Source of the DNA: Odiellus spinosus
Taxonomy: Eukaryota > Arthropoda > Arachnida > Opiliones > Phalangiidae
Assembly: GCA_963920705.1 (NCBI GenBank)
Contig: OY987227.1
Location: 12,689,602-12,753,601, forward strand
Direction: 5' to 3'
DNA length: 64,000 nt
In this document: in pieces, positions 1-64,000 of the stretch
How positions within the stretch are numbered: the first letter of the stretch is position 1
Layout of the letters: the number at the start of each line of letters is the position of its first letter
The notes under the pieces: model-generated
Seen by the model: only the letters and a program-made list of their open reading frames with translations
The model's database searches: none
Told to the model about the DNA's origin: nothing
Translations under genes and position numbers: made by a program

Positions 1-3000
1 AGGCTTTTTACGACGCCAAATGGAGTTTGGGCCTACTTTGAAAAGGAATAGAAGAAAAGGTCTAACTTAAAAAACGGGGTCAACGGTTTCTTTTAGCTTA
101 AGGTCGTCTTAGCGTAAACGGAAAACCTTTCAACCCCAGTTTTGACTCGGCGTCACTCTCTTGACTAAAACGCTAAAATTTTGGTATTTCAAGCTTTTCT
201 CTATACCCTCGCGTGCCCTTGTCGAAAACAAAACTTTTCCTGGGTTTATTGTTATTTAAAAACAATACATTAGCGAAACAGAGACAGACGGACGAGCTAC
301 TGCCGATTAAATTACAGTTGGAAATATAGTTTACGCCCTGCACTTATGGGGAAAGCACGAATACGAAAAATAAAAACGTCTGTTTTTAAAACGTTATTGA
401 CGTAACATTAAACTCGAAAGGATAATGCTTTTTATAATTTAGTCTACACCCGCATAAAGCTGACACGGAAGTAATCGCAACCATCACATCTTCGTCATAA
501 AATGAAATTTGAAATGTTAACGTCAAGAATTTACTTCAAAATGAAGCTGACAAGGATTATTCACGAGTTACTATTGTAATTTGAGTACTATTTTCCGAAA
601 GATCGTTAAAAAACAATTCAAAATTATATATATTTTAAAATCAGCGTCTTTAAAATCTTTTAAGTCAAACATTCCTCGCAATACTATGTCATGGTCGCTT
701 GGTTGAATTTATAGAGCTTAAAAATGATTCTCCCAATTGATTCTGGCACGTGATACGGTTGCTCTCGCGCAGTCTTTTTCGTGAAAGTACTTAATCCAGA
801 AACTCAAGTCTTCAAATTGAAATTTATAATTAATTACGTTCCAGAATCATTCAACGTCATGAAATGGAACAAATATTAAATCTATATATTTTCGGCATTT
901 TCATTTTTAAGTCAACTCAGAGGTACAAAATTTTGATGTGGCTCTTTAATAATACGAAAAAATACTACGCATAGCCCTTCGTTAAAAGTGTGGGAGCCTC
1001 ACTTTAAAACTGCTGTTGCGTGTGGTTTCGAAATTACATATGAGGTATAATAAATTTGAGCAACCCTACACTGACGTCTCATGGTCAGAGATGTACGCGT
1101 AATTTAACTTTTAATTTTATTTAACTCTAATTTACGAATTGCGTGATTCAATTAATCTCCCGAAAAATATCCTCTATTATATTAAAATAAGTTGTGTAAA
1201 ACAATAAACTACACGATGCTGCACGCACAAATTATATAATAAAATTATTTTAACTACAAATAAATATTTCATAGGCATACCTAATTTAATATTAACCATA
1301 TATATCACGTCCTGAAATGTTTGTTGTACAGTGGCGTAGCGTTAAATCTAACTATACATATTTGAAAGATTCCTAATAAAACAAAAACCTTAATGGAAAT
1401 GGGCTCTTGGGATCAAAGCCCTCCCTCAAGCGTGGGGTCTGTTGACCACTGGAAATGTAACCCATATTCACCAAAATAATAATTCTATAGACATATAGGA
1501 ATTAAAATAAGAAAATAAAGTAGCTAAGCCTTTTAATTAGATTAAAAATGAAACAGCTTGCCACCAATTTCATTCTTAGTCAAATTTAATTTAATTAAAT
1601 GTAGAAGGGTATTTGTAGGTTCAATTTAGTCAACAAAGACGATACGCGTAGCAAATTCCACAGGTATTTGTAAAAACCCAAAAATTCAATTTGAAATTTC
1701 TCCCCTGGTAAGCTATCTTTTCCGCGTAAAAGGGATCACTGCTGGTCGAACACTTCTACAGGCTTAAAATCAATTGGCGCAGTGCGAGGCACGAAGAAAC
1801 TACTTACAAAATATCGAGCTAAAAGATGATAGTGGTTGGGGATTTGAGTTTCTTCTTTAAACGAATGAAAATCCGGGGAGAAAGAGATGGGAGAAGGTGG
1901 GTGGAAGAAAGAGAGAGCTTTCCTGGGCAATCAAACTAGAGTGTCGAGGGATCGACTAGCGTTCCGTTTCCACCGCGCGGGCTCGTATACGCCCGTTCCC
2001 ATTTCTTTCCCACGACTTTTTAACCCTCGGTCTCGTTACGGTCGCGGTTACAGCGAGAGGGGGTTTGTTGAGCGTGCGAACGGGTCTCCCTTTCCAGTCA
2101 AGAAGGATGATGTTCGTTAGCGTATACTTTTATAATTGTCAGTAGCGCGCCAATTTTCTCATCTCTGGCTTTTTCGCGGCGGGTATATATATATACCCAT
2201 ATTGGAAGGTGGCGAACGCTAAACCTGCCATCCCGACATTCTTTACCCTCCTATCTTCCCTTCTCTCCATCTTTCAGTCTCACCACCCACTCTTTAAACA
2301 AGGGATCGAACATAAATGTTGTCTTGATATAGGAGAAGCAAATATTTCTGAATATTTGAAATTTTAATATATTTTGAATATCTGTTTGCGAATTTGTTTA
2401 ACCAATTGTCTAAGGGGAATTGACCTCCGCTTGAAGAAAGAGGTATGATTTGAAATACAACAAGTCTATAAATCAATATGATTAACATATAATTTGAATA
2501 AATATGATTAAACAAACATTAAAATCGAAATAAATTAAATTAAATAAAAGTTTAAGTTAGAACGTGAACTTAAGAGGTTAATTTGGGTTTATGGTAGATT
2601 TTATATTTAATTATTTTCTCCGATTATAATTAATACTAATCAGATACGAATTAATTTTATAAACATATAAATTATGTTTTTTTTTAGAAAATATTACAAA
2701 CTGAATATTTTACGTTTAAATTTTCTTGTTAGGGTAACTAGGGTCATAAACCCTTAACCTTTCGTTATATCAAGGTCAATCCTGTTAGCATTACCCCCAA
2801 AAGTAGAAAAAAAAAATGATCTGTTTTGTATCATATATTGGAGTCACGTTGGAAAAAAAGGAATTTCTCCTCGTTAAATCTTAGTATATAGTTCTACATT
2901 CTACCCTAAACCTTACTTTCAACTCCCCATAGAACTAAAGTCTGAAAGTCCACCATGTTACAAAAGAAATAATAAGTATCGAGAAATTCAGAAACGGAAG

Positions 3001-3313
3001 TAAACAATCTTAGAACGGACCCAAATTCCCCATTAAAACATACTGCTTTTTATATGGAAAATAGATCCAATCCAAGGTTGAAATCTTGTCACCCATTCCC
3101 CCCCCGGAGGTTTCACCAATGGCATTATACTACGTACGCGTTTCTTAGAAATAAGGGCCTGATATGTACCACGTACTCGTACGGTACAAATTGGCTGGGA
3201 CTTTAAAACTAAGGGCATGACCCCTGGGGGTAGGGGTATAGGAGAGTATAAGATCTCCCCCTCCGTCACTGATCACCGGGGGTAGTTCCCTATTAAGGCA
3301 GACATAAAGAGGT

Positions 3314-3349
3314 AGAGAGAGTGAGAGAGAGAGAGAAAGAGAGAGAAAA
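3314..3349. repeat. GA-rich microsatellite
   Basis: Imperfect (GA)n tract interrupted by single T and A changes, inside a CpG/GA-rich block. Seen directly. No function is implied. Confidence 0.85.
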
Positions 3350-6300
3350 TCCGGCGTTCGGCGCGAGTATATGACGGTTCGTTAGTGGCTCTTTTATTCT
3401 CGACTCCCCCGTCGCCCGCTTCCTTTAGTTGCCTCAATCGGTGGTGATATTTGAGCATCAGAAACCCGAGAGTAGTCCGCGCGAGGAGAGAAAGAGAGGG
3501 ACTGTAAGAGGAGAGAGAGAGGAACGAACGGCAAATGGCACCTTTTCAATCTGGAATTTTTGCTCTCGCCGATTTTTCTTTTTTGGCGCGCGCGGAACCA
3601 TCACGTCGTCTCCCGGCTTCGTTAGAAGCGCGATTTTGGCGCGTTCTTTCCTCTCACTCTCTCTCCATCCTCCCCTTATTCTTTCTATACTATACTAACT
3701 CCATCGCAATCATCCTCGATCAAAGATTGCGCGCGCGAGCGGGAGGTGAGTCACGTGATTCCAATCGCCGGTACAAAATCAACCTTTATATAATATATAT
3801 ATACCAGTACCACATCACTCTCTTTTCTATTTTCTCTCTCGCTCCTCGTTTAGAAGTAAAGGTTAAAAAAATGCGTCTCAAGTAGAATTTTCAATGAGAA
3901 GAAAAGTACACCGTTTTTTTTAACGTTTTAAGCTGCGGGTGCTTTATTTCAGTGCTTAATTTATTCAATGATTGAATTATATTGGATGTTGTAAAATAAA
4001 ATGTCTAATTAATTATAATAACGAATAATCAATAGAATTTATAGAGGGAAATCTTTCTTACATTTATTGTCGTAAATAAATTATAATAAATTATAATTAT
4101 TATATCATTTTTAAACCATTCAATAAAACCGAATTTAGTCCCATTTTTATCCAATTTCAATCTTTGGTATAATGCAGTCAACCAAAAATGATTCCATCAC
4201 TAAGGCTTTTTAAAAATCAAAATATAACTACACGTTAAATTAAGCCCAATTCCACAAATTAACGTAATACCACTATCGGTACAAGATGGTATATTGAATT
4301 ATCGAAATGGTACAAATATAACATTCGCTGTAAAGAGAGGCAATAAGGTATAGGTGACTTTCCCCTAGTGGCTTGCCTCTTTTATATATATTTTTTTTAA
4401 GACTAGGTCAGGCGCGTTAACAGCCGATTATTTACTTTTCAATACGTTTCCAGTCGCATCTAGGCCTCTCCCGTACACGTCCACCCTAGGTCCCGGGTCT
4501 CCCTCGCACCCAGACTAACCATTCCCACAATTCCGGGCTCTCGTAAAGCTAGATATATGTATAGAGTATATCTGCCCGGCTGTTAGAGAAATATATAGAT
4601 TGGAGAGACGGCTTTACGGCAGAACGAATCTAACAATGGATTTTATACCCTCCTGTACCCCGTTGTATATAGGCGGTCCTCATCTCCCCTCGCTTTCCGA
4701 CCGAGCCAAATGGAGCGGTAAAAGCCAAAACGATCCGTAACCCTTTTTTTCTCTCTCTCAGTATCCCTTCTTCCTCTCACACGAATACATAGCTACAATA
4801 GAGTCTATTCCCGATCCACAAACGCGAATGCCTCTATAGCTGTTTCAGGGTTGCTTTATAATCGGGATATTATATAAACACGACAAAAACTCGGCTACGT
4901 AGTCGTGTACAATATACTGGAATATATGGCATAGTTACGCGAAGGGATGCCCCAAATTAAATTAACATCGGAATGCTATGTTGATTGCCCTAAAAAACGT
5001 AAAGCATACATTTAAAATTTAGGATTAATTTATTTTAATTTATTTAAACATCGATTTCGATCAATAAAAGTCAGTATTTTCAGGTTTTCTTTGACCATTA
5101 CTTTGATAGTTGATCGAAACAAGAATCGATAGATTTTTTTAAAAAAAATAAGTAGTGAATCATGAAATAATTCCGAAAAAATCAAAATCATACGGGAATT
5201 TTTTTGTAAATATTTCCCCTATTTGATATATTTTTCCATTTGCATCGTAACTTTTGATCACGGTTAACCTAAGTTGGTCAATTTTTAACCACCAACATTT
5301 GATCTTTTTTTTAATCCCTAACATTATGCCTATTTTCCTCTTGACCTTTGGCATATTTTAATATAACTCTGCTTTAAAAATTAAAACACATAGTTTAAAA
5401 ATAATGATATTTATCCAATAGGAGCTTATTATTAGATTTTTATCAAATCAATTTAATATACCAGGATTTTTCAAGTATAATTATAACTCGCCATACGCCA
5501 GCTCGTGTCTGATTGGCGAGCTAATGCTCACCGCATTAAATATGATTACGTGGCTCGTTCTTATATTGAAACCAATAAAATCAAGCTATCTGATTGGATG
5601 CACCATCCTAAGCTTCCAATTTTGGTCGCTACGACAAATTTCTAAGAATTAGCTTTTTAAAATAGCGCGAAACCCTACAGCAAACTTCTGCCCACCAGAC
5701 TGAGCTCTATAGGTCTAAAATAAATAAAAATATACTAGGGTTCTGAATAAACCTCGTTATGTTAAAGGTGAAGGAATATTTTTTAGCTTTATAACGATGG
5801 CCAGGCAAGCTAGATATATTAAGGGTCCAAAAAAAAAAAAAAAAAAAGAATAAAATCCCTCCATTTATTATTTTTCCATCTACACACTCTCGCGGAACCA
5901 GCCAGCTCTATATAAAAGAGAAGAAAATAAAAAATAAAAAATAAGAAAGTCGGGACGTTTTTCTCGAAAATAAGGCTCTTTTACGGACTTTATTAGCTTA
6001 GTCGCCTTCTAAACCAGAACGGGCCGGTCTGGGGGTCGAGTATAAAGTTTAGAAACTACGAGAATAGTTCGCGGACAGGCACGAAGGCAATAACTTTACG
6101 GATGACGCGGTCCCCTCCAAAAATCCTTGATTCGGGAATAAAAGGGGCCTCGATTTGGCAATATAAAGGGTGGCTCGTCCGTGGGGGAGGGGCTATAGAG
6201 CGTTAATCCTCTTAAAGTTGCGAGTGTCCGATTCAACTGACGAATTTCGAGGGAAAACACAAAAGGCCGCGCTACGAAAATATTGGGGGCGAACCTCCTT

Positions 6301-6704
6301 CCTATCCCCCTTATATAAGATTTTATATAAACTTATATATAATAATATATAAATAGAGGGACTAAGGCTCGAATCATAGTGAGATGTCAACGAATCTAAG
6401 GTGGCACTTTCTTTAAAACTATTTTAAAGGATAAAGGATGAGTCTCACGTTTTGGGCAACAAAATATATAATAGTAGAGCCCCCCGTGCAGCTTCAAAAT
6501 TAGACCAATTACGTCAAAACTGGCTAAAAAATATGAAAGTAATTAAAATTTCAAAATTTGCTTAAAAAATATTAGAAAAAACTCACTGTAACGTATTTGA
6601 ATTCAAAGAAATATTAATGAAGAAGAGTGAAGTAATATATACTTCGATTGAAGGTTTTTCGTTAATTTGTAGACTGATAAAATGTCTGAAAACGTACAGC
6701 CAAT

Positions 6705-6705
<1 letters not shown>

Positions 6706-6736
<31 letters not shown>
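6706..6736. repeat. Poly-A homopolymer, 31 bp
   Basis: Uninterrupted run of A. No retroposed gene or target-site duplication is recognisable beside it, so it is listed as a simple repeat and not as the tail of an inserted element. Confidence 0.9.
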
Positions 6737-6739
<3 letters not shown>

Positions 6740-7839
6740 CGTGCTTCAGGTTTCTTTTGTGAAATATTTTAAACGCTCGATGATTAGCCACAAACTCTCT
6801 GACATTTATCTCCATTATTAAAATGGAGATAATCCTAGTTGGTTGATTGGTTGTTAATTAACGGTAAATTAAACAATCAACTAAAAACACGTTAGTCGTC
6901 TTCATTATCTCTTTAATATCATATATTAACTAATACGTGACCTTTCTGACACTTAACCTTTAAAGAAATCAAATCGGATGATGGGGGAGTAGTTTCGGTA
7001 TTCGCTGCAATCTCGGATTGCCTCCTATTATAGTACGGAACAGTTTCAAGTGTGAGTACGTTACAAAGCTATAGGGTTAGGTTTATCTGTAGGATTCTTT
7101 TTCTACGAGATAGAGGACCCTGTAAGTCGGTAGACGCTGTTTTCTAAAGCTGAATAAAAGTATATGGAACGAAATGGCCTCTAAGCCGCTAGAAAAAGGA
7201 AGAGCTCTTTGCCAAAGAGGGAAAAGGCTACAGTACGTTTCATTATTTTAAATCAATAAAATATTATTGGAGGAACGAGAAATCGGGGTAAAGATGGGTC
7301 TTTATAAAAACTATACACCACCGAGTTTGAACGTATTGGCTCAACAAAGTCGAACTAAAGCGTATAGCTCGGGAAAATAAAAAAGGTCACTCAATATCAT
7401 TTTTCATAAAAAAACGAAATCTTTAGAAGGATTTTTATAAAGGTTTTAAAGCGAAAATAAAACTCGGGAGGTGATTTTTATTTTATATTTCTTTCTTTAT
7501 TTTTTTCTCTTTGGCTTCGCTTCTTCCTGCCGATGTTTGTAGAGCAGCTATGCTCTTATACTCCTTGCTCAACCTCCCACACGTCTTTTCCTAACTAGCT
7601 TTTCTTATTTCCGTGAAAAAGGCTAAAGAAAAAAAAACTTTATACGATTGAAGAGAGAAAAAAATACATCGACGTACTACTTCCAATTTCTTATCCCCCA
7701 TTCTATAAAATAAATTTAATTTTATCATAACGGTACACAAAAATGTGAAATATATTGAACCAAACTAAAAAAAATAGTAAAGGATAGGTGACACGTATCT
7801 TAGACTAATTCAAATCCTAATTAAAATCCTGTATACCAA

Positions 7840-8330
7840 CTTAAATTGATCCTCCATACAAAAATTATATGATATAATACTTATTGCTAAGTCTAATACA
7901 GTCCCCGTACAAAAATGTTAAGCCTAATTCAATCCCTGTACACAATTAAATTCTCGAGCCTATATAATTCAGTCCATGTACACAATCAAATTGCTAAGCC
8001 TAATTCAGACCATGTACAAAATTAAATTGCTAAGCCAAATACAGTCCCCGTACAAAATTAAATTGCTAAGCCTAATTCAATCCCTGTTCAAAATTAAATT
8101 CTCGAGCCTATGTAATTCAGTCCATGTACAAAATGAAATTGCTAAGCCTAATTCAGACCATGTACAAAATCAAATTGCTAAGCCTAATACAGACCATGTA
8201 CGCAATTAAAAGGCTAAGCCTAATTCAGCCGCTGTACAGAATTAAACTAAAGTCTATATCATAAGCCCGTATAAAATTAAATCACTAAGCCCAATTAAAA
8301 CCCGAATGAAATTAATTTGTTCAGCATAAC
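7840..8330. repeat. 36-bp minisatellite, degenerate at both ends
   Basis: Tandem repeat with a unit close to 36 bp. Each unit carries the core TTGCTAAGCCTAATTCAG, then a GTACA(A)AATTAAA part; for example, cores start at 7991 and 8027. Middle units are well conserved, and units before 7950 and after 8230 drift and change length. Because 36 is a multiple of three, one frame stays open through part of the array (7976-8209) and encodes a 12-residue periodic peptide. This is a by-product of the repeat and not evidence for a gene. The core is shared with the 31-bp array near 37.9 kb. Confidence 0.9.
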
Positions 8331-8903
8331 TGAAAAACTGGGTACCACCATTACTCTAGGGTACAACTTAACAAAATTAACTTATTAAAGCCTATAATTC
8401 CAATCCTATATATAACAAAATTAACATTTTCAACCTAATTTATCTAATTTTTAATATAATACGCGCATTGGACTGTCTTTCCAGTGATTTTACTACAAAT
8501 CTTTCAGCGACAAAATTTGTTAAACTCAATTTAAATATAGAAGTTCCATTAGCAAAGAGACAAAGGTTGAACTCGACTTTACTGTCACTTTAACGGATTT
8601 AAAAAAGAAAGCTTTCTTATTTTTCGTAAAACATTCTCGAATATAAAATTGAATTGAATGAAATATAAAATAAATTCGATTTAAAATTTTTCTCCAAATA
8701 TTTCGAGTTTCGATATATAAGATTATATTTCTAAAACGCACTTAGGGATCAGGGCCGGGAGAGTTCAAAGGGGGATATACGAACTGGAGCTTATCTTTCC
8801 ATTGGCTAAAACGCCCTCGGTAGCATTAAAAGCTCGACGTTTCTTTGCCATTAGCACTTTGCGTCCAGAGTTAAGCGATCGGATGAAAAAACAACATTGG
8901 GAG

Positions 8904-8928
8904 AAAAAAAAAAAAAAAAAAAAAAAAA
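8904..8928. repeat. Poly-A homopolymer, 25 bp
   Basis: Uninterrupted run of A followed by GCGAGCGAGCGA simple sequence and then a T-run near 8958. It creates poly-Lys and poly-Phe frames on the two strands, which are not genes. Confidence 0.9.
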
Positions 8929-9606
8929 CATCGCGCGAGCGAGCGAGCGACCTCTCTTTTTTTTTTCTCCATCGCCATCCGATTGATATCGGACGCGGAT
9001 AAAAATCGAGAATCAAAGAAAACGTAGTATTCGGATGAAAAAATCGAAGCTATAGTTTGCTCCGCGCCAAAAAATGGGAGGAAGGAAAAATCATTTTGGA
9101 GTGAAGTAATCACTGTTCTATAGAATCGGCGAGTGAGAGAAAATGGCCGTCGATGAGAGAGTATGTCAGCTCCCCCATACAACAAAGAGAAAAATAAAGT
9201 CTATAAAAACTAGGATAAACGAAAGACCACATGGGATCTAACGTTTACCAAATGGTAAAGTTATTAGCTCGTGGCCCGCCGCCCGCCGAATAGAACAACT
9301 TAAAAGGGCTAGTGAAACGATACAATTCTTCCCAACTTTAGAAATGCACCGACAGCTTTGGACCAAAAAAAAATATATATTCACGATTCTTGGGATGTAT
9401 ACAACTTTCTGAGTAGTTTTCTTTTAACATATTTAAATTTAAGTGCCAATTTCAAAATATCAGATTCTACGCGCGAGGTTTGGTTACTAATTTTGCTCCG
9501 TTTGCCGTTAGAGGAACGGTTAATGAACTCCAGTTTAGATATTAATCATTATCTATTAGTGTTCATTGTTAATAGTCCTAACTTCCAATGATGTATGAGT
9601 GAGAAT

Positions 9607-9748
9607 CGAGGGGCTAATCCGGGCTAATCACTCTCGGATTCCCTGTACACCGATTACGGATTACGCGTAATCATTTTATCACTGTCAATCGCTTTTGTAT
9701 AGTCGAAAGTACAGCCTGTACACCGATTATGCAGAGTGATTGGCCCCT
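9607..9748. repeat. Small inverted-repeat element with internal direct repeats
   Basis: The left side reads GGGGCTAATC...AATCACTCT and the right side CAGAGTGATTGGCCCCTTA, so the ends are inverted copies with a short insertion. Inside, CCTGTACACCGATTA occurs twice (starting near 9641 and 9715), and GATTACGCGTAATC (9659-9672) is a perfect 14-bp palindrome. The structure could be a very small MITE. No clear target-site duplication is visible. Confidence 0.4.
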
Positions 9749-12700
9749 TAGAATTAATTATAAATGATTATTTTCTAATTCATTTCAGTTTCCCTTTAAG
9801 ACGGGCTGGAGGCTCGTGTTGGAAATCTGGCGAATGGTTCTATCAACTTATGGCCCTTTTACTACGCAATGCATCCGAACCGAAGCGGGATTGCTGGAGC
9901 TGCGCGGGTGTAAAGTAGAGAGGGGGGCATGGCTCGAGGAAAAACTGAAATCTGAAGTGGAAAAATAAACAAGGGGCAGTGAGGGAGGAGGATGAGGGAA
10001 ATAAGATGAAGGCGCAACGCTCACAGCCCTCTCTTTCTGTCTTCCTTCTTCCTCGCGAGAGAATCCGACCGAGAAGAGACTCCTTCGCGCGTCTGGAATA
10101 TTGGATAAAGAGTGCCAGGAGTTACGAGAGCTAGGCCTCTTTTAGATTTCGTTAATACGCTCGCCTAAGGCGATCGAACATTGGAAAATTATTTTTGTTA
10201 TTTTTTGAACAATCTTGTAATGCATAGAATATTGCTTCAAAATACGAAGCTGTAATAAGCGAGGAATTTTTTGGAAGTGTTCGGTCGAAGAGTACAATAG
10301 GATATTAGATTTAGAAGAAATGGAAAAGGCTCGAAATATATCATGGATAAATAGTTAAAAAATTTGCAAACGCCACGATCTGAAAGCATCAAATTGGACA
10401 TGACACGTAGCAGTGTCCGTTTGCGGTGCAGCCCTGATAGAGAAAAAGTATCTAGGAGCAGTTGGTTGTGGAATATAGTAGATATATCCCCTTTAGACCG
10501 ATATTTCCTATTTCAAACCCTTAATAACCTAAATAATTCTAACTTTCTAATTTTGACCACAATTTTAGCCAATTTAGAACAAGCTAATATTGGTTTTATT
10601 TTAATTATTTAAATTAAGGAGACTAATATTTCATGGTTAAAACCTCAAGAACTAATTTCTAACAATAAATATTAAGTCGACTATATATATGGTTAATATA
10701 TTTTATATATCAGTTATATTTGTACCGATTTACATACAATAATAATATATTATAATATAAAAGAAAGCCATAGTCTAACATTCTATTCGCCTTACTTACA
10801 TTAAAGAAGACTTACTTGGAAGCTAAAAAAGAGAGATATTAGGAGAGAAAGGAGGGAGTAAAAAAATTCCAAAGCTTTTTACTTTTTAAGAGTCACTTAA
10901 AACACGCGTTTGAGAGACTTTTTTTTACGCATACTACTCAGTTTAACTCATAACCAAGTATCTTCCTATATTCAGTATCGTAAATAATTACGACATTTTA
11001 GCCCTCAAATATATCAAAATCCCCACTTATTTTTCAAGGAGTTTGTTTTGCAGATAGACGATTAGTGCTACAAGAGCGGCTATAAATATATAAATATACT
11101 GATTCCATATACAGCGCCTTAGAAGAAGTTATAAGTAATAAAACGAAAGGCATATTGAGAAGCGATACGCTTCAAAACGTTATTTCGAGCAGTGTAGCTT
11201 TCTCCGTAATACGTGGCTCCAATAATACTTGAATCTAGGGAAATATAAATATATATTTTATTCCAACTTGTTCACTTTCTCGATATCACGATTTCAGGGT
11301 ATAAAGACAGAGTTTTTTCTCTCTCTAGAGGACGTTATACTGTTCAGATTCTGATAAACACTTAGAATGAACCTAAACCCCTATAGAAAAGTCGGTTTTA
11401 AATAAACATTAAAGTTCATTTCAAGATTGTATCTCGATATATACCTTCCCCCAGGGTTTCCCGTTCTCTGTCTTAGAATAAAGTAAGAATCAAGTTGAAA
11501 TTCAGCGAGCTTAGAACTACGCAATTCTCCTTATCTTTGAAACTCGATTACGGAATAGGAGGGCAGCCTAGCTATGTACGAGCTGAAATTACATTCTGAC
11601 TCTTAAAAAACTTTTCAGGATGATTGCCGTTTTCTTTTCATCGAGTTAATGTGGTCACATCACAACTGCCCGCACCCGAACCTTTTTTTTACTAAAAGAA
11701 ATAAACCGGCTTTTATTTTATGGAGGGAGCTAGTAGTTCGTGTTCATCTCACTAAAAGCGATCAGTATTTTATTTAGAGCAATATGAAGCTAAGAAGGTA
11801 CTAAATCTTCCGACTGATTCCAGACAGACATTAAAGGAAGGTTGAGAGAATTTTAATCAATATAATGGATGATTTTATTTAAACCCGGCCCTGATAAACT
11901 TATTTCTTATCTTATGTATTTATACCAGACTCTATAGGCTATAGCCAATCATAGACAAGTATGGTGAATTTATCACTGGGATTTATTAAGTTGCGCCAAT
12001 GGTCATAAATGGAACTATACACGTGGCCATTTTTTTTATTCTTTTTACAAAATTTTATGTCGACTGTCATTAAAGCTGTATAGCTTCGTTAGGTCGAAAA
12101 TTGTCTCTATATACAGTTCCTGGTTCAATGCAACGCGAAATATCGCGAGACCACAGCGATAAGAAGAGAAAACCTAATATTAAAAATAAAACTAAAGGTA
12201 TCAGAATTGATATTACACCCACTAAGTGAAAGTTTAAACCTTGGATACGTTGGAATTAATAAAAGCGGTATATAGTTCGAGTATTCATATCCTGTTTCCC
12301 ACCAAGAGCGCCAAAACAAAACGACAAAAATGAGGTTTACTCAAAAGTCAAAAATAAATACTTCGGGCTGTTTACTTCTGGGTATACTCAAACTATTTTT
12401 TAACGCGTTTTGATTGACTGAACTAAATCTTAATTAAATAAAAAGCAATAAATACAATTTTTCAGCTGATTACAGCATTTGAAAACGCATAAAATGATAA
12501 AAAGGAATTAATTAAAATACTTAAAAAAATGCTAGTTATATTTTGATAAGTCAGGGAAAGATAAAAGGTAAAATAAAGAATAAATGAAACAAAAATTACG
12601 ATAAAAATATATAATTTTTCTTCAAGTTTTCGTTTACCTAGTGACAAGGAACACTAGAACGAAAAATATAAGATTTTGCAATACCACGGTACAGAGGTTT

Positions 12701-13462
12701 GATGGTTTTTAATCAAAACGTCGCTTAGTAAGCGTTTTTTAATTAAAAATAGGGCGTTTTACGAGATTTTTGACGATCGCGTGAGCGAGATGAATTAAAT
12801 TAAAAATTGGATTCGTCTGAATTCTCGCGTCATTTGAATCTAGATATGAAAATTTCATATTTTTCGTAGTGTTTAAATTTTTATCAGTAAATATTTTATA
12901 TTAATGAGAATATTTCACTTTAGAATTGGAGTACAGCCAACTTGTTTTTCAATAAAAAACTGTTGGTGCTTTTAGTATCCTTTACACTATAGTGAAAAAT
13001 TCAAGAGGAATTCGAGCCAGGAAATCGTAAAACACGACCTGCAGTTTTTAAATGATTTTAAAAATAATATTTCCTATGTTAAAGGGATACTAGCGGATAC
13101 TAGACTCTGATAAGTTATTATTAATCCATTGGTACTGTTAAAATACTAGTAAAAACCATACAAAACTGACCAATGATTTCGATGTAATTTACAATTAATT
13201 ATTAAAGTCGCGAACTAAACTAGCTAAGCCTAAAATATATGCCCTCTTAACCCATTTATGTTTTATATATCAGTTCTTCAAATTAATCAGTCAAAATCAG
13301 GTTTAAAGATATAAAAAGTTATTGAAAAGCTATGGGAAATTACAATCCTATAAAGTAAATTATTATTTATATTATAATTTCGAAAAAATCTAAGAAATTG
13401 TGGTAAAAATGTTTTCATATTATAAGTATTACTGACCCATGTATGTTGAATCTTTGTTCCAT

Positions 13463-13812
13463 GGTATCACTTAATACAAACAATAATCCATTCAGGTTCC
13501 ATAAGAATATGGGAGGGCCGCGATTCAATAACCATCCTCCCAAACTTTGTAGCAAAAGTTCGTCTGCTTCGAATCGATTTTTCAAGTAAATCGCTCCTGA
13601 CATATTATTAACCCGCGCCACCAACGACCTTGACATAATATTTTGGGCAATAAAAATGGAGCCGACCGAAAAAAGATCTAAGCGTACAAATGTTGCGAAA
13701 ATTGCAGACGAACTTTTGTTACAAAGTTTGGGAGGATGGTACCAGAGGCTAAAGCTATGCTCCCATATTCTTATGGAACCTGAATGGATTCTTGGTATCA
13801 CTTAATACAAAC
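13463..13812. mobile_element. Foldback (palindromic) repeat element flanked by 19-bp direct repeats
   Basis: The left arm (13488-13566) and right arm (13704-13787) are inverted copies. Outer parts read CCATTCAGGTTCCATAAG and its complement; inner parts read GCAGACGAACTTTTG and its complement. The same 19 bases, GGTATCACTTAATACAAAC, flank the structure on both sides (13463-13481 and 13794-13812) in direct orientation, like a duplication or a shared arm. A 128-codon frame crosses the palindrome on the - strand, but it resembles nothing known and is set by the repeat. The element class is undetermined. Confidence 0.55.
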
Positions 13813-13824
13813 TATTTTAAAAAA

Positions 13825-13964
13825 AAGAACTGCTAGGCATACTTCATGGACTTTATTTTACTTTAAGTTAATCTTTAAAAATAATCTTTAAAGCGGCTCA
13901 AGAAGGACCACGGTTCGAAAACTTTAAAATAAAGTAAACTAAACTCCATGAAGTAGCAGTTCTT
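13825..13964. repeat. Second inverted repeat adjoining the foldback element
   Basis: AAGAACTGCT...ACTTCATGGA...CTTTATTTTA on the left is matched by its inverted copy ending AGCAGTTCTT on the right (13955-13964). The loop of about 50 bp contains CGGCTCAAGAAGG. TATTACTGACCCA occurs both before the first foldback (about 13427) and after this one (about 13981). The two palindromes may therefore be parts of one larger or nested insertion. Confidence 0.5.
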
Positions 13965-16288
13965 TTTTAAAAATACTTTGTATTACTGACCCAATTAAAT
14001 ATCATAAAGTATATATACCCTAATTTATTCAATTGTACCCATAAAAAACCTTAAACCAAAAGTTTCAGTAATAAAACTCGAAAGCAAAGCTAAAGATGTT
14101 ATTTAGAAGATAAGTGGAAAATGGTGAATAATCCCTTAGGCTTAATTGATAAAGTTTTTTATCTTCTCAACAACTAAACTTGACATTTCAAACAGATATT
14201 AACAATAACAAAAAAAATAAAAAAAATGATAATATATATAAATATTTTTAGCCTCCACATTATATGGCACGTTAACGCCGGAGTTTCCCTGGGAGCAAAT
14301 TCTCTCAATATATCTTTTATTGGCATTCGCGGTAATGCATTTTAGGCGCAAAAGTGTCTCCTTATCGCTTAGAAGGCTGTCAATTTCTTTCTCGCCGCAC
14401 TCTTGAGCGCTTGGCGATAAGGAATAAGGGAGTCGAAAAAGGAAGGGGCGATTTTAAGCTCGCCACACACTCGCTTATTAGCCCAATCAATATAAACTGG
14501 CGGGATAAAGACACGATTCTTCTTATTCTTAATTCCAGACTCTCGACAAGAGAATGTCAAGGAGGGTAAGATACGACCCACGATTAAATTCAAAGGGGAA
14601 GTATCAAGAATTCTAATCATGAAGGAACTTTTTTAATGTTTCTACATATATAAATTCCCCTGAATTCAGAAGCGTGTAGCCAGAATTTCAATTTGGGAAG
14701 ATTACCAGATCTTTGAGGGGAAAATTCTTAGTTAAAAAAGGGTGGTAATTTTAAATTTTGGGTGGCTGAATCCCCCAAAACAAAGGCTTAGCCTCGCCAC
14801 AAACCTTTATGCCTAATCGCCGAGCTATATACGACTAATTCAATTAGATTACGCGATCCACAGTAGGTGATTTCAATTTTAAAACGATCTAACCTTATCG
14901 CGCAATCTGATTGGGCCTTAATTTTCAAGCCGATCAGACATAATGGGAAAAACAGTTTTAAAATCTATAAACGTCTCCCAAAAATTTCATCAACACAAAT
15001 TAATTTTAATTCGTTATAACAAAATATAAAAATTAAGTAATTTTTATATAATAATAAAAAAATATAACCTTAAATTAGACGCGAATGGTACCACTTTTAA
15101 TTATAAGCTCGCGTGTAAAGATAATTAAAAATTGGTTTATAAGCCCATTCAAAATATATAAAAAATAACTTAAATTCAAATTTCTTTGATTTTAACTTAT
15201 TATTTCAATAATTTATTTTCCACTTTGATTTGTTATCAAACACAAAGCTGCAGTCTTCCTTTACACTCCAAATATGATATAAATAAACCATAGAAATAAT
15301 CAGTCGCGTAGCTTCGCACTCGCTGCTAAATCAAGATGAAATACGATATAATTTTGACTTAAAATCTGGCGATTTCTATTGCATAATTCCAACTAACCCC
15401 TTAAAATTCTATTGAAAGAAGCTAAGATGGTGATCGAGGCACGCAGTTGGAAACGCTTAAAAGGGAGCGGAAACTATAGATTAATTTGCCTGTCAATAAA
15501 ATAAGGGGGGAAAAGGAGATCCAAATGGGAAGTTTTTCAGATAAAAATCAAGACGGAGGGAAAATTGGCAGAGTTAAAGAGTTCCTATCCATACGCGGCG
15601 AGACGGGAGATATCGAGAGAGAGATCCGAAAATTTAACCAAAAATCTATACCCGAAAATTTTCTTTCGAGCGATAGAGGGAAAACTGCATTTTAAAAGGC
15701 TCGGTTTGGTTTGGCGTGACAAGCTGATAAGCCTCGTAGAACTTTGAGTCGATTGGTTACGCGTGGTAGTTCGTTTCAGATTGAATTTACAATATTAATG
15801 AAGGCTAATTCTTAATTATTTAAACCTTTAACTCAGTTGACTGTTTTGACTTTACGTCATGGAAATTTATGTTAGACCTCATTAAAACTTAACACGGAAC
15901 GTGAAGGCATGGTCGCGTATATATCTATTTACGAGAAAATCAAACCCGAATTCCCTAACCTTCAAGTTTTTGAAAATAAACAATCCGAGTATGCATTGAA
16001 GATTAAAGACGAGGCTTCTTCAGAACTGAATATATTTAAGATATTAAGCCTATTTAGTTTTGGTTTTAGAGCTAACTCAAATACTTATCAAAACGTAACT
16101 AAAACTACTATCCCAAAGATTGTTTTCATTCCAAGCCAAGTTTTCAATAAAATCAATATTTTTTAAAATTAAGGTATACGAACGAAGACACTTAAGTTGG
16201 TTCACACCTAGAGACTTTTAAAAAAAATTCAATCCATTTTGAATGTGTTTTTTTTGGATTGTTAAATTTTACAATTTGAGCTTTCCAA

Positions 16289-16442
16289 AAGCGGTGCGAT
16301 CTAAGGGTCGGGTTTTGGACATGATATTTTTAATGTCTTTATTCATAATTTATAATTATCAACGAGAAGTCTATGATAAATCCAATTTAATCGAAATACT
16401 AAACAGATTGTCCAAACCCCGACCTCTCTTGTGAACGGGGCT
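16289..16442. repeat. Hairpin element, possibly a diverged GTTCACA-type MITE
   Basis: GGTCGGGTTTTGGAC at 16306-16320 pairs with GTCCAAACCCCGACC at 16410-16424 (14 of 15 positions). Outside the stem, the right edge reads TTGTGAACGGGGCTTTA. It resembles the right edge of the TTAA-flanked MITE at 22.2 kb (GTGTGAACGCGGCTTTAA). The left edge is too diverged to confirm the family. Confidence 0.4.
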
Positions 16443-19296
16443 TTAGTAGAAGAAGAAAAAAATATAATTGTCCCCCAAAATATTGTCTACTTTCCCGTAG
16501 AAATCAGTTCCAAAGATATTAAGAAATTTTAGTGCACGTTAAAATTCCCATCAGCGATATTAAGGCTTAATTGAACGAAAATCGCAGTGTTAATCTTTGG
16601 CGAGTAACGATACTATCGTCATCAAAAAGGTTCAAAATCAGATGGTTCTATCCCTTTAAATATCTTAAATACCTTCGATTTACTTTGGATGCGTTGAATT
16701 TAAAGGTTGAAATAATAAATGTCCCTATACGTTTTTTAATTAAATTTCCTTTTAAGGAGAAACGTTGAGTATGTGTATAAAAATACATCTTATCACATCA
16801 CTGGCAAATTTCAATAAGTAGAAGTTTAAATCTGTAGCATTTTTAATATAATAATTAAAATTAGAATTAGGCTTGGTACACTTGTATATTTACTGAAATC
16901 TCCCAATGGAACGTAATATTCCAGGCTCCGTGGAACTTATTTAGCATTAATAGTGCCAAAAGGGTGTCTAACGTTTTGGAGCAACGGATAATTAAAAATA
17001 AAGGACTGATATTATTAAAAATTTAATAACCTGTCATTTTTATTTGAAGTGAAGATTAATTTCTATCTACATATGATGGAATTTTAATTTTTAAGTTCAT
17101 AAATAAAATGCCAGCCAAAAGATGTGAAATTTTAAATAAGGATAAGTGTCGGCATCACTTTTAGCTAGGTTATAAATTATATAATCGCCAAAACATAATT
17201 TAAAAGAGTCTAACGAAATAGACCAAGTTTGATTTTATTTAGAACGCAAATTTGAATGTGATACAATTTAAACTTTAAAGTAAAAGTACAATCAAAGGGG
17301 GAGAGAATCTTACAAGGTACCTTCCACCAAACAATGTCTATCAAAATTCCTAGCGGGTCATAAGGGGGCGGGAAAGGGGCGTAAAAGTAAAAATTAAATT
17401 AAAAAACCCGAAACCCTTGTTTAATTTAGCAAGAGTCGTTTAACCGAGGGAATGAGATCGAAAGTAGTTCTAATAATATATTCGCGTTGCTTTAGTTAAT
17501 AAAATCAAAGCCTACACGAAGGTAGAAACATCCCAGAAGCAATTTTCCTTATTTCTCTTAAACCATAGAGTTCAGTTTAATTAACGAAATTGTATAGACG
17601 AACAGACGTTGAATTAAGGGAATACGTGGCGGGCGCAAAAACCTCTTTCTTTTAATTAAAATCTCGCGCTGTAAGAGCTCAACCCCCGAAAAAAATGTTC
17701 TTTCCTCTCTTAGAACTGAGAAAGAGGCAACAACGACGAAGAAGCTAGGAAAAGAGAGGGATGAGGGGGGGGAGATGAAGAGCGAGAGAGAGAGAGAGCA
17801 AAAGCAATTAAGTTCCAATTAAACTTTTTTTTCTCTCTCTCTTGATCTCGTTCTAGCTCTTCTTGGCGTTCTTCTCTCTAGCTCGGTCAGAAAGAGTCTT
17901 CCATCCAATTGTCGTCTATATGTATACATCCTTCCACGCGCTCCCGCAATCTTTATCAATGGCCGAGCAAATAATAAATGTAAAGAATTGGAAAAGTTGC
18001 GAAATTTCGAAATTTCTCTCCTCCCTCGAAAATATTTACCGTATAAAAGAATATATTTAAAAAGGAATAAATCATTTTACATTTTTATTTTTGAGATCCG
18101 TTGGTACTAATTGGTTAAAACGGTAATAAGGGCTTCTATTTCCTTCCCAAAACCTCCCACTGTAAGAGATTTAACAATTCGAAATGTCGTCGAAACGGAT
18201 TTAGGCTTAGCGATCGAGTCCAGTTCGTAACTTCGACAGATAACCGTGAAAAAAATACGACAGAATCGCTGAGGCAAGAAGTTCGGGTCAATTCTAATCA
18301 CAAGAACATTATATTTTGGAACACTCCAGTTTTGTCATATATTTTGCTGGGTAAATAACAAGCAAAATCTTGCCACTTTACTCAATAACGTATAGCATTA
18401 CTGCTTAAACCCTGAGGTCCAAATAGAAGACTTTTCCCGCCTTTTCCAATATGTCTTATTCGCGCGCCAGATCTAAAAGGAAGCGAAAGAGAAGCGCGAT
18501 GGGGGTCACCCCTAGCTGGATGGCGCAATTTAAGCAGGCCACAGACTAAAACATTTATGGCGTTGACTTAGCTCTTTTCCTCAGGCCAAGATTTCAACTA
18601 TAAGTGTAAAATATTTTTTGTAATTAGAGAGTTATATAATATATATTTAAAAAATATTTGAGCCTTTTTTTTCTATGAAATTTCCCCGCCACTGTAACGT
18701 CAGTCAAATTGGCTTGGTATTTCATTGGTTCCCATAAAACATTTACGTCTTCGTGACGTTCACTGACGCCAATAACTACTTCGCGTTGGTGAAAGGGGTA
18801 ATGGGAAAATCTGCGCGTGCATTACACAGCCGGCAAGTTCTAGCAATGGCCGCTATGTATATTTAATTCGAAAATAAACGATTATAAACTGATCTACGTC
18901 TTTTTCTCCCCGTCTAGAGAAAGGAGGAAATTAGACTATCGTTTTAAAGGTGTGCCAGGAGTCTTTTTTAGAAAACAGAGATTTATTGAGGCAGCTATAC
19001 CGAGCGATAAGTCGTATCGTGCTCGGTCCGCTTTAAGAGTATAAGGGATAGGGTCGGAACTCTCAACAATCTCTTTCCCGCGGAACCTATATAGGAGCCC
19101 GGGCGATACGACATTTCCCCAATATTCTATCCGGTCGGGGAGAGAAAAACACGTAATATCGTTATATACGTTCCGATCGCCGGGTGTAATACCGAACGCT
19201 CGCTCCAAATAAAATGATCCTATACTTATATACGTATATAGACGGAACTGGCTAAACTCTCTCTCGCTCTCTAGGAATGCCGTGATGGTCTCCTCT

Positions 19297-19313
19297 CCCC
19301 CCCCCCCCCCCCC
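19297..19313. repeat. Poly-C homopolymer, 17 bp
   Basis: Uninterrupted C run inside a CpG/GA-rich block. It gives a poly-proline frame on the + strand and a poly-glycine frame on the - strand, neither of which is supported as a gene. Confidence 0.9.
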
Positions 19314-19599
19314 ACCCGCGCGTGTTTCTCCTTCGTTTCGTGGTTGGCATAGCAACCAGCAAAACTGCACGCGCTATTTTCATTTCGCGCGATTTTCTCT
19401 CTCTCTTCTCCCACAGGCTCTCCATCCTCATCCTGGCATTTCTCATTCTTTAATACGTCCGAAGGTAACAAGCCAAAACCTCGGGTCTCCCATGGTCTCC
19501 GTATATATTTTTAACTCTGTGTCCGACTGTTTCCTTGTCTATAATGTAAAAGGGCGGGTGATGTTGGCCCCCCCACCATCGTTCCAATCTGATTTCATA

Positions 19600-20008
19600 C
19601 AGGGTGTAACTTTACAAGTTTACTATTGATGTCATAAAACTAGAATTTATTATAGTTTGGGGGGTCTTTGAATTTTATCATTTAGAATCGTAGAAAATTA
19701 GTTAATTAATTTTCTTTTCTTATATAATCAAGGTCTTTACCATTTTAAAAATCAGCCCGATATCTTATTGGTTATCCCGATTTTCTTCCTAAACGACGAA
19801 AATTGGGGTAACCAATAAGAGCTGCGAATTTGGACCGCCTCCTATTTTTTGTAAAATAAATCTCTCTTTTTAAAAATTAAATTAATTTAATTTTTGATAG
19901 TATTAGAAATTTTATTACTGAACTATTTCAGTTATTTTTGAATTAGTTTTTAAGTTAGTTTGAATTTTCGTCTAAAGTTTTAATTTAAATGTTATATCTC
20001 ACACCCTG
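19600..20008. mobile_element. Candidate MITE with CAGGGTGT ends and TA target site
   Basis: CAGGGTGT begins at 19600, preceded by TA. Its inverted copy ACACCCTG ends at 20008, followed by TA. A TA duplication with short terminal inverted repeats is the pattern of Tc1/mariner-type non-autonomous elements. Only 8 bp of the ends match perfectly, so this could be chance. Inside is a clear hairpin (19763-19785 against 19798-19820, about 20 of 23 paired, 12-base loop) built on TCTTATTGGTTA. There is no coding capacity. Confidence 0.4.
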
Positions 20009-20693
20009 TATAAGTTGTAAACCTCATATATACCCGTATTCCAATTCCTAGTACTTCATGCTCGGCGAAACTCCAATCTTTGGACTTCAATATCCCTGGC
20101 GTCGTAGGAGGAAAACTCCGGCCATCGTTCCCTATAACCCTCCTCCCTCTATCCCAGTTTCAGGCACCACCTCACTCTTATATAACTTTTTATATATATG
20201 ATTGAACCCCCAAAAAAGAGAAAAAATCCAGAAAAAAAAAATAGGCAGAACCTATTTCATCCGAAGGTATATACGGCTTGCAAATTCAAAAAAAAAAAAA
20301 AAACCACACAAAATATAATATCCCCAAAAATGAAATTCCATTCCCCGTTGTAATGTCAGCGCGGACACTGCTATGTTTGTACGTATATCAACTCGTATGT
20401 ATATGATTTATTTATTTAGAGACGAAGGGAGCCACGCTTTGAGCGTACTGTAAATTACGATTGCGTTATCTTGTATAGAAGTTCAATGGACTATATGTTT
20501 CTATTTTAATTCACAATCTAAAAACTGTTCCTAAAATTCGAGTAAAAAGTGATTTTTCCAATAAAGATTTCAAGCATCTATAGATAATGAGATTGTAAAT
20601 GAATCGATAAGGGATTATAAGTCTGAAAGCTCTTCAAAAACATTCATAAAACAAAATATTTTTCTCAACCATGGTCAAAAAAACTGCTCTAAA

Positions 20694-20940
20694 GCTTCAT
20701 TTTCATGCTCGCTTGTAGCGGACGATTTGAGCGAGCCTTTTAAAATTACGCGGATTCGCCTAGCGGAGGCGAAAAATATCTGTTTCAAACAGATCGGCGT
20801 GGAAAGCGAAAATCCGCTTAATTTTGAATTTTTCCGCGATTTATTTTGGCTTTATTAGCTAGCGTGAAAACCATGCAACCTTGTAGCGGAGGCGATTTTT
20901 TAGGATTTTTACCCGCTACTAGATAGCGTGGAAATGAAGC
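20694..20940. mobile_element. Palindromic element with TAGCGG-containing ends
   Basis: The left end GCTTCATTTTCATGCT...TAGCGG (20694 on) and the complement of the right end, GCTTCATTTCCACGCT...TAGCGG (ending 20940), are diverged inverted copies. TAGCGGAGGCGA occurs twice inside. The block is much more CpG-rich than its AT-rich surroundings. No target-site duplication is convincing. Best described as a decayed MITE. Confidence 0.4.
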
Positions 20941-21510
20941 GAGGGTAAATTATTATTAAAATGAATGTAAATAATTTATCAGTTATTTTGAAATAAATTC
21001 GATATTATAATTACTTTCAAAAAAATAATTTTCCAATCGAAGTTTTAGTCAATTCTCAGCCTGTAACTACAGTATTTGCAACAGACCCCCTCTCTTATGA
21101 TACATGTTTAAAGAGGATTGAGTTTCTCTCTCTCTCTCTAGAAAAAAGCGCGTTTTCAAATATGGGCAAAAATGTCTACTTACTATATTGAAATACAACG
21201 GGTGGAGGATAGGAAGAAGGAAAAGGAAAAAAATGAAAATCTTGCCGGACTTTCCAATATATGGTTTCGGGGTTATTCGAGTTATAAGAGTTACTACGAA
21301 CAAAGGTATCACAGACCGGGTGAATTTTGACAGAAGCCAACTAAATATATATACACGGTATTTTTCTCATCCCTTATATAAGATTACTTCGTTGACTTTG
21401 AAAGAGAGAGTCTCTCTTAAATTTACGTCATTTTTTGTTAAAGGGAGGATGAAGATATATTTGATTAAATATTAAAAGTAAATAAGATTTGTTGTTTCTG
21501 AATTGTGACC

Positions 21511-21511
<1 letters not shown>

Positions 21512-21554
<43 letters not shown>
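21512..21554. repeat. Poly-A homopolymer, 43 bp
   Basis: Longest uninterrupted A run in the window. No retrotransposon reading frame is recognisable on its 5' side. Confidence 0.9.
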
Positions 21555-21556
<2 letters not shown>

Positions 21557-22197
21557 TTTTGTGACTGACAGATTCAAATAAAAGGAGTACCTCTGACTAA
21601 TCAAAAGACGCCCCACATATGGCTTCTTTAAAAAGTCAAAGAGTGTGCCGCAGCACTTGTTGCTGGGATTTGATTAAGCCAAAGGTCTCGTGATTAGTAG
21701 TAGGGTCTCCTTTTAATTATATGCAAACATTTTTGGGCTTAATTGAGAGATACTTTATTTAGAAGAAGAATCATAAAGCGCGTCATTTTCCTCTTCACTC
21801 TCCCTTTCAGAATAAATTATATCTGCCATTGGATTAGTTTCGAAATAAGATATTAAACTATCAAAATATCAATATTCATCACCCAACAAATGTTCCATTT
21901 TGACGTAATTTGAAAAACACGCGAGCGACTAGAACATTGAAAGATATTGGTTCGTTCCACGACCTTGACGTCACTAGAAAATTTATATTATTTCCGGTTT
22001 CGTTCAGATACCGAAGTCGGCGGTCTCATATCGAGAAACCACAACCATATGGTATATTAAAGTTACACCAGATCATTTTGCGTCTTTGAGACTTAGGTTA
22101 TTTTTTCAGAATTATAAATTAATAAACTATAATTAATTGATACTCCGGTCAGGAAATGGCCTGAGGGAGCCGTAAGTTTAGCGGCGTAGTGTTTATT

Positions 22198-22510
22198 TTA
22201 AAGCTACGTTCACACTCGACACTTTTTTCAATCGATTTGAAACAGTAAAATCAAACCGATATTCAAATCGCCAGGAATTGTTTAAAGCGTCAGGTGTTCA
22301 CGCATTATCTTTATAAATCGATTTATCGTAGCTTCATCTATCGGTTGTTGAAACCGAATCGGAACGAAACTGGTTCCCGAAGCAGTTTCGAGAAATCGAA
22401 TCAAATGCATTCGAGAAAGTACGATTTCGCGTTCACAGGACGTTTTGAAACGGTTTATATCGATTCCAAGGCCTAGTATGAACGCGGCTATAGTGTGAAC
22501 GCGGCTTTAA
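22198..22510. mobile_element. Non-autonomous element (MITE) flanked by TTAA, GTTCACACT ends
   Basis: TTAA at 22198-22201 is followed by AGCTACGTTCACACT. At the other edge AGTGTGAACGCGGCT is followed by TTAA at 22507-22510. The ends are therefore inverted copies (12 of 15 positions) bounded by TTAA on both sides. TTAA duplication is characteristic of piggyBac-type transposition, although these ends do not start with the CCC seen in classical piggyBac. The interior is partly self-complementary (GATTTGAAAC near the left, GTTTATATCGATT near the right) and has no meaningful coding capacity. Similar sequence occurs near 44.7 and 52.9 kb. Confidence 0.6.
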
Positions 22511-23859
22511 GTGTCGCTGAACGCGTTGCGACTTAAACTATCTAAATTTGAATTCTATTGGAATATTTTATTCGCGAGACTCGCCCTTTAAAGTAAGTCG
22601 ATCGAGGGAGTTGTAGGAAAATGGGAAATATAGGAAAATGTAATAAGTCTGAGCACCGCCGCGCCACGCTCGCTGGAATAATACGTCGGACAAATCTTGT
22701 CACGCCACGTCAAGTTTTTCTCGCGCTCTAGCTGCCTCTATGGCTCTCTTATCTTAATGTAATATTACTATAGGTCGTATTATGTTATATATGTATTTTA
22801 TATTACGATGGTATATATAAGCTTATAGAAAAACCGCAAGTATTTATTCTTGGGGGCAAATGTCTTCCCTGCCTGATTTTTTGATATTTCCCTTATATAG
22901 TTTTAATCTCACTCTCTTTTTTTCTCCTTCTCGTGGTCTTCGAGAAAAGACCAAAATAATATATCAAATTATCGATATCTTTAAGGATTAATGTCGTATT
23001 AGGATTAGAAAGAAATAGATAACGTTAAGTACACAAAAACCCCGCTGGTTCTTATTTAAGATACTCTCTACTGTTAAACTGGTGATAAAATTATGTTATA
23101 ATCACGGATTATGGTCATATAACATTGTGAACATGACGCAGAGAGAAGTTGTGCTAATTGCGTATATATTATTATTATTATATAGTTAATTGTTGAGATA
23201 TTTTAACACAAATTTTTGTGTGATTAATATATACCAACAAAAAGGAAAATATACGACCCAATTTCGAATCACATGATAGTATTGAAGAAATTATTTGTAT
23301 ACGTTGAATTTTTGGGCCAAATTATACGTTGAGTTGTTGATCAGTCGCCATTCCCTAGGTTGGGGGGTCAAAGGTCTTTGTGACACCCCGAGGGGCTTCT
23401 TGTATACAAAAGAGTAATATAGGCATATATAAGTTTGCCCCCTTCTCAAACAATCAAGCCACATGTTGTAGCATTCACTTTATCAAAATTTGGAAGTCTT
23501 AGAGAAGCCAAATTACTACTACAAACATAATTAGAGGGGATAATAAGTAGAGCTCTCCTTAATGAATCCTCCGAAATAACACCAATTACTTTCTATAGCT
23601 CCATGTCCCTCTTAAATTGACAGAGCTATAAAACCCACCACTCCCAATTCTAAAAAAAAAAAAAATACCCTAATATACTTTTAAAACCCGAAATATTGGG
23701 TAAAAATCACTACCTCCAACCTTTTCCTCCCATCGACCATAGCCAGTCAAATCTAAAAATCACCCACTTTTTACCAACATTACGTGGTAGGTAATACGCG
23801 AACGGAAGAAGAATATCAACGGATAAAAAAACTCACCAAGCTCCCGTCTTCTTCGCTTG

Positions 23860-24560
23860 CTAGACGCCGTAGTTAGAAACGGGGCGGAAGCTCGATAGCT
23901 CGAGCCTCTTCTTCCGGCGATTTAACAAGTTCCTAGAGCTCCTCCTCGGAGAGAGAGAGATCTGACGAGCGCGAAAACTCTATCTCGGGAAAAGGGGATC
24001 GATAGAAATTTAAAATTGTACCGTCCTCTCGAGATCAAAAGAGTTTATATCGAAGAGTCTTCCAAAAAAAAAAAAAAAACTGCGCGGCCTACAAAAGTCT
24101 AAAACTCGACTACTTTTCCATCGGAGAAGCTCAAGAGCGAAAGAGTAACTGCGAAAAACTCTGCGAAGCGGACGAGTCGAAGGATCGCGGACGTCTGAAG
24201 CTCGATCGGAGGAGAAATTTCGTTCCGTCGGCGACGGCTTGTCGGATCTCTACGCCCTCTTCTCTCCTCCCCTCTCTCTCTCTTTCGCTTAACCGAGTAG
24301 CTGGATGCGAAGAGACGCGGTGCTTTGAGGGAAAAACCGCGCTCTCAACTGAGTTGCCCGTTCCAAAAATCTAACCAAACACTTTCTGACGCTGGCAGAG
24401 AAACCCGGGCGCGATCGCGCTTCTCCGTGGTTTACAGCTTCCGTCTACCGCTGGTGCGACGACGCGAATATTCCGCCTTCTCTAGAGCGCGCCAAATCGA
24501 GATTGAACGAGTCAGCCAGCGGGCAGCGTCGCCCAGTGACGTCATAGCCACATAGTCTCC
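23860..24560. promoter_or_regulatory. CpG-dense block; possible promoter or non-coding first exon
   Basis: About 700 bp with markedly more CpG and GC than the flanks, many GA/CT tracts, and no recognisable protein. Short frames occur on both strands (for example about 24325-24555 on +) but match no family I know. A block like this in an otherwise AT-rich desert could be a transcription start with an untranslated first exon, or an enhancer. This is inference from composition only; no TATA box or initiator can be assigned. Confidence 0.3.
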
Positions 24561-27500
24561 CCCGACTGACACGGTGCTACCATCTAGAACGGAGAAAAAT
24601 GGAAAATAAAGGCGATTAATTAGAGATTGAAATATAGTTCTAAGAACTTGTAAGTGTTGGTGAAATGCAAACTTTAACAACGCTAAACTCCATCGGGTAA
24701 CCGAAGGAAGTAACTACACGTACACGTACGCGATCTTGGTACAGTTTCTCAACTTTTAAAACATTAAAATTTGTGAATTTAAAAACCGTTAATTATTTAT
24801 ATAATATTTCAAATTAGTTAGGCTTACATAGTATTTAGACTATTTCAAATTAGACTATATAAACTAAGTAATCGTACGTACTATTTAAAATTAAGCCTAG
24901 CAGAATATATCTAAGTCTAACAAACTAATTAAAATTAGATAGAACATTTAAATTCCAATTAGGCATAACCTACTAATTTAAATTAGACGTAATACATGAT
25001 TGCCACAAAATTTATCATTCAAATTCGCTGGCAATTCCAGGTTTTTCATGACCTTCCTTGACCATTTAAAATAATTTTCCCTGACCAAATGATTATCCAA
25101 TAGCCATTCCCTCTCTTTTCCGTAAAGAGAGTCATATTTACAGAGATACCAAGTTTCTTGTAACAATTCCCTGATCTTTTGGCCAGTTTTTTAAATTTCC
25201 TGATTTTCCCTGACCTTTTGGCTAGTTTTTTTTAATTTCCTGACCTTTTATAGCCCCCTGAACTTTGTTAATTTTTGTTTATTTAATTCCCTGACTTTTC
25301 CCTGACATTCTGGCCAAATATTCAAATTCCCTGACTTTTCCAAATTCAAATTAGACCTACGATTCTTATTCAAATTAGATGTACGATTAGTATCAGCAAT
25401 CAACAATAAATACTCGTAAAAATACCGTTTTTTTTTTTTTTTTTTTAAGAAAATAGGTCGCTCTTATAACAAAAGCTTAGGAAGTTAAAATATAATTTGG
25501 AAAATTTGTTTGGAACATGAGCTCGTTTGTAGGGCGGATAAACACTTAGCGTATATCGTCCAATATTATGGATATGATCAACTGATTGGATGATAATGGA
25601 ATTATGAAATATCCCAATAGTATCGTTTCAGAGATTATTATATTCACTTTTTTTATCGATAACTCGTCAGACCAAGTGGTAAACAAATAAATTTCTCGTT
25701 GCATCATGATCATATTTGGAAATTGGGCACCATCGCTAAATATTGGAATCTTCATTCTTTCCGAGTGATAATTAATTAAGTAAATATATAAAATGACAGG
25801 CGTTTGTCTTGTTCCACTTATTAATATAACAGGATCGTCAATGTAGACTGTATTATATTTTATTTAGTTCTTAATACTATGGAACAGAATTGAACCGAAT
25901 TTATATCATGGCTTACTACTAATGAAATACGTAGTGATGTATAGAGCTTTATCTGAGCCCCTGTCGTATCGACACTAAATTAAATAAGTTTAGATAACAA
26001 TTTTTGAGTATTTGATAATAATCAAACATACAGATGTTACCGTCTAACGTAGAAAAATATTTATGTACTGTACAGTGACGATTCTGTTATTCAAAATAAT
26101 AGAGAGATATTTTAATATTCTTAAAGGTTATAATAAAAAATGCAGTCAACGTTATCGTATAACTAAAACAATGTGTAGCATCTCTTTGTGATAAATAATT
26201 ATATTTTACAAAATATAAATAAGCTTAGAATATTATTAAATTCGTTTGCGAAATTGCAACTTCATGGTTAAGAAAAAAACAGTTTTAATTTTAACGAAAC
26301 AGTTGAATTACGAATAAATTTGACTAATATTTGTAATACGAATCAACTGAGGACCTCCGCGTATGTTTTTTCGTCAAATAACGACGGATTAGAGTCGAAA
26401 AAAAAAATATTAAACATTACGTTTGTAAAAAAAATCTAGGAAGACATAATTACGAAAGTTAGGGAATAATAAGATTCGTTTCCCCATTTTCTATCTCCAT
26501 CTCTATATTACTTCTAAAGTGGTACTGACGCATTATTTTAAAATGTAGATTATTATCTGAACCAGTAATAAAATCTAGTCAGTTTAAAGAGCCTTTCACG
26601 CGAGTTAATTTTTACTTAAAACTATAGTTGGAGTAATTTAAATGGTCCAAACTAGTTGGTTTGTGTGAATTAAATTGGTCAAGTTGGTGACCCCCAAAAA
26701 ATTTTGTTATAAGTTATAACCAAATACTTCCGTTTTTAGCCAAAAGGAACCTTTATTCGAGGTGGAGTTTGCTCGAGGGTGGGCCATGATCGGCAGTGTA
26801 TTTTATCCGAGGCAGCTCGAGTCTTTTTTCAACCACAAGAGTGTGTCCGGGTTATTCGTAATGCATGCTGGTAAATTTATACTGCCAGCAGGGGGATAAT
26901 CACTACTATTCGTATCGTATTTTATATTATACTTCTCTAAAGATTCCTACATATAATATACATTGTTGAAGGAATCTTGAATACCAATAATAATCAGGTC
27001 CGTACCCCTTTAAGGCGAGATACGAGTGCCGGGTGGATAATAGGAAAATGTAGGCACGTACGATAAACGCTATACACTTTTTGCGATCTCTCGCGTGGAT
27101 TGGAGCGTGCCTTTATACATTTCGTAACGGGGGGAGGGTATCGGAAAAAGCACGCGACATTTTGAGCTTCCAACACGAGCAAACTTACAATCCCTTCTCT
27201 CTATTATTTGATTTCTAACCGAGATACGAGGGAATCTCGATTCGTAGGATCTCAAATCATAAACTGTCTTTGAATTAAGATATATATTATAACGCGGGGA
27301 GTTTGGGTAGCAAAAATAATGATTCTTCAATTATTATATCGGGTGGACTTTTCAATTGCGTAAAATGTATCGAACAAACTTATAAGTGACCTAAGATAAC
27401 GTCGCGAAAAGCGGTTTTCGAATTAAGATTTAAAGAACTTCTGAGTTTGTAATTGAATATACGAATCTCTTCCTCTCATTTTTCTTTTCAAACGATTTTA

Positions 27501-28814
27501 ACGAACGTTACTTATTTCCCATTGAACGCGATTACGCGATTTACGAGGAAAGGTCGACATTTAAGGAATAAACAGATTTAATTGGATGAGAAGGGACCGA
27601 AGGAAATATTCCGAGGAAAAAATCGTATCCATTTTGATTGCGCGATAATATATGTTAAAGGTCATGACGAATGAACTTCTTATCTTACAATGCACGGTTT
27701 TAATACCAGCATAATAATTATATATACTTGAAATAACATATATACCGAACAAGGTTTCGTAAGAAATTTTCCTGACTTATCCAGGTTTTCTTGACCTTTT
27801 TTTTTAATAATTTCCCTTATCACGGGGGAATAACAAGACACCGGAGTAGTAACATAGATGATAAACAAAAGGGTTATATAGAATATATACGATTAATTAT
27901 AATCGTTTGCAAAAGTATACAAACAAGAGATTCAGAGATGCATTAAAAGACCTATTTGGTCTGAAATTTCCCCCTTTAAAATCATCTTCCTAGCTTTGAC
28001 TGTACAATAGTTGATATTATAAAAGAACTTGTGGGAGCGACATCTTGTAAGAATGTTGCTAACTACGTCACGAAATCACGTGGCGTTAAGGTTATACGGG
28101 GCAGTTATTTCCTTTTTCATGAAACGGTAGGGGCCAGATGGCTCAGAAACCACTCGGGAGAGACCCGACCTTGAGAGCTGACACGGATATTGAAAAAATA
28201 AGCTTAAGAAATGCTCGATGCTCACGAGCCTATGAGCTTTTCGATCTATAACGTGACTGATGATGTAAACGACAACATACCTAAGTAAGCTCTTCCCCTT
28301 TTAAGATAGCAAGTATTTGCTACGGTCATCTGCTAAGCTACAAAAGAAGGCGACTTTAAAGGAGCTTTAAAAATCGCGTTTTCAAACAAGAATCTAAATT
28401 TAAATCGTCAAAACAAAGGTGAAGTTTAAATCAAACTTTTCGTTTAACCAATATTAATATGCTTCAAGTGACAGAGAAGAGTGTATATAAATGGATTTGA
28501 AATAAGCTGCTCTTGGAAAAGCGAAAGCTAAATTTTGAAAAACGCTGATTGAAATATATTGATTATATATAATCTTTAATAGTAAGGCCTAGTTTTTATG
28601 TAACCTCGCACGAACAACCCTGCAATGATTTGTTATAAAATTCGGTAACTTTAACAAAGAAAAAAAACTTACGAACCCAAACAGATTCATTTCCTCTTCA
28701 AAATTTCAATTTTGTAATAAAAAAAAGGCGGTCACATTTTTTGGTCTTCTTATTTAATCTCAAAGCTAAGAAATTTCATAACTATATATTAGGAGAATAC
28801 TTTCGTTTACGTTC
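24561..28814. other. Non-coding DNA with degenerate repeat blocks
   Basis: No coding exon recognised. From about 24790 to 25000 there are repeated, degenerate copies of AATTAGGCTTA-like and AAATTAGAC-like motifs, resembling the inverted form of the TAAGCCTAATT minisatellite core. From about 25010 to 25345 and at 27766-27806 there are loose repeats of TTTCCCTGACCTTTTGGC and related forms. The rest is AT-rich unique-looking DNA. Confidence 0.5.
25010..25345. repeat. Degenerate CCCTGACCTTTTGGC-type repeat cluster
   Basis: At least six imperfect copies of a motif around TTCCCTGACCTTTTGGCTAG/TTTTTAATTT follow each other at irregular spacing. It resembles single loci elsewhere in the window (27.77, 40.4 and 40.7 kb) and the unit of the 32-bp array at 39.2 kb, which also contains TTTCCCTGATTTTTCCAGG. 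Confidence 0.6.
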
Positions 28815-28817
28815 TTA
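28815..28817. other. Target-site duplication TTA, left copy
   Basis: The three bases TTA sit immediately outside the left end of the Harbinger element. An identical TTA sits outside the right end (32244-32246). A 3-bp TTA/TAA duplication is the signature of PIF/Harbinger insertion. Confidence 0.9.
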
Positions 28818-29069
28818 AGGTACGACCAGACTACGTGATTTTTTCGCTTCGCTCGTTACGTAACGCTCGCGCGCGTGGTACGTCTATTCGCGAACATCAA
28901 ACACACATACAAAATTCGCGCCTAAGCCGAGAGCGCAAGCCTTCGCGAACGACGCGAAATTGTTTCGCCCGCCAAAGATTTTCGCTTCGCTCGCGTCCTC
29001 GCGACCAATTGAAGAGCATCTGCGCATCTTTAGCGCATATTCCAGTATCCGGCTAACCGTCGTCTGCTA
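28818..29069 (+). repeat. Left terminal inverted repeat of the Harbinger element (252 bp)
   Basis: Matches the complement of 31992-32243 over 252 bp with two differences noted by eye (near 28919 and 28927). It is CpG-rich, with several GCTTCGCTCG and TCGCGAAC motifs, unlike the AT-rich interior. The accessory gene starts 54 bp inside it, so the repeat probably holds the promoter. A 73-codon frame inside the repeat is mirrored at the other end and is not a gene. Confidence 0.95.
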
Positions 29070-29122
29070 GATAACAAACTATTTTTTTTGTGCTGACTGC
29101 TGGGTACACTTAAAAAGTTAAA

Positions 29123-30175
29123 ATGAGTTGCAGAACTAGTACAGTAATTAATGATGAAGAACTGATTAGTGAAGTTAGAAATTTTCCTGAGCTATGGAAT
29201 TCGAAACTACAGATTTATAAGAATACGAGAAACAAAGACGCGGCGTGGATACGAATTTCAGAAAGAATGAAGTATTCTAGTAAGTTTATACCAAGGCTTA
29301 TTTTTAACTTCCCTCGTTATTTGTGATTAATTAAGAAATTTTCATTTTAGTTGATGATTTAAAAGCTAAATGGAAGGCTCTTCGAGATAAGTACGTTCGG
29401 GAGAAAAAAGCATTGGTTTTTACCCAGTTAAGTGGTAGTGAAGTATCCACAAGAGACACTTGGGATCTATTTGAATTGATGGACTTTTTAAAGGATACCA
29501 TAAAACCTAGAAAGTATAAACAAATCATTACAATTATCTTGTTGGCAATGACTACTTTTCCCTCATTGTTCTTGAACCAAAAAAATATTAATTAAATTTT
29601 AATTTTACTGTAGAACGATAAGTAGCATGACCTACGGAAAAAGGAGTGACGAGGATATAGTTTCTGCTGCGAATTCTAAGCAAGCTGAAACAATGAATGA
29701 GCTGACAATTGAAACTAATTTGGGAGATTTTGTAATTGAACCAATTCCTGAATCAGATGTTGAAGACACGCCGAATAAACAAACTAGCACGATGGAAAAT
29801 CCTCCAAAACCATCAACCAGCTCTTCAAGCTCAGGATTTACACCGAACCGAAACCAAAGTCCATTATCATCTGACAATGCTACCGCTGGGAAAACTTTAA
29901 ATGACAGTGCGAGTTGTTCTAACAAGAAACCTAGATTGAGTAAGAAAGATCCGTACGAACAAACATTACTCAAAATATGGAAGGAAAATAGTGAAATAAT
30001 TAGTAAATCTGAAAATCAAGAATCTGAGGAATTGTTTTTATTAAGTTTAAAAACTGATTTAAAGTCTTTAGAACCCAAATATCAAAGACAAGCTAAGCAA
30101 AAAATTTTAAAAGTTCTTGATGATTTAATTACTGAACAAGAAGCTGAACAAAAGAATAGGGCTTTAAACCATTAA
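29123..30175 (+). CDS. Harbinger accessory protein with MADF and BESS motifs (3 exons)
   Basis: Probable DNA-binding partner of the transposase, taking the place of the Myb-like protein of other Harbinger elements. My model has exons 29123-29279, 29351-29513 and 29614-30175, joined by GTAAGT..TAG and GTATAA..TAG introns of 71 and 100 bp; phases agree and give 293 residues. Residues about 10-95 form a MADF domain (ELISEVRNFPELW, then DLKAKWKALRDKYVREKK). Residues about 160-220 are Ser/Pro/Asn-rich and probably disordered. Residues about 245-279 form a BESS-type protein-interaction motif (EELFLLSLKTDLKSL). AATAAA follows at 30199-30204. It is convergent with the transposase. No breaks are seen. 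MADF-BESS genes also occur as host genes, but the position inside the inverted repeats ties this one to the element. Confidence 0.9.
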
Positions 30176-30610
30176 CTAAATATTTGTACATTGTTTGAAA
30201 TAAAAAAATTGAGCCAGGAAATAATTGTTTAATTAAGATTTTATTTTTTTAGGTGCCAGAAAATAATTGCAATTCAAATAATTATAATTAAATTTGATAA
30301 AACCAGGTTCAATTACATAAGCAAGTTTTGTCATTTTTATTAATCAATATCGAATATAAATTTGATTTCATAAAAAATTGTTTTTGTCATTTTGTTCAAT
30401 TAAAATATATAAATGAATCTGGTTTAATAAATATCGAAAATATCTTTTTTAACAATGTGATAAATTAATTTGGGGTAAACAATATACATTTTTTTGGTTA
30501 AATAATATAGAATATAAATTTGGTTTAAATAATATAGAATTTACTAAATAAATTAAAATACCCGTCTTTTCATAGGGTTCTCCAGCAGATTTAGCTTTAC
30601 TATAATAAGT
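30176..30610. other. AT-rich spacer between the two convergent transposon genes
   Basis: Holds the 3' ends of both transcripts, including AATAAA at 30199-30204 for the + strand gene. It contains degenerate repeats of an AATATAGAATATAAATTTGG-like phrase. No coding capacity is seen. Confidence 0.6.
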
Positions 30611-31980
30611 TTATGCAGATTGATCTCTGTGTCTACCTTGCCAACCTACTTTTCCACTTCCAATAAAATAATTTTTCAAATAGTCTCTTATAACTTTGTT
30701 GATTTGTTTATGCCCTCTAGTACCTTGGCGTGGAAGATTAGTTAAATTAGCATTCAATAGATCTTTCCTCCAATCTCCTTCTTGAAATTGGCCGTTTTCG
30801 TCGATGTAATCTGAAAATTTTTGGGGGCAATAGGTTCTTACTTTCAATTCTTCGTCGTTATGCATTAGAAAGTTATGTAAACAGACAACAGCTTTGACAA
30901 TTTCACACGCATTTTCTGGATTAAGACCAATAGAGATTCTTAAAACCCTAAATCTAACACTTGAAATTCCAAATGCATTCTCAATGCAGCGTCTTGCTCG
31001 AGATAGCCTATAATTGTAGATATCTTCATCATCAGGGAGACACCTTCCAGAATATGGCCTCATCAAATGTGTTTGCAGTGGAAAGGCTTCATCCCCAACA
31101 AAACAGAAAGGAAGTTCAAGGCCATTTTTTTCTATCTTTCTTGGGCTAGGGAAAAAGTTGTCATCTTGTACAGCTTTCCCCAAATCGCAAGCCGCAAACA
31201 CCCCACCATCACTAATACGCCCAAAATTTCCAATATCAACGTAATTAAATTGATAGTTCGCATCACATGAAGCCATTAAAACAATGCTATGGTGCCCTTT
31301 ATAATTGAAGTATTGTGATCCGGCATTTCGAGGAGCTACAAGTTGAATGTGCTTGCCGTCAATGGCGCCAACACAATTTGGAAAGTTCCATTTCCTGAAG
31401 AACTCGAGAGCAGTTTTCAGCATGGATTCTTTTGTCATTGGCGGTAAATACAAAGGCTGGAGCACATCCCATATTACCCTACAGGTTTCTGGGATTATTT
31501 CGGTTACTGTGGATTTTCCCATTCGAAATGCTAAGGACAGTGACCGGTAGCTATCACCGGTTGACAAATACCTAGAAAACCAAATTAATGTTTATTCGCT
31601 GGTGGTGCTTCGATGCTACAGAATTTCACAGTAGCTTACCTTAGCGTTAAATAAAGCCTTTCTTCAGCTGATATACTTTTCCGTAAATGTGTCTCTTGTT
31701 TTGATAGACGGGGCTGAACCAAGTTCAATAAAAAATCAAATTGTGCAGGAATTAATCGGCAATATTCAACATAAAGAGAGTCGTCGTACACCTCAAAATA
31801 TAGCCGCAGTTTGGGAATCAGGTTATGATAGTCGCCATCTCTTTCCCTATCCAAAAATACTTCACGAACCCAAATCCTTCTTCTTCTTTTTATTCTTTTT
31901 CGGTGATTAAGCAACAAAAGCGAGAATATTGCCAAATTATTTATTTCTAAACGCTTCCTCAAAACTCTAGGAGGAGACAT
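30611..31980 (-). CDS. PIF/Harbinger DDE transposase (2 exons)
   Basis: Catalyses excision and insertion of the element. My model has exon 1 at 31980-31640 and exon 2 at 31571-30611. The 68-bp intron has GTAAGC and TAG ends and splits an Arg codon in phase, giving 433 residues. The N-terminal part is Arg/Lys-rich (RKRIKRRRRIW near residue 30). A helix-turn-helix-like segment follows across the splice site (YLSTGDSYRSLSLAFRMGKS). The DDE domain shows GAIDGKHI (D about 185), FVGDEAFPL (D about 274) and RRCIENAFG (E about 311), with 36 residues between the last two acidic residues, all as expected for an active site. It ends RDQSA before TAA. Length and motifs are full for the family. The start lies just inside the right inverted repeat, so that repeat likely carries the promoter. 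Confidence 0.96.
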
Positions 31981-31991
31981 TTTTTAAGTTG

Positions 31992-32243
31992 TAGCAGACG
32001 ACGGTTAGCCGGATACTGGAATATGCGCTAAAGATGCGCAGATGCTCTTCAATTGGTCGCGAGGACGCGAGCGAAGCGAAAATCTTTGGCGGGCGAAACA
32101 ATTTCGCGTCGTTCGCGAAGGCTTGCGCTCTCGGCGTAGGCGCGAATTTTGAATGTGTGTTTGATGTTCGCGAATAGACGTACCACGCGCGCGAGCGTTA
32201 CGTAACGAGCGAAGCGAAAAAATCACGTAGTCTGGTCGTACCT
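31992..32243 (-). repeat. Right terminal inverted repeat of the Harbinger element (252 bp)
   Basis: Inverted copy of 28818-29069 with two differences by eye. It ends TCTGGTCGTACCT directly before the TTA duplication. The transposase start codon (31980) is 12 bp inside its inner edge, so transcription of that gene most likely begins within this repeat. Confidence 0.95.
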
Positions 32244-32246
32244 TTA
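32244..32246. other. Target-site duplication TTA, right copy
   Basis: Matches 28815-28817. Removing the element and one copy would leave the empty site GTTC-TTA-GAAA. Confidence 0.9.
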
Positions 32247-35200
32247 GAAACAAGCCCCTATTTAATTGAAAAGAACTAATAATACATCTAGTATATTCGC
32301 CCCATTTTAAGACAGTTCATATATATATATGCTGGGGATACAAAAAATTCCGGGACTTTTACATCCAAAGTAAAATTCCTTCCACGTTTATCCAATTAAA
32401 ATTTCCTCTCTGTCTCATTTTTTTATTCTTTAGAAAGGCAGAAGAGCTAGTCGCTAAGTAAAAATATTTTTATCGTCTCCAAAGCTTGCTAGCTTTTCGA
32501 ATTTGGAAAAGACTAGGGTTTAAAGGAAGGTTGAAATGTCAAAGCAAATTATTCTATTATTTACGAAAGAAAAAAGCCTAAAAACCATAATACAAAAATG
32601 TATGGCCTAAAATTCTTGGTTTCTTTATAACTATTTGTAAATAATTAATTGCGTTAAATAGTTAATTATCTTATTGGTAGATTGTCATAAGAAATAATTT
32701 AATAAATTAATAAGTTCATACTAAAGAACTAAATACTGAATTTGAAAATCATAAAATAATTTTGTATTTTCCCTGTCCTACCAGTTTTTAACTTTTTCCA
32801 TTTCCCTTAATTACTTTTAAAGATAATCCAAAATAATGAACCAAACATTTTGGTCATTGACGTGTAAAAAAAAATAATAAAATTAATTAAAACAGTAATA
32901 TAAAAATAACCAAAGGTTTAAATTATTTTTTGTTCAGGTGGTAAATAATAAAAAATAATAAAAAAAATATTACCGGTACAGAAAACGTTAAAATATTAAA
33001 TTATGACGTCATTAAATTGAAAAAAACTTTGAAATCCAAAAACTCTAACCTATAAACTTGGTTCCATTGTTATTATTCGAAAAAAAAAGTCCTACAACAA
33101 AATCATACAAAAACTATACCTTTAAATTAATCTGATATTTGATTCTAATGAAAAAGAAAATATTTTTATTTTCATTCTTTTCATTTTCCCTTTAAAAGGA
33201 GGGGGCGAATCTCATTTTAATACGATTGCCCCGCGCCCAAAAGAAGAAGAAGATTGGAGAAAATTGGCCGTGTCAAGTCGAGCTGATATTAAATTCCTAG
33301 GTCTAGCCCCGGCCGCTTCTCTTCCTAGCTCAATATCCCAAAAAAGGCCAGCTTTCTAGTTCCCTTCTCTCTCTTATAACGCTCAGGGCTTTTCTCCCAA
33401 TTTTCTCTCACTCATTCGCTCTCTGTCTCTCTCTTTCTCTTTCGGATGGCGGGATCACACCCTTATATATCTCCACCCGCTAGTTCCCCTTAATCAAAAA
33501 GGCGCCTCGGAATCGGTTACGTAGAAAAATTCAAGCTCCGCTCTCCTTTCCAGACTTAATTGTGTGAATTTTTGACGTAGCGATAGAGAATAATTGCGTT
33601 TTAAAGATTGACGTTCTAATATATCTATTAAGGGTGGATTTAGGAAAAGTGGATAGAAAATATATTGATTAATAAATTACGAATAAAAATTGTAAATTTA
33701 ATTTTAGATTTAATTAAAATTTCCGAGGGAGATAAGTTTTCATGTCCTACAGTATGAGTTTAATTTCTTAAAATTTTGCGAACTGAAAGCTTTTAAAACC
33801 TTAACCAAATTATTATTAACTATTAAAACTAAACGGCTGAAAATAATTATCGCGAATTTCAAAGAGACCATCGATATACTTTTGTTAAGAACTCTAAAAT
33901 TCCAGTCTTTACATTGCTTTTAATAAGTAAAAAGGTAGAAGTAATCTCTACCATAATCCAGACATTATCATCACGCTCAAAAATAGGAATAAATTAAAAC
34001 TGATTGAAAAATAACTTACAGATACGAATGAATATTTTTTCACAAAATTGATATAATTAATGAAAGGCGCACACGCCACGCAACCTGATTATTAATAGCC
34101 TCCTTTCAGTAATATCTAATTCATATTCCGCTATGCCCATCTCTTAATTCATGGGTGTTACGCTAACATATAATATTATATATAGGAAAAGAGGGGAACT
34201 TCGATTAAATTGATTCTATACGGGGAGGAGAAACGCCTCAAATCACTCATATCATCCCGCCAAAACTTTGAACCGTTCGTGCGACGGCCAGAAAGATGAG
34301 GGGGCGGCTTTTTTTACGAGATCTATCCATATAATGAAGCTGAATAGAGAGAAAGACTAAGGATACATCGTATTTAAATATAATCATACAATTGATTATA
34401 ATTATAATTTCCTTATTAAATCGTCATTCATTGAACGTCGAAAGGCTAAATATCTTGCTTTTTCCTAATCCCCTTATCCCAGTTTCTCTCATTTTCCAAA
34501 AACATGCTCTTCATTCAGCCTCGATTCTCGTATAGAAACTATTATATTCGTGGTTAAAAGATGAATACGGAACAAAAATAAAAACCAGTGAAATTATAAT
34601 CTAAACCCGCTTCCATAAAACGTATCTTCATTTAAAATAATTCTTCGTATACTCGTCAATTCGTCCGCGTAGATAAAGGCAATAGATGTGAAAGTATATA
34701 TAAAAGAGATACGCATTATAATGTCTACAACCTCGGCGCTTTTGGCGGTATTGGCTATAAACTAATAGACAAAAGAGAGCGGAGAAAAATGGCTTTGGGA
34801 CGTGGCGTTTTAGGTCGCAATCTTTTCGTCTCATCTCTTAATGACAAACCTTCGGATAAGGGGGATAATTTGATCGTGGCCCGAATCTCCCCCTATAGAA
34901 AATCGAGCGCTGTAGAACGTAGAGTTTTGACAGAGTGGGCTCAGAATGGGGGTGGGTTCTTCTAGGATGAGACACGAGAGCGTGTTGAGGTTGTAAACAA
35001 AATGGCGTCCTGGGGCTCAGAGCGTACAGTCCAGGCCCCCTTTTCCATTACTAATATTGTTCCAATATAAAGGGGGTGGGTCAAACTTTACTCCATCGCC
35101 TTCCTCGGAGCTATACCCCTCTCTCCTTTCCCACGTATTCTTCAAGTGCTCTGATGGGAAATGTCAAGAGTGCTCGCGAGCAATTTCATTAAAAAGAGAT

Positions 35201-37196
35201 CGGCCCGCATCTCGATAATAAATTTCAATTTCCTTAATTGGAAGGCGAGTGATGCCCGAAAGTGTTCGGTGGGACGAAATTACAGGCCCATGCGGCTCCA
35301 TTGTTCCCTAATTTTAGATTGGATTCGTATTAAGGGTCCATCTTTTCAAACAAAGATACCCGTTGTTTAATATAGTTTAATTAATTTTATTATTTTAATT
35401 GAGGGTCAAGCTATACTTCAATTGAACTATGCAAAATGGGGCAAATGGGCCTTTCGAATGAAATTGTTATTCGTAACTAATATAAAATCAACGCGTGTCG
35501 TTGTTTTTATAATGGAATAAATGCACCGGTAGATTCTGATTCGAGACACTCTAGCGGCCGCAGTAGGTATAAATAGTGAAATCGGAGTTTGAGATATCTC
35601 GGAGTTGAGGGAAGACAATATAGCCAAGCGCGGCCCGCCTAAATTCGGTCCCTCTCTCCCGACTCAAAATATCGAGTCCAAACCACTAGAGCCAGACAGG
35701 GGTGTTGACCTTTTTGGCTGTTTTTAAGTGATGGGCTTATACGTTTATCTGGTTCTTGATATTATAGAGGAACACGGCTCTATCGAAGTGAAATAATATA
35801 TACTATATTCTTTTGGTAAATACGCGAATAACACCGCGTGTACTCAACAATTCATCAAACTAACGAAAAGCCGGAGACTCAAAGTGCTCTAGTAATTACG
35901 TAAATCGAAGTTTGCCAATAAATAGTTAATAAGGCCAAAAAGGCAAACCGGAAATGGATCAAAAATAACACAAACAAAAAAAGGAAAAAATAATAATAAA
36001 GAGAGAGAATACCGCCCCACTAATTTGCCTTAATTTCTAACTACCAATAAATTGTTTCCGTTCTCGCCTCTTTATTACGCAGAGTCGCGTTATATCCGTT
36101 TCGACATTCGCTCGCCTCGTAGATAGAAAAGATAAGCGGGGAACATTGCTACGTGCCCTTGAGCGGGTCGAGCTCGCGACTAAAAGTAAATATCTTTATT
36201 AATTAATTGACGAATAGATGATTAATTATTTTGTCAATCGTTGAAACCCGTATACAATTACAGAGAAGGGGATGAAAATATTAGATACTGAGAAACGTTG
36301 ACACCCAACGTTATTTTTATCATAGAAATTAACACGGGTCAAAGGTGGGTGCTGCCAACATCGTATATAACTTTCCGAACTTAAAATACGCGGCCAATAT
36401 ACTTTAACGTTTCAACACGAATTTTAAAGGACTACTTTTCTCCTTCGACGTTTTTAACACTCGGTATCAATCCGCCTCGGATTCGATCACGATATAAACT
36501 TCGCTTAAACTTGAAGATTATTATCGAGGTCGAGATCGGGGAGCCGGAAATTATTATTGGATCCTAATTAAGGGAGAGTTTTCGAATATATAGAATAATA
36601 TAGGAGAACAAACTTATACGTCGTATATGACTGGTGCTAATAGCTGGCCAAACCCTAAATAGCAGTTATCGGTCGGTGACTCTATCGTGTAGGATAGGAA
36701 GAGGCGGACCACGCACCATACCCCCCTCTCTCTTTCATCCTTCTCTTCGTACGAAAACGACACCGACAATTCTATAAACTCCGCATCAACATCCTCATTA
36801 ATTACCCGAAAACAGAAATTATTTACAGATATTATTTTTGATAAAAGCTTTTTAGCTAGACTGATTATAAGCACGACGGCGTCTAGCGCGTATATAGTTA
36901 CGCGGTTAACAAGAAAACAAATATTTATATACAGTTGTGGCTATGATTTTCAGCTTCTCATCCACTCAAAAGTGTTTCTCCGTTTTGAACTATACCTTCT
37001 GTAAAAGTTTCGATTTTTTTATAAGATGAATTTAACTCTAACCTAATTACGAGCTGGCTTGTACCAGATAGATGTTACTAAAGTACAGGGGTGTGCCAAA
37101 AGTCTACTTTCTAATGATTTAATCGGTTTTTGTCTAGGAGTTTGAAGAGAAAAGTTATGGGCATTTTAAGACTTTTGGATTGACTTGTTTAATTTA
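32247..37196. other. Non-coding DNA, no recognisable gene
   Basis: AT-rich DNA interrupted by CpG/GA/CT-rich blocks (33.2-33.55, 34.8-35.7, 36.05-36.9 kb). No exon of a known protein is recognised. Short frames in the CpG-rich blocks occur on both strands and are not convincing. Confidence 0.5.
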
Positions 37197-37270
37197 ATTT
37201 TTCCTTTGCATTTTAAATACATTTTTCCTTTGCATTTTAAATACATTTTTCCTTTGCATTTTTAAATAAA
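37197..37270. repeat. 24-bp tandem repeat, three copies
   Basis: TTCCTTTGCATTTTAAATAC plus ATTT is repeated three times head to tail, with small changes in the last copy. Seen directly. Confidence 0.85.
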
Positions 37271-37860
37271 TTTTTAATTAATTTTGCCCTTTTTTATTTA
37301 AATCTCAATTGTCAATTTTTATTATTTTTCCCTGATATTTTGAATTAATATTCCCTGACATGTTGGATTATCTTTACGATTGATAGTACGAGGCTTCACC
37401 TCAATAATCTTTGCCTCGGGATATTAATTTCACATCCATTTTTTTGCGTGGGGCCCTTCATTGGTTCGATAACGGCCTGATTACTTTAAACGCTTTCGCA
37501 AATTATTTCTCAGAGATATTTAATTGATTCCCAATTATAAATTGATTGAAATAGACGATAAAAAGATAAGAAGGGGGTCCACGTCCGGGGATCAATTCAA
37601 AGATTTATCAAGTACTGTATTTAAGGCAGACTGTCCGCGTAGATCGAGAGAAAAGAAGGTAGAATAAGATTGCTTGGGTGGCTCTGTGTCGCCACAATTT
37701 TTTTTAGTCAACGTAAAGGGAAAATGAAACCAAATTTTACTCGCACTTCTTTTGGATAAAAGTCAATGAAGAAGTAAACGATAAGGTATTAAAGCATATC
37801 CAAATGAAACATTATTATACCATTCGAATAAAACATTATTTTCTACGCCAAAACAACTTT

Positions 37861-38358
37861 CGCTAAGCCTAATTGAATAAAAACAAGTTTTACCAAGCCA
37901 ATTTGAACAAAACTTAACTTTTGCTATGCGTACTTGAACAAAACTTAATTTTTGCTAAGCCTACTTGAACAAAACTTAACTTTTGCTAAGCCTACTTGAA
38001 CAAAACTTAACTTTTGCTAAGCCTACTTGAACAAAACTTAACTTTTGCTAAGCCTACTTGAATAAAACTTAGCTTTTGCTAAGCCTACTTGAACAAAACT
38101 TAACTTTTGCTAAGCCTATTTGAACAAAACTTAACTTTTGCTAAGCCTACTTGAACAAAACTTAACTTTTGCTAAGCCTACTTGAACAAAACTTAGCTTT
38201 TGCTAACCTACTTGAACAAAACTTAACTTTTGCTAAGCCTATTTGAACAAAACTTAACTTTTGCTAAGACTACTTGAAAAACTTAACTTTTACTAAGCCA
38301 GGAAGCCTACTTGAACAAAACTTAACTTTTGCTAAGCCTACTTAAAAAACTCAACATT
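37861..38358. repeat. 31-bp minisatellite, about 16 copies
   Basis: The unit is TTGCTAAGCCTACTTGAACA followed by AAACTTAACTT (31 bp), highly homogeneous from about 37,945 to 38,280 with single-base variants (TTAACTT/TTAGCTT, CTACTT/CTATTT) and one copy with a short insertion near 38,300. Degenerate copies extend left to about 37,830 and right to about 38,480. The unit starts with the same TTGCTAAGCCTA core as the 36-bp array at 7.9 kb. A repeat pattern without unique spacers excludes a CRISPR-type array. Confidence 0.95.
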
Positions 38359-39200
38359 TACTATACCGAAAGTTGAATAAAACACATTTAATTGAATAAA
38401 ACACATTTTCGATAAGTTTCTAATTGATTAAAACTCATTTTTTGAATGAAACTCAATTTTAGTTTGCTAAACCTCCTATACGATAACATATTTTTAATAA
38501 GCTGCCATGAAATAAAACATTAATTTGTAATTTTATTTGAGTTAACTAATACCTTCCCACTAAATTACGCCTATCGATACTGGCTCATTAATGAAAAGTA
38601 ATTATATAATTTATAACATAAAATTCAGTTTCTCTTTAAATAGATTTATATAATTTCTCTCAACTTGGCATAAAGTGTACGCGACGTGAAGTACAACATT
38701 CCGACTGAAAACCTTCACCGGTTGTCAATCAGTCTCTCGTTCTTATCTTTCTAGCACGCAATTGCTTCGCCCAGTCATGAAGCGTGCACGAAAGAGAGCT
38801 CTCGAGAGAAGAAAAAAAAATAAGGTGGAGGCGACATTTTTTATACTATAGCCTCTCTATAGACATACCTAATCAAAATGGGCGTGTACCAAAAACGTGC
38901 CTAAGTTCTTCTCCCGAAGGAAAAAAAATATAAATCCCTCTAATTGAACCCTTATCGGAATCCCGCCTCTACTCTAATATCCACTCTAAAATTCTTATAT
39001 AAAGCCATCCTGTTCGACTTATTTAAACCAATGGAACCTAAGCTTGAAAAGGTAGACTTTTATAAGAGTTTTGTCTCCTTCCCACAATATCAATCCATTC
39101 TGATGCATTTTAGTTTCGTCGAATAAATAACCAAGACTTACTACTATGCAGAAACACAAATGTGGCAACAGTTATTACTTATTTCAACAGGGAGAAAAAT

Positions 39201-39783
39201 TTTCAGGTTTTAACAGTGAATTTCCCCGATTTTTCCAGGTTTTAACAGTGAATTTCCCCGATTTTTTCAGGTTTTAACAGTGAATTTCCCCGATTTCTCC
39301 AGGTTTTAACAGTGAATTTCCCTGATTTTTCCAGGTTTTAACAGTGAATTTCCCTGATTTTTCCAGGTTTTAACAGTGAATTTCCCTGATTTTTCCAGGT
39401 TTTAACAGTGAATTTCCCTGATTTTTCCAGGTTTTAACAGTGAATTTCCCTGATTTTTCCAGGTTTTAACAGTGAATTTCCCTGATTTTTCCAGGTTTTA
39501 ACAGTGAATTTCCCTGATTTTTCCAGGTTTTAACAGTGAATTTCCCTGATTTTTCCAGGTTTTAACAGTGAATTTCCCTGACTTTCCAGGTTTTAACAGT
39601 GAATTTCCCTGATTTTTCCAGGTTTTAACAGTGAATTTCCCTGATTTTTCCAGGTTTTAACAGTGAATTTCCCTGATTTTTCCAGGTTTTAACAGTGAAT
39701 TTCCCTGATTTTTCCAGGTTTTAACAGTGAATTTCCCTGATTTTTCTAGGTTTGAACAGTGAATTTCCCTGATTTTTCCAGCT
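39201..39783. repeat. 32-bp minisatellite, about 18 copies
   Basis: The unit is TTTTAACAGTGAATTTCCCT followed by GATTTTTCCAGG (32 bp). The first three copies carry CCCCGA instead of CCCTGA, one copy is 2 bp short (near 39,585), and the last copies have CTAGG and TTTGAACAG variants, so the array decays at both ends. The TTTCCCTGATTTTTCCAGG phrase resembles loci scattered elsewhere in the window. Confidence 0.95.
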
Positions 39784-41541
39784 TTAAGAAAGAACAATTG
39801 TTCGACATGTTTTTAATCAATCTTAATAATTGCTATCAGTTACTTCAAGGATAACGCGTTCCTTTTTAATCCAAGCTCCTAAATCAAGTTATAATAGTTA
39901 ATTATCTTATGATCAAATTGAAATGTTATAAAATAAGTGAAAAAACTTTTCTACGGCAAAAACTATAGAATTCTTTTCACGAATTCGGTCGAAATCAGTA
40001 GCGCGTGAAATTAAGAGAAAATGGAATAAAACTCTATTTACTTTTACATTAATTTTCGTGACTTGTCACGGCATAAAGGGCATTTTAGTTAATGGTCATA
40101 CTCAGACTATTTCTGATAATTCCTCGCTAAGTTTTCATTAGATCCAATTAGGGTCATAGTCGTAAAAGATTTAGAAAACTAATTTCTCTTTCATGTTTTC
40201 AATACTCTGATCATATTTCATGTCTAAATATTTTTAAATATTATGGGAAAGACCTTCTACAGACCTAATTACAATTTTTAAATCATATCTGCACTATTAC
40301 TTTAAAACAGAAGAAAATAATCTAGTTTTGGTCTGTAGTTTCACGTTATTAATAATACGATATAGTTCCCTGATTTCTCTAGATTATTCTCAGAAAATCA
40401 GGGTTCGAAGTGAGATCACCAGAACTTTCCAGGTTTCCTTTGACCATTTCTAAATGATTTCCATGAAAAATATTTAATATTTTACATGACTATAAGTATT
40501 CGCGCACTTTTTCTATACTTGACAGAGTCTACCAATTAGGGTCGATAGTTTACAAATAAGAGCGTCCGACTCTTTAGAGAAGGCGGCCTGACAATTAAAA
40601 GGTCAACCTATTAGAAACATTTACTTGACCTGTACCGAAATGTTTTATTTCCTTGAACTTAAGGGATCATTTTTAAATTATTTAACTTTTCCAGGTTTTC
40701 CCTGTTTCACCTATATTTCACGGGGTTTTTTGTGATGAAAGCTTAGACTGGATCACAATATTAAACCAAATTTGCGGTTCTTTCTCTCTCCTTAGCCCTT
40801 CCTAACCCAAAACTAAATCTCTAATTTCTTTCTTTCCGGTTTATAAGCAAATGCGTTTTTTAAACGTATAATAAGCCTAAAGGAAAATACGATCACGCAC
40901 GCTCGAGATTGAAGAAAACACGATTAAAAAAGGCCCTCTTAAAGGTTTAAACGCAAAAAAGAAAGACAAAACTACGAGAAACAATGAAATGAGGGGTAAA
41001 AAATAGAATAGAATAGACGTTATCAATTAAGAGGAAGAGAGTATACGCGAATTTCCTGCCGTTTGAGAGTCTCTTCTCTGTATCGTTCGCATCAGAAATT
41101 TTAAAAACATTTTGGAATTAAATTCTAGAGAGTTATAAGATGAAATTATTTTTACGGTGTACTACAACAGGAATTCATATATAAATATATATTAATGCTA
41201 AAACAAATGGGCAAGCGTATTACGAAAACAGAAAAACATTTTGCGAATACCGGTAAATTACCGTCATGTCATGAATGTAGATATATAGAAAATTAAAACA
41301 ACTTTTTAATGTGGAATACTAGTAATTTCATAATTTTTTGTCAATTTCGCAGTTTATCTATAAAATTTCCTCACTAACAAATTTAATTTATAATTGAAAA
41401 TGTCTAGTGTGAACGCGAAGAGAATGAAAGAAAATCGGGTAAGAGTGAACTGAGGGGCGCGAAGAAACGAAACGGAATCGTGGATCGAATTTAAGAGTCA
41501 AAAGAAGACCTTCTTGCACGCGCAATTACGTTTTTCGGGAA

Positions 41542-41562
41542 CAGAGAGAGAGAGAGAGTGGG

Positions 41563-41602
<40 letters not shown>

Positions 41603-41603
41603 G
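41542..41603. repeat. Compound (GA)n-(TA)n-(GA)n microsatellite
   Basis: Two GA tracts flank a 24-bp TA tract. GA-rich sequence continues on both sides. Seen directly; likely polymorphic. Confidence 0.9.
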
Positions 41604-44600
41604 GGTCTCCGAGGAGAATTAGTTAATTGGAGAGAAAAGGCTTATTTCGTACTTTTACCATCCCTCTCTTCGCACTCCTAGGTACCGTTGACTGGGATGA
41701 GGATGAGGATGAAGAGAAAGGAAAGAGCACGAGGAGCTCAGAGATGAGAGAAATAAGGATGGAGATGGGAGGGGTGGGGTGGGGGTTTGGGTGGATATAA
41801 TGAATCCGGCGTTTATAGAAGCGGAATATTGCATTACCCAGAGAAAGAAAAAAAAATAGCTAGAGAGAGAGAGAGAGAATAGGGGAGGATGGATGAAGGA
41901 GAGGTCCATGGAAGCGGTTGGTGTGGCAGGCTGAAATAAAAGGACATTGGTGCGGGCAAAGGAAAAGACGCGGGGCGGCTAATAGATGGATAGGCCACCG
42001 CCACAGCCGCCTTAATGTTTTTGTTTCCGACGCTCTCCCTCTCTTTCGATTCCGTTGCATTTTTTTTATTCCCTTTGTTTCCTTTTTAGTCCCATTACTT
42101 TTAGAGGCGAACTAGTGATGATGTTAAATTTTGGGTCTTAAAAGAGTACAATTATTTTAAGTTACGTTCTAACCAGGCTCGATATGTAATTACTGTCGTT
42201 TATTGAAGTCAATAAAAAAGTTTAAGTTTAACTATAATTAATCAAACTTTGATTATAACTAATTATACCATCCTCAGTGTATTTGTGGTTCAGTTAAGAC
42301 TATATGAAACGAAGAAACCATTTTTCAATCCCCCAATTTTGTAAAACAGTCTTCAATAAATAAAATGAGCAAAACTATGATAAAAAAAACTTTCTGGTAT
42401 TAAAATAACAATGAAGATACGCTTGGCTAGTTTTAACAGTGTTTTTACGCATATTTTAAAGCTGCTAATTGATTCGAAAAAAAGTTAATCGTCTTCATTG
42501 TCCCTTTAAATCGGAATTAAGCGTGTTAGTAACTTCTTCAAAATTTATAATTATCACCGTAATTGTTCGTCCATACTCCATTTCTTCTCGTCGCCCAGAA
42601 TCCTTGGTTTTTCTCCCTCCCTCTCTCTCTCTCTCTTCTCCATCACATCTTCCAGTTCCCCCGTTCTTTTAGTGGGGGATTCTAGGCCTAAAAGAGGATT
42701 AGGATGAAATTCGTTTTACTAAAACCTAATTAAACTCGCGCGCGCGCTTGAGTCGGGCGTCGAGCAAAAATAAAAGCCACGACCGAAAATCAGGAATCTC
42801 CGAGACGCCGCTAATTAAAGAACGGCGAAACTTAATATAACGCGAGATGAGAGATCGAAACCAACGAGGAAGAGGGAAGAGTCGAAGTGATGGGATGAGA
42901 ATTAAGATTGGACGTCGATTAATCGTAAAAACGAACAAAAAGGACCAACATAAAATACTTATTTTAATTTCAGGGCAATTTTCGATTCATTCTTAGAATT
43001 ATTTTCGAATGAAGCTTTCAATTTCGCATCTTTTTCCAAGGGCAATGTTCAATTTTGGTCATTTGTTCTGGCCCCTATAGCTGCCTTAAAAATGGGATTT
43101 TGAAATTTTCACCCTGAAAACCATGATTCATGTATAACTATGTACTAATATGAAGTTAGAAAACAAGCACTGAGGAAGGAGTGCTCATAAAAAAATTAAT
43201 TTTGTATGGCCCATCTAAGGACCATATGTTTAGTGCACATTTTCCAATATTTTTATCAGTTGCTCAATGGGAGAATTATTAATTCATACCATAGTTTTCA
43301 GCTATAAGAGTTCTATAAGTTAGAATCATTTTCACTTTTAGGACGGGTCCCAAAAACGTGGAAAATTGAGGCGGATGGATACACAACTTTAAATCTTAAA
43401 GGAACCAAAAATTGTCCCTTTTCCAACTCGCGTTGAACACGGACGCTCGATTGGTATAGCGCAAAGTATCGGAAAATTGGGGGACGAGCTTACCACAAAT
43501 CAAAGTGACCTCCCTATCCTCTCTCTCTCTCTATTACCGTGATCGAAAGCGATGTTCTAGACGTTGCAATCTCTATAAAAACAGGGCTAGCCGTGTGTGT
43601 ATTGTTTTAAGGCGAAAAAATCGACTTTTTTTTCGTCTTTCCGATCTCTTTTCTAAGTCTGAGCGAAAAACTAAACACTTATATAGTTTACCCCCATTTA
43701 TCTTCATCTTTAGCAAACTTAGTTCTTAATCCCGGTACGTAAACCGCGAAAAAAGTCGCTATCCAGACACGAATTTATCCTTCCGATCTTCGATATATAA
43801 TAGTTTCGCACTTTCTCTTATATCGTGCCATGGGATTATTTTTCGTGTCTTCTCTCTATTAGTTTTTACGATCGTCACCTCCATCAATAGTTATACAGCA
43901 TGTAGACAATGATAGCCATCGTAAATAAGCTAAAGGAATTCTAAAGTCCCATTCACACATTTTAACATTTAAAACCAATATATTCATGGGTCAAAATCAT
44001 GTTAAACTACTTTTACAGAATGTTTTGAAATTAGTCTTGAAATTTGTAGACTCGAGAATCAACAGTACTTCCGAAACGTTTATTTAATAAACTGTCTCGT
44101 TAACTAATTTAATAATATTCTACCACAAGAAAAATTTCTTACAAAATCCTACATTGCTAGGAATGCGTCGAAGCCACGAGATAAACTATTTTAAATATAT
44201 GATGATAGACCCAAAAAATTGGACAAAACTCTGTCAAATATAGAACTACGGAGCAACTAGTGAGTTAATATCAATAGCACATTGAAATGGTTTGATCGTG
44301 TAAATACGACTTAAGATAAATCTACTGGCCTATTCGTATCTCCATCCTTGATCCTTCCCAGAAGATGTAGGGACTAGGAAATGGGCAAACCAGAATTTTA
44401 CGAGAAAATCTAAAATGACATAGACCCCTTTACGTTCTGACTCACTGTCGCCATCAAACGACTAAAATGTTACAGCATTCTCATACAATAAGATTAAATT
44501 GTAATTAGTACAGATATGAGTCTAATCTACACTCGAAATTAGATCTAGAGTATGAAATCTTTACTCTCGCGAGAGAACTAGAGCCGCTTAGGCCGGGGTA

Positions 44601-44663
44601 TTCACTGGGTGATGAAATTATTGTATTGTACAAACAAACGCACATGAAAGGTTCGTCGTAACT

Positions 44664-44792
44664 TTAGCCCAGTTCACACTATAAACTTTGAAACCGTTTT
44701 GGAAAAGTTGATGTAAAGATACTTTTTCCAAAAATTGTATTATTTGCTTGAACGGTAGATATGAACAAAGTGTAAAGTGTGAAAGTAGCTTT
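44664..44792. mobile_element. Decayed copy of the GTTCACAC-ended MITE family
   Basis: The left edge reads GCCCAGTTCACACTATAAAC and the right edge AAGTGTGAAAGTAGCTTT, which are inverted and similar to the ends of the 22.2-kb element. The interior contains TTTGAAACCGTTTT, also present there. The flanking TTAA is no longer intact (TTTA and TTTG). Shorter than the 22.2-kb copy, so internally deleted or only partly recognised. Confidence 0.45.
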
Positions 44793-47589
44793 GATTGAAC
44801 TAATGGGATTTCGAGTGATAATTGATGTGTGGATCTTTGACAGTGTTTAAAAAATTAGGCATATTCGAATAATAGAAGAAAAACCATATAAACATTGCTT
44901 TTGGTGTTTGCATGGCGCTCTAATAACAATACTAAAATTTTTAGATCTATTTCGCGAAAATTAATATCAGTCAAAGGATGATCGATTTTCTAACGCAATA
45001 GCATAGCTTTTGGGTAATTTTTTTAAAGTCAAATGATATTAAAATGATTGAATAGTTATAATATATGATAATATTGAGATTTAGGGACGAAAAAATTAAA
45101 CCGGTAAGTCAGTGAGAAGTAAGCTTAAAAAGTATTACGATACTAATTGAGTAAACTAATCAAACTTAATATAAAAATACCATTGTATTAGATGTTGGGA
45201 ATTTTTATGGATAGCAGAGGGAATAAGTAATAAATTAAAAATTATGATAACGCGCTCTGAACTATTTATTTCTCAATTCCGTATCAATCCGCCCTAAAGC
45301 TTCGTTGTATATTTATTGACGCCCTCGGTCAGAATTTTGAGTATTCAGTACGTATAAAGCTAAACTAGCCTCATGTTGTTACGAAACAAAACGTTGATTA
45401 GAAACGGTCTATAGTTTTGAACGCGCTAAACACCAAAACTGATTCTGATTCTATATAGTAGGGAAAGAGAATAAGGGGTGGAAACGTAATTATTTCCCCA
45501 AATTTATTTTCTTAGTTAATTGGGATCTGATACAAGCCTGCGGGAAAGCTTATCGAAAAACGTCTCGTATTAAAGAAGCTAGTGCAAAAAATATGGCCTA
45601 ACCTTATACAGTGTAGAGTATAAATCAATCTATCCTAGCAGCAAAAAGAAAAGCTATAATACCATTCTAAATCTCTTAGCGTTGAGCGAGGTTTGGTTAG
45701 TATAGGTTAATAATCTAGCTAAGGAAATAATGGAAAAGAAGGCAGGTATTGCGGTTGTTAGCTTACAGGGTGGTTATAGACTGAGAATGGGTCGAAATAC
45801 TTCGTAATATAATATATCCCTACGAGAATGTGGAGCCCTTTTAACGTTGAAACCCTTATTATAAAAAAAGATAAGCTAAAAGGATGGGTGATGATAAAAT
45901 TTCTTAAGTAAACATTTAACAGATCAAAGAGAATTCGGGATAAGCTAATAAGACTGAGAGGGGCATCCCCCTGACTTTCCCTGCACTGAATATTTTTTTA
46001 TAGATATATCCTTATAGGTTCATTCTCTGAAAGTTAATTTTCATCATCCCTGGCCTCCCTTTACAAGAAGAAAAAAAAAAAACATGGTAATTAATACAAT
46101 CTTTGCTCAAGCAGAATTGGTTTTTTTTGCACCGTCAGAGCTAATAATAATCTCAGGAAATAAGTTTTCTATCCCCCTTTTTTTGAAGAATGTATAACTT
46201 TGGAAGACCGATATTATAAGAACATAAATGATTAGGTTTTGGTTATTATCATTATTTTTCCCCAATATTGTTTGTTAGTAAACAATAAAGCGTAATTAAA
46301 TTATTACACTGATAATTATTACAAACAAAACTAGTGAGATAAAATATTATTTTTTGGTGTCTACAAATTTATGTTTTGACAAGACAATTCTATAATTTTC
46401 TCGAGGAAATTACGAAAGATTTGAGATTTAAAGGAAAGTCTAGAAAATCTAGAAGATTATCTCACTAACAAAATTCTACGGATGGGAGGAATCAAAACAA
46501 TCCCATATAGACGGTGTATTTACGCTCGAAATCGGATTTAGAGACTGAATTATCTGTCTGGGATGACTGCCTATAAGAGAATTTGAGCATTTTGGCGAGT
46601 GGCTAGAGTGAGAAAGAGAGCTAATATAAAAGAAATAGGACGAAAGTGGTCCGCGGGAGAAGAAAAGTCGATGGCGTAAATTCGCCCAGGCATTGGTGAG
46701 CCAAGCGGGCAGGGAAGCCTCCCCTAAGCCTTGACCATTTTAGCGACAAAACAATTTTCTTGTACAAAACCCCCGTCAGTTCATTAGCGGAATAACCGGC
46801 CCGGAAAAACGAAAGTGATACCAAGGATTCGTACTCGGTCGAGACCGAGAATGGTCGGTTGGATCAATGAGAGACTCGAAAGAGCTGTATTACGATTCGG
46901 AATTCTCGGCTTAAAAGCGTGGATCTATCTTTAAAAGTATTAGGCTATTGGCACTGTTTAGAGAAGCTATTGGAGCAAACACGAGGGCTTTAGGACTTTA
47001 ATAAGAGAAAAACGCGCAAATTAGAAAATAGCTGGTGGAAAATTGACCCCCGTCTACTTCAGACGAAGGTTAGCTTTGACTCTGGTCTCTTTCAGATTGT
47101 AGCACCCAATATCTCAGGATCGCGGAAATCCCCCAATCCCCACAATTTCTCAAAACCCCTCTTCCAAAAATACAATTAAACTGCTTCTACCTTTGGTTGA
47201 AGATCTTAGATGAAACGTCCAGAAAACCATACTTGAAGAGTAGAAACATCCCATTTTTAAAATTAGTAGCGATAAAAGTAAATTTGTATTGTACTTTTGG
47301 TTGTAGTGATTTGAGAATAGTCCGTATTTAGTTTCTGTAGTGAAAAATAATAAAATTACGTATTGTTAAGCATTTTTACTAATAATTTCCAGCTTAAAAA
47401 TTTAAATATTTGAACAAATTAAAGGGATGGGCAATCTAAAGCAAGCTTTAACACAATGACATAGCTTCCACCCCTGTCTCACGTTAGGTATGTGAAATTT
47501 TCCCGACTAAAAACAATAGGGACTTGCCATTTTAGTATACCACCAATCAGAGTGCTGGGGTAAAAGAAAGTTGAATAGTATATATAGCC

Positions 47590-47868
47590 AAGAAGGATCA
47601 GATAAGGAGAGGAAATGTGGGGACGCCGCGGTTCCTACTGCGTCGGCCTAAACTCCCACTCTGGGAGAACGGGGGTAGAGACGTTTCGTGGTAAAATGTT
47701 GTCACGTGGGTAAAACGAATCCTTTATGAGACGCGCTAGCTAGCGACCACGTGACAACAGTTTACCTCGAGAATTTCCTATCCCCCCTTTCCACCCGAGT
47801 GGGAGGTTGGCTCTTCTCTCTCTAACTCAACGCAGCCCCACATTTCCTCTCCTTATCTGATCCTTCTT
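47590..47868. repeat. 279-bp imperfect palindrome upstream of the Hip14 promoter
   Basis: The outer 33 bp of each side (47590-47622 and 47836-47868) are perfect inverted copies. A second perfect 13-bp block lies further in, TGTTGTCACGTGG at 47697-47709 and its complement at 47747-47759. CTCCCACTC and GGGGG blocks also pair between the arms. Each inner block contains a CACGTG E-box. The centre is near 47,729 (CGCTAGCTAGCG). It may be a MITE, since non-coding foldback elements of this size are common, or a regulatory palindrome. No clear target-site duplication was found. Confidence 0.7.
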
Positions 47869-48048
47869 GATATAGCTATATCAGAATGGCGACTGTCACT
47901 GCGACCGATGTGCCAAGACCCTATTGCGAACACTTTTGTCCAAGTTTCAAAGTTATTAAACACACCTAATCATGCTTTGCTTAGAGATATCAAGAGCTGT
48001 AAGGTCCATGGACCCTAGCACTTTTCATTAACACTGAAATAATTAGGT

Positions 48049-48054
48049 TTTATT
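48049..48054 (-). terminator. AATAAA polyadenylation signal for the possible small gene
   Basis: AATAAA on the - strand, 18 bp after the stop codon of the frame ending at 48073. Spacing is short but possible. In AT-rich DNA this hexamer is frequent, so it gives only weak support. Confidence 0.3.
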
Positions 48055-48072
48055 TTTATACACGTACCATCA

Positions 48073-48614
48073 CTACGTTAAAACTCTAATGTAGCCAGCG
48101 ATTTCCTCCAAAATGAGCCTTCTTTTGTTCAGTGAAAGATTTTTTAGTTTTGAAACCCGCTTCTGGAGAATTCGCTTAGCTGTGGAAACGATAACATTGA
48201 ATCGACGCATTGAATATCTCAATATTGTTTTTAAGAAAACTAACGTCGATTTGTATTTACAGCCTTTTTGTTCTAAGAATCTATTAACAAAGAACTGCAA
48301 TGGAAGAAATATCTGGTTTCAGGGTTCGAATACAACTGTTTAACTTATAAGGACCTAGTAATTAATTAACTTACGGTATTTTACAAAGTTCAAAAAATTC
48401 GTAACTGACATAGACCAAGGCTTAGCTTATGACTCAACGAAAATTTCATTTTTGAAATTTTTGATATTAAAACCCAATTTAAGTTGCCGAAAGTGTGATT
48501 TAAACTCGCTTTAAACGTTTAAAAAACCAAAAATTACTTACAAACATAATTATCTCGGAGATAAACGCCTTGAAAATATAAAAATAAATTCAAATGACCC
48601 GGCACGTCTTCCAT
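48073..48614 (-). CDS. Possible small gene divergent from Hip14, unidentified
   Basis: I do not recognise this protein. A terminal exon is suggested by a frame from 48294 down to a TAG at 48073, preceded by TTCCATTGCAG (good acceptor) and followed by AATAAA. It encodes a Lys/Arg/Leu-rich stretch of about 73 residues (for example RYSMRRFNVIVSTAKRILQK). A first exon is suggested by ATG at 48614, reading MEDVPGHLNLFLYFQGVYLR, with a GTAAGT donor at 48541. The two exons do not join in phase directly; a small middle exon near 48.38 kb or another acceptor would be needed, so the structure is unresolved. Its ATG lies only 73 bp from the Hip14 ATG on the opposite strand, which fits a shared divergent promoter. 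It could also be a non-coding antisense transcript or chance. Confidence 0.3.
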
Positions 48615-48687
48615 TAGAACTGTTCCATAACTCTAAGTGTATGACGGGATCGGAAAGCCCAACTCTAGGGGCCTCAGATTCATCACC
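48615..48687. promoter_or_regulatory. Compact region between divergent start codons (Hip14 and possible - strand gene)
   Basis: The 73 bp between the ATG of Hip14 (48688, +) and the candidate ATG at 48614 (-). It is GC-richer than the flanks and contains GACGGGATCGGAAAG. If both genes are real it must include the start sites of both, or their 5' untranslated parts overlap or are spliced from further away. No TATA box is evident. The Hip14 start has a good context (CATCACCATGG). Confidence 0.4.
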
Positions 48688-51600
48688 ATGGCCGATGAGC
48701 TTGATCCCTCGACTTGCGCGCCTGTTTACGCGTGCCAGGTAAAATATTTTCAGTCCATTGGTCACTAAATATAATAAAAAAGATGCGAATCCCATTAAAA
48801 ACCAAAATCAGTAGGAATTTAGAAGAGCAAACGAGAATAGACTCGTAATTATTCTAAGCCTTGGTCGTAGTTTTAGAAGCCATGAGCTACCGCCCATATA
48901 TTTGACGTTATTTTTCGATAATAATCACCCTATAAGTTTAGTTAACTTGGTTTATTTATCCAGGGTAAGGAAGAAGCCAGTTTCGGCACTCAAGATAATA
49001 ACCGTAACGATGCTGGTACAGAAACGACAGCGCCCGCTGGAGATTATAGTAACTTCGATATCGTGAAAGCTACCCAGTACGGCATCTTAGAAAGATGCAA
49101 GGAAATAATAGACAGCGGTTATGACGTAAATCAGAGAGATTCTGAAAATGTGACTTTACTACACTGGGCCGCGATCAATAATCGCCGGGAAATTGTCAAA
49201 TACTTCATTTCAAAAGGTGCTTTAGTCGACGCAATCGGAGGAGAATTACAGGCGACTCCTTTACATTGGGCCACTCGCCAAGGCCATTTAAATATGGTTT
49301 GTTTACTAATGCAACACAGCGCTGATCCCTCATTAAGAGACGGAGAAGGTAAAATTCAAATACATCATTTTTTAATTCAATTTTAAGTATAAACTAATCT
49401 CTGTAAATTATCTCTCTCCAGGTTGTTGCTGTTTGCATTTAGCAGCTGAATTTGGTCATACAGCCATCGTAGCTTATCTAATCGCTAAAGGGGAGAATGT
49501 AAATGTTCTTGATCGAAATGGAATGACCCCGTTGATGTGGGCGGCCTATAGAGTTACTACGTAAGAAGTAGCATTCGAACTGAGTTTGAATACCTTTTAA
49601 TTTTTGGCTTTAATTTAGGAATGATCCAACGAGATTGCTTATAACCTTGGGCGCCAGCTTAACGATGACTGATAGACACCACCGAAATACTCCTTTACAC
49701 TGGGCAGTCTATGCTCGAAATAGTACAGCAATCACCCTTTTACTCCGAGCTGGGAGCAACGTTTTCGCTCGAAATGGACAAGGAGATTCCCCTAAAGCCA
49801 TGGCTGAAAAAATGAAATCAACTTGGTTAGCCCAGAGGTTGGAAGAGGCTGAAAAAGAATGGGAAGTCAAAAATAAGCACATATTTATCAGATTTCACAG
49901 AGATAAGGTAATGATAATAAATAGCTCAATTAAAACGCAGATCTTGCTCTAAGACTAATCTAAGTTTGTTTCGAACAGAGCCTAAGGTATTGGTGTATGT
50001 TCGCTTCACCTTTCGTCGGGTTTTATTTAGTAGGAGCAATTTTTGAAAGCAGCGAGCCTTATCTAGTCAAATTAGGCTTTTTGATGATCCTAGTGGCTTT
50101 ATTTTCAATAATTAGCAAGTACGTAACTCTTTCAAACATCAAATTTAGACCTTAACGAGATACTAATTAAAAAATTATCTTAAAGATTCTTTTTTGACGA
50201 TCGGTTCCTGAATGTTCTTCCAATTTCCGTTTATCTCTCGACCAAATTCTGGATGTACGTCACTTGGTTTACGTATTTGTGGCCGTGTATCCTTTTATAC
50301 CAAATCTTTCTTGAAAAATCTTCACCAAATTACCTTTAAAGAAATTCCTTTACAATAAAACTTAAGACGTTGGTACGCCGGCCAAAACGATAGGTTTCGT
50401 CGTGACATCAACGTTTTTGTATTATAACTTTTACAAGGCTTGGAAATCCGATCCAGGATCGGTTCAGGGAGATCAACAGCAACAATTTCGAACGATTATT
50501 GAATTGGCAGAGAGAGACGGCTTCAACCCTACTTGGTTTTGCAGCACTTGTTTAGTCCAACGACCTTTAAGATCAAAACACTGTTCCATTTGTAATCGTT
50601 GCGTGGCACGATTCGACCATCATTGTCCTTGGGTATCTAACTGCGTTGGTGAGTAAATTGGCTGTTTGCTTTTCACTTTAGATAAAGGGATAATGAAGAT
50701 GTGTAACGTGTTTATGGTGGAATTTATTTAGTGGCGAATGCCTTAGAAATTTAATACTTTGAACTGTTGATCAACCGTTTAAAAAATCCCACATCTTTTT
50801 CGGTTACGTCGTTCTTTGATTATTTGTCAAGTATTCCATCAGATTTATCCATGGTTTTAATTTTTACCCTTCTGAAATTAGAGTTAGACTTAGCTGGCTC
50901 AAATTGCAACTTCATTATCTTTAAAATGTAAATTAACGTGAAGCTTAAGTGGAGTTATAATGTTTCATAAGTATTTTAATCTATTAAAAACGAAACGTTC
51001 ATTATCCCTTTATCTAGGAAAATAAAGGAAGTATAAAGCCAAACAAAAAATCGTTTACCAAGTCTCGTTTCCTAACGTAAATACTGGCGATTTTAGTGAA
51101 TATTTGTTAAAGGTAATGGGAATGTCAAGCCGTAGCTTCCACCTTGGCCAGAGCTTTATACTCCCTTTAAAAAATTAAAATATAACTTAACATTTGGTAT
51201 TTTATTCAGGTTTGGGAAATCATCGTTACTTTGTAAACTATCTCTTATTTCTGAGTATAATGATATTGTGGTGTTTATACGGATGTTTCCTGTGTAAGAT
51301 AATCTTCTCTGTCAAATTTTAACGAATTGCTCGCAATAAGATTCATTTCCCCTTAATATCTTAGTTTGGTACGGCCATTGGTCACCTAGTAACATATCGG
51401 CGTTTTCATTTTTATGGAAATCTCTATTCGTGAGTGGATGGGTTAGTTGGATCGCAGTCAACGCCTTACTGCACGGTGCCTGGGTTATCTGTCTCTTAGG
51501 ATGTCAGCTTTATCAGGTATAAAAATGTTTTTTTTTTTTCGCTGAAATATCATCTCGCAAAGTTTAAACTCAACCTTTTAATTTTTCCTAATAGATAATG

Positions 51601-52244
51601 TGGTTAGCAATGACTACGAATGAGAGAATGAACTGCGCGAGATATCCTCACTTTAAACGGGATAAAAAGGGACATTATAATAGTCCTTTCCAGTAAGAAT
51701 AAATTAATTTTAAGGTTTTTTATTAGTCGTAGATGAAGCAATTGCTCGTTTTACTCAATTAACTCGAGGTTAAGTGAGTATCACTTTTCCTAATCGATTT
51801 GAGTACTTAGCCATAACAAAACCACCAAATTTGGGGCTTCATCTATGCTAGAGCATTCTTCCCAGTGAAACTGGTTTTGATCTGGATTTTGGGTAAATTA
51901 CAATATCAAACAACTATACTGATTATCAAGGAAGAGACTTGTTTGAGTACTCTTAATCGATAAACAACAGAATTACTTGATTCAACCGAGTACTCGCCTC
52001 AGTTTTACTGACTTTAAACCTTTTTTTCAGATTCGTCGGAGTTGATCTTAACTTTGCTCTAATTATAATTCCCCAAACTTTTAATTTCAGCCGGGGTGTG
52101 ATAAAAAATCTGATAGATTTTTGTGAATTTCGCTGTTGCGGGATATTAAGACCCGAATTGAAAGACTGGAGAAAAGAATACGAAGTTTCGACGAATGATG
52201 AGGAGAAAAGTAGTCTTTTAAATGACAGTCAAATGTTCGTCTAA
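48688..52244 (+). CDS. Hip14: Palmitoyltransferase Hip14 / ZDHHC17 (ankyrin-DHHC, 11 exons)
   Basis: Golgi and synaptic-vesicle S-acyltransferase that attaches palmitate to cysteines of proteins such as SNAP25 and CSP. My exons: 48688-48738, 48964-49348, 49422-49560, 49619-49907, 49979-50118, 50186-50286, 50367-50648, 51210-51293, 51365-51516, 51595-51692, 52091-52244. All junctions are GT-AG, all phases agree, and 624 residues result, close to fly and human proteins. Residues about 51-270 are ankyrin repeats ([45 protein letters not shown]). Membrane segments follow from about 295, then the Cys-rich domain with [13 protein letters not shown] (DHHC at 452-455, catalytic Cys 455), two more membrane segments and a short cytoplasmic tail ending SQMFV. 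The ATG is in a strong context (CACCATGG). No damage is seen. The first exon encodes only 17 residues, so its placement rests on phase and context. Confidence 0.95.
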
Positions 52245-52370
52245 AAGTGCAACTTAAAAAAATTTAAACAAGCCTGCAACGTGAAAAAAAAAGTTGGTTA
52301 AAAACAACGGCGTATTCTGATCCGCAAATAAGAACTTTTTGGAGAAAATATTGAAGATTTCTCTAACTAT

Positions 52371-52376
52371 AATAAA
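52371..52376 (+). terminator. Proximal polyadenylation signal AATAAA of Hip14
   Basis: First AATAAA after the Hip14 stop, 127 bp downstream, giving a short 3' untranslated region. Further AATAAA copies exist downstream (for example 58060-58065), so a longer form is possible. Confidence 0.4.
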
Positions 52377-52724
52377 ATAGGAAGAAGGTCACGCACGAAG
52401 GGGAAGTAAGAGAGGGACGTTAAATCCGTAATGATTGCGTCTCGGCTCTCCCCTTATTTGATGTAAATTTTTCTATCATCGCTCCATTTGATTTTTGGAT
52501 ACTTAGGTGTATACGTAATAGTATTTAGAACAAAATCATTTAGTTTAAAATCATTTTAGGTATTATATTTGAAGGACAATCTTTGTGAAATTGGAACGGG
52601 TTTAGGAAACTCTCGCGCGAGAGATCTAAAATTAGGACCAAATTACTGAAAGGACAGATCTCATTTAAAGCAAATATAACTTCTCGCCCATCTCATAATC
52701 CTGACACAATAGCAGCGTTTAAAC

Positions 52725-52948
52725 TAAGTTTTTGGAGTCGTTTCAAATGTTTTGCTGCAGTCGTGTGAAAGGGAAACCCATTTCCTTGAATCGAATCTGG
52801 AACTAGTTTCAAACAGATTCGGCTTCGGTTTATGAAGATGATTAGTAAACTGATAGCGCTTAAAACAATTAGGAGCTATTTAAATATCAGTTTCATTTTA
52901 ACGAAGAAAATTGATTGGGATGTGCTAATGTGAACGTAACCTTTTAAA
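52725..52948. mobile_element. Diverged fragment of the GTTCACAC-ended MITE family
   Basis: The right edge GCTAATGTGAACGTAACC followed by TTTTAAA resembles the complement of the left edge of the 22.2-kb MITE (TTTAAAGCTACGTTCACACT). The interior phrase GGAACTAGTTTCAAACAG resembles the complement of an interior phrase there (GAAACTGGTTCC). The left edge cannot be set with confidence. It lies in the Hip14 3' region. Confidence 0.4.
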
Positions 52949-54083
52949 TGAGACCTGACCTTTTAAGGTATACTAGATTCTGAAAACAAGTTATTTGTAA
53001 TCAATTTGGGATTGTAAAAATATGAGTAAAAACATCAAAACTCACCAAAGGTTTTATGGTAATTCGTGAGAAGCAAAAGAGGTGTTAAAAGAAATAGCAA
53101 ACGCTATTTAAAGTTATATTGGTTCGTAAACCATTTTTTTTAGATGTAAACCGCAATTTCAGAAATTTAAAGTGATCCAGTTTGCGAATTTGATAATACT
53201 TGAATATACGGAAACCTTTTGCTAGTATTGATTTAGTTTTTTACGCATATTTCTAAAGATAACAATCTTTAAAATACACATTTTTTTTACGGTTTGCACA
53301 AATATCCTTTTAATATTTGTCCAAACTATGAATAGTCGTTCAAAAAAGTTATTTTGGTTTAATTTTATTAGCTCTCGGCAAGTTAAATGGTAATCTAACC
53401 CTACAATTGGTCAATAATTACTTAAAGATACCTTTCCATAAGTGCGAGAAGTTGAAGCCAAAAACTGAGATTAATCATTATTGCTGGTTTTGAAACTCTC
53501 GCTGACGAAAAAAATATCGTATCAAAATTCTGAAACTCGCGTGTTAGTGATAATAATATTCAGCTTTCCAGCTTTCAGCTTCGACTCTTCACCATTTCTA
53601 GCGGATATGGAAAGGCATCTTAAGATTGCTTTTTTTTTAAACAAAATTGTAGTCGTAATTTATAAAATATGGGGGAAAAAATGAACTGTACGAAGCATAA
53701 CCTCGAAGGTATGGTTTGTTTTTTAATGTAATATTATTAATAATTAAGCACATAGTCACTGCATATGAAAAATTTAAATAACGAGACCAAAGTCCATGAT
53801 TTTGGTTGCCTAATTTCTATAAAATTGGTATTTCGAAATTTAGCAGGAATTTTCTTGCGTAAATTTATACGAAAACCAACCAAAAAAGTGCGTGTAAATT
53901 TTAGCTACTTAAAATAAACGTTTATCAATCTTATATCACGAAATTCAGGAATTATCGAATCATATAACGTTACTAGTCAATTGAGAAGCTAGTATTCCGG
54001 ACCCTTAATTAAATTAAAATGGTTAAAATAATTAGCCTAGCTGAGTTTAATTAAATATTGATTAGAAGGAAGTATTTAATCTA

Positions 54084-54104
54084 TTTTTTTTTTTTTTTTT
54101 TTTT
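54084..54104. repeat. Poly-T homopolymer, 21 bp
   Basis: Uninterrupted T run in the interval downstream of Hip14. Confidence 0.85.
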
Positions 54105-57100
54105 CAAGTGATGAATAAAAAATCTTCGGATTTTTTGTTCATTCATCATTTGTATCGATAATTGTAAATAATTTTGCTCAAATATGAATTTTAATTTGTA
54201 AATTTTAGTCTTACGTATTTGAACTTCATCCTCATCTCATTATTATAGGTTTAACAGTACTAAATTATGCAAAAAAATAAATAATTGATCTAATAAAATT
54301 ATTAAATTTAAATACCGTAAACCAAAGAATTTCTACTTTGATCTGAAATTGTTTTTCATAATTGTTGTTGCGGTGTTGAATCTGTTAATCAAAATGTGAA
54401 TGTTACTAACTAAAAGAACACCAACAACTAATGTGTATAAAAAGAAATCAATTCCTAATTTCGTTTTAAAATTTATATTAATTTCTAATTCTATTTTTAG
54501 GAATAAATAAAAGGTATTTTTGCCTAATACAATCACTTGACAAAAAAAAAATGTACGCTTAGTGTAAAAGCCTCCAAAAATAAATTTAAGTGTTCTTTCA
54601 CAATTAATGAACTTAATTTTTTAAAACTTTTTATAAGGTAAGTTTTAATACATTTAAGCCTACTTTTAGGATTAAGTTTTTTAATGTATTTGCTATGAGC
54701 GCCTGTAGAAATGTTCTAGCTGTCGTACTTTCATGTTTGGGTAGAAGATGCCTTACAGGGGCCAGTGAACTAACATATTATATTATTTAACCTAAGGGAT
54801 TGCGTTGTTCTCAGAGATTTTCCGAAATTTCGATACAATATAAGTTCACCGAGATTTCCATGTTTTAGTGTTTTGAAAAAAGTAAAATTTTCGGATATTT
54901 CCAGGTTCGTATGTATTCAATTATTACTTAAAAATTGATTTTCTCAAACCTAAAAGTTTTCATATTCTGTTATTATTTATTTTGAAAGACTACTTTTCTC
55001 CTGTTGGCAATTTATATTACGAATCATTTCGCTTTACCTTCCATTGTTAAAATTGATTTTATGGAGGAGAAACCTTTACGAAGAAAGAGCCAGACGTGAC
55101 GAAATGGGGAAAACGATATTTAGTGGGTGAAAATAAAATGCTTATTTACTTCTATATTGTGATGCGAATGTAGTAACACATTTTGGTCGTTTGCTCTCTA
55201 TTAATTTGTCCAAATATGTAGTTAAATATTACCTTGTATTTATTCTTGGTTCCAAAATCTCTTCTTTTTCATTGGTTCTCCAGGTAATCATTTGAATGTA
55301 GTTGCAGGATCCTGGGATAAGCCTAAAAATGAATAATAATAATTAGTAAAAACACATTAATAAACATTCAGCAATAAATAAGTAAATAAATAAATAAAGA
55401 AGGAATATTTGTCTGATATCATGAGAGGGGGTAGGAAAGAGAAGGCGGATCTTATTTTCCTTAGGCGAAACCAATGTTGTAACCGTGATAAATAAATGTT
55501 TTTACTGCCACTCACGTTAGCAACGTCAGTTCAAGAGAGCCAATAAGAAATAAAGTTTTGATTGACATTAAGGGGTGGAGCTCTTGGGTTAGGAGTCGGA
55601 GTACAGTAGAGGGAAAAAGTCAAATATTCCTTCAATGTTTATGTAATAATTAAGAAATGATATAAAAATTTAAACAATTCGTCTGAAACCGTAATAAAAT
55701 GTTATTAGTGGTAAATATATGATACGGTATATCATGAAGTTATTAATTCGAACGAAATAAATTCAAGGGTACCCGCGTTAATGAATGTAGAATATATAAA
55801 TTTTAGGACTTTTTTTATTTGTTTTAACCTGCACCATGAATTTCATTAGCAGGGTTTTTTAAACACAAAAGAAAAACCCCTTCAATGACATGCATAAGTT
55901 TTTTTTACCCTTTTAATTTTTTTTGGTGAGATTTGCTACGTTTCTTTGTTTTAGAGATTATTTGTTAGCTCATTCTACTGTCCAAGAAATTTCATATTTT
56001 GTTTTGTATTTTACTGGAATGGTATCGTTGGCTAATTTTTATATTTTTTTGTTGTTTGTGATCTCAAAGACTAAATCTAAAATATACAAAATGTACACGG
56101 GGGTGGGAAGGGGATAGGGTAAGGAGTGGGGTTTTTTTTAAAGGTAATAACAGGATATAATAATTATTAATCTACTAATATGTTACAACCAAGTAGATAT
56201 TCACAGAGGGATTTCTCTCACATCATTTTCTTCATTGTATTATTATTTTTTTCTTTGTTAAACTTTCTGCCAAATTACAAAAATAACGAAAAACAAATAT
56301 ATTTATAAATAACACGTATACCGCTATCTAATTAAATAGATTTTTTTTTTGCTTTTTCTTTTAATTAAAGCTTCAATTAAATCGCCCGTTTTTATTTATT
56401 TTTTTTTGACTTCTTGATTATTTTCATCTAGGTGATAATTATATATTTACATCTTAGACTTTATATTGTCCCCATTTTTTTAGTGCTTTTGCAATATATA
56501 TATTTATAGAAATTATTTTTACGTAGGCCTTTTTAAAAGTGTTTTGTTGTTGTTTAAACTACCATTTGTTTGTTCTAACTCTTGCAAATACGTTATATCA
56601 TGAGATCTAATACCACGTGACTCGTAGAGTGCCTTCTCAATCAATGTGCTATATAAGACTTTAATTATTCTAAAACATGCCCTGTCTAAAACTCTCGCGA
56701 ATGTTTATTAATAATTTTTTTTTATTTGTTTTGTCGAGTTTTTATTGATATTAATCAAAAGTATGACCAACCGGTTTTATTATTATTAGTTAACTAATAT
56801 TATTATTTAAATTGAAAATAAATTAAATATTAGTGCAACAAAATTTGAATTGAAAATAATTATATTTAAATATATTAAAATTTTAATTAAAAGTCGACAT
56901 TCTGCGCAAATTAAAAACATCATTTCTGACTTTAAACTTTGAAAAATGGCTTAAAAAGTTAATTTATAAAAATCCGGTTAGAAAATTTTCATACTTTTGA
57001 TTAAAATGATCTCAATATCTTTTCGAAAAAAAAAAAAAAAAAAATTTTTTTTTTTTCATCAAAACAGAGGATGTTAATTATCATTTAATAATTATTTTAA

Positions 57101-59292
57101 TTATTTAAATCAACCGGCCTACGATTCCATTCCAGGTTATTTTAAATCTGAATTAGCAAAATCGCTTTCGAAGCATTTTTTGATGGAAGATTTTTAGGAC
57201 ATTTCATCTCTTTCATTATTATTATTATTATTTTTTTTTTTTTTTTTTTTGGAGAATTTTGCGAGGGCTTTTTTTGTTTTGTTTAATGTATGTTTGAATT
57301 TTTGGTTTGGTTTTATACGAAATAACAATGTTATGAGGATGGAGATGGGTTATAGGAAAGGTTTGGTAAAGGAAGGAAATATGGATTCAGCGCGCAACAT
57401 TTTACGAATATGGAGAATATTTTTGACAGCAATTTTTGGGGCGAAATTAGGGGAAATTCTTTATATATATTATTTTAAGGTAATTTAGGGGAGGAGGGAA
57501 ATGTTAGGTTAATTTTTTTAGACCAGGGCATGATACACAGTTAATATTTTGTTTCCTCCACATTTTTTTAAATAGCACATACTTGGAATTTGCAAAATCC
57601 ATCATTTTTTTTTTAATTTTTTTTTTTTGTTTTTAAAGATTGATATGACCGCAAACCAATTTTGCCCATGATGAAATTGGTGAAAACGTTTTTGCTTAAT
57701 ATTTATATTTTCATATTTTAATCCTTTTTATCCTAAAGCATTTTTTTTTTAATTTTTTTTTTTGGTTTCTTTTTATATCCAACCCAGGTTACAATTATAC
57801 ACATATTTACATTGAGAAATGGGATTTTGTTTTTTTTGTTTTCTTTTTATTTTCTTTAAAAAATATTACTTAAATTGTCCATTTATTTAAGCGGATTGCG
57901 AATTAAAATGAAGCAACCCTGGTTATAATGGATAATATTAAGAAACTAAAATTAAATTTAATTGTTTATAAGCCTATGTGAAATATTCTTTTTTTTTTTT
58001 ATGAATTTCGTTTTTTTTTATCTTCCCCAAAATAGATCCAACGCCAGCGCAATTCTACTAATAAATTAAACTATTTTTTTTATCATATGATAAGAAATAT
58101 CAGTTTTTTTGGTCACAGGTGTTTTTATTTTAAATTAAAAACTTGGATTTTAATTTAATATTTTATAAGGGGGAAAATTGTTTAGTTCATTGTTTATTTA
58201 TTTTTTTTTTTTTCATCTAATTTTTTTTTTTTTTTTTTCCTAAATGACCGAGTACCACATTGGTATATACCGTTAATGTTTATATCGTTTTATAACCCTT
58301 TTTAAATCTCAGGCGCGATTTTTAATTTTTTTTTTAAATGCTCGACGGATGCTAGTTAATTAAAAATGAAATCTCTTGAAAATGTCACATGCACGCAAAA
58401 TTAAGAAAGTTTGAAGAAAAAAATGAATTTTTTCGCGAAAAACTCGTTTAGTTTCGTTTGTTTTATATTTAGTTTGTTGTTGATGTTGTTGAAAGGGTCT
58501 GTTTTCCACCGAATATTTAAACGAGTCCTATTTCCACACCACTCATTTGAATTTTAAAACGAAGTATATATATATATTTCCCCACTTTCAATTATCTAAA
58601 TTAAATTGATGTTTGTTTGTTTGTTGGTCTAAAAAATGGTTTACAAACATTCGATTCCGCGGAAGAAAAACTGGCCAGGGAATTTTGAATTCATTCCCCT
58701 TAGGTACCGGGTTAGAGTTTTCTAAACTTTACGTTTTCTGTAACATTACCTATTTGTGTTTTTGTATTAATATCAGTAATTATATATATATATATTAATT
58801 AATATATACTAAAATAATATTACTTTGAAATTCCAGCTCGACGATGTTAAATATAATATTAATTTCCCCCCACTTCTTTTAAACCATTAAACGGTTTTAC
58901 TGGCAAAGCTACGAATTTCACGCATCGTGTTATTTATCATAAACCTTTTTTGTTTTTGGTTGAATTAAATTTAAAAATTAAACGAAAGATTATATATATA
59001 TATTTTTTCTTAATTTAACAAATTTTAAACTCCGACTGACTTCCGAGCCGCGTAACTAAATAATTTAAGTTTTTTTTTTTTTAATATATAATTTAATTCC
59101 CCGACCACTCAGAATTAAATATTTCTAAGAAACGAACAAATCTGATAAATTTGAAAGCGAATTTTCGCGAGAGTTTTGTTTTAAAGAACTTTTTCTCGAT
59201 AATTGTTCGTCCTTTCGTTCGTCGTTTTAGCGGTGGTTATTATTATAATTATTATTATTATATATTTATACGAAAAAGCGCTAAAACATTAA

Positions 59293-62200
59293 TCAGACTT
59301 TGTCTTTGGGTCGATTAGTGGTATCGTAACTCATCCGACGACCGTTGGCGATATGTCGCCCCACTTCTTCTCGCCTTTGCGAAAGTAGTTTGGCCTCCCG
59401 TTCGAAGATATCGGCGGTGGCGTCTTGGTCAGATTTGCACCTGGCCATTATAACGCCTCCGGATCCGGCGCCCGAGCCCAAAGCCATGTCGTCGCTGGCC
59501 ACTTGGGCGTGGGTCGGTGTCGGCGACAAGGATTCGGAACCGCAAGAAGAGCTATCGCTTAATTCGGCCGTGGGTCTGCGACTGATACGCGGCGACATAT
59601 TAGGACGGCGCCCGAGAATTTGAGCTTGAATATGCTCGCAAATTCGTTTGAACCTTCTGATGGGACCTGTTCACGTCCAACAAACGCAACCACGAGGGTT
59701 AAACTCGGAATACGAGAGGGCTATCGCGCGACAACTATACCAATAGAGAACTGATTCGGTAAAAACTCGACAATCTAATTTAACCCGCTGGTATCCAACC
59801 ACATCTCTCTAAGGTTAATTCCCTTAGATTCAGTCAAAGATTATTAGGTCTATACCCTTTCGTATCAGTGCCACGTGATACAAAACTGAACCATCGTAAT
59901 TCTAAGGCTATAGTAGTCCACCGAGACTCGGCGTCAACGTAGCATTTACTTTACGGTGACCCAAGCTCCGGCGGAGCTCTGAGCTTATAGTTGAAACGAA
60001 CGAATCAGTTCCCCGTATTGTAAACAACCAACAACATCGAGAAGGATTACGATTGGATTAAGGGAAGACATAGCTAACCGTTCGTACCGGATATGAGTGT
60101 AAAACTAATGCAATAAACGGAAGGTTTGTCCCCGTTGTTAAATCTGTCGAGTCCGTTAGTGGCGGCTAGAGTAACCTCGTTGAGAGGACCAGCGCTGACG
60201 GCCGTGATATCCACGTGGAATCGAATATTACGTTGAAACATGGTTGGCCCACCCGGCCGCTTGTACTCGACGCGAAAAGACATCGGCGACACTACGCTGT
60301 GGCTCAAATCCGCGATCTACACGGACGCCGGTCGCGTGACGTACAAAAGATGGCGACATTTTAAATAAATCAAAGAAATATTGCGAAACAAATTCGACTA
60401 ATCATATTTTTATCAGGTATTTTGGTGCGTAATGCAACAAAGCGGTGGTTCCTTCTTCAAAAGACTAGGCTATACGCGCTCCGAGAATTAAAATAGTGAA
60501 TAAAAGCTTTTTCGAGCCCAAAGTGAATATAATATTTCGAAACTAGCATGGTGGTCGTGAATATTAAGTGCACGTGAGAAAAAAAGATTTAGGTACTTTT
60601 GAAGGAAGACCCAAAAATTCAAATGAAATAATGCTTGAAAAAAATGGAGTATTTTTTTGTAATACCGGTACTTTAAAAATGGAATAAAAAAGCTGAATTT
60701 TTAAAAGGGCCTTTCGTTTTCTGAATATATTACCCGTGGAGGAAACAGACTCGAAATGTGGAAATTACAAATCTTATACGCAAAATCAAAGAAATCAAAT
60801 ATTTAAAGAAGAAAATCAAAATATATCGAATCTTAATTTAATTCATTAGCCATCGAAAAAAGGGGGATTGAAATTGTGGAAATTGTTTAATACTCTTGAA
60901 AAGTTAGATTCAAGTGCAAATAGAAATCGTGTCAAGAATTGATTTAGAAGTTTACGAATAATATAAAAAATACATCATACAACGTGCTTCGTTTAAAATT
61001 CCGAAAGAAGAGTTTGATTATCCATAAAATCCGGGTAAAAAGGGGTTTAATTGGAGATATTAAAATTATCGCAACCAAATAGAATCGAGACCAAAGAAAT
61101 AATCGGAAAATTACGAAGAAAAAAATTAAAAAAAAATCATATAAAATTATAAAGTAAAACAAGATACGTGTGTGCGATGATGAAAATGCTCTAGGCCTAA
61201 GAGATAAACTGGTTTTTAAATATAAATAATGATTTGGAATAATTCAAGTACCGGCATTAGAGAAAAAGAAATGTAACGCACAGAAAGGAAGGCATGGATG
61301 AGATCAGCTTTTACGCAGCTCAATGGCCGATCTTTGACCAAGATCACGTGACTTTCGTCGCGTTCGGTGCTCATTAAACTGCCAAACCAAGAACGTTTTG
61401 TCAACCTGAAATCGACGGAATGGAATAAAGAGGAAAAAATGGGATTGGAAGAAGAAGAAAAAACGTCTTTTAGAAATTATGTTGGGACGAACGCGACTAG
61501 GAGTCTGACACTCGCGGATAATTGGGTAGTTTTAAAGAGAATACAAAATACTATTAATAACTTCAATCGTGTTTACCAAATATTTAAATACTGACGAAGA
61601 TCAGGGGGTCAAAAAATCGCTATTGTACCTTTTTAGCAGAGATGGTTTTTTGATTCATTTTCGTTTGATCTTAAATTAAGTTTGGCATATAGTTTTAAAA
61701 CTAAAAAAATACCTTGAAAAACAAATTTAGAAGACCTGACTTGATTGTTTTCCCCGCAAAATAATCTCGAGTATTAATTGATATCCAAAAAGAAACCCTT
61801 ACGGATTTCGGCAAATCTCAAAAAATGTATCCCAAATTAATCACAAGCCGTCGAAACCCCTAGTATTTAGCAAGACGAGTCTTAAAATGAATAAACAAAT
61901 CTTGGCGTAACGTAGATCTCGGAGAGAAAACTCACTCTGGCGATGAATCCGGTGTCAGACTAACTTCATCCGATGCGGATGGAACTGAAACATCAGTTAA
62001 TCAATTTTCCCAACCAATTCGTATTTGGGCATCATAAGCGGAAGGTTAATATTCTATACCTTGTAATTTTCGCCTATGGAACCTAGGGCTACCTAGGAAG
62101 CTGTTTTTGAGAGTATTGAGCCTCGACTTCCAGTAAGGTTGGCTGACGCTAGGAGAACCCGGAGGAGTGTTGAGGGGGCTTTCTTCGGGCGTGCCCCTGG

Positions 62201-63970
62201 GTGTTGGCTTGGGCGAGCTGAGGGGGGAAGCGGCGGGGCTGGCGTGTAGACTGCTTCCGGTCGCGCTGCCACGACGCGTACGAGAAGGAAACGTCGACAC
62301 CGTGCTGATATAATCAGAACTGGGTTAGCGCGACCAACAATTAGTACAACGGTTTTGAGATTCGGAAAACGCCACAAATAAAAATAAAACCAGGAGAAAA
62401 CCAAAATATTGTTCCCCAAGTCGGACCAAAGTTTTGGGGAAACGAGGCTCCCACCGAAAGACGCGAAAAAAAGGCAAAACTCTTCGTGCCCGCGATGAGA
62501 GCCCTTCGTCTAGACTTAAAAACAAGAAAAAGGAAAGTTTGTACTGACCCGTACGGATAGCGCCTAGGGGTCAAAGGCGAACCGTCGCTAAGAAGGTCGA
62601 AACTATACCTGAAAAAAATTGACTTATCGTTAATCCTTTCTAAGGATTAATTCGAGAAGAAAAAAAACATCGACACCAAACAACGACGAAAAAGAAAATA
62701 TGAAAAACGAAAGACTACTGCCCCCAAAACATTGGGGGCCTATAGTTTCGACTAAATCACCTGGGACCTGACCTCCCATTTACTTGGCACGTGTCCACTC
62801 TCTTCCTAGGAGGATCTGCTATTGCGTTCCCCACAAAAATATGGAATGAAGAGAATAGAGATGGAAAAAAAGGAGAAAATACATCCAAGTATAACAAACA
62901 CTCCGTAATTCCAAAATAGGTATCTCAAAAATTCACGTGACGATGACACGACCTAATTATAATGGCTAAATCAAAGCAGAGTCTACATGAAAAATGTGTA
63001 AACTTTCACCCCTCCTTGGAATCCTCGTATTTTTGGAGTTAGTAGTTTGTTGTGGGGGAGCTCTCCATAAAGAAATATGAGGTTTTCCCCTAAATAGGTG
63101 ATATTCCCATAACACGAAGAATAGAGTAAAATCAGCTACCATCGTGAAGACAAAATTTAACATGGGCTTTAAGATAGCAGCGTTCATTGGTTAAAAAACC
63201 CGTGATGCATATTACAATCAACCGATACTACTCTACTTAAAGGGTAAAGAACATCCATAGCCAGGGTGGAAAAAAAGGATTTTAACGTAAAAGAACTGAC
63301 CAGTAACCTCTTATTGTAATACTGATATTACAAGAGTGATAATTTAAAATGGGTTCGGATTTTAAACTTGGCATTTGCCTAATCAAACCACGTTATTAAC
63401 CAGCCCCTCCATTACGATCTTTAGGATAAAACCCCAACTCTTTAGGGATGTTCCCCAAAATAAACCAATACAAGGCGTTAAAAATACGAAGAACCATACG
63501 AAAAAGGCGAACTTGTGTTCTCAAACGAGAACGAAGCAATACCAATTAAAAGAAGAAAAATAACTTGTCACCGTCACTTTTAAGTACAAATAGATTTAAA
63601 TACCCAAAACACTCCCAGTTTCTGAACGGTTTCTGATAATTATTTCAGTTTCGTCTTCGTACGATGGTTTCCGCCTTTTGCGGTCCAAAAGCAAAAAGTA
63701 GATAACTTTCTCCGTATTATGACTGAATAGAATTAAAACTCAGTTAAGAAACTAAACAAACTAAGATTGTCGGTCAAAGATGAAGGAAATGGAAACGATA
63801 CTAACGCGGCGCATAACAAATCTTGCACAAGTTTTTCCCGGTCTTTAAAGCACCCCAAAGAAGTCATACTAGAGAGAACGTCGGGGTCTATATCACTGGC
63901 GGTAGGAATTATGTGAGTCTGAACCACTTCTTTCATCGGAAGTTCTAATTCTAAATCGGTTTTGTTTCCG
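59293..63970 (-). CDS. BRSK: BRSK / SAD kinase (sugar-free frosting), C-terminal half, 5' end off the window
   Basis: Serine/threonine kinase of the AMPK-related family that controls neuronal polarity and presynaptic assembly. Exons read on this strand: 63970-about 63802, 63722-63613, 62815-62761, 62608-62549, 62304-62060, 61984-61936, 61405-61282, 60316-60088 and 59666-59293, about 470 residues. In order they encode the UBA region ([30 protein letters not shown]), PPRKRVDTC, a Ser/Pro-rich linker, [15 protein letters not shown], then the KA1 domain ([64 protein letters not shown]) and a Ser-rich tail ending NRPKDKV. Phases agree at all junctions except between the first two exons, where the donor could be 63801, 63796 or 63817 and none fits perfectly. 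The kinase domain is beyond 64000. The KA1 domain has a loop of about 25 residues after FHVDI, longer than in vertebrate BRSK. Confidence 0.95.
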
Positions 63971-64000
63971 CTGTGGGGAAAAAAATGGTATTTTAACATC

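Follow-up and report, generated by a model that had tools for sequence, protein, structure and literature searches.

A two-gene PIF/Harbinger-type DNA transposon that very probably inserted during a recent burst

The window, by which we mean the whole 64-kb stretch of DNA analysed here, contains an element with long terminal inverted repeats (TIRs), flanking target-site duplications (TSDs), and two convergent genes that each start just inside one TIR. Its parts are listed by their positions in the window.

28818..32243, no strand: whole element, 3,426 bp, with at least nine genomic copies that have the same ends
28815..28817, no strand: left TSD, TTA
28818..29069, + strand: left TIR, 252 bp
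28841..28855, + strand: 15-bp TIR subrepeat, copy 1 (TIR positions 24-38)
28979..28993, + strand: 15-bp TIR subrepeat, copy 2 (TIR positions 162-176)
29123..29279, + strand: MADF-BESS gene, exon 1, whose ATG is 53 nt inward of the TIR
29351..29513, + strand: MADF-BESS gene, exon 2
29614..30175, + strand: MADF-BESS gene, exon 3, which contains the stop and encodes a BESS motif close to the C-terminus
30176..30610, no strand: spacer separating the 3' ends of the convergent genes; poly(A)-type hexamers are present for both strands (listed without a control)
30611..31571, - strand: transposase gene, exon 2 with stop, DDE_Tnp_4 domain
31640..31980, - strand: transposase gene, exon 1, whose ATG is 11 nt inward of the TIR
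31992..32243, - strand: right TIR, 252 bp
32244..32246, no strand: right TSD, TTA

The initial annotation described 252-bp inverted ends with about two differences, and a base-by-base comparison of the arms placed these at exactly two positions, 92 (A/T) and 108 (A/C). Similarity ends sharply and is lost from TIR position 253; a repeat finder gave a longer inverted pair (28812-29069 / 31992-32249) because the flanks are by chance partly symmetric. Apart from the TIRs, the repeat finder (seed 14) listed no inverted pair of 60 bp or more in the window. The TIRs had no 14-mers in common with the rest of it, and the 20-base end pattern, allowing up to 3 mismatches, matched twice in the window and never in shuffles. 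They begin with AGG and have a GC fraction of 0.53 vs 0.33 in the element interior; the left TIR is also rich in CpG (36 vs 17 expected from base composition). Both 15-bp subrepeats recur in the right TIR. No direct repeat as long arose when the left TIR was dinucleotide-shuffled 300 times, and the pair may represent two binding sites. Folding of the TIR was no better than that of shuffles (z 0.63). Before insertion, the empty site of the window copy would have read GTTCTTAGAAAC.

The MADF-BESS gene encodes 293 aa in three exons (294 codons with the stop) and the transposase gene 433 aa in two (434 codons with the stop). All introns (71, 100, and 68 bp) are GT-AG and both frames are open, in agreement with the complete accessory gene and clean introns claimed earlier. 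Pfam searches of the MADF-BESS protein matched MADF_DNA_bdg (E 2.7e-18, residues 14-99) and BESS (6.1e-7), while the transposase matched DDE_Tnp_4 (E 1.6e-27); a Myb_DNA-bind_4 match on the MADF-BESS protein was below the cut-off, as was an HTH_Tnp_4 match on the transposase (23.9 bits vs the Pfam cut-off of 27). The three catalytic acidic residues previously reported are presumably D185, D274, and E311, assigned by motif with spacings of 88 and 36, and they are the same in a sister family (see below) where the alignment covers them. Taken with the TIR and TSD anatomy, the Pfam matches bear out the identification as a complete, two-gene element of PIF/Harbinger type.

No PDB chain was similar in sequence to either protein at E <= 0.001, and a single-sequence AlphaFold2 model of transposase exon 2 was uninformative (mean pLDDT 34.4). 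Protein searches of viral_contigs and genome_contigs, two collections that by design are without animal genomes, gave 18 pattern matches each, none of which was confirmed by tblastn, and TIR-pattern searches of both found no relatives. Within the window, we ran Pfam on 20 of the 100 listed ORFs of at least 75 aa, those of the transposon included; 5 matched and 15 did not. The nearest recognised host gene encodes an ankyrin-DHHC palmitoyltransferase, with parts at 48946-50656 on the + strand. The next is a BRSK-type kinase on the - strand, with KA1_BRSK at 60077-60316 (E 8.2e-17) and a further weak match at 59296-59670 (E 0.002). Together with the MADF-BESS protein, these host genes suggested an arthropod source, probably an insect.

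The initial annotation had suggested that the genome be searched for near-identical ends and for the empty site. We searched the window's own assembly (443,074,358 bp, 286 contigs). A DNA search, in which the best 40 of 92 candidates were scored, identified at least nine copies of full length, distributed over eight contigs. In all nine, both frames are open up to one terminal stop, and the splice dinucleotides agree. The end pattern, at up to 2 mismatches genome-wide, matched 27 times vs 0 for the reversed control. Of these matches, 18 belong to the nine full-length copies and 8 to four copies that are 779 bp long; the last is a truncated end on contig C18 that keeps 47 bp of TIR.

The full-length copies were compared with the window copy (L009) as the reference. 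Copy L010, on contig C2, is identical to it over 3,426 bp; L011-L015 have one difference each and L016 has two. These eight copies vary at only two sites of the 3,426. One variant exchanges L and M at MADF residue 215, and the other is synonymous in the transposase. The most diverged copy, L017, has 8 substitutions beyond the common position 1119 difference, along with two insertions, one of 2 bp and one of 28 bp in the spacer, and a deletion of 3 bp; its proteins carry missense changes and its transposase is one residue shorter. Position 1119 is T in the window copy and L010 but A in L017 and six others. The T (MADF residue 215, M to L) thus looks derived, and the window copy and L010 are closest kin. 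The four 779-bp copies are mutually identical internal-deletion forms, with the junction at 436/3084 by BLAST. They have the 2-bp insertion at 264 in common with L017, which probably places their origin on that side of the family.

Flanks of the 13 two-ended copies (26 x 400 bp) gave a single cross-match, 63 bp at 79% between L010 and L016. The flanks thus differ between copies, which shows that these are separate insertions, and we rejected segmental duplication as the origin of the copies. A search for empty sites with four joined flank pairs (window, L013, L019, and L021) gave none, and no empty allele of the window site appeared, among the best 40 of 254 candidates scored. Most matches were to repeats around L021, so this absence is weak evidence for the window, L013, and L019.

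The previous argument for a young insertion was based on the near-identity of the TIRs, and this argument fails. Both TIR mismatches are present in all 13 two-ended copies, which means that they were inherited, predate the burst, and cannot date the insertion in the window; we therefore rejected TIR divergence as a clock. The conclusion itself was upheld on other grounds. The evidence for youth is the identity between copies, and the insertion is younger than the TIR divergence implied. Only one variable site among the eight young copies is confined to a single copy, which corresponds to 3.6e-5 per site with a 95% upper bound of 2.0e-4. A typical insect rate is about 3e-9 substitutions per site and generation. 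Using this rate, the age of the burst would be of the order of ten thousand generations, with an upper bound near seventy thousand; gene conversion between copies would make this estimate too low.

A neutral-decay simulation at 1.5% divergence (1,000 runs) left both genes open in 13.1% of runs without indels, in 0.6% at 0.1 indel per substitution, and in none at 0.2. A diverged sister family on contigs C1 and C158 has five loci, four of which carry MADF and transposase in the same convergent order; the fifth, L022, had no MADF match in the stretch examined. Aligned with transposase exon 2 of the window, all five sister loci are free of stops in the aligned part, and pN is 0.14-0.22 while pS is 0.76-0.80, which is saturated. 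All three acidic residues are the same in L022 and L023; in L024, L030, and L031 the alignment covers only the second D and the E, and both are the same. The sister TIRs align to those of the element over about 80 bp only, with gaps. The low pN relative to pS, the lack of stops, and the matching acidic residues indicate a transposase that has long been kept functional, which fits the expectation for an element that persists by moving.

The perfect TTA duplication claimed earlier was found at the window copy, but it does not describe the family. TSDs are equal in 10 of the 13 copies (TTA in two, TAA in five, TCA in one, TGA in two) and unequal in L013 (TAA/TTA), L019 (TAA/TAC), and L021 (TGA/TAA). 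The family TSD is therefore TNA and not strictly TWA, with seven TWA and three TCA or TGA among the ten equal pairs. A G follows the right TSD in 10 of the 13 copies (binomial p 6e-6 vs flank composition), and a C precedes the left TSD in five (p 0.07).

Each of the unequal TSDs differs by one base, and in two of the three this is the middle base. For the nine full-length copies, 0.002 TSD substitutions are expected over 54 bp (0.011 at the upper rate) vs one unequal pair observed. The 779-bp copies have two unequal pairs, vs an expectation of no more than 0.028 over 24 bp. Both flanks of L021 match dispersed repeats, and the small repeat on its right has TAA in front elsewhere too, so its TSD cannot be cleanly read and the cleaner cases number two of 12. 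Unequal TSDs exceed what ordinary mutation would give in such young copies, although L021 may have a different cause. One reading is that the donor TSD is split at excision and its 3-nt tail is sealed into the new site, in an element with a MuDR-like layout whose TIRs would act on both genes as promoter and as an array of binding sites; we regard this combination as improbable. Gene conversion reaching past the TIR, or repair errors, are possible alternative causes in this small sample. In the sections of the mPing study available to us, the proposed model has the TSD cut with a stagger, 46 new insertions were not directed by the TSD of the donor, and a C or G in the middle of the TSD was tolerated and had a small effect on excision (PMC4561436). 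A limited search of titles and abstracts met no unequal TSDs in natural Harbinger copies, and we do not claim that they are absent from print.

We conclude, with a probability of about 0.9, that the element is an autonomous DNA transposon of PIF/Harbinger type (PHIS superfamily) that inserted here in a very recent burst. Counting against this are the TNA duplication, the unequal TSDs of three copies, the HTH_Tnp_4 match below cut-off, the promoter-like motifs no commoner in the TIR than in shuffles, the lack of a PDB match by sequence, and the uninformative structure model. By the mechanism we propose, transcripts would start in or beside the near-identical 252-bp TIRs, with MADF-BESS expressed from one end and the transposase from the other. 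The ATGs lie 53 nt and 11 nt inside the TIR edges, which would leave it to the TIRs, or to sequence beyond the element, to supply most of the promoter and 5' UTR, and suggests that the TIRs could act as promoters of both genes. Promoter-like and Adf1-like motifs (Inr, TATA, and GYYGYYGYY, as these are generally defined) were below or near shuffle means in the left TIR, which speaks against such a promoter role. By analogy with Harbinger and MADF work, the MADF protein would bind sites in the TIRs and recruit the transposase. An example of such binding comes from the fish protein ADF-1L. ADF-1L is a Harbinger-derived MADF protein described, in the part of the report we drew on, as binding TIR sequence in its own promoter region (PMC11893794). 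The transposase would then excise the element with a 3-nt stagger and integrate it at a TNA target, usually one with G as the next base, so that a 3-bp TSD is formed.

It is possible, if somewhat doubtful, that the copies are now immobile, with the insertions all fixed and the family silenced after a short burst. The lack of an empty allele of the window site among the candidates scored would fit such a history, as would the missense changes and one-residue deletion of L017. However, an identical copy (L010) and one private site in 8 x 3,426 bp leave little time for fixation, and open frames in all nine full-length copies argue in the same direction, so the element may still be mobile. The identity of the copies could also have arisen by assembly error, gene conversion, or segmental duplication instead of recent transposition. 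We consider this very unlikely: although the comparison uses assembly sequence only and gene conversion could have acted, each copy has its own flanks, the copies are spread over eight large contigs, ten have equal 3-bp TSDs at the element ends, and copies still carry variants of their own.

Two further alternatives concern what the element is. Its assignment to NuwaII, a PHIS group with the target C|TNA|G, as opposed to strict PIF/Harbinger, would account for the TCA and TGA duplications (three of the ten equal pairs) and for the G after the right TSD, and NuwaII elements likewise carry a Myb/SANT protein gene beside that for a DDE transposase (PMC4482050, in part). The C before the left TSD, however, is present in only five of 13 copies, and the same source gives NuwaII TIRs of 13-46 bp, most starting with GG, as opposed to 252 bp and AGG here, and a host list that, in the portion available, includes no insects (PMC4482050). 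TNA is also not exclusive to NuwaII, given the tolerance of mPing for C or G at the middle base (PMC4561436, in part), and on balance we find this assignment unlikely. That the two genes are instead a domesticated pair of transposon-derived host genes is extremely improbable. Both are intact and adjacent, like the co-domestications described in insects, but those domesticated pairs are reported without TIRs or TSDs and the Anopheles ones as single-copy, as far as the relevant passages go (PMC9710019). The TIRs, TSDs, and multiple near-identical copies in different flanks, together with the internal-deletion derivatives, led us to reject domestication and to retain the reading of a recently inserted autonomous transposon.

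The fish Harbinger element on which much of the mechanistic work was done is a reconstruction, which makes it useful to have animal Harbinger elements that are candidates for natural mobility. With eight near-identical copies, a short derivative, and an intact partner gene, autonomous transposition, target choice, and the role of the MADF protein become directly testable. For the genome project, the insertion sites are flagged as likely polymorphic.

Among known systems, the closest likeness is to insect PIF/Harbinger elements, which as partly surveyed combine a DDE_Tnp_4 transposase with a MADF partner, TIRs, and a 3-bp TSD (PMC9710019, PMC4482050). The element departs from the typical form in its TIR length of 252 bp and in its TNA, as opposed to TWA, duplication (PMC4482050). 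The summaries we used give TIRs of 14-25 bp for autonomous PIF/Harbinger-like elements (PMC2213677), usually 25-50 bp (PMC9179366), or about 15 bp (PMC9710019), and a range across PIF/Harbinger of 5-1042 bp, with about 93% of families below 60 bp and the first base usually A or G (PMC4482050). The element, with its AGG start, is within this range, but TIRs as long as this are rare in the group, and its TSD pattern is somewhat off the textbook one. NuwaII, from the same partial source, resembles it in the TNA target with a 3' G and in having two genes (PMC4482050), and differs in TIR length, first bases, host range, and the strength of the 5' C, which is weak here.

The likeness to maize MuDR (Mutator), whose genes are convergent, is one of layout only. 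MuDR is described in part as having TIRs of about 200 bp that serve as promoters and two genes (PMC8224964), but its transposase family and partner protein are unrelated, and a promoter role for the TIRs of the present element is our inference. The Spy transposon of the insect Colletes gigas belongs to the PHIS superfamily, as does our element, but to a different group, and the available account describes it as naturally active (PMC11304231), while the element here is known from its sequence. The mPing/Ping/Pong elements of rice include short derivatives of a longer element, as this family does. They too have undergone a recent burst, according to the part of the literature used here (PMC6367367), whereas the present element has an animal host, a MADF partner, long TIRs, and only four deletion copies found. 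The kind of element is already known, and what sets this one apart is its unusually good condition, that of an autonomous Harbinger-type transposon caught shortly after amplification.

Many loci in the window's own assembly (G000), L025-L028 and L032-L044, carry TIR-like sequence at ~66-90% identity and are probably older non-autonomous relatives. A truncated end of the family and the flank of the internal-deletion copy L021 were located as follows:
G000:C18:2322898-2322927, single truncated family end (L029), 47 bp of TIR retained
G000:C1 ~35137630-35137717, right flank of L021

L021 directly abuts the edge of a second small dispersed repeat, reading TAA and then AGGCTGACACGCG, for which several dozen related places were found among the matches listed. 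Contig C2 holds a diverged paralogue of the entire site, with neither the deletion copy nor the small repeat.

Two foldback sequences of ~310-410 bp with imperfect long arms lie within the window:
window 13437-13849, foldback sequence 1
window 47572-47883, foldback sequence 2

Because similar arms are also present in two further loci, L039 (1355-2539) and L037 (58-338), both look like dispersed foldback MITEs.

Minisatellites in the window carry the motif TTCCCTGA or GCTAAGCC, and these motifs are additionally dispersed across the window:
window 7883-8246, minisatellite, 31-36 bp
window 37855-38363, minisatellite, 31-36 bp
window 39200-39785, minisatellite, 31-36 bp

Host genes are represented by a Hip14/ZDHHC17-like palmitoyltransferase and a kinase:
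window 59296-60316, minus strand, BRSK/SAD-type kinase, C-terminal parts
window 48946-50656, plus strand, ankyrin-DHHC palmitoyltransferase
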